From assembly GCA_027579435.1 (NCBI GenBank), contig JANBPK010000952.1, forward strand, positions 1 to 64,000: DNA of 64,000 nucleotides. The letters are read 5' to 3'. This stretch comes from Candolleomyces eurysporus (Eukaryota > Basidiomycota > Agaricomycetes > Agaricales > Psathyrellaceae). How positions within the stretch are numbered: position 1 is the stretch's first letter; the number at the start of each line of letters is the position of its first letter. A program made the translations under genes and the position numbers. This document shows, one piece after another, positions 1-64,000 of the stretch. The notes below the pieces were generated by a model. That model was given only the letters and a program-made list of their open reading frames with translations. It was not told where the DNA came from and did no database searches.

Positions 1-985
1 TCCAGCAGGCCCTCGGCATCTTTGCTGCCCATGGCTTTGACCTCTACTCGGCCGACGCCCCCACGCCTGCTGTCCTCACTCGCTCCACAAGCCCCACCAC
101 CCCAACCACCCCCGNATTCCCCTCGCAGCAAGTCCCACTCGCCCTCGTCTAGCGAGGTCCGGATCCTCTCCCCCGATCTCGCCTGTGTCGGCCTTTCGGA
201 CGAGCTTGGCGTGGACCACTGGGGTCTCAAGATCGTGAAGCTCGTGGCCTTTCCGGACCTCATCCCCACCTCCTCGTCCTCCTCGCAGAACTCCTCCCAA
301 ACAGACTGTTCCGTCCCTCAATCTCCACTGTCCTCGCCTTCAGATTCTTCTGAGGACGACGGCTACTTTTCGCATTCCCCCNAAAAACGCTTCCTCCCCN
401 TTCCCTAGCCCCCTCTCGCTCCCATTCCTACTCTGAGCTTCCGAGCCCAGTTTCTCCGTCCCGTTCTGCGTCGAAGCATCCTTATCTCTCCAATTTTAGC
501 TTGCCATACTCCACAAAAGAACGGTATCCAGTCCACCAGCAGTTCTTTTCCTTCACGAGGACGCCAGAAGGCTCATCGCTGACCGCGGATGTGTGCGTCC
601 TAGCAACTCTTTTCCCACCTCATGAACGCCACATGGTCATCTGTGGAGGCGAGCTCGACGCTGCCGATGAGCGACTCGCCGGTGCGTCCCATCCCGAGGA
701 TTCTGATGGGGAGGAGGACGAGGACGACCGGCAGGAAGGATCCCTCAAGTGCCTCCAGATTGACCTCAGGAGGTTTGGCTTGGACAAGCATGGTCTGGTC
801 AACCGCTTTTCGAGGGTCTTGGAGGAGAATGGGATCAACCACATGTATAGTTCGACATTCAAGACAGCCAACTTGTTGGTAAGTCCTCCCCAACTTCACC
901 ACTTTCTCGTTCATTCGTTTACATCTCTGCGCAGGTCGACAAAAAGCAGGCGCTTCGCGCCCAGAGTTTGTTGCGTTCCTGTTGA
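1..985 (+). CDS. CASTOR/GATS-like ACT-domain protein, 5'-truncated
   Basis: The gene enters the window already open, so its start is missing. It resembles the CASTOR/GATS family of ACT-domain proteins: a segment around 190-270 reads LGVDHWGLKIVKLVAFPDLI, and a second ACT-like half around 530-880 contains FFSFTRTPEGSSLTADV and the near-terminal SSTFKTANLLV. An acidic insert (EDSDGEEDEDDRQE) sits in the second half. One intron (879-934, GTAAGT...GCAG) joins TTG to GTC in phase 0, and the stop is TGA at 983-985. Human CASTOR1 is a cytosolic arginine sensor upstream of TORC1; whether the fungal protein binds an amino acid is unknown. As printed, the frame breaks at N characters at 115, 382 and 400. 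Removing all three joins the frames through a Ser/Pro-rich linker, so the breaks look like assembly artefacts, not a pseudogene. Family call fairly confident, role not. Confidence 0.7.
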
Positions 986-3609
986 TTCCGAATCAGAAAA
1001 TGGCCGCCCGGTTTTCAATTAGACAAGCTTTCCTTCCCGGTGGCGCTTTGAATCCTCATGTCAACCCGCTTCAACCCCATTGATTCAGACGGCCGCGCTT
1101 CGCAATTTGTTGTTTTTTTNAGCGTGGCGGCTGTAAAAAGAATAACCGCCATTTTTACTTTCGAGCAGTGGACGATGGGCTTTGATTTCTAATCTCTATG
1201 CCTTATCTATCGCCGACAACCCGCCGCTTTCCAGGTTTGACTTGATCAAGTCACGTCGCCTCGGGAATTGCGACTCTTCGCCGGTCCAAAAATCTGTCAT
1301 GCCGCATGCACTGCGTTGCGTGACTGGCGCTGACCTCGACTGTTTCTCGTTCATGCATCCAGACCTCTTGATTATCATCATGCTCCTTTCCATCTTCTAT
1401 GCCTACTTTCCCTTTGCATGAGCGTTTTGCTACGACTACACGACCGCCCGCCCCACTCAGTTCAACACCGACCCGATATCTATTTCATCATTATCTATAC
1501 CCCTCTTCCCGTTCCGACCCGCAACGCTTCCTGCATTTCACGCTATCGCCACGATTGTTATTATCACCAGCATTTTCCATTTTTCACATCATCCTTCCGA
1601 CGACCTCATCATCTCTGTAGTTGTACGGCTCGTGTATACGTACTCATTCGCATATCCATGTTCCGTTCGTTGGCTTACTCGCGTGCGTTTCATTGCTTGT
1701 TTTCCTTTTCCTCTGCTGTACGTCTTCGATGTCTTTCTCCATCCAACCATCGACACTGCTCGATCGTGATTCGTGTATGTATTATCTAGATTTTGAGTAC
1801 CATATTTGTAGGAAAAGTAGTTTAGTGTACGTATACGTTTTAGCGCGCCATAGCCATTTCATTGTAGCAATTCAATTCGCAGTCGACTCGGACACTACCT
1901 TTTTCGAGGCCAGCGCTAAATTGCTCAACGCTTTGTGGCGGCGGATGGAGCTCGAGGGATAGGGATAGGGAATGATAAGAAGGCTATTGCCACTATGCTA
2001 ATTGAAATAGGTTCAATAGGGGGCCACTACGCAGGGCACTGTCAACGAGATAACCAGTCCAATAGAAATAGAATCTGGGTACTGAATGCATCCACAACTG
2101 TTTACTGTGACCGCCAGACTGGTGGTGATCCGATATGGAGGAAGGTGAGATTCAGAGGCTAGCATCTGATTGAATGTATTGTGCATCCTCTTTCGAGCCA
2201 ATTTCTCGTTTTTGACTCGAGGGAAACGAGACTCTGTTCTGTTCTTAGCGGGGGAGGTCACGGTATCGGTGGGCTTCGACATACAGACTTGCCATATGTA
2301 AACGCTGCTTCCCCTTTACGGTATCCAGAATTCGAGGGAGCTTCGCGGGAAGGGGGCAAGTCAATTGAGACGCAAATATGTTCATCTACGCAAAATGATA
2401 TTGATTCCAACCTTGGTGAGAAGTCAACTGGTGTGACGAGGTACTTGTGCGCGGTTCCCGGTATGTATCATGTGGTACGTCCAGATGACACCGCCCGGGC
2501 GAGCCAAAGAAACGGACGCGAATTACATAGGTGCTGACGTCGACGTTAACGTTCAGAGCAAGGTAGCATGAGGATATATTGCTGGTGCAGTGCTGCATGG
2601 ACCGGTCCAGAATTTGCTCGAGCGCTACCCTGCAGGGATGTATACATATACCCTGGACCAGACACACACCTTTCATGGAAGTATATAGCAAATTCATTCA
2701 GACCGACCGGCAAACGAGCCATAGTCGGAGATCGTCGCCTCGCCTCAATGGTCGATGATGTCGTCAGCAGGACCCTGCAGTTTCCAGTTCATTAATTAAA
2801 TGTCGGACGGACAACGGGCGTCCTCGACCATGACCTTGACATGTTCTGCCATTGACACCCATCGGACGATCGATGGTTCGTACATGCTAGAACGAGACTA
2901 GAATGAGGTCTAGGGTATCCGCGCCAACGGTTCGCAGTCCTGGAACGGCACCCCAGCTTGCGATGATCCCGACGCCAGTGCGCGGGTTCCAAGCATCCCG
3001 TTCGAGTTCAGTGACCTGGTATAAGAACGTCACATTGAATGAAAGATAGCTAAAATTAATCGATGAATAAGGGAAAAAAATCCAGGGATAACCGAGACAG
3101 GGTTGGGCTAAAAAAAAACGCACACAAGTATCCGAAAAGGACACTAAACAGATTAGATGCAAAACCGCATGCATTAAACCGAAGCCTAGATATCCAGGAA
3201 CAGTGACCGAGTAACCTATGCGAGATGAGAAGGTCGATGAATAAAATAAATAGGTATGTGGGGAGGTGTGATGCAGGATAAAAATGCAAAAAATGAATGT
3301 CGAGGATGAAAGATGCAACGGTAGCTTGGATACGGGTACGCTGATGCAAAGCGAGCAGAACATGCTCGAGAATGTTCGGAGAAAATGCAAGTGTGACGCG
3401 AGGATGACTGAGAAACATGCCGGAGAAAGGAAGAATATGCAAAGGGAGAAATAAAATGAGAATGCGATGATAAAATGGAACAAGAAAAGGTGCGAAAGCA
3501 GGGCGGAAAGCAAAGGGCAAAGCGGGAAAACAGGGAGTCGGAGATGGATAGTTTGTGTGAAGGGAATCGCCAATGAGAGTGAGGGGTCGCGGGAATAGGT
3601 AAGGGAGCC
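986..3609. other. Long intergenic stretch, no supported gene
   Basis: About 2.6 kb between the CASTOR-like gene and the stop of the minus-strand gene at 3610. Short ORFs occur on both strands (1182-1962 plus, 2181-2537 plus, 2887-3573 minus), but none shows a recognisable domain, coherent splicing or coding-like composition. The longest, 2887-3573 minus, lies in pyrimidine-rich DNA that is poor in stops for compositional reasons. An imperfect 6-bp hairpin (TGGCGG/CCGCCA) spans 1125-1151. The stretch probably holds two 3' UTRs and perhaps a non-coding transcript. Confidence 0.5.
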
Positions 3610-5697
3610 TCAGCAGGATATTTCGATGCCGTTCCTTGAGGCGACGCTGAGGTACCAGTCGTCCAAGGGAGGTAGATCTTCTTCTTCTTCCTCGTCGTCG
3701 AAATAGAAGATATGTTTTGAAGGACGGTCAGGGATTTCTTGATTTTTATTCTCTTTGATTGTGCTTTCGGAGCCTTCCCAGCTACGGGATTCCGAATTTT
3801 CGTATTGGGCATCACAGTCCCAAGAACCATGCGGGTTACTTTCATCGTCATCGTCGAGGTACCTTGCTGAGTGCCCCCAGGGAAGGTATCGTTGCTCGTC
3901 TTCAAAGTCGATGGGTGTCCTGGGCTCGGAGGTATCAGTTTCGGAGGAGACGTCGGAGCAGCTATCATCATGATCGTCATCATCAGGGATCGAATCAAAG
4001 ACAGAATATTGCGTCGGAGACATGTTGATGAAGGAGACGGCCTGAGAGGGTACAACAAGATATCGACCAAAGCCGCCATCTTGGGGATCGTTGGTCGCGA
4101 CGGAATAATGTATCCATGGGTCTTGAGATGGGGGAGAACTAATCATAATATGTGGCACAGAGAACGGGTTGGAGGAATCGATGATCACGACCCCGGGGTA
4201 ATTAGCGCATTTCAGCAACGGCTACCAGAGATGGATGAGCGAGATTTGCGGGTAGATATGAAATAGAACGAACCTCGGCAGGATCAGTCCAGACGAAGGG
4301 TTTTTCAAGGGATTCCAGGAAGCTTGCATCGTTATATCGATCGCTCCAGATTTTTGCATGCTCGCACGTCTCAAACGCCTGGAGAATGGCGGTCAATACA
4401 GGTAAATAGCAGAGGACGGAGAGACTTGAAGACTCACGACGGCCTTGAATCGATGGCGCTGCAGAGCAGTCACAACATGGTTCATCGTCAACCTTTCACT
4501 CCCGGTCTCCTCCATCTGCAGGAATCAGTTAGCCGGGACATAAAGTTTTTTTNGTGGCTTGTGGCTTAGAAACGGGTTGTGAAAGAGGACATACCAACTG
4601 ATCGAACCTTGATCTGGAAAAGACGCGGCGCGGAATCCCGCGTGCCATCGATATCCGGTGCCCTATGGTCACCGGCCAATAGCATTGCTCGTCGCGGTAG
4701 GGCATCCGGGCAAACCGGCAGCCGTCGAAACCAGGTACAGGCAGCCGGTTTGGCTCCTGGGCATAGTAATTGACGCGATTCATCCATGGAATGTAGAAAT
4801 CGTCAGTTGTGTCGATGGCTGGTGAAATGACAATATGAGGAGCGACTTCGGGGCAGGTTGAGCTGAGCACGATGTTCGTTCTAACGGAGAAATGCTCCCG
4901 CAACGCGTCCTGCGGCAAAAGGAATCGCGTATGGTTAGACGCGTGAAAAATGTCCCGGGACGCGACTATTTCAGAAAAACATACGTTGTCGCGTTCCTCG
5001 AATCCTTTGCTCTCGTCATCCTCGGTGCTGGCTACGACAGTGGACTGGATGTTGCACAGCTGGTGTTCAAGGGTCAGAATAGTGACATACGCGCAAAAAA
5101 TATGCCAGCGTACCATGTCGTGGAGGAGTTCAGTCTCTGAAGACCGCTGGAGGAATGCCTGGTCGAGGGCGTCGAGGTCCACGTTTGTTGGCTCGCTCAA
5201 GTTCCACAGCTGTTCATGTGGCATGCATGAGGCGGCCGCTGGACTGCGGCCGTCACCCACCAGCTGCGCTGGAACGGAAGAGACATCTTGCGTCTCTGTT
5301 TGAGAGGATTGACTTGGCTCCGGAAGGTTATTGAGCGCGTCGTCATCGGGCGTAGAGTACGAAGGTGATGCAAAGTCCGTCTTCAATGGATATTAAGAGC
5401 TATTCTCGAAAAATATAAAATGAGACGCACCATAAGTTCTGCTCCTTTCTCATATCTCTTTCGTCGCTTGAATTTCCGTCTCTTTGACCCGCACCCAGGC
5501 GACGGTATTGGCGAGGCTTGCGACGCTGGCGCTTTAATTTCGGTGTCCCGAGCGCACGTGATCGTGCCAGAACGCGACCCTGCATTCCCGTTACGCGACA
5601 GGCGTGGCCTTGAAGTCGATCTGTTGAATAGGGAGGCCAGTTTGATCGATTTGAGTGAACTGCAGAAGTCGGAAAAGCGGTGGTTGGTGAAAGGCAT
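3610..5697 (-). CDS. Unrecognised 615-aa protein with NLS and acidic tail
   Basis: I do not recognise a family. Five exons fit perfectly in phase: 5697-5431, 5380-4595, 4515-4438, 4378-4274 and 4221-3610, all with GT/AG introns, giving 615 residues. Exon 1 holds a strongly basic cluster (KRRKFKRRKRYEK, about residues 72-84) that looks like a nuclear localisation signal. The central part (about residues 190-370) is well structured in composition, with aromatic-rich segments such as DDFYIPWMNRVNYYAQEP and GCRFARMPYRDEQCYWPV. The last 130 residues are Asp/Glu/Ser-rich (PDDDDHDDSCSD, DDEEEEEDLPPLDDWY). The start is the first ATG of an open exon with no upstream extension. The clean splicing argues for a real gene, probably a lineage-specific nuclear protein. 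The third intron position (4594-4516) contains an N at 4553. Confidence 0.75.
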
Positions 5698-6347
5698 AGT
5701 GGGAGTGCAGAAGGGCAGTGTTCGACAAAGACAATCGTTTATAAACAGTCAACGGCGTTAAAGGAGTTGTTTGGATACTGGTCACGAGGCACTTGCTGTG
5801 GTTGCCACACTACTATTGAAGGTTGCTGTAGAATACTTGGACCGTCGTCGGGTGAAGGAACACAATGTGGGGTTGTCCTCAAGCCAGTGAGAAGCTGTTG
5901 GGAGGGAGGAGGCGATGAAACCGACGACGCTAGGCCTGCGAGAATAAATAAAATTGTATATAGGCGTTGCGGGGCAACAGAAGAGAATCTCTCAGACAGT
6001 CTTACCATGGAACCTTCAATGGAATCAAGAACTTCTCTTGTTCCACCGCTTGAAGAGACAGCGTGCATTGATTATAAAACTTGAAAACACCCAATCAGAA
6101 CGTCTGTGCACATCAACACGACGGGTAGAATTTTCACGCTCATTTTTCGTTCACTCCTCGTTGAATTGGATTGCGCTAGGCAAGTTGGGATTCCTCCATC
6201 TTTACGTCTTGTAGGGACAATCATCATTGAAACTAAGCGACTGAGTATGCGAATCCGAAGAGCGTAAATGCTCATCATGCAGGGCGCAATGCATGACGTG
6301 GATTCGAGTGGACAAGAGCCTCTTGTTTCAATTGATTAACGTTCCCT
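5698..6347. other. Intergenic, upstream of the 615-aa gene
   Basis: About 650 bp between two minus-strand genes. It must hold the 3' UTR of the SDR gene and the promoter of the gene starting at 5697. ORFs on both strands here (5680-6084 plus, 5739-6068 minus) lack domains and splice logic. I see no clear TATA box. Confidence 0.5.
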
Positions 6348-7902
6348 TCAGTCTTCCTTGTTCTCAGGACTGTCTTCAGAACGTCGGGTGAATCGCTTGT
6401 CAAAGTGCTGCATGGCATAGTCCGCGGTGGTAAACTAGTTTCACAAACAATGAGCCAACAATCGAACAACAAGGTGTAAGAAACAAACTCACCCATTGTG
6501 CAAAGTCACGAAGGAAACTCGGGAGATGATTGATATATGGAGCGAAGTTTGCATAGAAGGGCAAAAATATTTGCTGGGAGTGCTGTTCGTCCAGGGCTGC
6601 AATGATTCGCTTCACAACTGCTACCGGAGGCAAAGAAGGGAAGAGGAATCTCCAGAAGAACGACGATGGGAGTTCCACTCCCTGGAACATGGGCGTGAGG
6701 ACATGACCGGGGCACACCACTGTTGTTCGGATCTTGGAAGCATTGTACCTGTCCCGCTTAGGAAATGTTTTGCGCAGAATACACAGCAACTCACCTATGG
6801 TCCAGCTCATATCTGAGAGACTGATCCAAAGCAATGAGGGAGGCCTTTGATGCACAGTAATCGGCTAAAATGGAGGTCAGAGCAGTCAAAGACGGAAATA
6901 TGTCTCCACGTACTCATTTGCGCGGTGCCAGTAATCCCCATGACTGAGGACATGGTCACTATGTGCCCCTCCTTCTGCTCGAGCATAGCTGGGAGGAATG
7001 CCTTCAAAGTCCAAAAGTGGGCCAAGGTATTAACGCCGAAAGTCCTAGCCAAAATCATTAGAAGTGGTCATAACGTTTGGCCGGTAGGAACTCACTGTTG
7101 AACATCTTCCGGGGTAAGATCCAGAATCAGCTTCCCTTGAACAACGCCTGCGTTGTTGATGATGACTGTAGGGTCTCCAATCTAAAGCAAGTTGAAGCAA
7201 GGGTTCCATCGGTAATCACGGCCTTCATACCTCTTCCCTGATTCGCGCAGCAACGGTGTTGACCTCCTCCCACTTGGATACATCGCATTTGTAGTAGGTG
7301 ATATTGTCTATAAAGATGTCAAATGGTGTCGAGAAACAATAAGATGAACTCACAGTTCTCCGTCACAATTGGCTTAATGTCGAGAACGACAACAGTAACA
7401 TTGCGAACAGCCAAGGTATTGGCAAGGAGTTCACCAATCCCCGATGACCCTGGAGTACTTCAGTATATCCCGGAGAGTGAATGAGATAAGATAAGTACCC
7501 CCTGTAATGAGCACAATTTGTTCACCCCAGTCGAATCGTGGAGGGCCAAACAGCAAGCTGCCTTGGTTTCTATACAGCCTGGAATACCATCGGAGGAACC
7601 CTGAGCAGACTTAGTCGAAGAAAACGCTAGAGGAGAGGAATGCTCACAGAACAACGAAAGGCCTACGTAGTAGACTCCCCATCCAATGATGCCTGGGTCG
7701 GTAACTTTGGCGCCCTGGAATACGAAGAAGATAGGAACGAAAACGACGAAGAACGGACCTAAGAAATAGCAATTAGCCTTTAGCCAAGTCATAGATATCA
7801 TACTGGATACTCACTAAAGATTGTGTGGCTCAACACTTTCACAACTAAGTCAAGGTCGAGGTTGTCGAAGATGGGCGAAGGTTCGGAAGAAGGGCTGGCC
7901 AT
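6348..7902 (-). CDS. Membrane-anchored short-chain dehydrogenase (SDR16C-like)
   Basis: A classical short-chain dehydrogenase/reductase split into several small exons. After a short N-terminus comes a hydrophobic segment (FFVVFVPIFFVFQ), likely a membrane anchor or hairpin. The Rossmann cofactor motif TGGSSGIG is spliced across an intron (donor after ACAGGGG). NNAG follows, then the active-site serine in TMSSVMGITG and the YxxxK catalytic pair in ADYCASK. The C-terminus carries the CPGHVLTPMFQG segment and a second hydrophobic region (FFWRFLFPSLPP). This pattern matches the 16C group, which includes RDH10-type retinol and lipid dehydrogenases of ER and lipid droplets. The physiological substrate in fungi cannot be read from sequence. 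ATG at 7902-7900, stop TGA at 6350-6348. Confidence 0.85.
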
Positions 7903-9107
7903 GGTGAGAGACGAAGATCAACTAAACGGGTCGAAGGCGCAGCCTCTGCTCTGGGTCAGTAAAGATCGAATTCATTCGGTGTAACTCAAGACGTACTCCT
8001 TGAGATGAAGGGATGGAAAAAGAGTGAAATGATATTGCACGCACGACGTGGTAGCTCATCATTCGCACTGTCGGCTGTTGTACACGAAAGGGGCAATCCA
8101 GCCCCTGTCTAGGCATCTACCAACGTCTCGAATTACAGGTTCTAACTAATGACATTGAGTGCCATATACAGACCTTGAAGCTGTTTTTTCGTGGAGGGAT
8201 TGTAGCCACGGCCCCTGTCCGTGTTGGAAGCATAGGAACATGCATATGATAATGTCAACTAAGAGCTCTATTACTGTTAACTTCGTCGGGATCACTCGGA
8301 GCACCTGAATTCTTCGATTCGATTTATCTGCTGACGCCAACTGACACGATGGCCAAGGTGAAATCAGGTCAAAGAATTGATACTTCTGAGCTGCCAGCGT
8401 GTATCACCGTGTCGAAGTGCCAATGCACAGCAACCGACAACAAGTGGACAAGTTTCACACATCTGCTTCCCAATGACAGGATTGCGTGGTTCCCGAGAGG
8501 AAGTGCAGATTGTAAAAAATTTGTCATGAATTGGGCTGATAATTTGGGTCAAAAAATGACACAGTATCTCCACAGATAGCACTATCCGAAGCATCAGCGT
8601 CTGAAACGTCAGTAACTGGCCATCTTAGAATGGACACGGAACCGTGCTGTGGACCATGAGAAGTCCCCCGCACCCGTGCTCTAAAATAGTAGATAGCACC
8701 AGCAGATAGAGGAGTCACTTGAGATCTGGAGAGTCATCCAAGGTAATGAGTAGCCGTGGACCGAGATGAGGACGAGTCAGGGCGCCAAACGCAAAAAGTA
8801 CACTGCCATTCAGACATAATGCATAACGAAAAGGGTACATGGAAAAAGATGCCACCGGCTGGCCTATCGGATTTCCGAGTGGCAAAGGGGTAATCTTCGG
8901 GATATGGCGTTGTTCTCGTGTAAACCTGACGAGAAGAGGACGTCGGATAAAAGTAGAAGGGTAGTCGCGGACCAGACAAAAAAGGGATACGCCAATGTGT
9001 AGCCCGCTGTCGTCCCAGTGCTCATCAGCCAGGATGGAGGGACGGTCTGTTCCTCTCGTCTGGCGGAGGAACACTGAAGGTCAAAAGGTTGTGAAGGAAG
9101 TGACGGA
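7903..9107. other. Intergenic, SDR promoter and CAP 3' side
   Basis: About 1.2 kb between the SDR start and the CAP-protein stop, both on the minus strand. Minus-strand ORFs at 8715-9074 and 8864-9121 run into the CAP 3' end but have no recognisable domain and conflict with the better CAP splice ending at 9108. Plus-strand ORF 8349-8579 is likewise unsupported. I see no clear regulatory motif. Confidence 0.5.
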
Positions 9108-9778
9108 TTACAACTGGACATTTTCGCTGATAAAAACGGAGTAAGAAAATGACGAGAGTTTCACGGAAGGCAGACGTACGGAGCTTGACCAATGACATTT
9201 CCGGCAGGGTTGTATAGGCAGACATACAGGGTCTCCCTGCCAGGCTGTCCCGGCAAAGCATTGCGGCATGAAGCGATAGCACAGCCAAGCTCAGTTGTCG
9301 ACTTCCAAACAACTTGGGTCCAGTGGGTGTAAGAAGGGTTGGCCGGGTCATATTTGTCTGGTTAGAATAATGGTAAGGTTCGGTACGGTGCATCAAACGT
9401 CGACTGCAAACCTTTGTCTGCCATGAAGGTACCAACAGCGGCCCTGATAGGGAAGTCTCCTGTCGCAGCAACAATGTGTTCACCGTAAGGCTCGGTTTGC
9501 AGAAGACCGCCGGAGTTCCTGAATAGACATAGGTCTGCCCAGAAGGCGGCCTTTTGTGCTAGCGAAGGAGACCAGGACAAAGCAGGTGCTCCGTGCTGGG
9601 CTCGCACAGTGTTGTGTGCGTCCAAGAAGGTGTGGATGTCTGCATTGCTGAGGTCAACGGCACGTCGGGCTTTGGCAACGCTTGAATGGGGTGCAGCAAG
9701 GGCCTGGGCCCGGAAAATTGCTGGGAAGGCGACAAAGAGGGCGGTAAAGAGAGCGACGAAATAAGAGAGAGTATACAT
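9108..9778 (-). CDS. Secreted CAP/PR-1 (SCP) domain protein
   Basis: Secreted protein of the CAP superfamily (PR-1, Pry1, SCP/TAPS), whose yeast members bind sterols and fatty acids. The ATG at 9778 opens a signal peptide (MYTLSYFVALFTALFVAF). The CAP core follows: FLDAHNTVRAQHGAPALSW, then a region ending YGEH, then CAP motif 1 HWTQVVW and CAP motif 2 YVCLYNPAGNVIG. Introns were placed so the frame runs AAAG|ACAAATATGACC and GCTCC|CGAAAATGTC; the latter gives the typical family ending PENV followed by two residues and a stop at 9110-9108. The usual GHYTQ has become THWTQ, a mild departure that keeps the histidine. It may act in lipid export or substrate interaction; that is inference from the family. 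Confidence 0.85.
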
Positions 9779-10213
9779 GTCGGTTTAATCCTGACGGTAA
9801 TGAACGACGAAGGCAGCAAGTGCCGGAACTGAGAACACTAAGTCACAGAGGGTGAATGAGAAGTTGAAAGAATTCATCGCGGCGTTGCTAGGGTTGAGAT
9901 CATCAACCTGCGGATTTTACACACACCCACGCGGCGCCGAGATTTTCTGCTGTTGGTGATACCAATCGCGACAGTCGATGTTAGAGTGTAGACAAAGTGC
10001 AGAACCATCCGTCTACCTCCAGGAGTGGGGCAGCGGATGATTGCTCGGAACTCGATCATTTGACAGAATTCCAACAGTCAAACAGACTTCAAGTTATTGC
10101 TTGTGATGGGCTCTGGCTGATCTGTTTGAGGACTAGACTCGCACAACAAGCGTGTCCTGGTCGGACGATGCAATCACGAAGGATCGAATGCTAGATCTTC
10201 CAGTGCTACGTGA
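9779..10213. other. Promoter region of the CAP gene
   Basis: A 435-bp gap between the prefoldin stop and the CAP start, both minus strand. No coding signal and no convincing TATA box seen. Confidence 0.5.
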
Positions 10214-10764
10214 CTACGACACTGAAGATACAGGGCGAATACCATAATCGCGTTTGAACTTGTCAAATTCCTCTTCTTTGGTCTTATATTGGGAACCAAG
10301 GGTTGATATAACCTTCGCGATCTGGATATAAATGTGAGGATTCGTTCGAAGCAAAGTAAAGGATATACATACACCATCCCGATTGGTTTTCAAAGCAGGA
10401 ACGACTTCTTTCACTGTTCGTTCAGTGAGCACACCACCGATCAGGCGGAAGCACTTTCGGTTTGGATCTTCAGCCAGGGCTTCCTCGAGGGTACCCAAGA
10501 CGAGGCTGGGACAATAAAGACTTGCTGAGATGGCAGTAACAGAGAAAACCCATGCAATGACTCACGTATGCTCCTCAGCTTCAGACTCGAGTTCTCCGAT
10601 TTTGCTGGCTAGTGACTGGAGCTCATTTTGCATCCGAACATAGTTTTGCTGTATCTCTGGCTGATTCAAGTCAGACATAATATCGCAGGACTTTGGGTAG
10701 AAGCATCACCCTGATCTGAAAGAGGAGGGACCTTGGACTTTGCTTTCGCTGTGGTGGACGCCAT
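10214..10764 (-). CDS. PFD2: Prefoldin subunit 2
   Basis: Beta-type prefoldin subunit (Gim4/PFDN2), part of the cytosolic hexameric chaperone that hands nascent actin and tubulin to CCT/TRiC. Family features are clear: an N-terminal coiled coil (QQNYVRMQNELQSLASKIGE), a central beta-hairpin segment (CFRLIGGVLTERTVKEV) and a C-terminal coiled coil (KEEEFDKFKRDYGI). Four exons are needed. The first intron uses an acceptor that gives SDQ|EIQQNY, the second gives EEHT|LVLGTLEEAL, and the third lies after KTNRDG. ATG at 10764-10762, stop TAG at 10216-10214. The gene is divergent from NDUFS8 with only 179 bp between starts. Confidence 0.9.
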
Positions 10765-10943
10765 GGGAGACAAGTCGTCGGGTCGCTGGTTAGAGTTTCC
10801 GGCGATCTGATTGGCTGATCATTTGTTGTGACATGTGTGACCCTTGACTTTCCGTTCAGTTTCGAGACTCCAACACCGTCACCAGCAATTTCTTCGTCCT
10901 CGCCGTCCCCGTCCTCGTCCTCGTCGTCGCTGTGTTGCCAAAA
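10765..10943. promoter_or_regulatory. Shared divergent promoter with inverted CCAAT box
   Basis: The 179 bp between the prefoldin and NDUFS8 start codons must serve both genes. An ATTGG (inverted CCAAT) lies at 10810-10814. In fungi the Hap2/3/5 complex binds CCAAT boxes and regulates respiratory genes, so a role for NDUFS8 is plausible but inferred. Confidence 0.4.
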
Positions 10944-11968
<1,025 letters not shown>

Positions 11969-12748
11969 ATTCCCTACAGGCGCACTGCAGTTACTGTTCG
12001 TCTGGGTTTAGAGGTATAGACATGTATCAAATTTGTTTTATGTCAATTGCTTCGGTTAACTTTGCCCGCAATGCCCTTCCTTAAGGCTGTACCCAATCCA
12101 TAGATGGTGTGTGTCCCCCNTCCTTCCATTTTCTTCATTGTTCGTGTCTTCTCGGATTTCTGGGGCGGGCGTCATTTGCTCCTGTTTGCCGCCCATCCCC
12201 TTCCCCGAGCCAATGGGTCAAATAGGGAAAACGGAGGTGATCTTAAGTCTCCCACCTCATTGGCTTACAAGATGTCTACTCCGGCGAGGTCAGAAGGACT
12301 TGGCCAACAAGGTTCTGTTTGGTATAGCCACTCCGGTTCTGTGGCACAGGGACCGATGGAGCCATTCCGAAAGAGCTCAGGAGGCACGGAGGGAAGCCTT
12401 TTCTCTACCATAGAAAGCTCAACATTGTGGTGTAAAAAGGCACGGTGAGAACTTGCTTTGGGTTCACCGCTGTCGTGAATGACTAAATCCGGCGAGACCT
12501 TTCCTGCAGCATTCCTTGCAATATATTCCCCGAGTCTGCCGTTGTTGTGGCATTATATGACTGGGAAGGAGTCCATTTTTTTTTAATCGTGCACACAACG
12601 TCAGTCTCACGCTGCACGGGCTTAACCTCAGTGAACGAGAATCCGGGTCTTTCTCGCTTCAGGTTTCAAAGAGACCTAGCCGGCTGCATGAACATGAGCA
12701 GTTGGATGCCTGGCAGCCCCCTGCGATTCGGGTGTCAGAGATGCACAG
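11969..12748. other. Intergenic, no supported gene
   Basis: 780 bp after NDUFS8, with an N at 12120 beside a C-run. Plus-strand ORFs at 12104-12448 and 12547-12756 overlap in different frames, with no domain and no consistent splice. The stretch could include 5' exons or 5' UTR of the following hypothetical gene, but I cannot place them. Confidence 0.4.
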
Positions 12749-13801
12749 ATGATTAGAATTGAGACTGGCTCCAAACTGCTCACAAACCAAACTACAGACC
12801 CGGGCTGTTGCCGATACCCCTACACACTCTGGAAATATCCTCTTCAACCGATGAGCCCCACACGAAGAAGTTCTTCTAGTAGCATTACACAACATGGTGG
12901 CAGGAAAGAAGGTACTGTGCACTATCTCTCCCCACGATCTCTCCGTGCCACAGATTGCTCAGTTCATTTTACATTTTACCCAGAAAGAAAGCGGGTCTCG
13001 AAGCGTTTGAAAAAGGCATCTTCTCTCACCACCATCGCTACGTTCAGGAATCACGCACCGAACCAAACTCCCATAAGGCCGGGTCAGCCGCCTTCGAAGC
13101 CAACCCTACCCCTATCTCGACAGGATGTCCTCGCGCCGCTCAATACACGTTCAACCCGCCCCAACGCTGGTTCTACTGGTAGAATGATAGCAAATGGTGC
13201 CGATGTCAAAGGCGGCGAATGGGCCTCTCCACCTTCACTTCCAGACTTTGGAAAAGTTCCCCTTCTTGGTGGCGCTCGGCGTGACAAAAATCTCGATCGG
13301 AAAGACCACGTCAATAAATCGATCTACACGACTGCTACACGCGAGCATTATAAGCGCAACGGTGTGGACAGAACTCTGCTTGACCAAGTCCGGCAGTGCG
13401 TCAAGGACGAAACTGAAAAGTACGGCCGGAAACCTTTTGTCATGGATGTGGTTCTAGATTTGAAGGCGAGATGGGCTGAAAACCTGTGCCAAACTCTATT
13501 AGTTTACGACGATGAAGAAGGGGATAACCTGCGTCACGTTGGTGCCGTTAACCACCGGACGTATGATTTTAAGGACCAAGAGGGCGTGGATGCGTATTGG
13601 GCGGACCAGGAAGAGATATGGCGAAACTTTGGGACGGAAAGCGCAGTGGGTCTTGAGGCCTCCTCCATTCACTCGGAAGATGCGGATCTGGCGGTCGATA
13701 TCCTTGGGGGACGCATCGGCATTTCTCGTTTCCCAATGTCTCGAGAGCGCTCGACCGTTACTCGGTCACCTGGCTCCGCGGACGATGTTGGTGCTCGCTG
13801 A
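12749..13801 (+). CDS. Unrecognised basic protein, about 350 aa
   Basis: Open frame of 350 codons from ATG 12749 to TGA at 13801. No family recognised. The first 110 residues are Ser/Arg/Pro-rich and low-complexity. The central and C-terminal part looks like structured coding sequence: NKSIYTTATREHYKRNG, QVRQCVKDETEKYGRKPF and DLKARWAENLCQTLLVYDD, with an acidic helix-rich stretch after that. An alternative start near 12895 with an intron ending at about 13000 was tried but did not give a consistent frame. A likely polyadenylation signal AATAAA lies at 13916-13921. The C-terminal two-thirds is probably real; the N-terminus is uncertain. Confidence 0.5.
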   Translation: MIRIETGSKLLTNQTTDPGCCRYPYTLWKYPLQPMSPTRRSSSSSITQHGGRKEGTVHYLSPRSLRATDCSVHFTFYPERKRVSKRLKKASSLTTIATFRNHAPNQTPIRPGQPPSKPTLPLSRQDVLAPLNTRSTRPNAGSTGRMIANGADVKGGEWASPPSLPDFGKVPLLGGARRDKNLDRKDHVNKSIYTTATREHYKRNGVDRTLLDQVRQCVKDETEKYGRKPFVMDVVLDLKARWAENLCQTLLVYDDEEGDNLRHVGAVNHRTYDFKDQEGVDAYWADQEEIWRNFGTESAVGLEASSIHSEDADLAVDILGGRIGISRFPMSRERSTVTRSPGSADDVGAR

Positions 13802-13941
13802 TGGATATCGTCAGCTCTTGCCGCCTAGTACGGGTTTCTGTTCCAATCTTTATCTTCGCTTTGTCGCTGCGTTGATTGAATGGTTCTATAACTGTCGTAA
13901 ATCTTGCTTTCCTCAAATAAATGATTACCGATGCTTACGGT

Positions 13942-14429
13942 TTAAGATGGGGTATTGAGATTGGACTTCACATTCGGCAGTCCCGAAGAGATGTGCGCAA
14001 GCACATGCACGCCCTCGATCTCTACTGCTCTTGCATGGAGATCAAGCGCTTCCCTATTCAAATGAAATAGAAACCGACCCTTGTTCCTCCCGGCGTCATC
14101 GACAAAGGGCTCTTGATAAGTAGTAAACACCATTTGATTCTGTTTCAAGGAGTAAAGAGACCTCGCTTTTGCGATTTCAGGCATTGCTTCGAGCCGCACT
14201 GTTATCGAACCGGAAGGTGTGATAATAGAGTGTCCGCCGTAGTATTGGCGTACAATTAAGTTTCCTTCCGAAGAAAGTGAACTGAAGGCGCTGCCACACT
14301 TCACCCTCGTCAGCAGACTGATATCGATAAGTTTAACATCCTGCCTAATACGTACCGATGTAATTCGTTTACTTCGCTTGCTCGGCGGAAATTGAGGTAC
14401 GACGTCAACACGTCAACGTTCAAGTACAT
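13942..14429 (-). CDS. Unrecognised 145-aa protein, two exons
   Basis: Small protein of unknown family. Exon 1 (14429-14356) starts at an ATG giving MYLNVDVLTSYLNFRRAS. A 50-nt intron (14355-14306, GTACGT...GAG) splits an Arg codon, and exon 2 (14305-13942) runs to the stop; the total is exactly 146 codons. Exon 2 looks like a compact folded domain: beta-rich GNLIVRQYYGGHSIITPSG, then SLYSLKQNQMVFTTYQEPF, RNKGRFLFHLNREALDLHA and EIEGVHVLAHISSGLP. There is no signal peptide or membrane segment. It converges on the gene ending at 13801 and may be a small conserved basidiomycete protein. Additional upstream exons are possible. Confidence 0.55.
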
Positions 14430-14623
14430 TCAAGTATAATTTATCACATTGACAACACTCAAAATTGAAGATACAAATCACGCATGTAACAGAAGATATG
14501 AAATTGTCCGACGGGGAAGCACAGGAAATAAGCTGGCAGGGGAGTGATGTAACAACAATCAACGATGTGCATCGATAATGCGGGCGCCACGAAACTAGTT
14601 ATTCAACTGTTTTGGGGTTCACA

Positions 14624-16404
14624 TTACGAAGAGCCCACAGGGCGGACATCTTCGTGGGCATCGATACTACGGCGGTGTTGCCTTTCGCGCTGGTACCGTT
14701 TTGAACCCCTATCCTCCTGCAGCCTACCTGTGGAATACAAGCCTGCAGAGGCACCGACGTCATTCTCACTGTCGACGTCCATGTCATTCCTACTTCTCTT
14801 CCTTGACTCCATTACAGGGTGAGATTGTTCCGGATAGCTGCCGCCACCAGAAGCGTTTCCTCCGGCTGCCCGCGATCGGCCATCTTCATGGACAAAATCA
14901 ACCATATCTTCGGCAGGCCCCTGCTGAGATATTGGGCGAAGCCTAAAGGTCGAGGTCCTACCACGATCTTGCTCGTAATACTGAGCACGCGAGTCTGGAC
15001 GCGACGAATCTTCGTTGTGGGGTCCGGCACCTGAGCCAGAAGCAGAGGCGGAGCCAGGGGTGTCCGAACGAGAAACGAGCGAATACGGTTGTCTTTGAGG
15101 GGGTTCGTAGAAGGGAGGGGGATGCTCTTCACGCGATGACATATTGTGGTCTGGATAATCTGGTCGCTCCATCGGAGCACGGGACCGGTGCACCGAGTGG
15201 GGTGAATGAAGCATCTCTCGATTGTGAGCTAGATCGCGACTACCTCGTTCGTGCTCCCATTCACGTTCGCGTTCACGATCCAGATCCCGGTGCCGCTCCG
15301 GATATTCTTCACGATTAATGTAAGTGCCAGGCCCCAGGCGCTGATGAGGGTGAATTCGTGCTCGGAGGTCAGATGTGCTGCTCTGGGGGGACAAAAGAGG
15401 GTGGTGACCGTGACCATGAGGCTCCCCTTGCGAAGGTGGCATGGATCGCATGTCAGACTGCCTCGATCGTTCCCGTTCTGAGAGTTGGGGACTAAAAGGC
15501 TGAGGTTGGAGGGGCTCGGCATATTGAGTATCCCGATAAGTTTGATTCTGGATTTGGTGCGAACGAGAGCGCGAAGAAGATTGAGATCGCGTCCGTACAT
15601 GGGAAGGGGGCGGATAATCATGCTCCATAGGGGGACTTGCATGAGATGACCGCGTTGGATAGCTGTCGTGCGGCAAAATATTAGAGGGCATATGCCGCGC
15701 TGGCAAACGTTGTCTGGCATCGGGTTCACCAGAAACGCGTCGCGGAGAATGCGTCATTTGCATATGTGGCGAAGGCGCCACTCCCTGGGGAGGTTTTTCG
15801 ATAGCGGAAACAGGGCGGCCCTCGGGAGGAGGTGGATGCCCTGAAGGACCCCGTGTTCGAGGAGGATACTCCTGATAGGGTGGGTATGCCTGATCGGGCT
15901 CAGCAGAAGCAGAATGATCACGAATGTCTCGAGGATGATGGGCAGCTGACGCGGGCTGATGAGGGGGCACCCCAGAAGCGGAGGGTACAAGCGGAAGAGG
16001 AGGTCGCTCTTGCGCCGAGGGTGAGACCGGTGGTTGAGCTAAACGCTCATATAGGATTCTAATTCATTTCAAGATGACTATGGAGGACTTGCAAAAAAAG
16101 AAACAACGCACGCTCGTTCCATTTTCATACGCTGAATTGTAAGCTTGGCATTCATAACTTTTATGTGTAACTTGTCATTGTCCTGCAAAGCGACAAACGC
16201 GTTCAGTACGAGGGGCGAAGAGTGGGGAGAAGACGATAGACGCACGGCCTCGATGTCCTTGACTTTGCGTTTGAGCTCCTTGTATTTGCCCTGGTATTTG
16301 ACATCCTCGGCGCCTGCTGCGATGGTCAACGGCTTTTGCTTTGTGCGCTGGGCAGGCGGTGCGGCGGGCGAGGGCTGGGGAGCGGGCGACGGATTGCGGG
16401 ACAT
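14624..16404 (-). CDS. INO80F-domain protein with long disordered tail
   Basis: The N-terminal 120 residues contain a short basic coiled coil, KYQGKYKELKRKVKDIEA then DNDKLHIKVMNAKLTIQRM then ERAILYERL. This matches the INO80 complex subunit F (TFPT-like) helix found in chromatin-remodelling subunits. Two introns interrupt it and both splice in frame (KDIEA|DNDK and MERA|ILYERL). The remaining 450 or so residues (15970-14624) are Pro/Ser/Arg/His-rich, with RERERE-type runs, and end in a basic MESRKRSRNDMDVDSEND region resembling an NLS. ATG at 16404-16402 (MSRNPSPAP). By family it probably acts in the nucleus as an INO80 accessory subunit. Domain call moderate because the motif is short. Confidence 0.65.
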
Positions 16405-16692
16405 GATGGAGGGAGTGAGAAAAGGGCGGACCTGCTGGCACAGCGGCTTTGGCATTCAATCCGCCAAACAGCATTCGAACACACCCTCGCGATTTCTATA
16501 CCATTGCCTTTTTCGGTCATTTCATTTAGGCACTTCACTTGCTCATTCTCTGGCTTTCCTGCGGGCCTGCCTACAGCAAGTCCGCCTTTACTTTCCAGCC
16601 CATCGTTTGTTTTTATGTTATCAAAATGCCGGGTGCCCCAAGAAACAGAGACGAGTCCAGAAACTCTTCTCTGTCATTCGCACGACAGTATG

Positions 16693-16702
16693 GTCACGTG
16701 AC
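16693..16702. promoter_or_regulatory. Palindromic CACGTG element (GTCACGTGAC)
   Basis: A perfect 10-bp palindrome, GTCACGTGAC, lies in the divergent region between the INO80F-like gene and NDUFA13, 206 bp from the NDUFA13 start. It matches the E-box core bound by bHLH factors such as Cbf1. A similar site, GTCACGTGA, lies at 42361-42369. Function is inferred. Confidence 0.4.
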
Positions 16703-16907
16703 GCACGTTTCGTTGGCAGCGAACGGAACGAGGTCGTGAACGCCAACAGCTTTTCCTCTTTCTACCACCACCAGGCCATTGAGTACGTCTCAAGGCGCTT
16801 TTTTCATAACTTGTGACTAACATGTGCCGCAGTGTCTGTCCCTTACAGGCAGTACGTTTGTCCCCCTTCAATCCATTGAGTTCCACTCAAATATACCCTG
16901 CAGAGAT

Positions 16908-17614
16908 ATGCCCCCAGCGGGGGGCTTTGAAACCATTAAATACAAGAGGAATCTTCCAACCCGTGGACCTGGTGCATATGCCATTCTGGGGGGTGTGACT
17001 GCTATTTGTGCATATGGGTTCTACCGGCTGGGAAAGGGCAACTTGGAAAAACAGTGCGTACATCCTCCGAATTCTGGACATCGTCTATTGGGGTCAGCTG
17101 GATGAGGAACGTGTCATCATACCCCCCGACCAACGCTGACCATGGCCTGGTTTGGATCCGGCCGCTCGTTTTCTCCCTTATCAGTTTCTATCACCCTTGG
17201 CCGAATGAAATGGGAACCTTATGCTGATTGGGAATATGATGGCTTCTTCTGCTATCCAATCCGACCTTTTCCACAGGGAGCTGCAGCGCGAGAAGGTCTG
17301 GTCGCGAATACACCTCGTCCCTCTGCTGATGGCGGAGGGCGACCGTGACCTATACCGGCGTCAGCAGGCCGCCCTCGCACGGGAGAAGGAGATCATGAAG
17401 GACGTTCCGGGCTGGGAGGTGCGTTATATCTTTTGCCCCGACCTTAAATGCTGCTGTGATAGGTCGCTAATGATGATCACGATTGCGATCCGACCTTGCC
17501 GTCCCGGTGTTCTACCCGCAACAACCTTCATTATGCATGTATCATGGGACTCAGGCGGGCAAGAGTGTGTACCACAACCCCAAGTACGCACAAGAGAATA
17601 TTGTCCTTGCGTGA
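16908..17614 (+). CDS. NDUFA13: Complex I subunit NDUFA13 (GRIM-19)
   Basis: Accessory subunit of mitochondrial complex I. Exons 16908-17053, 17277-17418 and 17555-17614 give 115 residues in frame. Family features: MPPAGGFETIKYKRNLPTRG, then a transmembrane helix (AYAILGGVTAICAYGFY), then a charged matrix/intermembrane segment (LQREKVWSRIHLVPLLMAEG, DRDLYRRQQAALAREKE), and a short C-terminus ending with VYHNPKYAQENIVLA. At 115 residues it is slightly shorter than animal GRIM-19 (about 144). The 223-nt first intron is unusually long for this window and could hide a small exon, although the flanking residues join as expected for the family. Confidence 0.92.
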
Positions 17615-17984
17615 TAGATGTTGGTAGACAGTGTATCCACAAGAGTATAGATGGCGATTTTGATTTTGTCAACGCGGATTGACACAAGGAGAGGCATGCG
17701 CAACATTCATGGAGGAGCCGTGACAAGACCCAGCCTCCTATGGCTTCCCGATGCGGAGTCGGGACAGCAAACAATGCGGGCCGGCGTTCTGGCTCGGGAA
17801 TGCCAAGAGGGGAAACGCCCGAAAAGGAAGGGCTGTCTGGGGGGATTGGGCTGAAAATGTGTGCCAGATTTGGCGGAAAATAGGCCATATCGGGAAGAGA
17901 TCTAAGAGACAAAACGAGTCAGCGATTCCGAATGCACTTAAAGACTCGACGGCGCTTCACAACCATTGCTTTCTCTCTCCTCAA
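17615..17984. other. Intergenic, promoter of the HMG-box gene
   Basis: 370 bp between NDUFA13 and the HMG-box protein. A frame open from ATG 17932 runs into the HMG gene through the N at 18069, but its sequence is not protein-like. I see no clear TATA box. Confidence 0.45.
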
Positions 17985-19810
17985 ATGTCTTCTCCCACTC
18001 TCCTTTGTCGTCCCTCCCACATGCTTGACCCCGCCCCCGCCATCGCCCCCGCCGACGACCACGCCCACNGACGCCGACCACATGATCTTCGGGCCACTCG
18101 ATATGGAGGACAACGTCCACATCCACCCCGCCTCCTCAATCCCCCTCCAGTGGGATCCATACGCAGTCCACGATCTCGACTCAAAGGCTGCGTTTACCTT
18201 CGACACCGTCGCCCCGATGCCTGCATACGAATATGGGCCTCCCGAGGTGTCGCCTACCGGCAGTTACTACGACTCTGCCACCCTCTACAACCCGGACGTT
18301 GTCAAGAACTCCCCCAGTCTCGACGACAACCTCTATCTCGCCTCCTGGATCAACGAATCAGAGCTTTCCGGTGTTACATCCCCCTCCTCACCGATATCCA
18401 TCCCATCGCCACTCGAGCCACAGCTATCGTCTGCCTCGTCCTTCTCGGCCTTTAGCGACCAGGCCGCATTCCCCCAGGACCCCGTCTTCTCACCATCGGC
18501 GCTCGCAGCGCTTCATCCCCTGCCAGCATCGGTTTCTCCCTCGTCCTCCTTTGAAGACTCTCATCCCCTCCGTCAACGAGTCAATTCTATCACCACAACG
18601 ATGTCGCAGCCGGCATGGGCGTCTCAATTATGGGACCCATCACACAATTCGCTGCGATCTCCGTCTCTGATGCGTCCCTCAGTCCGCCATTCTCCACTTT
18701 CCGATGGTACCATTCGTCCGCGCATTCCTGTCAGGAGGGGATCTCAATCTTCGGCACAAACATTCCTCTCTACAAGCGCTCCCTCCATCGTCGAACCCCG
18801 ATCCCCCAGCATGATCAGTCGCCGCTCCGAATCCGTGAGTATGAGCGACGATCGTGACGCAACTGTCCGCAGGAAGAAGCGTTCTCCGGGTGCCGAAGAT
18901 ATTGTCTCCACTGCATCAATGGACAGAGCAGACGAGTCCCGTAAGTTGCCCATCAGAATCTGTCAGCAGTTTCGTGCATACTGATATTGTTGTACAGCTC
19001 TCAAGTCTGTTCTCAAACCTCCTAAGTTGGCTCCATCGGCTTGGCAGCTGTATTTTACCGACTGGATCCAAAGGCAGCAACGTCTAGGTACCCGTAAGCT
19101 CAATGTTGCTCAAGCGGCGAAAGAAGCGGGTCAGGAGTACGCTTCTCTCAGCGCTGCCGAGAAAGAGGTATGTTTTTCGTGACGTCATTCTGTCGTCGTT
19201 TCATAGTCCTGACTTTTGTCTGCGTAGCCCTATAAGCGGCGTTCACAGGCCGCGAAGGAGGCAAGGGAGAGAGAGCATGAAGCCTACATGAGATCTCTTA
19301 CGCCAGAGGACATCAAACGCGAGAATGTGTTTCGGGCTGCGCAGCGGAAAGCGGGGAAGTCTCGCAAGGGGAACATCAAGGACCCCAATGCCCCGAAGAA
19401 GCCCCTCAGCGCATACTTCATGTTCCTCCAGCGTATTCGCGCCGATCCTAAACTGGTCAGGGACATATTCGGAGATGAGACTGAGACTACCAAACAGAGC
19501 GTCCTGGCGGCTGCTAAATGGCGGTCGATGACAGACGGAGAGCGACAGGTAACTCGATTTGGCTTTTTCCCGCCGTTCGTTATATCTAACCGCCTGTTTG
19601 TCCTTCTAGCCCTTTTTGGCTCAGGCTGAGCAGGAGAAGATGGAATACGAAGCAGCAAGGCGCCTGTACGAAGAGGGGACTACGGGCTATGGAACGAACA
19701 TCAACTTTAGCATCCTTCAAGGCAGCCCCGCCTTCCCGACGATCAAGCTCGAGTCCGAGAGCGAGAGCGAGGGCTTCATCACCGATGAGGGTTTCAGCCA
19801 TCGATCCTAA
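17985..19810 (+). CDS. Two-HMG-box chromatin protein (Exp1-like)
   Basis: Nuclear DNA-binding protein with two HMG boxes in its C-terminal half. Box 1: PPKLAPSAWQLYFTDWIQ to SLSAAEKEPYKRRSQAAK. Box 2: DPNAPKKPLSAYFMFLQRI through SVLAAAKWRSMTDGERQPF, split by an intron after GERQ. The N-terminal 320 residues are Ser/Pro-rich and disordered, with an RRKKRSPG basic patch near their end. The architecture recalls Exp1 of Coprinopsis cinerea, an HMG protein needed for cap expansion, but orthology is inferred. The ATG at 17985 is chosen because deleting the N at 18069 joins it to the downstream frame (DDHAH|DADHM). The ATG at 17932 keeps the frame only if the N is a real base. The C-terminus is acidic (LESESESEGF). 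Confidence 0.85.
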
Positions 19811-20277
19811 TTTTTTTNCTTCTTTTCTTTCTTGTTCACTTATGTAGGTTTATCTCTCATTTATGTGGTTTGTGTTTTCTCTGTGCCACGGCATTACGAC
19901 CTATTACGACTACGACCTTCTCTATCTCTCTATCTTCGGGGAGCATCTGCATATGACGCAAGTTTTACCGACATGCTTTTTGCTGTTTTGAACTATTTTA
20001 TTATTTTGTCGTCAAGAGGTACACACGGACACTTGTATATCAGATGATACCTATGTCGCTGTATTTGTAGAACTTTTTTNCCCTTTCTATTCTTGAGACT
20101 GGCCCATACCATTACGAGGACCCTGTCTTCGGACAGTCTGTAATATACAGTCACCCTGCTCAGTTGTATGCCCGCTTGTATTGATACCTCCCCTCATTGG
20201 TTCCTTTGCGTATACGTAGATAGGAAGCTACGGTTCTAAATGAATACGACGTCATCGAGGGCTGGATATTAATGCGG
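19811..20277. other. 3' region between convergent genes
   Basis: 467 bp holding the 3' UTRs of the HMG-box gene (+) and the acetyltransferase (-). It is AT-rich with two T-runs each followed by an N (19818 and 20080). No ORF is supported. Confidence 0.5.
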
Positions 20278-21039
20278 TTATAACGGCAGACGAAGAACCA
20301 TCTTCTGATGAGGATCGCCCTCCTCATCGAACTGCTCGCCCTGAAAAGAGAAATGTCGATCCTAGATCTAGAGTTTGGCTTCCCTAGAGTGGGAGGAGAG
20401 GCACGTACCTCAGGCAAATAGCCTAACCTGGGCAAAAAACGAGGCAGGGGATCAAAAATCTGGATGGAAAATATGGCGCTGACATTGCCGCGAAGCCTCT
20501 GCCAGCCTCGAGGTGATGGCATGCTACTTACTTTGCATAGAAGCCCTGAACCGGTAGCTGTGAATGACAGACTATGGTTACGGGATTTGTTTCGAGGGCG
20601 TGTGCCTTGACCCACTCGTGCAGGGATTCGACGAGCTCTCTCCCAAAACGGTACTTCCGGTACTCTTTGAGGATAGCGAGCCGAGTAAGCTTGTAGTAGT
20701 CGCCGCTGGGTGACTTTACTTGGTGCAGCCTTATCGTGCCGACAGGTGTCAGCGATGGCACTAGTCGCAGAAGAAAATGGGTTGCGGTATCTTCGTGTCT
20801 GTTGAGGAAAGGGACGTTGTGATCGGGAGGAAGAAAAGGGGGAGCCGGGACTGACTCATCGATCTCTGTTTCGAGGGGGAAATGCTGCTCGTGGTGGAAG
20901 ACGTTGATACGCTGGGGGAGGGTATTGGACTGGAGGGTCTGCAACGATGAGTGGGGTTGCATACCACATCATAGCACTGTTGCCGCTCCTCGGGAGACCG
21001 TGTAACGACAATTTCATGGGCTGGTATTTCTGAGGCCAT
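20278..21039 (-). CDS. GNAT-family N-acetyltransferase
   Basis: Acetyl-CoA-dependent acetyltransferase of the GNAT fold. Exons splice in frame as CYDV|RINVFHHEQ, EIDE|HEDTATHF, GFYAK|LGYLPE and LPE|GEQFDEEGDPH. Motif A with the cofactor pyrophosphate loop is visible as LAILKEYRKYRFGREL, preceded by the core strand GTIRLHQ. The C-terminal segment has the typical GFYAKLGYLPEG and ends HQKMVLRLPL before a stop at 20280-20278. ATG at 21039-21037 (MASEIPAHE). The layout is that of small stand-alone GNATs; the acceptor molecule cannot be deduced. It is divergent from the PPR gene with 227 bp between starts. Confidence 0.88.
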
Positions 21040-21266
21040 TTATGCTGGGCTGAAGAGAGTGGCACTGCCGCTGAAAGACCTGATTCGGGTTGGCCGGCAC
21101 CGGACGGGCCGGTAAAGTTTCGACGCCTGGATGTGTCGAGGCTCGCGCGCTGGGCAGCGAAAACAGGCTTTTCCTTGACCGTCCAGCGACCTCATCACGG
21201 TTCGACCCATATATGCCCCATCCCGGCGTCCTCTAACCCCCTCGTCACAGGCAGCCTTTCGGTTTC

Positions 21267-24074
21267 ATGATTGAACCGTTGGCGCATGTCGTCAAAGGTT
21301 CAGTCAGCAGGCACGCCGTCTTGTCAACGGCCACCGGCAGCACTCGCATTTCGAGTGTGAAGCCTCTGAAAAGCAACTTTTTCACCCCAGAACCTCGCCC
21401 AGCCTTGCTCGACAACCCCCATACACCACTCGAACTGACAGCTGAATGCCGAATATGGTTCTGCTGTCCAGTCAGACACTCTATTTGGTGTCCTAGTGCG
21501 TTCAATTCCCTCTTATTTCATGAACATTCGTTTAAATCCACGTTTCAGGCCGGGACGTATATCTGGATCTCGAAGAGCCCCGTGGTCGCAAGTCCAGGAC
21601 GCGTTCCAATCACCCCCCACATGCCGACTTTAGCCGCCATTTACCTTACAACCCTTCCTCCCCACCTTCCCTCCACGGCCAACGGAGACACGCCTCGCTG
21701 TTGCTCAAAGAGGCTCCTCCAACTGGCCTGCTTTTCTCCACCGCCCCCGACCACTCTGATCTCACTCCAGACCCCAAACTTCGACAAGCCATCATTGACA
21801 AACTCGTGAGGAAGGATTTTGCGAAAGCAAGGAAACTGCTGGCCCTCTACACCCCTTCCGACTCATTTTGGTATTCGAAACAATTGTTCGTCGAATCATA
21901 CGCTGGAAATATTGGGAAAGCAGAGCAGCACTTTGCGGACTTTTCAGCATCGGCCACGCCAACCGTATACGAAATCCGGTCGCTTCTTATGGCGTACGCA
22001 AATTCTCTCGACTTTTCCGGATTGCGATATAGGTTCGACGAACTCTTCGCCTCCAATTCCCCACACCAGCTTCGCATCGAATACTTCTACCCCGCTTTCT
22101 CTGCCATAGCACGCGCCAGTGACGCCAATGACCGTCGGTTGAAGGAATGGCGGAAAAGGCTTGCACGAGCAGGTTTCGAACCCGACTCTTTTATCTACAG
22201 TTTTATGGTGCAATACTACTCCAAGCACAATCGTACGGCTGCTGTGACAGATATTTTCGAGGAGATACGGTCGAGGGGCACAAAAGTTGGCATCCGCGTT
22301 TATCAGAATGGGATGACTTACTTCGCAAGGTGGAAGGATTTGGCGGCAGTAAAAGCTCTGTTTCGAAGAGTACTCGAGGAAGGCCTCAAACCCGACATAT
22401 ACCTCTACACCACCCTCATGCACGCACACGCAGAAGTCAGAGATTGGGAGGGAGTGCTGAAAGTTCGCGAAGACATGAAGACCAACGGGGTGGACCCTAA
22501 TCAATCCATCGTAGCCTTCAATATCCTCCTCAAGGCCTCTCATTCCATGGGAGTCTCGTACCATACCATCCGCACCCAGTTCCAATCCCTCGAATCATTG
22601 GGGCTTACTGCCAACGCACACACCTACTGCACCGTCGCCGAAGCTGCTATTCAATCCAACTCGTTGGCCGATGCCTTCGATTACCTGCAACAAATGGTTG
22701 ATCGCAATCGAACCGAGCCTGGATTTTTGAACGCTCATATTTTCACCATCCTCATCGACGGGTGCTTACGACAAGGCGAAGGGGAACTGGCGAGTCGGGT
22801 TTACTCAAGCATGGAGGAGCATGGAATTCAACCTACCTCCCTCACGTTTGGAAAGATGCTGCAAGGCACAGCGCGTCTTCCTCAAGACAAGCAGAGAGGG
22901 GTATGGAAGACACTGGAGACCGCACCGATGGGCGAAGGCTGGAAAGTGCCGTCGCTTGGAAGAAGGACCTGGTACGAGCATATTTACGTGCCGCAGATGC
23001 GCGCAGCCCTCCAGAGCGGGTCGACCTCCAAGGTCCAGGATATCTACGACCACGTTGAGGCCATCGGGGAGGAACCGACCTTGATGATGAACTTCATACT
23101 GTTGGACGCGTATCGACGATCGTTCGACGCGCCAAGCATCCACAGGCTGTGGCCCCGAATGCTCCAACAGGCATCGACCAATCATCATGCAGCTGATGCA
23201 CTGAAGGTTCGGAGGAGGCGCGGTGGAGATACTGCAGCATCCGATATCCTCGCACCTGCGCTCTCCATTTGCCTTGATGCCCTCTCCAGCGCAGGATTGC
23301 ATTATTCAGCGATTCGAGCTTGGAACCAATACAAAAACGCCGGCTTTAGATTCGACATCCATAATTGGAACCATCTCGTCCTGGCCTTGGTTCGTGCTGG
23401 TCGGGTTAGGGTCGCGTTTGAGGTCGTAGAGAAAGTTCTCCTGCCGTTTTCCCGCCGGACATCCACCTCGTCATCGACTACTCGGAAACCCTCTAGATCA
23501 TCTCCACCTCTTAGAACTTTTTTTTTATCCGTTTACCCGTGCCCCGACGCGTTTCACGGTCGGTAGATGCCTCTTCCGGGCACGGTCAAGAATCGGCGGC
23601 CGAACACAGCGCCACTTCGACGAATCCTCGGACACCAACGATTTCCTGTCCTCTTTCAAAGAACTCATTCAAGCCTCGAAGATTGAAAACGACTGGCGAA
23701 TACACAAGTCCGTCCAGCGTATTCTCGCTAGAGTGCTCTGGAAATTGCGCAGCGGCTTCGCCATTACCCCAGTCCCAGTCAAATGGAATTCGCGGAAAAT
23801 CAACTTCCGGTTGAATCCTTTGAGAGCGGCAGGACAGTTGAAGGTGGTCATGAAACGGTGCCCCTCAGCGGTTCTCTATATCCGGGAGTCCTCGAAACAA
23901 AGAAAACCGTTCAGATTCCGGGATAACGCGATCCCACTGTGGACAGAAACTCGGTCTACTACAGAGGCGGAAACCATAGGAAAGAAGGGGGAAGAGGGAG
24001 AGGAGGAAGAGGTGACACCATATAGCCAAAACTCTACGATTACGAACGAAATTACAGAGGAAAGAGTTGGGTAA
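21267..24074 (+). CDS. Mitochondrial-type PPR protein, frameshifted in assembly
   Basis: Pentatricopeptide-repeat protein, likely an organellar RNA-binding factor. ATG 21267 starts a basic Ser/Arg N-terminus suited to mitochondrial import; one intron (about 21500-21546) then joins the frame to a long exon. PPR-like helical pairs run from about 21790 to 23440, with typical turns such as ARAGFEPDSFIYSFMVQYY, EEGLKPDIYLYTTLMHAHA, EEHGIQPTSLTFGKML and NAGFRFDIHNWNHLVLALV. The long frame stops at 23564-23566, just after a 9-T run at 23518-23526. Shifting one base there and splicing a 5' GTAGAT...ACACAG intron (about 23561-23610) joins a further coding-like frame (FLSSFKELIQASKIENDW) that runs to 24074. 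I infer a homopolymer error. Residues after about 23800 may be 3' UTR. Confidence 0.8.
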
Positions 24075-24147
24075 CCAATCTACACAGCGCAAATGTCCAA
24101 AAAAAATCGATATAACTTGGAGGTCTGAAGTCACGAGAAACGACGGC

Positions 24148-25872
24148 TTAGGAATCATCGGAATCCTCCTCTGATTCGGATCCACCACGTCTTCTTCGCT
24201 TGCCTGTTCCATGACGGTTTCGCTTTTCGGGATGGATCAGGAAGAGTTCAAGCAGAGGATGGGGGAGGGTTTTGGGACTCACCAATGGGAGCTTTTGGCC
24301 CTGGTTTCCGAAGGCGATGGACAAAGCTGTGGTGTCTATAGAGGACAGACGTTGGAGGACGAAATGGATATGAAGATTCCGAGCGGAACGTACCTGGCAC
24401 ACCGGGGAATCTCTTGGCTGAGTAGACCGTGAAATGTTCAGTGAAGGTCTGGGCCAAGACGGGGGAGACGTCATTGTGAACCCGAATGGCTCCTGATTCG
24501 GGAGCTGGAGCCCTGTAGTCGGGATGAGGAGGGGGCATTTTAGATACATTCACCGAAGTAGACAAATAGAGCTGTCTTACGCTCCAACGTTCATGAGACG
24601 CATCCGAAGACGGAAAGTACCTAGATATATTCCAAATTCTCGTTAAGCCTGTGTGAAATAAAACCTTGAAGTGGACGACAAACCTTCTGTCCGAACGGAG
24701 AGATCCTGGAACAAGAAAAATATTCCTTCCTTGCGATGTTCATCTAATAAGCGACACGCGTTTGCGGAAAGTGGTCCGACAAGGGTTCTTGTGTAATTGG
24801 CAGGTTGGCGAAGAGCATTTTGAGGCGGTGGTGTTCCTGTGGCTTCTTGATTATACGAGGCGACGCTCTGGTATGTTGATGGGTAGTGACTTGCTCCATA
24901 ATTAGGTTGCTCTGTTTGAATAGTGTCAAGAATAGCTTTTGGGAACAATGTAAGTAAAGAAGGCACCGACCAGAGTTCTCACGAGTCTCTGAACCTGAGC
25001 GAAGAGCGGGATCGATGGCTTGAAATAAGGCATGTTAGTTGCCAGAGATATATGGCAGATGGGCGTGACGTACGATAAATACCGTCACGATTACCTGTGG
25101 TACTCCATGATTCAGCGTTCGCTGCAGGTGCGTTCCGACTAAACGAACTTATTGACGGAAGAACGGGAGGAGGAAACGAAGTAGTCCGGTCTACAGGCTG
25201 AGACGGATATCCCCAAGTTGGCTGTGCTACGTCTGAGGAGGCGGGCGTATCCTGCACCGTTTGAGTTGGGTAATAATTAGGATTTGAAGGCTAGAGCGAA
25301 AGAGAGGGTTGGTGAATCACGAATACAAATTTCGAGACGTTCAAGCTCACCTGAGAGGGAGTAGGCGTGGAAGAACTGACCGGCGTTTGGTTCCCGGACG
25401 CGCGAGGCTGAGAGGTGCTTGTATTTCGGCGGCGTGCGGACTTGCTGCTGGGAGGGTTGGGCGGTACGTAGCGATCGGAGGTTGAAGGGTGCAAGACGAG
25501 ATTCATTTCCTGTTTCCCGTCTGCGGACCACAGATCAACCGTAACCAAGAAGAAGGAAACGTCTATGTCACTGAATAAATCCAGCATTGAGCTGCCATTC
25601 GTCTGAGCCAGCAAGGGCGCGTTGCGTACTCAACGTCGACTATACTATTGTCCTCCCTTCGGACTATCAATTTGGCTACTGCTGCTGGGGCTAGGGGTCT
25701 TCGATCCTGGTGATGAGAGAAACTCAGAACCACTATTCACTGAAGGGGGTTGGCGGCATGAAGTGCGTACTTTATCGCCGAAACCACACATTCGGGCCCT
25801 TAGCGGATGTTGGACGACTTCTAATGAGTAATGCCTGCCGCCAGTCCTTATGGTTAATGTATCCAGAGCCAT
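24148..25872 (-). CDS. velB: Velvet-domain regulator, VelB-like
   Basis: Velvet-family transcription regulator coordinating development and secondary metabolism in fungi. The velvet domain begins almost at the start (RHYSLEVVQHPLRARMCGFG), continues DRRPLAPAAVAKLIVRRED and FLVTVDLWSADGKQEMNLV, then is interrupted by a long Ser/Pro/Thr/Gln-rich insert. It resumes YTRTLVGPLSANACRLLDE and GIFFLFQDLSVRTEG, and ends SPVLAQTFTEHFTVYSAK and RFPGVP. A low-complexity insert at this place is characteristic of VelB. The tail is basic then acidic (KRRRRGGSESEEDSDDS). Several introns are required; the junction giving VDVDDIDVSFF uses an acceptor at an ATTCAG. In Aspergillus VelB pairs with VeA and VosA. 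Start at ATG 25872; a further 5' exon cannot be excluded. Confidence 0.88.
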
Positions 25873-27024
25873 AGATCTGATGACCCATACCTACGGCCTG
25901 ACCACTGACCCCACGTTTCGGGACCATCACTGGCGTTAGAGGGTGGAAGGGGGACTCGGGGCTCGGACTGTGGAGCTCGATTTGTCTGCTGAATCATGAC
26001 TAGAGGGAGCTCGATGCTAAGGGCTACGTGGGAGGGAGAACAGTGGGCGGATGGGGCTGCCGCTCAAAAATGTTTGTTGTCGACGGGCGGATTGGGTGCC
26101 AGAAAAGTGGTCAGAGCCCCGAAAATAGCGAGGGGGATGGAGTTTGCTGGGCGTTTATCTCGAGAGAGCAGCAAGCGGTATGATGCAAGGCAGATGCTGG
26201 TGGAAGGAGAATAAAAGAGCTGGGATCGTTCAGGCCAGGAAGAGAAGGTTCCGACGACCCGAGAGAGTGGTATGCCCAGAACACAGCAAGTGGGAAGTCT
26301 GGTCTCCGAGATTATCCAATGTTGTGAGTGATCTAGCCTGACAACAACCAGAAACTTTTTGGACTTTGGAGAGACAGATACTGGTAGGATTATTATTCGG
26401 CAGAGACAGATCGCATCGGAAGATTGGGTTAGTAAATACCAGTGTGCCGGTGAAAGAGTCAGGACTTGTAGAATCTTTCAACTTGAACCACTGACATAGA
26501 CTGCACAGCCACTATTTTATCAGATAATATTCGTAGAAACAGGCATCAGTTTCACACAGATCGATAGTGACTATGTGAATTCGAACGTCCGCCCATAGTC
26601 CACTTAACTGGGATCTTTTGGCTTGGCTTAGATCCTCCAATTCGGAATTCCATTGGTGTGCGTACCATGGCTCATCTCCACTTCACAACCCTCGCCGGGC
26701 TGCTTTACCACTCCGCTGGGTTCCACTATTTTGGTTCCGTCACTCATTCACATCACCATGAGATATTTTCTTCTGTGACATTCGCTCGCGGAAATGAAGA
26801 GAAAAACTCAAGTGAAGTGGTCCCCGAATAGCCTGGAGTTTGAAATATGGAAGATACGACACTAAGCCATCGCTCTTTTTTCAACGCCTTCGAACTTTCC
26901 GCCGACATTTGTCTTGCCACGTGCCGCAAAATACCGATATCTGACACACGTGTCGCAAGCATTGATATGATGCGAACAGCTGCATCATAGCCAGTCCTCT
27001 TCATCTTCACCCTCTACCTGTGTA
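25873..27024. other. Divergent promoter between velB and ArfGAP genes
   Basis: 1.15 kb without a supported gene. It separates the divergent velB-like (-) and ArfGAP (+) starts, so it probably contains both promoters. Short ORFs at 25996-26341 (+) and 26753-27010 (-) have no domain. The length is generous for this compact region, as expected for a developmental regulator, but no specific site is identified. Confidence 0.45.
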
Positions 27025-28526
27025 ATGGCGGACCAAGTCCAGGCTCGAAAACTCCTATCTGAGCTCTCCAAGCGTGAAGATCTCGAGAACAAAACATGTG
27101 TCGACTGTGGAAATCCAAACCCTCAATGGGCGTCAATTAGGTCAGGCCAGCGCCCTATAGTCGCGATGCAACTGAAATATAACTGGTTCTAGTTTCGCTA
27201 TATTCATTTGTCTACAGTGCGCTGGGACCCATCGAAGTTTCGGTGTTCATATCAGGCTAGCTTGACTGCCCCTGAACCTGCGACTCGAATCCTTACGCCA
27301 AATTCAATCTAGCTTCGTTCGGTCAATCTCCATGGACACTTGGCAGGAGGAGCAGCTCAAGCGTATGCAAGTGCGTGTTTTCTCCTATGTGCACTCGCTC
27401 TGCTCAAACGTGTCTCCACTGCTCACAGCTAGGAGGCAATGCGGCCTTCAAGCAGTTTGTAACGTCTTACACACCCGCCGATCAAGGCGGTTACAAGGCA
27501 GATGCCAGCTCGTACGACAGATATCATAGCTGGGCCGCTGCGCAGTACAAAGAAAAGGTACGTCACGTATAATAGCTATGCAAAGCAGGCTGATAATGTA
27601 TTATCGTTTAGCTTGATGCCATGCTTGCTGGACGAGATTGGTCTCCTTCAGCGCCACCCCCGGGGTTCGGTAATCCTAGTCGATCAGCATCTCCCGGCCC
27701 TGCTGCAGCTCAGGGATTGAGGAAATCTCGAGCATCTGCACGCTCCGTTCCCAATCGAAGTGATTCCCATTCACCCTCGATCAGAGGATCACCTGGTACG
27801 GGGACTCCCAATCCTGACCAGAAGACGCAAAATGAAAATTATTTCGCGTCCCTGGGTAAGACCAACGAGAGCAGGCCAGATAATCTTCCTCCCTCTCAAG
27901 GAGGACGCTACACCGGCTTTGGAAGCACTCCCACACCTCCACCTAACCAAAATCCACTTTCGTCAGCCAACGCACCAACCCTCGCGGACCTCCAGGAGAA
28001 TCCTGCAGCCGCATTCAGCAAAGGATGGTCTTTATTCACCGCTGCCGTGGCAGGCGCGACCAAAGTCGTCTCGGAAAACGTCATTCAGCCGGGAGTGGAG
28101 AAGGTGACGGACCCCAGCTTCCAAGCGAACGTTAGAGGGTACATGACAGAAGCGCAAAAGAAGGCTGCTTCCGTGGGGAATGCAGCAAACGGCTGGTCGA
28201 AGACTCAGTTCGGAGTTGACGTTGCGGATACTTTGGGTGGAGCTGTCAGTGCTGTGAAGGACCGGGTTGCAGGTCCTTCGCGATCTGGATATGGCCAACT
28301 CTCTCTTACCAGTCCGAATGAATATAGCGAATCGTCTGGTTTGTATTCTCCAGAAGATACGGACGACTTTTTCACGGAATTCGATTCCAAATCAAAGTCG
28401 CCCCAGCACTCCAGCTTAGCGCCAAGTACTTCAGGGATAGCGACTACAACCGGCTCATCGACACAGCAAGCGAGGCAGGTGAACAAGAAGAAGGAAGACG
28501 ATTGGGATGACTGGAAAGACTTCTAG
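27025..28526 (+). CDS. GCS1: ArfGAP, Gcs1/ArfGAP1 homologue
   Basis: GTPase-activating protein for Arf1 at the Golgi, acting in COPI vesicle traffic. The N-terminal zinc finger is intact: CVDCGNPNPQWAS then CLQCAGTHR, a CX2C-X16-CX2C pattern, with the catalytic Arg in THRSFGVHI. It continues VRSISMDTWQEEQLKRMQ and LGGNAAFKQF. Several short introns split this domain. After the domain come a Ser/Pro linker, an amphipathic segment FSKGWSLFTAAVAGATKV like the curvature-sensing ALPS helices, and a C-terminal tryptophan motif DDWDDWKDF typical of COPI-binding ArfGAPs. ATG at 27025 (MADQVQARK), stop at 28526. Confidence 0.93.
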
Positions 28527-28827
28527 ATATCCTCTCAACATCTTCTGTTGCTGCATGTAGATGGTTATACTGCCTGTTATTTATTTATTCGTTTGTGGAT
28601 ATAATAAGTTATTATCACATTGAACGTCGCGACGGACGCGCTCTCCATGGATGACCACCTGAGCCCATCTTCGCTTGAGGTCATAGCTCCGGCCGACGTT
28701 GATGGCAGGTGGATTGGGTTCGAGCTCGAATCCTCTTCTCACCTAAACATCCACCTGGACTCCAACCCCCCACCGACTGGTGAGACTCGTCTATACCTGC
28801 CATACCAACCGAAACATACCAGTAACA
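28527..28827. other. Intergenic between ArfGAP and MCC beta
   Basis: 301 bp between two same-strand genes. It includes an AT-rich stretch (about 28560-28618) suited to ArfGAP polyadenylation. A frame open from 28620 overlaps the MCC start and is not supported. Confidence 0.45.
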
Positions 28828-31161
28828 ATGCGCCGTATCCCCCGAACCCTCCACAATGCTACACTGGCACTTGCACGGACGCCTGGTAGACACCAACGCT
28901 CGTACCATGCCTCAGTGCTACCGTCTTTGGTACAGACTGGAACCCCAGAGTTTGCGGCCAAGCGATCCGCAATGGACGAACTAGTAGCTGACCTCGACGG
29001 GAAGCTCCAGGAGGCGCGTCTCGGAGGTGGGGTAAAGGCAGCGGAACGGATGCGGGGTAAGGGGAAGCTGTTACCCCGTGAACGGTAAGCGTCATTTCGT
29101 CCTGGGCCCCTGCAGGTAGTTGACACCAATGTTTTTAGTCTAGAACGGCTACTGGACCCGCACTCGCCGTTCCTCGAACTTTCGCCACTTGCTGCTCACG
29201 AAGTGTACCCAGGCCAATCGGTTCCTGGAGCCGGTATCATCACGGGCATTGGACGTATCTCAGGCAGAGAGTGCGTCGTTGTCGTTAATGACGCAACAGT
29301 CAAGGGTGGTTCATACTACCCGTTGACGGTCAAGAAGCATTTGCGAGCGCAGGAGATAGCAAGAGAGAACGGGTTGCCCTGTGTGTATGTCGGTACGTCT
29401 TCAGCGCAGCTTCGGGGAGCTCCTGTTCTGATACCTTGTGATTCTCAAGTTGAATCTGGAGGAGCTGCACTACCTCATCAAGCGAACGTTTTCCCCGACA
29501 AGGAACACTTTGGTCGGATCTTTTACAACATGGTTGGTTTCAGTTTCATTAGAAAGAGCCAACCGGTTCTAATGACCATTTGTAGGCCCAAATGTCTGCC
29601 AAAAGAATACCCCAGATTGCTATAGTACACGGCATTTCAGTTGCTGGTCAGTCATGTTATTTCATATCTCGGCCATCTTACGCTAATGTCATGTCAAGGC
29701 GGAGCCTATGTGCCTGCTATGGCAGACGAGAACATCATAGTGCAGAACCAAGGTCGTATATTCCTTGCCGGCCCTCCCCTCGTCAAGGCGGCGACAGGCG
29801 AAGTTGTCGACGAAGAAACCCTCGGCGGAGGACTGATGCACTCCAGCGAAAGCGGAGTGACTGACCATCTTGCCAGGGATGACGAACATGCCATTGAGAT
29901 TGCCCGAGGTATTGTCGGTGATTTGGGATGGGCTGGAAACAGAGCGGTACCTGTGCGTATTTACGTTTGTAATGATTTCATGCGATTGATCATTAGTACA
30001 GCCTTCGGCCACCCCAGAAGACCCTCTGTACCCTGCCTCAGAGCTTGGAGGCATAGTTGGCACAGATGCTCGTCAGCCGTTTGACATGCGGGATGTCATC
30101 GCCCGAGTTGTCGACGGAAGTCGATTCAGAGAGTTCAAGAAAGAGTACGGTCCGACCATGGTCACTGTCAGTTCATTTCAATACTCCACCCGAAGTTGTG
30201 AATCTAATGATTCTGGATAGGGATTCGCCCATATTCACGGATATGAGGTCGGCATTGTAGCGAACAATGGGATTCTGTTTTCACCCTCTGCCCTGAAAGC
30301 CACACATTTCATTGAACTGTGCTCTCAAAGACGGATACCCCTTCTGTTTATGGTGAATGTGACTGGTAAGAATCTCTCTCTGACACCCGAAACGCCAATA
30401 CACTGACGCAAACCCCTTCAAAGGCTATATGGTGGGTTCCAAAGCGGAGAAAGGAGGTATTGCCAAAGACGGTCAGTAATTAACCTTTTCAGAGTAGAAT
30501 TAGCTCTGAGTGTGTTGCAGGAGCGAAAATGGTCCGTGCTGTAGCGTGTGCCGACGTCCCCAAGTTGACAGTCATTGTCGGCGGGAGCTTTGGTGCAGGA
30601 AATTACGGTACGCTTCTCCCTTTCATCTATGAAGTCTGAGACTAATGATTTCTCAGGCATGGCCGGCCGAGCGGTGAGATGAACTCAAACGGATCGCAAA
30701 GGCTAAATTGCTAATAACTTTCCTGCAGTATTCGCCTCGCTTCTTATGGATGTGGCCTGTGGGTACTATTGGCACTGTTGCCGAATCATTCACTAACCTT
30801 TTTTCTACGTAGAATGCAAAGGTCTCTGTCATGGGATCGGGCCAATTGTCAGATGTCATGAAGACAGTTTCCAAGTAAGTTTCTCTGAGCCCGACTCCCG
30901 TTGTATCGTCTGAGCCACCTTCCCAGGGATCCCTCTCAGCATGAATCTCTCAAGAAGGAGATCGAGGACCAGTCGACCGCGCTTTATTCTACCGCTCGAC
31001 TCTGGGATGACGGTATCATCAAGCCTTCAGAAACGCGAGATGTGGTTGGACTCGCCCTTGGCCTTGCGTCGCAGCAACCAGCTGGCGCTACTCATAATCA
31101 AGGCTCGGTTTCTGCAACATGGGATGGAAACAATGCAGGGTTTGGGGTATTCCGAATGTAG
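28828..31161 (+). CDS. MCCB: Methylcrotonoyl-CoA carboxylase beta subunit
   Basis: Carboxyltransferase subunit of mitochondrial 3-methylcrotonyl-CoA carboxylase, the biotin enzyme of leucine catabolism. ATG 28828 opens an Arg-rich presequence ([16 protein letters not shown]). Family blocks follow in order: [37 protein letters not shown], the acyl-CoA region [67 protein letters not shown], and in the C-terminal half [40 protein letters not shown], and the ending FGVFRM. Many introns interrupt the gene. The partner alpha subunit is not in the window. Confidence 0.95.
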
Positions 31162-31373
31162 AATACAGTATATAATTCTCCTAATGTTGACAGTTTCGGG
31201 GCCAAAGTGTGTGCGTGATTGTCAACAGCCTCTGATGCTCCCGAGTGGGATCGGCATTTTGGCTGACTACCGGTCATTCCTACTCCCAACATTCACTCCC
31301 CCGAATTCAAATTACGACATTTGGCTGTCTACGATCCCGGATGTCGATTGGTGTACTATTAGGCTAATCCCCA

Positions 31374-34300
31374 ATGGATGCTCAAGTCGAAAAACTAGAT
31401 GTGCCCACGCAGAGTCGACTCAGATCAACGCAAATCCTGACCTCCATGCCCCAGATCGTCCTAGAGCTGCTACAAAATTCACTGGACGCTGGGGCCACAG
31501 TGGTCGAGATAGGACTGGATCCCCAGGAATGGACCTGCTGGGTGAAAGACAACGGGCATGGACTGCATAAAAAGGACCTGGAAGTTATAGGGCAGGAAGG
31601 GGACTCCGGACGGTATTCTACATCAAAATCATACGCACCCAACTTGATGAATGCAGAGTCGACTTTTGGATTTCGAGGAGAAGGTGATTCCATGATTCTA
31701 TGAACAGGATTTTGGCCTTACTTAGGCCTTGAATGATGCAGCATTGGCATCTGCTGCCCAGCTTTCGTGTATAGAGATTTCATCTCGAACGGCGAAATCA
31801 AAAGAGAGCTGGTCACTCATCGTCAAGGTGCGTTTTCTCTGCTCCCAGGAAACTGAATCATGAAACATTAAAGCTGTGTCAGGGGGGAAAGCGTCTCTAT
31901 TACGGACCATCTGTTAGATGGCGAAGGGAGACTCCTGGCACCGTCGCTTGCATTCGGGATGCATTTTACAACGTTTGATTCCTATTTGGCAAAGATGTAT
32001 TAGTACTTCTGACTTGGTTACTAGCTTCCCGTTCGTCGGTTGTCACATCCATCTCCGACCAAGACAATGGATTTAATCCGACAGGAGGTGGAGAAGTACG
32101 CAGTCGTGTTTCCCGAGGTTGAATTCACGATAGAGAACATTCACGAGAGCAAAGTTACTTCGAATGAGGAACGAACTATCAGAATACCGAAGGTATTTTA
32201 TCCCCTCATGGCGTGTTTAAATTCTCCTTATCACCCCCTACTAGACCCCTTCCATGCTTGCTTCATTTCGGCGTCTTTATGGTCGTGCGTTGGTGGAGGT
32301 GAGGAGCTGTTCGTGAAGGGTCACTATCAGGAGTATCAATGCGAATCACCTCAGAACGTTGAAGAAATAGACGTTATCGTGGATTCTCTGGAGATACGCG
32401 GCTTCATCAGCTTGGTAGCATCGTATTCGAAGGTGATAGTGCCAGTTCTCAGAATTTCCACGACTTTTTCTAACCGTTCTGCACAGGCTCATCAACATCT
32501 ATGTGCGCCGTTTGCAGAAACAGTTCGCTCTCGTTCGCTAACCGTGCTCGAAAGATATCAACCGCCATCCGATGGAGCTTGGAGAGCTTCATAACGTAAT
32601 TACTGGTTGCTTTTCACAGAGCTCCTTTGGGAGAGCCGTAAGTTACAGTTGGGATATACCACCTGTACACCACGTCTCACACACAGCTGTACTCAAGGCC
32701 TTGAATGAAGACGGCGAATTGGATTTACCGATGTCAAGTATGCCTATCCCAGATTGCGAGCTATATATTTGACTTATTCACCNAAAAAAGGCACGCGAAG
32801 GTCTCCAAGGAAGGCCGAGAAGCGACCTATCTATGCCTTAAACATCTGTATTCCATCAGGTGATATCGACAACTGCTTAGAGCCGTCGAAAGGCTCTTTA
32901 AACTTCAAAGTCTGTCAGCACTTCACTCCATAATTAAATATATAACTGATTTCAACGACAGAACCAATCCTCTGTCACCCGCCTTTTATCGTCGATTGTT
33001 AACGACTTCTTGGCAAAACATGGTTTTCTCGATGCAAGAAGACCAATGGATTACAGGGGCTCTCTTCCCGCGAATTCCGATGGCCCTCAGAAGAGAAGAC
33101 GGATAGAGCTCTTCGAAGATTCCGGCTTCATGGAAGCGGACGTTTTTGGCCACCAATCTTCTTTCGACAGTCGAAGGCTGAAAGGAGCAGAGGGAAGCAC
33201 GTCCTCTGAACCTTTCGTTTCTGTGGTAGGCAGGGATTCGGTCCGCCTCTATCTCACTGTTTGACAATTTCTCATGGTGCCCCGGTAGGATGGGGAGAGT
33301 GCACCTACTTCTTGGACGGATCCAAACACCGGAGAAAGCTTTCTTATCGACTCTCGAACCGGGAACTCTCTGGGGAAATCGGGGTATTTTATACCTCCAG
33401 GTGTATTGGGAGAATCGTCCTTGAAATCTCGACATGTTAGCTCGGATAGGAAAACCTTGACGGGGATGAATACAGCTTCTTCTTCAACGGACATTCCAGA
33501 CTGGATCTCTCGAGCGTTGGAGGTACGTGCTGTCAGTCGTCGTAATGGGTCGACTTACGATACGGATATTTGATAGACAAACCGAGCTTACCCTATGTCC
33601 GAAAAACGGTTCTCTCTGCCAACAACGCTTGACCGACATACTGCAATTAACCACATCCTTACGGACTCGCTTTTAGCCACAGATGACCAACAAATATCAC
33701 GGGAACAGCTCTCCCGTGCTCAAGTCATTGCCCAAATTGACAGGAAGTTTGTTTCATGCTTGGTTGAAACCGAGCGCAGCAGTCAGTCCGTGAATTCCGA
33801 ATCAGTTGGTCTAGGTGGAAACACTGTAGCGCTAGCATTGGTGGATCAGCATGCCGCCGATGAGAGAGTCCGCGTGGAAAGCTTTCTTAGGCCATTGTGC
33901 CTCGGTTTTCTCTACTCTCGATCCGGGGGTACAGATCCGGCAAAAATGACACCTATCATTCAATTAACACCACCTCGCCCCGTTCTTTTGGCCCGACACG
34001 ACGCCTCAGTACTAAAGCGGAATCCAAGTACTCACCGATTTTTCAAAGACTGGGGTATATCTATATCTGAACAGGCTCAAAACGGCGTAGGGTGGGATTC
34101 AGACGTCGGACGCAATGGGGAATATGTACAGGTTCTCGTAACCTCTCTGCCTGAGGTCGTCAGTGACAAGGTAAGCCTTCTCGCCCTTCACGAGGTGCTA
34201 AATATGAACCGAACTATATCCTTCCTTAGCTTTTGCAACAAAACGAACTGCAAGAGTTGTTGAAATCTACTCTCGGTCAGTTCCAATCTGGTACACTTGG

Positions 34301-34737
34301 CATAGACACAATATCCCTTTCCCGAACAAACGCGGAAGAAAGCACCCACAATTGGCTATCGGCTTTGCGGTTCTGTCCCCGAAGCTTGCTCGACCTGATC
34401 AACTCAAAGGCTTGTCGGGGTAAGCAAAGTCAATTTCATGTTCTCGATTCGTTTCCGAAGTTGATCAAATTCGGGAGTTTAGGCGCCATTATGTTCAACG
34501 ATGAATTAACAAGAGAACAATGCGAACGGTTGCTTTCTCAATTGGCACGAACTGCTTTCCCATTCCAGTGTGCCCACGGAAGGTTGGTCGTCATTTGCCT
34601 TTTTCGTCAACCTGCGCCACAATTGAAACTCGTTCTTTTTCCCAAGGCCCTCTCTCATACCTCTAGCCGATGTCAATAAGCTGGCGAATACCTCTCGGCT
34701 ACGCCGAGTGTGTGACTGGAAGAAGCTTGAACAATGA
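31374..34737 (+). CDS. MLH3: DNA mismatch-repair/meiotic recombination protein MLH3
   Basis: MutL-family ATPase and endonuclease; MLH1-MLH3 resolves meiotic double Holliday junctions to crossovers. The N-terminal GHKL ATPase is present: QIVLELLQNSLDAGATVVE (with catalytic Glu and Asn), DNGHG, and GFRGEALASAAQ spliced across an intron. A transducer segment contains the family signature KRPIYALNICIP. The C-terminal endonuclease domain keeps the metal-binding motif DQHAADERVRVE and the CRGAIMFNDE segment typical of MLH3, with a closing FQCAHGRPS-type Zn-site region. At least eight introns are required; one (about 32739-32789) contains the N at 32783. ATG 31374, TGA 34735-34737. All catalytic motifs look intact. 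FAN1, a nuclease that interacts with MutL proteins in other organisms, is tail-to-tail downstream. Confidence 0.92.
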
Positions 34738-35277
34738 AAAACCAACTCTGCAAACCATTCCCACACTCGGAGGCGGTTGAGCGGAGGTGGACTGACTAGT
34801 GATCCTCTGGCCCGCTGCTGTACCGACTAGCACACTTCAATATTTTTTTCTCAATCGATTTTCCATAGCGTCGCGTCTTTGGCCAACGGTCTTTTCTCTA
34901 GGTTCAAGGGTTACCTTCTTTGCCACCGTCTTGTTTTTGAAAGAACTGGAAAGTATGTATGCCAAACAGAGAATGTAGGGGGGTATGGGGTTGTTTTCCA
35001 GAATGGTCACCGGGTCAAACATTCCACGATTAGGGTACACTATGGTATAAATAAGGATAAGTATAATAATTTGAGATGTTCTTACATTTCAATACTATAC
35101 AGTACTATATATATGAATAAAACCTGGGACCGATGAAACTCAGCGAAAGCACATTTCAAAGCCAGAACAAACCAAGAATAGGAAAGAGGAGTCATTCCGC
35201 AGCTCGATGCGCAGAAAGTGCTCCTAGTCGGATAGATACTAGTGCAGTGTTACGACACCATCCATGCGATCATGGCC
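34738..35277. other. 3' region between MLH3 and FAN1
   Basis: 540 bp between convergent genes, AT-rich from 35030 to 35125. AATAAA at 35116-35121 could serve MLH3. An N at 35287 sits in the final FAN1 codons. No gene is supported. Confidence 0.5.
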
Positions 35278-38200
35278 CTATCTCGANGGTGTGGATAGGG
35301 GTATCGATCTCGCAGAGGCAGAAGAGGTCCTCAACAATGGCCCAGGATCGGTGACGCGCCGGCGTTTGACACTCGCTGACTGAGGAAGTTCATCTTGGGA
35401 TGAACGGTCTAGCATCTCGTAATCTACTTCGTCTTCCGACCGAGAAGGGAACCCCGAATCTCGCTTTCTCTTTCGGGCGGATGCGGTGGACTCCTTGGTC
35501 TTCCTTTTCCGGGCGGATGGCTCAGCCTGGGGCTTGGGGTCATTTACATCGTCCACTTGACACCGTTCAACATGGATCCCGGCTACTAGAAGTGAGTGAA
35601 GCCAGAGCTAGGGGTATTTTTGTCAGTAGATGGAAGAAGGATACGCCGGAAGAACCCACTTTCTGGCTCTCCGATAGTTTGTCATTCGCACTCTTGACTT
35701 CTACGAACTTGCAGATCCGTTTTGCGTAATTCCAAACAATGAGATCCGGTGCACCGCTACAGCGGCCGACGTAGTCTTCGCAGAAGAGCATGCAAATGGT
35801 GGCAAGCGATGGGCCGCCCAAACACTTACGTGGCACATCGCTTTCAGTTTTCGGTAAAACATGATTCGTTGGTGACGACATACCTCCACGATTTCGATGA
35901 GATCCTGAAGTTCGCATATATCCCATCGGACCCCTATTGCCCAAGTATTCTTCGGACGGTACTTGGTATCATGCCGTGTGATGATTTCCGCAGCTTTACC
36001 TGCTCGAATTTCATCCATACGGTGGTCAAACTTTTCCTTTCTGGAGTAATAAAAGGAATCGTCTACGATATCCAGAGGAGCTGATTGATAAGGCGTCTCA
36101 AAGACTCCTTTCACGTCGCTGTCGTAAACTATATCCCAAGTCAACAGCATCCATAACGTAGTCATTATCGACGTTTCGGAATGGAAGCTAGCGATGATCA
36201 TGAGTGAGTGAATTTATTTTATGCCACAGAAAAATAGCCGCACCCTTTGAAACCTTCACCCTGATAGTGTTGGAGAGCACGCTCCTCCACGCTGACTTCT
36301 TCGCCGTTTCTCCCTTCCCATATTGTTTTGGCTCCCTTGCGCTTCTTCGGAGCAGGAGCTGTGGGATGGGACTAATGACGTCATTAATGAGGGCGGGGAA
36401 AAGATGAAAAAAGCCCAAGGGGACTAACCTCCGCCTGGCCTTCGTCTGCCGCCATAGGGGTTTCCCTGTTGGCCGGTCGGTTGAGAAACGAGTCGATAGA
36501 GGCGTTTTCTTTATCTTTGATGGGATAGCCGGCAGCGTCGAGTCTCAAGCTGGAAGCCCGGTGGAATATCCTCTTGGCCTTCACGTTGACCACCACTGCC
36601 TCACGCAGTTCTCCTTCGCACTGCACACACTCTTCTGGTGGAGTCTTCATCCTCTTCTCCAGTATGCGCAGTCGTTTCACAATGCTCGGTCTCACGACTG
36701 GAAGGCCGTGTTAGGAAAATCACAAGGATACGGGCAAGACTTACCGAGATGCGTATCTTCATCTAGCAGTGCTTCCTTGGCACCTTCCGAAGCTTGTCGT
36801 AGAATGCTGAAATCCCAACCGCCCCCATCTGCTTTGGATACATAATTCATTTGTATCAGGAACCGGCGACAATATAACTTGGATCGTTTTCCTCGCTGCC
36901 ATTTTCTCTGGGCTAGTAAGCTTTCGGTGATCGCCAGTTCCCTCTTGTAGTCCTTGACAGTAGCCAAGCACCTGGCCGCCCTCCGCAGTAATTTTGTATA
37001 GACAAATCCTGCACGCGACTATAAGCAATGCAGCATATGGATATGCGGGGGCGCACTTACCAGGTTCGAAACGCTGAAGGGAGGGAGGTCGATCTGAGTT
37101 CTCAGGTTTTAAATCTAGATGAAACTCCCAGCGGTTTAGGATCCATTCATCCAAAAATTGTATGATCTTCCTGGCCCGTTGCATTTGGATGCTTTCTTCA
37201 ACCGGATCAATGACCACGTCCTCGTCTTCATCCGGGATGAAGTCTTCGTCAGTTTCCTCCTTCGTAATTTCTTGGAGTTTGGGTGGATCAGGGATCTCTG
37301 CTTTGATATTAACGGGAGGGGTGCGCGAAGGTGTGGTGAGGGGAGTCCTCTGAGCAGTAGATAGTGCCGGAGCCACCGGACGATTCTTGGGGTCGACAGT
37401 AGACTCTCGACCCTTCAATGGAAGTTCAGCTTCCAGAATCTCGTCCACAAGAGCCTCTAGCTCTAAAGCTTGTTCGTAGTCCAAGAGATGGTGTCGCGAT
37501 GGCCATATGTCGGGATCACGCTGGCAACGGTACTCGGGATACGCTCTCTTCTTAAAGTGCGTCAACAACGCTGGAATCATGAGCTTTGGTGGGAGCTCTG
37601 TAGAGCGGAAAGCGATAATATGGACACGTCGAATGAGTTTGAAAAAATCATAGTTGACTCGATAGCATTTGCCTAGATATTTCAGATAAGTCGCGACGCG
37701 TTGGTGTGAAGGTGAAAGATAAAAAGCCGTACCCAAGATGGCTAAAGCTTGTTTGCGTAGTCTGTCTTCCTGTGACTTTTGTACTTTGCCTCCTTTCGGA
37801 AAGGCAAGATACGATTGAACACTCTTCTTTGGCGCAAATGGGAGTTGAGTTTGGCGAAGAGAATCTGAAGCTTTGCCTTTGCCTTTGTTGCTCGGCGTTG
37901 AGGTGAATCCAAGGACGCTCTGGGTTCTCGAGTTCTTCAGTAAGCTCTCGACATAGTCAATTTTCTGGGGCAGTAATGTCAAGCCTGTTTCAACGCGGAG
38001 GGACAAGTACAACTACCTTGGGCTTTCGGACTTTGGGAATGCATTTGTTTTGTTTCGCCAAAGCTTTCAATTGGTCTACAGTCATTCGGTTGAGCAATTC
38101 TTCAATTGTCATGACGCTTTCGTCCTCGCAGAAGTAGTCTAGATTTGCGTCCTTTGGGTTTGCTTGAAGGACACGACGGAATGGATCTATGTCATCAGGT

Positions 38201-38881
38201 GGTTCAGATTGCTTCGAAGGACCAGCAACCGGTACCGTGTTGTTCAGGAAAGCCAAGTTAGGTTTGACGTCTTCATCGTCTGAATCCAAGGTAAGGTCGA
38301 TGATGTTGCGCTGCCCTTCCGGCTCTGCTTCTTCTTGCTTGACCGGAGTGGATTCGGGACTTAGGAATTCTGTGACGGGTCTACACAGAGGCTCCATTGA
38401 AGGGAGAATACCCTCGGGGCCCACTTCTCGTTTCCACTTTTCAAAAGCGGTCACTGGGTACCAATGATTGGGTTTGAGAAGTAACATTCGAACGAGACAG
38501 TAGCGGGTGTTGTCTAACAAACCATGAGCTTGCGTGCTTGAGCATATGTGATTGCTTACATGACATATTCTTTACTGCAGAGAGAGGAAGCCATTCCTTC
38601 TCCGAAAGCAGGTACTTTTCGGAACTGTCGAAAACCAGATTTATCATGGCTAGCGGGGACCCGTCAGTGCGTGATTCAGAGTCCCGCAACCTAACAAACC
38701 CACTTTCAAAGACTTCAACATATGCTGAGGGACGCCTGCATCCCTCGAAGGATCTGCGCAGATCCTCCTCCTCTTCAAGGGTTGCCAACTCTTTCTCAAT
38801 GGCTTCTTGGTCATTTAGGGTGCGACCATCGCCATAGATTTTGAGCTGAATGAATCTCTTGAGTGCTCTACTGTCTTCCAT
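35278..38881 (-). CDS. FAN1: Fanconi-associated nuclease FAN1
   Basis: Structure-specific 5'-flap nuclease for interstrand crosslink repair. The N-terminal half has RYCLVRMLLLKPNHWYPV, a SAP-like helix pair (MTIEELLNRMTVDQLKALAK) and an acidic IIDLTLDSDDED that resembles a SUMO-interacting motif. A long middle portion (about 38000-36760) matches the FAN1 TPR-like region. The C-terminal VRR-NUC domain is recognisable: CLGGPSLATICMLFCEDYVG, then GAPDLIVWNYAKRICKFVE, which holds the PD...ExK active site. The tail beyond is basic and may be nuclear-targeting. ATG 38881-38879. As printed the stop is at 35280-35278; if the N at 35287 is a spurious insertion the frame runs on to a stop at 35252-35250. 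Many introns. Confidence 0.92.
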
Positions 38882-39205
38882 TGGGCCAAGGGAGTTATAG
38901 CCGGCTTATCATTGAGGCAGAAAGGTGGAGGGAAACGCGGTACCGTTGAACGAGAGGAGTCAACAGAACAATCTCGCGTCACAGACCACATGATGTGACA
39001 GGTCGCGTGGTCGAAGCGGCGTCGGCCCGGCCGTTCTGAGCTCCGCCCAGCCAGGTTCTGGGCGAACGGGCGAGTCAGGTAAGGTCGGATCCGAAAATGA
39101 CATCATTCACAAGACGCAATTTCAGCAGATATAAAGGGGCCCACTGGGTCACACTTCGAAATCACCCAGTTTACATCCAATCCACATTTCATCGCACATC
39201 TCATC
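38882..39205. promoter_or_regulatory. FAN1/Rtc3 divergent promoter with TATA box
   Basis: 324 bp between divergent starts. A clear TATAAA at 39130-39135 followed by AGGGG lies 70 bp before the Rtc3-like ATG. AGGGG is the core of stress-response elements in yeast, and yeast RTC3 is stress-induced, but this link is only suggestive. Confidence 0.5.
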
Positions 39206-39789
39206 ATGACCCGAACTCTCACCAAGGTCATCTACAAGCCTGACTCTCAGTCTACTGAAGAGTACACAGTCATTGTGAACCCTGCCGAGGTATGGAGCAG
39301 TCCTTTGACCCGGAACTTGGTCCCATTCCTGATCTCCTTTTACTCCATGATATAGTACAAGAAGTGGAAAGCCGGAGGTAAGCTATGTATCTAATCTTAC
39401 TTGCAAAGGTGCTCATTCCCAATCCAGACACGTAAAGATCGATTTCCTTGCCATCTACCTTCGCAATGGACTAACCCTGCCCCTTCTAGAACGATCCCTT
39501 TGGCAGAAGTTGTTGACTGTACGTCGAATCTGTTTTCTCGGCCATTCACTATCGTGATCCTAATCCGATATCTCTAGCGTTCTCTGTCTTTCATTCGACA
39601 CAAGGAAGCCAAGGCCTCCTAGGCAAGCCTTCGAAGCAGCAGCTTGACACTGTCTTTGGGACACACAAAGATATCGATGTGGTCACCAAGATCTTGCAAG
39701 ATGGTCGAGAACAGAAAGGCGAACTAGCGTCTAATGGCTTTACGAACCCTAATCTGTCGAGAGGTTCCGGGGCCGCGGAAGGCCACTAA
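39206..39789 (+). CDS. SBDS N-terminal-domain protein, Rtc3-like, with 4-nt microexon
   Basis: Small protein matching the stand-alone SBDS/SDO1 N-terminal domain, as in yeast Rtc3 (YHR087W), which is linked to RNA metabolism and stress. Exons 39206-39289, 39356-39377, 39428-39431, 39490-39518 and 39578-39789 total 351 nt, giving 116 residues. Family blocks: VIYKPDSQSTEEYTVIVNPA, YKKWKAGDTTIPLAEVVDS, then SVFHSTQGSQGLLGKPSKQ and VFGTHKDIDVVTKILQDG, which match the FYSH fold. The GDTTIPL segment exists only if the 4-nt exon ACAC (39428-39431) is included; it is flanked by CCAG and GTAAAG. Without it the frame is lost. TATA box upstream at 39130. Confidence 0.88.
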
Positions 39790-40116
39790 TCTCATACCAC
39801 AATCAAATCGGATAGTGTTTCCCAAGGACTTCGTGTACACCAGTGCCAGTGTAGCTAGGGCCGCCTGCATGTATCCAGTAACAACCTTTTGTACAACAAA
39901 TTGTTTCGATCTGAACGGTGCTCTCGGAAATTTCGACGGATGTAAGACGAATTATCTGGTTATAAGCTACCGAGCACATGTTGCCAATCGGAACGAAGGA
40001 ATGAGCGATAACCAAAATGTGACCACAGCCTTGGCCGCATACAGGCCCCATTTAAACCCACGATCTAGGAGGAGGTCTAGCATTGGCACGACTCAGCGAG
40101 AGGTCAAGACAGCCTG
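39790..40116. other. 3' region between Rtc3-like and AFG1
   Basis: 327 bp between convergent genes. A plus-strand frame at 39734-40162 crosses it but is antisense to the AFG1 end and has no domain. Nothing else seen. Confidence 0.45.
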
Positions 40117-42202
40117 TTACAAATTCCCAGCAGTCTCCGCCCACTCTTTGCTCCCCATCTGAACAAGACGTGAACATGCTCTGGCAAACGCGAAAACTTC
40201 CTCTTCTCCGGTGAACATGGAGCTATTTCCAACAACGTCAGTAGAGAGACCCTGAAAGGAAAGAGATATCAGCATGCTACCAAGGAGCCCAATCCGGAAG
40301 CTCTACACACCAAATCGTCCATCACGCTACGCATATGGTCTGATATGTGGTGATGAGGTGGTAGTGATTCATTCGGGTCATCCGAGAATACTTGGTAGAT
40401 AGGAACTTCGGAGGTCACAAAGAGTTTTATCTATATTAAGAAAGAAAATCAATCAGCAAGCGGCTCCCCTATATCCGAAGAGATGGGGAATGGACATACC
40501 TTACTCTCGTAGCATGCTATGTTTGTTCGAAGAGTTCACGCATAGCATATATCGTAAGCATATGTAATAGAGTTGAGGGGGCAATAACACAAACCGTCAA
40601 TGAATGTGATAAACCTTCTGGCCTAAGATTTCGGAGATTTGGGATGAGCATAAGGGTTTGTTCCTAGGGCCGACTAGCACGCAACGTACCAGATCTTTCT
40701 GGTTCAGCCCCATCTTGGGAACATTTAGGAGGAAGATTGTACCAAAAATTTTCGTAACCTCGATGTAGTCCGCCGCACTTAGAGGCCGGCCACAAAGTTG
40801 CATAAAGTCGAACTTGGCAATTTTGCTTGTGCTTTCGGGGACCGAGAGTGATCGTCCCCAAGATGTTATCTTGCGGTTGTGTATAGGAGGGTCCGATGGG
40901 TCCGCAGAGGCCAGTGAGCGAAATATCTTTTGAATTTCTCGGTCGTTTTCGGGTGTCAGTGGATGGTAGTAGACCTGCGACAATGCCCGAGGAATACGGC
41001 GATAATCTGAAAGGGAATACCGGGAATCTGAGTAACGAAGAATGCTCCAAGCAGAGGCTTCAACTCACCGGTACCCGAGTCCAAATCGGTAACAATGAAT
41101 TGTGTCTTCAGTAGGTCAATCGCGGGTAAGAAGCTAGTTCTTTGTATGCCATTCTTGTAAAGATCATCTGGATGGCGACTGCACCATATGCATCAGCGGG
41201 AGTAAAACGAATTAGGCGAAACTCATGACGAACTTGGAGGTCATCACACAAACCACACCGTAGTTCAGCAGAGACTCCAAGAGGCGCCGAAGGATCATAG
41301 CGTCCGCGATGTCTGTCACCTAAATTTGAGGTTGAGATTGGGTAACACCATACAAATCTGCGCTCCATTCCACTGACCTGAAACTCATCGAAACACAGCA
41401 CATAAGCCTCTCGTGCCAAGTCGCGCGCCACAGGTACGATGGGATCCCCTCCCTGATATCCCATGGCAATTTTAGCGGCATGTAACCGCTTGTGGACATC
41501 GACCATAAATGCATGGAAATGGACGCGACGTTTTCGCTTGATTGAAGGCGGAAGTGTTTGGTAGAAAAGATCCATAAGCATGGTCTTTCCCGTCCCAACA
41601 TCACCATATAGGTATATCCCTTTCGGTGCATTGGCTGGAGGCGATGTCGGGGCTTCCGGTTCACGGGAGAAGAAGCGAGAGAGCTGGAAACGGAAGAAGG
41701 GGCGCTGCACGTCAGGGCGCAAAGCCATTTCGAGAGATAGAACGGACGGATGACATACAAGCGAGTTCGACNGGGGGGGTTATTTGGATATCAGCAGGCT
41801 GGTAGTTGACGAGTTTGTCATGCAAGTCTTCCAGTCCTTGAATAATCCTGGTTTGGTGGTCGTCCCCCCGCAGTACACCGGAATCAATTAATTTCTGGTA
41901 ATGACGAAGGGGCGTCAAGGATTCAGGGGCTTTCGTAGGGCTTATTGTTCAGGTTCGTCACTCGTGAAGGGATCTTAACAAAGCAACTCACTATTTTGGC
42001 CAGACCGGGGCTGAAAGGGGGGCGGTTGGAGAGTCTTGCTCTCAAGAGCAGCAAGCGAAGCGTTATGTGCTCTCCCCAGTACTTTCTTCTGCCTACCATT
42101 AGGAGAACACGAAGTCGAGAGGGATGCTCTGCAAGCAATCGATGTTTGCGGGGTACGTCGGATGCTCCGAGAGGCTGGTGCAAGCCGGTGGACTGCTTTC
42201 AT
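40117..42202 (-). CDS. AFG1: AFG1/LACE1-type mitochondrial AAA-like ATPase
   Basis: P-loop ATPase of the AFG1 (ZapE/LACE1) family, a mitochondrial inner-membrane-associated factor for quality control of respiratory subunits. ATG at 42202-42200 opens a basic Ser/Arg presequence (MKAVHRLAPASRSIRRT). Core: TPLRHYQKLIDSGVLRGD, Walker A in GIYLYGDVGTGKTMLMDLFY, Walker B LCFDEFQV, then the C-terminal lobe SDYRRIPRA-like segment and RRFITFIDACYESK, which is spliced across two introns. The last exon ends WAETAGNL. The stop is TAA at 40119-40117. The N at 41772 lies near a donor site next to a G-run. The gene is divergent from ureF; starts are 184 bp apart. Confidence 0.93.
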
Positions 42203-42360
42203 GGGGTGATTCTGGTAGCAATAGGAAGTGGGTATCGGCCGAGATATCCTGAAGAATATAACTTCGTCTTCAAGAATATATACCTTGGTCCGGGTCGAAG
42301 ATGTAACGAAAAGCTCGTCAGTTCCGGCTGTCTCCCGCAACCGATCTCGGAATTGTCAGC

Positions 42361-42369
42361 GTCACGTGA
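42361..42369. promoter_or_regulatory. CACGTG element between AFG1 and ureF
   Basis: GTCACGTGA, nearly the same palindrome as at 16693-16702, 18 bp before the ureF ATG and 159 bp before the AFG1 ATG. It may serve AFG1, or lie in the ureF leader. Function is inferred. Confidence 0.35.
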
Positions 42370-42386
42370 AATACCCTCATTCAAGC

Positions 42387-43298
42387 ATGAACGACGAGGA
42401 GGAGACATACCTCCTGCTCCTCCTAGCAGACAGCAATCTCCCAACTGGATCCTTTGTCGCTTCTTCAGGTCTCGAATCCTACATCAAGCATGGTTTTCCC
42501 TCCAGCACCCAACCGGCTACTCTGACATTCCTCAGAGACAGCTTATCATCCTATGCCCGGACATCTCTTCCATTTGTTTCCGATACGCACCGTCTGGTGT
42601 CAAATTTGGCTACAGAAGGATCGGGACTATCAGGAGAACAGTCCGAATCGGAGACCATTCCAAACATTCTTCGAAAGCTCACGGACTTGGATAATCTATA
42701 CGAGGCGCTCACCCTTAACCATGTCGCTCGTCGTGCATCCAAAGCACAAGGAGTAGCCCTCCTGACCTTGTATTCCAAGGGGTTCTCGACACCAGCTTCA
42801 TTGTCGGCGTATTCCAATCCTGATACACGAGATCGAGATCAGCGCATGGCCAGGTTGTTGGACAAATTCAAGTTGTCGATTCGGAGAGAGGAAGTGAATG
42901 GCCACCTACCCGTCTGCTGGGGAGCACTGACGGCGGCGTTGGGATTGACGTTAGGTAATGAAGCCGATTTTGTTTGAGAGAGACAAAGGATTAAAATTCC
43001 CGTTCCTTCAGAACGGTCGCAATACCTTCATCTCTTCCTCCACGCAAGGAGCCTAATTTCAGCAGCTGTGCGACTTAACGAACTCGGACCCTACAGCGCA
43101 CAACAACATTTGTTACATGCTACTCGACCGCTGATAGCTGAAGAAGTAGCTCGATGCAGCCATCTTCGGACGGGGGTTTTACAAGATAGCAAGACTGCCT
43201 TCAACGAGGCAGATAACGGACCCGCAAATACATGGCCACTTGGAGAGTTACTTGCCACACGGCATGATTTGCAGCATTCACGCATCTTTAATAGTTAG
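42387..43298 (+). CDS. ureF: Urease accessory protein UreF
   Basis: Accessory protein that works with UreD and UreG to insert nickel into urease. Two exons (42387-42954 and 43012-43298) give 284 residues. Typical blocks: LLLLLADSNLPTGSFVASSG near the N-terminus, which is the UreF signature, an all-helical middle with HVARRASKAQGVALLTLY, GHLPVCWGALTAALGLTL, and after the intron QYLHLFLHARSLISAAVRLN and LGPYSAQQHLLH. The C-terminus has the acidic/polar ending typical of the family. No signal peptide, so cytosolic. Urease itself and the other accessory proteins are not in this window, as is normal for dispersed fungal genes. Confidence 0.95.
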
Positions 43299-43359
43299 AC
43301 TGCAAAATAATGGTGTATGATTGGTTTTGGGGAGATACGATAGAGATACAGCATCTCTT

Positions 43360-44415
43360 CAAGGTGCACTTGCCAACGCCAGCCGGGCAGATACCTCTGC
43401 CTGGGAGCGAACAAGATTAGCAAGGTATGAGATCATGAGGGTATCCTAATCGCCAAACCAAATGGTCAGTCGTTTTTCGTTCATAAGATACCAATAAACA
43501 GACCTGGAGACTCGAGTTGAATCCACTCTTTTCAAGATCATCAGTCGCCGCCCCGAGGGTGTCCATCAGGTAACGGCCGATTGCTTTGTCCCCTTCCTTC
43601 TCTCCGGAGAGAACAGATTGGACATAGGAGAGTACCCGATCAAGCATGCTGGATACGCTGAGTAATGAGCGTTCGAGAATTTCAACGTCAGCGACGGGCT
43701 GAGCGGATGTCGATGTTGAGGATGCAGCTGTGCCAGCCAACAGGTCCACTGACAATAAATGAGTTTACAACAAGCAAAAAATGATGCAAAAGACTGCTCA
43801 CGTCCACTCTTTTCTGCGTCGTGGAATTGAAGTTCAACGGGCACGGGGACGAACACACAGTTTTCTGCCTTGGGATACACGCCGACAGGCGAGCTTCGGG
43901 GGATGAATGAGATAAATGAGGGAATCAAGAACAACAAACGAACCTGATAAACGCGGAGACACCGGCCTCCTGACCCTCTTCAACTCCAGTGTTTACTGAC
44001 ACGAGGATGGCAGGGTGAGGTGCGGTTTCTTGCGAATAGAAGTTTTGGATGAGTGCAGAATAAGTGTTGAGATCGGATCCTGTCGAGTACCTGAATGCAG
44101 ACATCAGTCAGGGATAGTTCTCGAGTCGAGAAAAAAGGCACTTCACCATCCAACGATGACCTCCTTCGGGTTTATCTTATGGTGGAGCTCGTACATCGTT
44201 CGATGGTATTCCATATCAACAGCAACCTGCTCGCTTGTCTCGCTATGGAGAACGGCAAAAGACGAGCGCACTTCTACTTCATTTCCACGGCGAATACCGA
44301 GAAGGGTTCCAATAACACGGTCTTGGCTCTCATTTCGTCGAAGATAGTGGTCGAGGATGGAGAACAAGGCGACGGGGTGGATGGTGATACTGGTTGGGGT
44401 CCGTCTAAATGGCAT
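43360..44415 (-). CDS. eIF3f: Translation initiation factor eIF3 subunit F
   Basis: MPN-domain (Mov34) subunit of eIF3. ATG at 44415-44413 gives [20 protein letters not shown], then [20 protein letters not shown] and [20 protein letters not shown], continuing [19 protein letters not shown]. The metal-binding JAMM residues are not all present, as expected for the non-catalytic eIF3f. The second half has [20 protein letters not shown] and a helical C-terminus, [31 protein letters not shown], ending [11 protein letters not shown] with stop at 43362-43360. Several introns. It converges with ureF, 61 bp between stops. Confidence 0.94.
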
Positions 44416-44700
44416 CAAAAAGGGATATCGTATTCATCGCCGAGATCTGAAAAAATGACCAAGCTCACGGAGTAGGCTGCGACGGGTCTGACACCGTCGA
44501 GCTATGGAAATGGATTGCTGAAGAGGAAGGGCCGACGGGCATACTTTGGATTTTTGGAGAGTTGAATGAATCTAATCAGACTCAAATTCAAAAAAGCGAG
44601 CTCGGAGTTTGCCGAGTATTTGTGATGGTCCTACAAGGCCCATTTCCGTCACCGCCCTTCTCCGTCCCGACCACCAGAAACAAAAAACAGGCCAGCCATA

Positions 44701-45025
44701 ATGCCTTCAGAAGAAACAAAGGTACGCCAGAAGTCTTCATGGTTGCAAATGAGGTGCTCATCTCTCCACTAGGAACGCATCGTCAAGGTCGTTGAGCTCG
44801 GACGTGTACGTTTAAAACTCTGACGTTGGAACAACCACGAGGAACTGACGAGGTTGCTTTCTCTGCTACAGACTGCCCTCCACTACGGCTGGATTCCTTT
44901 CATCATCTACGTTGGCTTCACGAGGAGCAACCCCCAGCCTTCATTAATCATGTGCGTGCCTCACCGCTCCCAGTCTCCCTGTCCTCACTAACTCTATATC
45001 CAGGCTCATCAGTCCACTTGCTTAG
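44701..45025 (+). CDS. TOM7: Mitochondrial import receptor TOM7
   Basis: Tiny subunit of the TOM complex of the mitochondrial outer membrane. Four exons (44701-44721, 44773-44805, 44872-44951, 45004-45025) sum to 51 residues with all phases correct. Conserved segments: KERIVKVVELGRTALHYGW, IPFIIYVGFTRSNPQPS, and the end LISPLA. The single transmembrane helix centres on HYGWIPFIIYVGF. The gene is easily missed because every exon is short. Divergent from eIF3f. Confidence 0.92.
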
Positions 45026-45357
45026 AAGCACCAGCCTCACCCCACTCACTGTATTATTTATGTATACCTCACCTATAATTCAAGCGGAGCCTGCGCTTTA
45101 TGAGAGAACTCGAGCTTGACGTGGATGTGGAAGCCAGGGTAAGAGGTGAGCTGGCGGTCTCTTTTCCACTGGGCAGTGATTATATGTCGTGGTGATACAT
45201 TCGTGTATCCGGATCTTTCACCGTTGGTGTAACCTTCTCCCTGGTTTATCCAAAGTGTCCATGACGAAAGGATAAGGCCAGATATGAGCCCTCGTTCAGC
45301 TCCTCTTCGAATAGCATACTCATGTTCGAGGTTTTCAGAGAATTGAACAAGCCACGC
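45026..45357. other. 3' region between TOM7 and the RING gene
   Basis: 332 bp between convergent genes; no coding signal. It holds both 3' UTRs. Confidence 0.45.
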
Positions 45358-46763
45358 TCAAAGATATATTCGGCGCAGGTCTCCAGGAACTGTGATACGT
45401 TTACAGATTGGACAAAGTTTCGTAGTTCCAAGGCATCGAAGCCAGCATTCGCGGCAACAGGTGTGCCAACAACCCGTCGAAATCGTTGGCTCCTCGTATG
45501 GGTCCAAACAGATTCTACATACCGGCGAGGATGAGGACGAATGAGATGTTAGGGTGGTGGGTGTCGTTAGTGCAGGGAGGATAGTTCTTTCTGCCATGCC
45601 AGCTGCACTCTTGCTACCACTCATAGAGGCTAGGTTTAGGCGAGCAGCGTGTGAGGATGACGCCTTAATAGACGCCTCCGGTGTCGTGGAGCTGCTTTCT
45701 CCCATAAGATCGATGTCTATGTCGCCATCATCTGCCTCGTCTCCAGAGCCCTCTAGGTGCATAACATCGCCCTCCGTGAACTGAGGTGCTCCAAACGTCT
45801 CGGCATCATCTCCGTCGATATCAACGTCGTCGTCGACATCTTGATTCTGTGAACCTCGTGTATGGAATCCGGCTCCTTGTATTCATATTCAGATGGATAG
45901 CAAATACGGACTTTGAAAATACATACCTTGCAGATTTCCAACATAATTGCCATTGGTTTCACCCAACGACTCCCAAACTTCTTCAGCTTGCCGCTGAGTG
46001 GATTCCTGCCTCTGAAGCTCGTCTAACCGCCGTGATTCAACGGCCACACACGAATCCACATGGGCATCAAGTACGCCTTGGTCGCCTCTCACAGTTTCTC
46101 CACATATTGGGCAAACGAGTTGTCCCCCAACCAAGCCTCTTGACCAACTGCTACGCCCGGAGGAAAGATCGTCTTCTTCCCTCAGCATTTCCTTGAGTTT
46201 GGCGTGCCGTTGTTTTCGATGCCTTTTGATGGATTGCAAAGTTTTGAATGTCATGTCTGCGGAATCTGCTTTAGCAGCCCTTGGTGCAATGGATTTACGA
46301 GCCTTCATTGCGGAGAGCCGACCACGGGCAGCCGTTCCTGGGCTGAAGGTTATTGAGGTCAGGCACGGCCGGATGGCTTCGAGCAGAAAATAGACGAACT
46401 CTTCCTCGAAGTCATCACGTATTGGCTCCGTAGAGCCGATTTGCTGTATTATCTGTTCTAGGCGTCCTGTTTCTAATTCTGCGTGCTTGCCCATGAGACG
46501 TAATGGGATCTTTTCCTTGCAGATGGGGCATGGTCGCGTTTCTGCACGAGCTGTTACGGTTGAGCGCGCTCACCTGCGGTGAGAGGTAGGAGCTACGAAC
46601 ATTTGTTGCGTTTGAGCGCCGGGGCGGCTGCAGAGGACGAATCATCATGCTCCTCGATGGCTTTTTGCTTCCCTCTGCCATCAAATACAGCCGCGATCAA
46701 TATGTTGGTTTTGAAGACGGAGAGCAGAGAAAAAACTGACTTTGCGACAGAAGAAAGGGCCAT
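45358..46763 (-). CDS. RNF220-type RING E3 ubiquitin ligase
   Basis: The C-terminal RING closely matches animal RNF220: CRICLDPYEEPTISTGCWH then CRECWLRCLGTTKLCPICKR and the ending TVPGDLRRIYL. Upstream are two zinc-ribbon-like motifs, CPICKEKIPLRLMGKHAELE near the N-terminus and VCPICGETVRGDQGVLDAHV in the middle, matching the family's DNA/protein-binding zinc fingers, with a basic helix (SIKRHRKQRHAKLKEML) between them. An acidic Asp-rich linker (DVDDDVDIDGDD) precedes the RING. The gene probably ubiquitinates nuclear targets, by analogy. The 5' end is uncertain: ATG 46763 fits the GKQKAIEEHDD exon, but the next junction (about 46599 to 46541) does not keep phase in my reading, so a missed exon or base error is likely. 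Confidence 0.82.
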
Positions 46764-47074
46764 TCTCAGATGATGTTGAATATGATGTATTCAAATATGC
46801 GAACGGTCGCAGATATTCAGTTTGCAGGACTCTAGAGAGACACCGACCAGATGGATTCGTCGTCGTCGTCGTGGATGCTCCGCAGAAAGACAATCCGGGG
46901 AAGCTGAGCGGTCGCCGACGGTCTCACGTGGTACGCTTTTGATCCGTTGCTCGAAGTGTCCGTCGCCCGTCACAAGGCCAGTTTTGTAATTGACTTCTGG
47001 AGTATCACCCGAGGTTTTTCCAGCCCATAAAGCATCTATCCCCCCAACAGCAATGCCCTCTTCTCCAACAGAAC
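46764..47074. promoter_or_regulatory. Divergent promoter, RNF220-like/beta-glucosidase
   Basis: 311 bp between divergent genes. Contains TCACGTGG at 46923-46930, a third CACGTG core in a divergent promoter of this window. ORFs overlapping here lack ATG starts in the right place and have no domains. Confidence 0.35.
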
Positions 47075-50000
47075 AATGTCTTCCCTGGATATTGAAGAGG
47101 TTATCTCAAAGCTGACTCTGTCACAGAAGATCAAGCTACTCACCGGACTGGTACGTATATTCTTTCCATTCTCACTTGCCGTTCATCATTGAACATATCC
47201 CCACAGGGATGGTGGCATACTGAACCTATACCTTCAGCTGGTATCCCTTCTATGAGGTTCAGTGATGGACCCAATGGGATCAGAGGAACTCGCTGTATGT
47301 ACCTACTCTCCGAGTCCGTCTTCTAACAGATGTATTCGCTCACCGGGTATACCCAGTTTTCAACGGTGTTCCGTCCAATTGCTTCCCATCCTCTACTGGC
47401 TTAGGGGCGTCATTCGACTTGGAATTGGCGCGAGAGGTCGGAGAAGCTCTTGGAGAAGAAGCGAGAGCAAAAGGTCTGCTCTTGAAGTCTGACACCCGTG
47501 CTTCTCTTCATGGGCTTTCTGTTTAGGATGCCATGTTCTCCTTGGGCCTACGGTCAACACGCAGCGATCGCCCTTGGGAGGACGAAGCTTCGAATCCTTC
47601 TCGGAGGATCCCCATCTCAACGGCCACATTGCCGCTTCTTATATCAATGGCTTACAGTCCAAAGGAGTCGCTGCCACTATCAAGCACTTCGTCGCGAATG
47701 ATCAAGAGTTTGAACGGTAAGCTTGATCTTTCGAGGCTCAACGACAGAGCTAAATGTACACCAAACTGCTAGGTTCTCTATTAGCAGTCAGTGTCAATTG
47801 TGTCTTTTCCAGACATCCTTGTTCAATGCTATGAAGGCGAGGTCAGCGAACGCGCACTACGCGAGATCTATCTCAAACCTTTCCAAATCGCAATCAAAGA
47901 GTCTAACCCTTGGGCATTAATGACTGCGTATGTCCTGCTCCTCCCCTTCCATGGCCTCGTTCTCTGACCAATATCTTTCTTAGCTATAACCGGGTGAACG
48001 GTGTCCACGTTTCCGAAGACAGCCGTTTAGTTGACGGAATCCTGCGAAAGGTAACGTCAAATTATGCGCCCATACAAACCCATCTAATGCCTACCAACTT
48101 GCAGGAGTGGGGATTCCAAGGTAAGTTGAGTCGCCTTTAATGGAACAAAGGTTCTAAAATTTCCTGCAGGCATGGTTATGAGCGACTGGATTGGTGTCTA
48201 CAGTACTGTCGAGAGCATCAAAGCAGGGGTCGACCTAGAAATGCCGTACGTGCTATTCCATCTCCTCGTTCCTGCAATCCTCTCATTTTTCTTCTCCAAT
48301 CCTCTAGTGGGCCAAGTGTCATGCGCGGCAGAGCTGTCGAGCGAGCTGTGATCGCGCAGAAGCTCTTCCCCGCTGATATCGACGCCAGGGTCAGGAAGGT
48401 TGGTTCACTTTCCAAGAGATATTGAACTCCACTTACTGGCGGAGCAGATCTTAGGTTTACTCAAACATGCCAGAGAGTCTGGAATTCCGTTCGATGGGCC
48501 GGAAGAAGCCCTGGACACTCCTGCCACGCGCGCCATACTGCGCAAGGCAGCAGCTGAATCTGTGGTTCTGTTAAAGAACGAGAAAGGCTTACTTCCCTTG
48601 AGAGAACAGGTTCGCAAGATTGCTGTGATCGGCCCCAACGCCAAAATTGCCATAACCTCGGGAGGAGGATCCGCTCGCCTTCGATCCACTTATACGGTGT
48701 CTCCCCTCGAGGGAATAACCGAGGCTGCGAAGAAGACTGGTGCTGGAGTCACTTATGCACTGGGAACCTCGTCGTACAAACAACTGCCCGTGTTGAACCC
48801 CTACATCTCCACGGCGGAGGGTGGGCCTGGCATGGATATTGAATTTTGGAACGACGAGCCTTCTGCAGATTTCCTTAACCTCCATCCCGAGTTTACAGGG
48901 CACTTCAAGAGCCCCACTTGGACCACATCTACGCTCAACACCGAGTGTATCATGTTCGACGGAATCGTTGAGTTATCGTTTCCCTTTGCTTCTGGAGGTT
49001 CCGCTGAAATATATTGTTAGGACAAGAAGGTCAATTACAGTTGCTGGATGAGGGTGAGGAGATCCTTTCAGTATCTCGGGGACGTCCATCTCACTCGATA
49101 TTTACTAGTTTACATGCACGTTCACCCCGGACGAGAGTGGGGATTGGGAATTCGAACTCAACCTTGCTGGACGTGGAAACTTGTTTGTGGATGGCAAGTT
49201 GGTTTTGGATTTGAGCACGAACCCTCCCCAGGGCGAATCCTTCTTTGAATTGGGCACGGCTAGCGTCCGGGCGGTCGTTCAAGGCTTGAAAGAAAATCAG
49301 GCTTATAGCTTGGAATTGCGCTTGTCGTCAGCAGAATTTGTAGGCCGTGGTCCACCGATTCAATGCTGGGGAGGCATCAGATTGGGTGCAATTCCAAAAA
49401 CAGACCCTGAAGAAGAAATCAAGAAGGCCGCGCAGCTCGCAAAGGCCTCCGATGGTGAGTATTCTTTTTCCTTATAAAGAGCATTTCTGACAGTCCTCCA
49501 GTCGCTATCGTTGTAGTTGGTCTCAACCACGAGTAAGTGCAGTGTGCGACCCTATTCGGTGTGTCAAATTCGTTAACGTTTTCTAGCTGGGAGAGTGAAG
49601 GCTACGATCGTGCCGATCTTGAGTGGGTTTCCCCCTCTCTTCTCAATCGATGTTACGCTGTTGCTCATATTCTTCTCAGACTACCTGGGTTGACCAACCG
49701 TCTGGTCAGTACAGTCTTGACAGCAAACCCAGCGACCATCGTCGTAAACCAATCCGGCTCTGCTGTCACTATGCCATGGGCAAAGGAGGCCTCAACCCTC
49801 ATTCAGGTCTGTATCATCCCCGTGAACTTTCTGCTAGTGGTGCTCGTGTTGATATTCTTTTTTCAGGCTTTCTATGGTGGAAACGAGCTTGGAAATGGGC
49901 TGGCTGACGTTCTCTTCGGTCGTGTCAATCCATCCGCGAAGCTACCACTGACATTCCCGTGAGTATTACACCTTGTTATACCAGTCAATCGTTTTGCAAA

Positions 50001-50605
50001 CTTATTTTGTTAGTGCACGGCTGGAGGACGTTCCTTCGTACCCTTCATTTGGCAACCGCGTGCAGGAACACGGGAAAGTTCTTTATAACGAGGTTTGCCT
50101 TCAATAGTCCGTACTTTCCAAGGGAGGATTGAACTAAGTGTTATTGCAGGGTGTGTTCGTGGGCTATAGGGGATATGAGATCAAGAATATCCAGCCACTT
50201 TTCCCGTTCGGATTTGGACTGTCCTATTCGACATTCCAATACGACGATCTCGAAGCGACTGCACCGACATCAGAGGGGTCCTTCACCATCTCGTTCAAGA
50301 TCACTAACACAAGCAACATCGGTGGCAAGGAAGTGTCGCAGATTTACGTCTCGGACCCGGAGTCGTCACTTCCCCGACCGCGCAAAGAACTCAAAGGGTT
50401 CGTGAAGACTGAACTTAAGGCGGGGGAGACAAAGCGAGTCCAGATTGCTCTAGACAGGGAGGCTCTAGGATTCTATGACGACCGCCAGACGCGGTGGGTC
50501 GCGGAGAAGGGCGTATTCCGTGTCTCTGTTGGCCAGTCCTCTGACAAGATAGTACTGGAGGGAGAGGCTAGGTTGGAGGAGACGATAGTTTGGACCGGTT
50601 TGTAA
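47075..50605 (+). CDS. GH3 beta-glucosidase with PA14 domain, no signal peptide
   Basis: Glycoside hydrolase family 3. ATG 47075 gives [19 protein letters not shown] with no signal peptide, so probably intracellular. The (beta/alpha)8 domain has [44 protein letters not shown] and the nucleophile Asp in [10 protein letters not shown]. The second GH3 domain follows ([23 protein letters not shown]), then an inserted PA14 domain around 48830-49420 ([28 protein letters not shown]), then the rest of the second domain ([18 protein letters not shown]) and a fibronectin-type C-terminal domain ([13 protein letters not shown] to [15 protein letters not shown]). Many introns. The architecture is the PA14-containing GH3 type known from yeast BglI. 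A sugar transporter lies 2 kb downstream. Confidence 0.92.
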
Positions 50606-50661
50606 GTTGTAACAGTAATAAGAAGATGAATTCAATCGTTCAATTGCTTTCCTGCTACCTG

Positions 50662-52155
50662 CTATGTCTCCTCGAGGACAAGGTCAATGCCCTGGCTGCG
50701 AGCCAACTCTATTGCTTCCTGCTCCTTCTGTTGTGCAAAGATGAGCAAGGATTGTAGTATTGAGCTTTGTCCTAACGAGCAATGAGTATATCCATTCGCA
50801 CGATCAGAGAGAGAATTCGGCTTGCCTTCGATGTAATGCTCGAACATCCTTGTGACTTGAGGTCTAACGTTTGCCCTCCCGGAAGCGATATTTGGCTGTG
50901 GTAGTTTTTCTATCATGGTTGACGCCATGTCTTGAAGAGCCCCGCTTGCGTCGAGTATGGCCTCATAGTCCTCCTCTATCTCTGCGTCTCCGCGGAACGC
51001 ACTGAGAATCTCGTCCCATAGTCCTTGGACACCTTTTGCATCGCGGCCTATCGACCATTTGCGTCCGTCAATCCCACCGACTTTGAGAAGAATTGTATCG
51101 TCCGGATTGTTCGGAAGTGTGAACCCATAGCCCAGGATGAGCTCAGAATTCGGTTTGGGGCCATAATTGTTGAAGATCTCCTGCCCAGCAGAGATCGGAC
51201 GATGAGGCACAATCGCAACCCGTTTCACAAAGGTCAGTTCATCAACCCCTCTCGGATCATTGTAGGTAATCCATGAGACGGGTTGTGCCCTTGCATGATT
51301 GAGGATATCAACACCTGGTAGCAAAACAGGCTCAGAACTTGACAGTTCGCTGTCTGTGTTTGGTAACTGCGGGTTGTCGGAGAGAACGGTCGAAGGAAAT
51401 GCCCGTGATGAAAGGTAAGTCGCCGCTGCCAAGTACAGAGTCCTGTGAAAGGGGAAATAAGTCGCTTGCTGCTTAATGGAAATGGAACGGATACTAACCA
51501 TTCGAATTGTATTCCCCACTCAGGTTTGCTTTGACTGACGACTTCGCGGCAGTGTGCCCATTCAGTTTGCCAGTCTCGCAGGCGATCGTTGCAAGCGCCA
51601 TACAGATTGGTGCCTCTGAAGCACTCTAGCTCTTCTTGTGTAAAGTAGAGGGCCGTTAGAAGTTCGCCTTGCGGGGGTAGCAACTGGAGATATGGAAAGT
51701 GTCTGAGGTGACGAGATGATTCACTGAGAGACGCGTATCACCGAGCCAAATGAGGGATGACGCTGATAATCAGAAAGATAGTACTCACCTGTCCTTCCCT
51801 ATGATCCAATGGAACACGATATAGGTGCATATCCATTGCCTGCATGACAAACTCGGAGATGCATCTTTGAGATCAAGAAGACTCGACACCGCGGCTTGGG
51901 AAGCTGGTCCTGTGACGGCCAGGTCGAATGGACAAGAAACAATTTCCTGGTCTGCAGGGGTGTCCTCTCGGGCAATAAGGCCAAGGCCAGCCGAGGCTAA
52001 TGCAGATCGACATGGTCGGTGGCGTCGGTTTGGCTGGGCAAGAGGGATTTGAGGGAGATGATACCTTGGGTGAATATTGTTTTCGGATGAAAGCCTCCGC
52101 CATGGTCTAAAAGCCACCTTTTGAACGAGACTGCGGTATCAGATTCCAGATCCAT
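50662..52155 (-). CDS. SET-domain lysine methyltransferase (SETD6/RKM-like)
   Basis: SET-domain protein with a C-terminal Rubisco-LSMT-like substrate-binding region. ATG 52155 starts SDTAVSFKRWLLDHGGGFHP; ASAGLGLIAREDTPADQEI follows, a typical N-terminal SET start. An insert region precedes the SET core: VDILNHARAQPVSWITYND and IFNNYGPKPNSELILGYGF, with the NH and Y residues used for SAM and catalysis. The C-terminal part is all-helical and ends IDLVLEET at 50662. Homologues methylate ribosomal proteins or other non-histone substrates; the target here is unknown. It converges with the beta-glucosidase, only 56 bp between stops. Confidence 0.85.
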
Positions 52156-52547
52156 TGTAGCTGGACTGACCCTGAGGGTTGGAGGGAGAACGAGGCAGAG
52201 GCGCAGGGGTTTTTCCCACAAACAAGTGATTGTGTCACTCTACTGTTTTCCACCTACATCGGACATAAGTACTACCTGCTCTGTCCTTTGTACGTTTGAT
52301 GCTGCGATTCTAGCTCCCAAGACTCTCAAAACACCGACAAGAACCCGATAACTGTCCTCTTTCTTTCCAACCGGGCCACCATGGCCCAGCTCTTCTCAGG
52401 CGCTCTTCTTTTCTAGGCATTTGATCATGAATTAGCCTCTAATAGCCTGTCTTCGGCGTCAATGAAACACATACAGTTCTGGCAGCTTTTGCACAGCCAA
52501 GAAAAACTCAACAATCAAAGAGGATAACCGGGGAAGACGCTGCACTA

Positions 52548-52554
52548 TATAAGA
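52548..52554 (+). promoter_or_regulatory. TATA box of the sugar-transporter gene
   Basis: TATATAA lies 39 bp before the ATG at 52594, within the 438-bp divergent region that also serves the SET-domain gene. A short leader is implied. Confidence 0.5.
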
Positions 52555-52593
52555 AGGGTTTCGTATGCAACCAAGTGTTTTGTCCTCGTCCCA

Positions 52594-55249
52594 ATGGCCG
52601 CTCCTGAACAAGCTCCCGTCGAAGCCGTCGAGGAGAAGCAGTCGCTTCCTCCCAGCGAGCAGAAACACGAACACGAACACGCGACATATGTCGAAGTTCA
52701 GAACACCGACCTCGCGCTTGCCTTGGCTTCTGGACCGAAACTCAAGGCGAATAGTGCTCGGTCAATCCAGCTGTTCGCGATTCTCCTCGTCGCGTTCATG
52801 GGCAGTCTGTCCAATGGTTTCGATGGTTCTGGTATGGGTCCTTTCTCTCCAACCTCCACGATGGTCGCTTCGTCTCACAACCTCAACTTCGATTATAGTT
52901 ATGAGCGCTGTCAATGGCATGCAGTACGTTATACGTTCCCGATTTTCCCTTGATTTTCTCATACTGACAGGGGTCGTAAGGCAATACCTGGATTATTTTG
53001 GCATTAACAGCCAAGACTCCGGAGGAGGAGTTGGCACAACGACCGCTATCATTTTTGCCATCGTATGTGGTCAGAAAGTATCGCCCTTCATACCCATTTA
53101 CTAATTCATGCCGTACAAAGTATAATATCGGTATGATTGCAGGAGTTTTCTTTGCTGGTCCAATTGCCGATCGTTTCGGACGACGGGGTGGAATGGTATG
53201 CATCCTTTTTCGCTTGTTCTCTCGTTTCACGGACTGATGACTCCGTCTGACGATATAAATAGTTCATTGGAGGCATTATCATCATTGGCGGCGCGGTTGT
53301 TGTCGCTGTTGCAAAAGATATCCCGTACTTGCTAGGTGGTCGTTTCACTTTGGGATTCGGGGTCACAATCACAACGACTGCTGCACCTGCTTATGTTGTA
53401 GAGATGTCCCCTCCGCAGGTTAGTCGACTTATCATGTCAAAGTGATGCATTCTCACCGCGTATTTCAAAAGTGGAGAGGAAGGCTGACGGGATTGTACGT
53501 CATCTCAATTTTGACCGTGTTATAGAACTCGTTCATTGACTCCGGTTTATAGGTACAACAGTAAGTGGCTCTAGCAATTTGATTTGCAGTTTCGCGAATA
53601 ATGACCGATTAATGACCCTTGAAGCCTTTTACTATTCTGGCTCCATTTTGTGCAGTGAGTGGCCTCTTTGAATATCTGCGTACCTAGTTAGACTGAGCTT
53701 AATGACAGCTGGTATCACTGTCGCCACCGGACGCAACTCGTCTACTCTTTCCTGGAGACTTCCTTTGGCTCTCCAGATCGTGCCAGCAGCGATTCTAGCG
53801 GGATTCGCTTGGTTCCTCCCTGAGGTAACATTACTCCGTTGACTATCCGTCGAATTGATATAGAATGACCTCTCCACTATAGTCGCCCCGTTGGCTAGTC
53901 TCGGTTGGGCGCAATGAAGAGGCTTTGAAGATCCTTGCAAAGTACCACGGCGCTGGGGACGAAAAAGCACCTCTCGTCGTCTTGGAATGGAAAGAGTTCC
54001 AGGAGGGTGTCAAGCTTGATGCGTCCGACAAGCGATGGTGCGCACGCTTCCCCTCGTATCTTTATCTATATCCTGAAATATTTTCCAGGTGGGACTACTC
54101 AGAACTCGTCAACACCCGCAACGCACGCTACAGGACTTTCATGATGTTGCTGATGGGATTCTTCGGAGTATGTCCTAGACAATTTACTGCATTTTTCGCC
54201 CAGAAACTCGTTAATTCTCTTGTAGCAATGGTCTGGAAACGGATTGGGGTGAGTGACATGATCACACGTTGAACAAGAGTATTCATGAGATGTGCCAGAT
54301 ATTTCCTACCCATCCTCTTCGGTGCCGCAGGTGCTAATTCGCAGAACCAACGGCTCACTCTAAACTTCGCGAATACCATCGTATCTGCGAGTGGTGCCCT
54401 CATTGGCACGTCCCTGACTGACAGAGGTACGTTTTCTCTGCTTCAGGGCGGACTCATGCTTAACCTATACCCCTCTTCCAGTGGGACGCAGAAAAATGTG
54501 GTTCTGGGGAACACTCGCGTGTTCAGGAACTCTTGCAATTGTCACTGGGTGCACCGCCAAGTGGGGCTCCACCGGTGCCAACCCCGCTGGAGCCAACGCA
54601 GCGATTGCCTTCATTTGTAGGCCTGATCCTTCAGCGCTCAATGCTACCTTTACTGATTCTCTGTAGTCATCTTTGGCTTCGTTTACAGTATTGCATACAC
54701 TCCCCTGCAAGCTCTGTATCCCGCCGAGTGCTTGCATTACAATACTCGAGCAAAAGGCATGGCTACGTAAGGACTCTTGTTTTTCTTCCTTCTTCTGAAC
54801 TTCATTAACCCTTCATTTGTAGGTATGCGCTCGCTGTTAGCTGTGCATCTTTCGTCAACTCTTACACGGGTCCCATCGCCTTGGAACGAATTCAATGGAG
54901 AGTGAGTATCAATCGTTTCAGGTGGGGATAGCATTTGACATTCTTTGAAGCTGTACATTGTGTATGTTGTGTGGGATCTCTTTGAGTGTCTGGTAATTTG
55001 GTTCTGTGCTGTGGAGACAAAGGGCCGGACTCTGTGAGTAATCCCCCCATGTTCGCGTACCGGCCATCGGCTGACGAAATTCTTGTTTGTTCCCTAGTGA
55101 GGAGCTCGACGAAATCTTCAGCGTTCGTAATTCCCGCTGTAGCTCGGTTCCCTTGCTGACCTGCTCTGATTTAATGTTTTCAGAGCCCTCACCCCGTTCG
55201 TGCTTCAACCACGAAGCAGAAGCTGGCGATCGTCGAGGGCAAAGCTTGA
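52594..55249 (+). CDS. MFS sugar porter
   Basis: Major facilitator, sugar porter family, plasma membrane. ATG 52594 starts an acidic, His/Glu-rich cytosolic N-terminus, then the first helix (IQLFAILLVAFMGSLSNGFDGS). Signature motifs: ADRFGRRGG between helices 2 and 3, GRFTLGFGVTITTTAAPAYV with EMSPPQWRGRLTG, PESPRWLVSVGRNEEAL in the central loop, TDRVGRRKMWFWGTL in the second half, and VETKGRTLEELDEIF after helix 12. It has the form of fungal lactose/cellodextrin/hexose permeases; substrate not determined. More than ten introns. Stop TGA 55247-55249. A possible partner of the intracellular GH3 enzyme on the same strand upstream. Confidence 0.92.
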
Positions 55250-55668
55250 AATTGAACCGTCGATTACGTACAGGTTTCCAAGTGTATACTGCTCTGCCTC
55301 TTGCAATGCGTCGCAGATCCTTGTTCCATGTTAACGAGCGCCTATGTACAATAGTCCCTGTACGACCTGGAAATGGTCCCTGTAGAAGTCAAGGAAGCAT
55401 CAAATATTATGTTCTGAGTGCCAAGTCTAATAGACTAATCGTCCCTCATGTTCTTCGAGTTCCCCGCTATTCTCCGACTTCGCGCATCCCCACGAAGCCC
55501 TTCGTCGGGCGCCCATATGGATAAACATCGTCATGAAACGCTTCTGAAGAACCACCGAAGGCAACGAATCTAACGGCGGCTAACGAATGGAGTTACTGCA
55601 AGGTGGTTGGCATATAAAGGCTCCATGACCGTTTCGACGGGGTCTACCTCGAAATTATTCCGTCCCTC
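55250..55668. promoter_or_regulatory. Chitinase promoter with TATA box
   Basis: 419 bp between the transporter and chitinase genes. TATAAA at 55613-55618 lies 50 bp before the chitinase ATG. ORF 55087-55524 crossing this region is a shadow of the transporter end. Confidence 0.5.
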
Positions 55669-57259
55669 ATGAAAATCCTCTCCTTGTTGATCTCATGCAT
55701 CTTGGCAACGATCCTTGGATCCTGCGCTGAGACCGACGGTTCAGCTGAGAAGCTCGCGGGAGGGATATCATTCCATCATGGTCATCCAAGAGTGCCCGGG
55801 AAAGTGGCTGCAGCTTGGTTCGCTGGATGGCATGCTACAGAAGGATTTCCCCTATCCAAAGTCCCTTGGTCAAAATACACACATCTGACCTACGCCTTTG
55901 CGTGAGTGCAGTCCATATTCTTGAAGGCTGGGAGGAAGATGCTGACGCCGGCGGGCATCCAGGGAAACGACTCCAGATGTCCGTACACTCAGCTTAGAAG
56001 GATCCAACCCTGCCGTGCTGCCCGACTTCGTTCGGGAAGCGCGTAAAAATGTGTGTTCAGCATGCGTACTATCACGGCATGCTTACTGATTACACCGCCC
56101 GGGTAGAATGTGAAAGCTCTGATATCAGTTGGCGGTTGGACTGGATCACGCTTCTTCTCGACGGCTGTTGCATCTCCACAAAACCGGACTGCCTTCGTCA
56201 AGACGGTCATAGGATTTGTGCGGAAGTATGATTTGGATGGTGTCGACTTCGAGTAAGCCGAAATTGCCCCGACGGATTTCACAAAGCAGTGATTCTGACA
56301 ACTACATTGGCTTGCAGCTGGGAGTACCCTAACAGCCAAGGCATAGGATGCAACACCATCAGCTCAGCTGACACCTCAAACTTCCTAGCCTTCCTTCGGG
56401 AATTGAGAAGGGACCCATTGGGCGCCAAGATCATCGTAACTGCAGCGACGGCGACAAGGCCTTTCACTGCGTCGAACGGCTCGCCATCAAGCGATGTCTC
56501 CGCCTTTGCCCAACTTTTGGACTACATCGCTATCATGAACTATGACATTTGGGGACCATGGAGTCCAACTGTTGGCCCCAATGCGCCATTGGATGATACC
56601 TGCGCTGCTCCTGCAAATCAGGCAGTTTCCGCCGTAACTGCTGTTCGAGCTTGGTCCGGAGCTGGCATTCCTCTCAACCAACTCGTTCTGGGAGTCCCTG
56701 GCTACGGTCACTCCTTCAGAGTTAGACGTGGCAGTGCCTTTGTAAACGGAACAAGCGCCTTGCTAGTCGCATACCCGCCATTCGATGGAGCTGACAGACC
56801 CAAAGGCGACGCCTGGGACGATGGCGCTGGTGTCGACGTCTGCGGCGTACAAACACCCGACGGAGGGAATTACAATTTCTGGGGGTTGATTGAGAATGGA
56901 TTCTTGAAACAGGATGGCACGCCCGCAGCAGGTATCAGCTACCGCTACGATACCTGTAGCCAAACGGTCAGCTATTCTTCTTAAATTTCATTTCCAAAAG
57001 CTCACTACTTCACGATAGCCATACGTCTACAACGCAACTTCCGAGATTATGGTTTCTTTCGACAACGCCCAGGTACGTTCCCACCTCCTTTTGTGGATAA
57101 GATGCATACTGACTCTGGACTCTCCTCGACGTGTAGTCCTTTGCTGCAAAAGGTTCCTTCATCCGTTCGACAGGACTCAAAGGTTTCGCATTGTGGGAGG
57201 CGGGCGGGGACTATAACGACATTCTTCTCAATTCGATCCGCTCCGCAGCAAAGTTCTGA
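55669..57259 (+). CDS. Secreted GH18 chitinase
   Basis: Family 18 chitinase. ATG 55669 opens a signal peptide (MKILSLLISCILATILGSC). The barrel reads VAAAWFAGWHATEGF, SKVPWSKYTHLTYAFA, then a GGWTGSRFF-type strand, the catalytic signature DGVDFDWEYP with the acid Glu (split by an intron between the second Asp and the Trp), MNYDIWGPWSP, and LVLGVPGYGHSFRV. A C-terminal segment TPYVYNATSEIMVSFDNAQ and FALWEAGGDYNDILLNS closes the barrel with stop TGA 57257-57259. No chitin-binding module is visible. The last part (from 56924) belongs to the tandem duplication, and a truncated copy lies at 59413-59741. Its role may be cell-wall remodelling or degradation of foreign chitin. Confidence 0.93.
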
Positions 57260-57368
57260 AGATCCAGTAGTGACATGGCCGGCGGAAGCGAGCGATACTT
57301 AATATAGCTCGGATATTTATAGCAATGTGGTATTACGTTCCTTTCCTTACAGTAAGCAATGTGACGCT

Positions 57369-59174
57369 TCATTCCGAGTCTGCGATTTCGAACCCTGCCA
57401 CATGAAGTGCGGTCGCGAACTAGTGAATGTTAGGGAAGAAGAAATCGAGCAAGATACGGAATAAACGCACCTGAACCTTGGCAATTGCATAAAGTTGATT
57501 GACATCATATCCGACTCTTTCGCTAAGGTCGCCTGATAATTCTTTAGCACACAAAGGAGGTGACAGGACGACCGCTTTACCGCTATTGTGATACATTGGA
57601 TCCGCGACTGAAAGTAAAGGTAAGCCGAGCATCCTAAGTTGCCTATGGAAAGAAGCACGTACTGGGTCCTGCGCGCTCGAAAACTTGTGTTGCTGGAAAA
57701 CCTTGGGTGATGAAGGACTGATGTAGATGTTAAGTAGGCATATATGAGAGAGATATGAACGGTCATAGTACCTGGTGGTCACTGCAGCAAGCCTTATTAG
57801 GGACGATCAGCCGATGGAGATTCAAACGGCCACGTAGTGTAACACTTACCGAAGAGTATCCAACAGTCAGTTCTGGACTGTAGAGAGCAGAGATATTTCT
57901 AACGAGCGCTGTGACTTCAGGAGTGCCAATGCGCTCAGGCAGTCCCAACTGGAGAGGTTCGTCCGGAGCACGATACGCCGTCATGTCCGCTTGTATCATC
58001 AGAACAATGCTGGCATCTTGGGCTCTCAATTGTTCTGGGATACATCAGCTAATGTCCAAGGAATCGAAAAGAAACATACTAGCATAAGCATCAGAGCCTA
58101 ACAGCCCTTGTTCCTCACCGGCAAAGGTGACTAGCTCGAGGTTCGTGTGGAATCGGATGCGCTTGCGAGCAATGGTACGGGCGATAGAAAGGATTCCAGT
58201 CGTTCCGGAGCCATCGTCATTCCCACCAGGTGCACGGACACTGAACAATGACCCGCGACTGTCATAGTGGCTGCTCAAGATGATAGTATCGCTGGTGTCA
58301 ACGACAGAGGCGTAGCGGCTGACATATCATGACAGGCATTATGAGCTATTGCATCCACGAGTACGAAAAAATCGCACCATATCACGTTTGGAGCAAATCC
58401 TGGCCTGAAGTTCTCTAGGCGACATTTTGCGCCTGTCTCTTCGATGCGGTCTTTGATCCAATTCGCAGCGGTTCTTGCCCCTGGGGAGATCGAGTGCCTA
58501 GACACAACCCCTGAGTTCCCGTCTTCTCCTGTGAGGAAACGAATATCGTTCTGGATGTGCGGGATAGATATGTTATTGACGACTGAGGCCACGGCCGGAC
58601 TGAACTTCAGCTCGGATAGAACGCGTCGGACACGTTCGACGTTATCATCCGACACCACACGATAAGCGCTTGGGGACTCGGGGACGATGGTCGACTTCCA
58701 AAACCTAGGGAGACGGGTATCGATTGTGAAAGCCTCCTCCTCCGGCAAGGCAACCAGAACTGAGGTGTCGGTCCTGTATAGGACGAGCGACCCGGGGGAT
58801 TCACTGGTCGAAAGCGTCTGCTGAGTTTCGTCCGGATTACGGGCGCTTAACGCGCCAAGGACGTCGTCAAGCAGAGGGCCCTGGTGGGTGGATCTGAGCA
58901 GCGATAGATCTACAGACTCGTGCTCAATCCACACCAAGCGCTTTTCAGAGCTTGGGGCAGTAAGAAGCATGCTGGGCTCCTGTGAAAGGTAGCTGCTGGA
59001 GGCAACCTGGACACAGTCTGGGGTATCGAGCCTGAAGAGACTGGAGGTGGTCTCGCCATTCCTATAATGGCCTAAGAAGCTCTGGGACAGGCATGGCGAC
59101 TCGAGGAACAGGGTAGAGTTAAGAGGGGCAAGGAGCAGGAGCCCTAGGCCTGCTGCTGTTTGGATGGTTGGCAT
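57369..59174 (-). CDS. Secreted M28-family metallopeptidase, copy A
   Basis: Zinc exopeptidase of family M28. ATG 59174-59172 gives a hydrophobic signal peptide (MPTIQTAAGLGLLLLAPLN). The N-terminal part (about 300 residues) is a variable pro/insert region ending KCRLENFRPGFAPNVIW. The catalytic part keeps both metal ligands and the general base: HYDSRG (His, Asp), GGNDDGSGTTG (Asp), AGEEQGLLGSDAY (Glu-Glu), IQADMTAY (Asp) and DPMYHNSGD (His). Later exons SACCSDHQ, SFITQGFPATQVFERAGP and YDVNQLYAIAKVQ lead to FATALHVAGFEIADSE and a stop at 57371-57369. It is probably an aminopeptidase releasing amino acids outside the cell. Here SSHYDS replaces the usual SGHYDS found in copy B. Confidence 0.88.
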
Positions 59175-59392
59175 GGTCTTGAGCAAGCCGGGATATTCAA
59201 CCTGGGCGATTAACAAGGAGGTAACGACAGGTATCTGGACACAGCCACCAGTACCCAGCTCTGTGGTGCGTTCAAGACGTCGAGCTCCGTTTGACAGACT
59301 TGAAGGCGGCCGCATCGCGCCAGTTTCTCTAATGACCATCAAGATCCCGGGTGTGCTACAGACATAATGGGTGAGTGTACCTCGTATTCGCG

Positions 59393-59412
59393 ACGGCCAA
59401 GCTACTGAGTGT
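59393..59412 (+). pseudogene. Remnant VAC14 start, ATG changed to ACG
   Basis: The end of unit A carries the first codons of VAC14 (GCCAAGCTACTGAG). The start codon reads ACG here and ATG at 61852. The sequence then jumps at 59413 to chitinase DNA. It is the left-over edge of the duplication and cannot encode VAC14. Confidence 0.8.
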
Positions 59413-59741
59413 CGCAGCAGGTATCAGCTACCGCTACGATACCTGTAGCCAAACGGTCAGCTATTCTTCTTAAATTTCATTTCCAAAAGCTCACTATTTC
59501 GCGATAGCCATACGTCTACAACGCCACTTCTGAGATTATGGTTTCTTTCGATAACGCCGATAACGCACAGGTACGCTCCCACCTACTTTTGTGGAAAAGA
59601 TGGATGCTCAGACTCTCTATCCTCCTCGACGTGTAGTCCTTTGCTGCAAAAGGTTCCTTCATCCGTTCGACAGGACTCGAGGGAGGCGGGGACTATAACG
59701 ACATTCTTCTCAATTCGATCCGCCCCGCAGCAGAGTTTTGA
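59413..59741 (+). pseudogene. Truncated chitinase 3' fragment
   Basis: Copy of the last exons of the GH18 gene, from the GISYRYDTCSQT exon through YVYNATSEIMVSFDN to a TGA at 59739-59741. It lacks the signal peptide, the catalytic DGVDFDWE and the barrel start, so it cannot be an enzyme. Compared with the parent it has a 9-nt insertion (DNADNAQ for DNAQ) and an in-frame 18-nt loss removing part of FALWEA. The frame stays open because the lesions are multiples of three. Confidence 0.85.
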
Positions 59742-59853
59742 AGATCCAGTGGCGACCGGTGAAATGGCCGGCGGAAGCGAGCGACACTTAAAATAGACAC
59801 TAAGATCATAGCAATGTGGTATTACGTTCCCTGACAGTAAGCAATGTGACACC

Positions 59854-61647
59854 TCATTCCGAATCTGCGATTTCGAACCCTGCCACGTGAAGTGCGGTTG
59901 CGAACTAGTGAATGTTAGGGAAGAAGAAATCGAGCAAGATACGGAATAAACATACCTGAACCTTGGCAATTGCATAAAGTTGATTGACATCATATCCGAC
60001 TCTTTCGCTAAGGTCGCCTGATAATTCTTTAGCACGCAAAGGAGGTGACAGGATGACCGCTTACCGCTATTGTGATACATTGGATCCGCGACTGAAAGTA
60101 AAGGTAAGCCGAGTATCCTAAGTTGCCCATGGGGGGAAGCACGTACTGGGTCCTGCGCGCTCGAAAACTTGTGTCGCTGGAAAACCTTGTGTGATGAAGG
60201 ACTGGTGCAGATGTTGAGGCATATCAGAGAAAGATATGATTGGTCATACCTGATGGTCACTGCAGCAAGCCTTATGGACAGTCAGCCGATGGAGATTCAA
60301 ACGATCACCGAATGTAACACTTACCGAAGAGTATCCAACAGTCAGTTCTGGACTGTAGAGAGCAGAGATATTTCCAACGAGCGCTGTGGCTTCAGGAGTG
60401 CCAATGCGCTCAGGCAGTCCCAACTGGAGAGGTTCGTCCGGAGCACGATACGCCGTCATGTCTGCTTGTATCATCAGAACAATGCTAGCATCTTGGGCTC
60501 TCAATTGTCCTGAGATACATCAGCTAATGTTCAAGGAATCGAAAAGAAACGTACGAGCGTAAGCATCAGAGCCTAACAGCCCTTGTTCCTCACCGGCAAA
60601 GGTGACTAGCTCGAGGTTCGTGTGGAATCGGATGCGCTTGCGAGCAATGGTACGGGCGATAGAAAGGATTCCAGTCGTTCCGGAGCCATCGTCATTCCCA
60701 CCAGGTGCACGAACACTCCCGAATGAGCCGCGACTGTCATAGTGGCCGCTTAAGATGATAGTATCGTTGGTGTCAACGATAGCGGCGTAGCGGCTGACAC
60801 ATCACGATAGGCATATGAGCTATTGCATCAACGAGTACGAAAAATCGCACCATATAACGTTTGGAGCAAATCCTGGCCTGAAGTTCTCTAAGCGACATTT
60901 TGCGCCTGTCTCTTCGATGCGGTCTTTGATCCAATTCGCAGCGGTTCTTGCCCCTGGGGAGAACGAGTGCCTAGACACAATCCCTGATTTCCCGTCTTCT
61001 CCTGTGAGGAAACGAATATCGTTCTGGATGTGCGGGATAGATATGTTATTGACGACTGAGGCCACGACCGGACTGAACTTTAGATCGGATAGAACGCGTC
61101 GGACGCGTTCGACGTTATCATCCGACACCACACGATAAGTGCTGGGGGACTCAGGGACGATGGTCGACTTCCAAAACCTAGGGAGACGGGTATCGATTGT
61201 GAAAGCCTCCTCCTCTGGCAAGGCAACCAGAACTGAGGTGTCGGTCCTGTATAGGATGGGCAACGCGGGTGATTCACTGGTCGAAAATGTCTGTTGAGTT
61301 TCGCCCGGATTACGGGTACTCAACGCGTCAAGAACGTCGTCAAGGAGAGGGCCCTGGCGGGTGGATCTGAGCAGCGATGGATCCACAGACTCGTGCTCAA
61401 TCCACACCAAGCGCTTTTCAGAGCTTGGGGCAGTAAGAAGCATGCTGGGCTCCTGTGGAAGGTAGCTGTTGGAGGCAACCTGGACACAGTCTGGGGTATC
61501 GAGCCTGAAGAGACTGGAGGTGGTCTCGCCATTCCTATAGTGGCCTAAGAAGTTCTGGGAGAGGCATGGCGACTCAAGGAACACAGTGGAGTTGAGAGGG
61601 GCAAGGAGCAGGAGCCCTAGGCCGGCTGCTGCTTGGATGGTTGGCAT
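59854..61647 (-). CDS. Secreted M28-family metallopeptidase, copy B
   Basis: Paralogue of the gene at 57369-59174 and very similar throughout, introns included. ATG 61647-61645, signal peptide MPTIQAAAGLGLLLLAPLN. Metal-site motifs: SGHYDSRG, GGNDDGSGTTG, AGEEQGLLGSDAY, IQADMTAY and DPMYHNSG. Exon junctions follow copy A, including GYSS|ACCSDHQ, and AATAGCG|GCGACC with a better donor (GTAAGC rather than GTAAAG). No frameshift or stop is visible; stop at 59856-59854. Copy B retains the canonical SGHYDS, while A has SSHYDS. Amino-acid differences are scattered, many in the N-terminal variable region (for example PALPILYR against PGSLVLYR). Both genes appear functional. Confidence 0.86.
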
Positions 61648-61851
61648 GGTCGTGAGCAAGCCGGAATGTTCAACTGGGCGCTTGAGATATGACCACAGGT
61701 ATCCGGGCACAGCCACCAGTACCCAGCTCTGTGGCGCGTTCGAGCTCCGTTTAACAGCTTGAAGACGGCCACATCGCGCCAGGTCCTCTAATGACCATCG
61801 AGATCCCGGCTGTACTACAGACATAATGGGTGAGTGTACCTCGTATTCGTG

Positions 61852-64000
61852 ATGGCCAAGCTACTGAGCGTATTGTACCCAGACGCTGCTATTTCACGAC
61901 AACTTGTCGACAAGATCTACGAGAAGCGTAAGGCAGCTGCGCTCGACCTCGAGAAGTCCGTTCATACGATACACATCCCTCGGACGCTAGCTAAACATCT
62001 CTTAGGCAGATACGAGAATGCCATCAGCAAGGAGAGCAGAAGCGAATCAACCAGATTATCGACCAGCTGGTTGAGATGTTCAGTCAGACCTCAAATCCCC
62101 TTCATATCAGAAACGGTGGCCTGATCGGTCTGGCTGGCACGGCCATTGCCCTTGGAGTCGACATTGCCTCGTATATGGACAAGTTCATTAACCCTCTGCT
62201 CAGCTGCTTCATCGATTCGGAGAACAGAATCCGCTATTTCTCTGCCGAATGCCTGTACAATATCGCCAAGGTCTCTAAGGGGGAAGTGCTAGTTTACTTC
62301 AACGACATATTTGATGCGTTGAGCAAGGTAGGTCCTTCATGCATCGACGTCCGGCTGTTTCTACATCTCATTCCTCGTTTCTAGCTTGCGGCTGATTCAG
62401 AGTTATCGGTGAAGAATGGAGCCGAATTATTGGACCGTCTCCTCAAGGACATTGTCGCCGAATCAGCCTCGGTGTACATTCCAATGTACCCAGAAACAGC
62501 CAAAGCTCGCAATGAGAAAGACGCCCAGAGTAGTGTACTCGTCGATTTGACCACCAGCTCCGAGGAAGGCCCCAAGAAAGCTTTCTCACTTGCTCACTTC
62601 ATCCCCTTACTGCGCGAACGGATCTACGTCGTCAGTCCGTTTACAAGAAGCTATCTTGTCTCCTGGATAACTGTGTTGGATTCGGTACCAGAACTAGAGC
62701 TTATAACGTACCTTCCCGAGTTCCTGGACGGACTTCTGTTGGTGGATTTCTTTATTGTGTCAGGGGCGCATTGCTCATCACGTTCGCCAGGAAATATCTC
62801 TCGGATCCCACTGAGGACGTGCGTGTCGCCACAGAAAATCTGCTAGCAGATTTCCTACGGGAAATTCACGACGTAACAATCGTCTCTCGGCAATTCGAAC
62901 ATCATGCTCATGCCAAGGAGAAATATCGAAGTTCGTCGACCTTGGCTCACCGACATGATCCTGAGAGTGGCCAGGAGGGGGAAAGTGACCAGAAATCGCA
63001 TCAGGGCAGTGAACCCGCCGTGAACCACGATATCACTTCCGAACTAGACGATCAAGATATCGGATGTAAGTGCTTCTCATCTCAACCGGTTGCACAATAA
63101 GCCAACTAGCTTTCAGCGTGGGTCCCAGGACAAGGTGTCAAGATTGATTTCCCGTCTATTGTCGACATTTTATTACAACAGCTGGACGGAGAACGTAAGT
63201 TTTACCCTCTTTTTTCTTCTTTCTCCCTGGTGTTGAGATCGATACAGACGACGAGATTCAGCAATCTACTGCACTGCGATGGCTCGCAGAATTCGTTAGT
63301 TTCGCACCAGAAGTCATGGTGCCCTTCACCCCTCGATTGATTCCCGCTATCCTTCCCAATTTGGCGCACCATGTTTCGATGATCCAGAACGCCGCCAATC
63401 GAACCAACAAGTTTCTTTTCAACGTTATCCAGAATCTTCCCATTGCGCAAGAGGCTGTCCCTAGTCCGGGTGCTAGCGTTTTGTCTGGTGCAGAGAAGAT
63501 ACCAACTGCGAAATTTCCAAGGTCCCCCACACCCACCATTTCTGGTCCATCCGGTCGACAATCCGTTCTCAGTAATCAGATACCAAGAGATGTCTCCTCT
63601 CCGGACCTAACTCTAGACGGACAATCAATCCAACGGTCAAGAAGTGGGACTGTAACCGATTCATCCTCGGCCCCTCGTCCACCCCAACTTGTGGATGTGA
63701 CGACCTCTAATCCGGATGCCAGTCGATCACACTCCCCGGTTGCTTCAGTACACAGCCAAGGCGGAGCCAATTTGCAACTACAACCACAGGAAGAAGCTGC
63801 AGATCCGTTTGACTATCAGGCCGCTGTAAACGAGTTGACCATTCAGTTCATCAGCGAGTTCGAGGAAACAAGGGTTTCAGCGCTTAAATGGCTTATTATG
63901 CTGCACCAGAAAGTACCGAAGAAGGTTCGTGGCTCTAGAGCACGCGTTGTTTCATTATTGACTTTTTACAGATCTTGGCTATGGATGATGGAACATTTCC
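61852..64000 (+). CDS. VAC14: VAC14 scaffold of the Fab1/PIKfyve complex, 3'-truncated
   Basis: HEAT-repeat scaffold that holds Fab1/PIKfyve kinase and Fig4 phosphatase on endosomal and vacuolar membranes for PtdIns(3,5)P2 synthesis. ATG 61852 ([11 protein letters not shown]). The family-specific N-terminus is unmistakable: [19 protein letters not shown], joined by an intron to [20 protein letters not shown], then [59 protein letters not shown], and PPLREKIYVV-like HEAT repeats. A Ser-rich insert (63475-63760) follows, with [20 protein letters not shown] near the end. The gene continues past 64000. Its first 20 bases and promoter are duplicated at 59175-59412. Confidence 0.95.

Follow-up and report, generated by a model that had tools for sequence, protein, structure and literature searches.

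What does a tandem duplication leave behind when its breakpoints fall inside both neighbouring genes: which gene is gained whole, what becomes of the two parents, and what is made at the seam? The question is raised by a repeat at 56924..61871 of the window (the whole stretch of DNA that was analysed, 64,000 nucleotides), where a chitinase, an M28 peptidase and VAC14 lie side by side.

Extent and gene content of the repeat

Alignment of the two units with each other fixed the duplication to the base: units A and B are abutting direct repeats, arranged head-to-tail with no spacer (Table 1). Global alignment showed 2284 identical positions in 2441 ungapped columns (93.6%); the mismatches comprise 112 transitions and 45 transversions, and there are 15 gap runs. 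When the organism's own genome (65.85 Mb in 1296 contigs) was searched with unit A, the best candidates being scored, the matches were unit A itself and unit B only. In agreement, all eight direct-repeat families of at least 60 nt reported by a repeat finder in the 64 kb window were pieces of the A/B pair.

Table 1. Coordinates of the features at the duplicated locus, numbered from the first letter of the window.
Feature	Position	Strand	Basis
GH18 chitinase, intact, 6 exons, 430 aa	55669..57259	+	spliced reading open; PF00704 200.6 bits; best homologue among the matches listed 73% identical
Unit A of tandem repeat, 2489 nt	56924-59412	.	alignment with unit B; own-genome search
M28 peptidase copy A, 8 exons, 478 aa	57369..59174	-	open reading; PF04389 98.3 bits
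Head-to-head promoter region, copy A, 192 bp, now before the possible chimera	59175..59366	.	gene models
Possible chimeric gene, 69 aa	59367..59741	+	in-frame spliced reading; weak GH18 match
Possible chimera, VAC14-derived coding exon 1	59367-59370	+	in-frame spliced reading
Candidate hybrid intron, 47 nt	59371..59417	+	donor and acceptor sites; splice-site score 11.69
Duplication junction, blunt	59412..59413	.	0 bases of overlap on either side
Unit B of tandem repeat, 2459 nt	59413-61871	.	alignment with unit A
Possible chimera, chitinase-derived exons	59418-59455, 59508-59570, 59637-59741	+	in-frame spliced reading
M28 peptidase copy B, 8 exons, 478 aa	59854..61647	-	open reading; PF04389 96.7 bits
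Head-to-head promoter region, copy B, before intact VAC14	61648..61825	.	gene models
VAC14, 5′ part	61826..64000	+	spliced reading; gene runs on beyond the window

The first-pass annotation had proposed that the breakpoints lie within both flanking genes, that neither parent was broken and that only the peptidase was copied whole, and the gene models bear this out. The left breakpoint falls inside chitinase exon 4 (56318-56966), and the 430-aa reading runs through it. The right breakpoint lies in VAC14 intron 1 (61830-61882, 53 nt), 11 nt before the intron ends. The coding part of VAC14 exon 1 is ATGG (61826-61829) and the reading resumes after the intron at ACGCTGCT; this exon model is confirmed by the C. 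aberdarensis VAC14 protein P0241, whose N-terminus is identical to it. In all, 482 of 499 aligned residues are shared with P0241, and 106 of 120 homologues among the matches listed start with M[DE] and have A, T, S, P or V as the next residue. VAC14 stays open through the right breakpoint over the 591 codons followed, which stop short of the end of the gene. As had been described, the repeat holds the chitinase 3′ end, a complete peptidase and the VAC14 promoter; the 'first codons' of VAC14, however, amount to the coding part of exon 1 (the ATG plus one base), to which 42 nt of the 53-nt intron 1 are added. VAC14 intron 2 (61959-62010) has an unusual donor, GTTCAT.

The chitinase and the peptidase converge tail to tail, with a gap of 109 bp in unit A. 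The peptidase and VAC14 are arranged head to head, and the distance from one start codon to the other is 192 bp in unit A and 178 bp in unit B; the repeat therefore carries the peptidase together with its promoter and terminator. Both peptidase copies have the same eight exons and seven GT-AG introns (boundaries set manually with GT/AG sites and M28 homology as guides), are open throughout, and score above the PF04389 cut-off of 21.3 bits. A dispersed or transposed peptidase family was ruled out, the other matches in the own genome being 29-38% identical. Elsewhere, at about 18920-23160 on the minus strand of G000:C200, chitinase matches fall into two groups some 2 kb apart, an arrangement that suggests two GH18 genes in tandem.

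Neither parental breakpoint shares microhomology with the junction (0 bases on both sides). Ectopic recombination between repeats is ruled out, as breakpoint homology is 0 bases, and because the junction is blunt we infer a non-homologous join: an end in VAC14 intron 1 would have been connected with one in chitinase exon 4, by end joining or template switching. The rival that the first-pass annotation had named is an assembly error, in which alleles of a heterokaryon were wrongly strung together. The divergence of about 6% between the units is within the possible range for mushroom alleles. Passages of PMC12786890 describe the published Candolleomyces assemblies as fragmented and, for the most part, made with Ion Torrent. 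The window contains 12 single Ns, spread over positions 115-41772, its first two thirds; none occurs after that, so that the junction has none. Overlap assemblers, however, need shared sequence and scaffolders leave Ns, neither of which is found at the seam, and 19 kb of flank, compared with the assembly as pieces of 2129, 8001 and 8901 nt, gave no near-identical second copy (the third piece had three short matches of 67-73%). An artefact is thus highly improbable. We consider instead, with a probability of about 0.82, that a real 2.5 kb tandem duplication, fixed in the assembly, arose in a Candolleomyces lineage by a non-homologous join and left two peptidases, uninterrupted parents and a possible chimera that is most likely neutral. 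The sequence itself shows two whole peptidase genes, each with its promoter and terminator, both parents uninterrupted, and VAC14 exon 1 with its intron-1 donor followed by a usable acceptor in chitinase code and a frame that is open across the final three exons of the chitinase.

Age of the duplication and divergence of the peptidase copies

The first-pass annotation took the high identity of introns and exons to mean a recent event or ongoing gene conversion. The peptidase copies have a Ks of 0.107 and a Ka of 0.030; with a Ka/Ks of 0.28, which suggests purifying selection, both peptidases are probably made, and it is because of this constraint that their exons (67 of 1437 positions different) are more alike than their introns (31 of 357, 8.7%). 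Chitinase introns differ at 11 of 116 positions (9.5%), the chitinase exon tail at 9 of 202, the chitinase-peptidase intergenic region at 16 of 105 (15%), and the promoter with the VAC14 part (59175-59412) at 23 of 224. Peptidase exons carry no indels; the two exonic indels, of 9 and 18 nt, are both in the chitinase tail, and of the 13 non-coding indels 10 have a length that is not divisible by 3. Because of the Ks and the intron difference in the peptidase the event is not very recent, and the other non-coding differences also speak against a recent date, as does the finding that proteins A and B are 94% identical, about as close as each is to the C. aberdarensis protein P0001 (93-94%). The age of the duplication is comparable to that of the split from C. 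aberdarensis, or somewhat younger.

With regard to gene conversion, 124 of 1349 non-coding and third-codon sites differ between the units, and the longest identical run at these sites, 58, does not exceed what chance would give (P 0.35), whereas the differences are somewhat clumped (bin variance greater than in shuffled data, P 0.017; the first 50 sites have none). The signal for ongoing conversion is weak and mixed; a little conversion between the units is possible, judging from the pattern of differences, but is not needed for the data.

The closest peptidase among the matches listed, EST38_g1194 of C. aberdarensis (P0001; 94% identical to copy B), has VAC14 at the next tag, EST38_g1195, and a contig of 219,677 bases is given for both. 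The best 120 of 1192 chitinase matches include none from C. aberdarensis, and the comparison there covers the peptidase-VAC14 side. Judged by locus tags, relatives show an order with a single peptidase. All three genes have consecutive tags in Tricholomella constricta (D9615_000636/637/638, in the order chitinase, peptidase, VAC14). Peptidase and VAC14 are likewise consecutive in Ephemerocybe (D9611_002532/533), Agrocybe pediades (D9613_005003/002) and Leucocoprinus (D9756_000213/214), as are chitinase and peptidase in Termitomyces (H2248_006644/645), while in Tephrocybe sp., Arthromyces matolae and Tricholoma furcatifolium the chitinase and VAC14 tags are two apart, which leaves room for one gene. 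The order is not universal: in Gymnopilus dilepis and Psilocybe cyanescens the tags of peptidase and VAC14 differ by 10 and 14, respectively, the tags are further apart in Amanita and Marasmius crinis-equi, and the Paramarasmius peptidase among the matches listed does not share a contig with the chitinase and VAC14 of that fungus. Two M28 peptidases of Mycena belliarum among the matches listed (P0049 and P0097) have a contig size of 826719 in both cases and are possibly an independent pair.

An older duplication, shared with C. aberdarensis and either kept alike by occasional gene conversion or later lost there, would also account for an A-B protein distance close to that of either copy to P0001, and for the clumped differences. 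The protein database was clustered at 90% and P0001 stands for 3 member sequences, so its cluster may hide a second C. aberdarensis copy. Copies A and B were sisters in the best tree of 26 proteins (UFBoot 98), and four informative residues unite A and B against P0001 and P0002, compared with one for A with P0001 and one for B with P0001; in an AU test with 8 proteins, however, neither A+P0001 (p 0.20) nor B+P0001 (p 0.09) was rejected, and the sister placement is not firm. Together with the identical runs of chance length, the tree and the informative residues make a shared older duplication unlikely, and we retain a duplication about as old as the split or somewhat younger.

Taking P0001 as the reference, 17 of the 30 peptidase differences are changes in copy A and 12 in copy B, one being unassignable. 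Copy A alone has changed at near-invariant sites (G291F, F290L, F229I and I223V), where 120, 119, 119 and 117 of the 120 homologues among the matches listed keep G291, F290, F229 and I223, respectively. These changes would fit a copy A that is losing or changing its function, but the imbalance of 4/17 against 0/12 is not significant (Fisher P 0.12), frame and M28 match are intact, and the PF04389 score of A is slightly higher than that of B; we regard a shift in function as possible but doubtful. Near the M28 motif HYDSRGS, copy A reads LF where copy B and the relatives read FG (58280-58310 in unit A against 60753-60785 and 60710-60730 in unit B), and in the DNA this is a block of four adjacent differences that looks like one complex mutation. 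At residue 299, A, B and P0001 have PGGNDDGSG, compared with PGGDDDGSG in four other aligned relatives, at a site adjoining the metal-binding motif. Beside known fungal M28 aminopeptidases (PF04389; leucine aminopeptidase A, PDB 7oez/6zep; 1amp), the duplicated peptidase stands out only by its duplicate state and by the copy-A changes at near-invariant sites. Both copies match the PF04389 profile, and the homologue P0001 can be aligned with these structure chains over residues 225-453 and 265-443.

A possible chimeric gene at the junction

A head-to-tail copy with breakpoints inside two like-oriented genes, both of them intact (VAC14 over the 591 codons), places the VAC14 5′ end (exon 1) before chitinase exons 4-6 at 59412/59413. 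The junction had been read before without notice of a possible in-frame spliced gene there: unspliced, by eye, the chimera is not in frame, but once spliced an open reading frame of 69 aa crosses the junction. Its candidate first intron consists of 42 nt of VAC14 intron 1, with the donor GTGAGT, and 5 nt of former chitinase coding sequence, with the acceptor CGCAG (context CGCAG/CAGG; a second AG follows 3 nt later in the same frame). Its length is inside the 45-65 nt range of 18 parent-gene introns and its splice-site score is higher than 14 of these 18, a set that includes the VAC14 intron which supplied the donor. A CTGAG motif lies 9 nt from the end of the hybrid intron, compared with 15 nt in the native VAC14 intron. 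From either AG, the predicted protein (MAGISYRYDTC...AAEF) continues via two normal chitinase introns to the chitinase stop. Transcription of the chimera would start from the copy of the head-to-head promoter, and splicing would yield this protein, which has no signal peptide. An unspliced fusion starting at ATGGCCAAG was ruled out: that ATG is ACG in unit A, and homologues put the VAC14 start in the ATGG exon.

With a GH18 match of 17.2 bits, below the cut-off of 29.6 and confined to profile positions 268-309 of 317, the chimera lacks a catalytic GH18 domain. Its 18-nt loss also removes FALWEA, where the parent and three relatives, the four chitinases aligned, keep FA[LT]WEA. Judging by these losses, the chimera is most likely not a chitinase.

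In favour of a functional new gene kept by selection, the start, six splice sites and frame of the chimera are intact; both exonic indels keep the frame, in contrast to most non-coding indels, and the codons that differ from the chitinase tail comprise six synonymous and three non-synonymous changes. Part of this synonymous excess, however, belongs to the constrained parent branch, and the residues taken by the 18-nt loss are kept in the four other chitinase sequences of the alignment. Moreover, in 20,000 neutral simulations that began with the undiverged chimera and applied half of the observed A-B divergence, start, splice sites and frame were all intact in 12.3% of runs. Among the 5314 runs in which start and splice sites survived and two or more exonic indels occurred, 824 (15.5%) were intact throughout. 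Because neutral change leaves the chimera intact this often, its preservation does not demonstrate selection, and we consider a selected function improbable; the chimera is most likely drifting neutrally. The birth in a single step of an expressed VAC14-chitinase gene, its frame kept since then through two in-frame indels, can be proposed only tentatively, and equally tentative is its composition from the VAC14 promoter, start exon, donor and probable branch point with an AG of chitinase code as acceptor.

Relation to known systems

The head-to-tail copy of 2.5 kb is an example of a known route of gene birth, and the locus offers a compact mushroom case, readable at base level, of one tandem duplication that yields both a complete paralogue and a possible chimeric gene. 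The one unusual detail of this well-preserved case is the putative hybrid intron, which results from a breakpoint that fell within an intron; if spliced, it would illustrate how coding sequence can supply an acceptor when a gene is born. Among the literature matches listed, we found no fungal case of the three-gene chimera anatomy, although one could still be in print.

The anatomy itself is already known, having been published for chimeric genes that arose through tandem duplication in Drosophila yakuba (Rogers, Shao and Thornton 2017, PMC5460883). In Fig. 2 of that study, the GE18453 5′ end is joined to the GE18451 3′ end and GE18452, between them, is wholly copied, the same arrangement of three genes as in the mushroom. 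The study further gives up-regulation for 24 of 76 chimeras, against 5 of 66 whole-gene duplicates. The two systems differ in that RNA shows the D. yakuba chimera to be up-regulated and the event is segregating, whereas the mushroom chimera, predicted from DNA, belongs to a basidiomycete and comes with an older divergence. They differ also in the breakpoint, which here lies in intron 1 and yields a putative hybrid intron whose acceptor comes from coding sequence.
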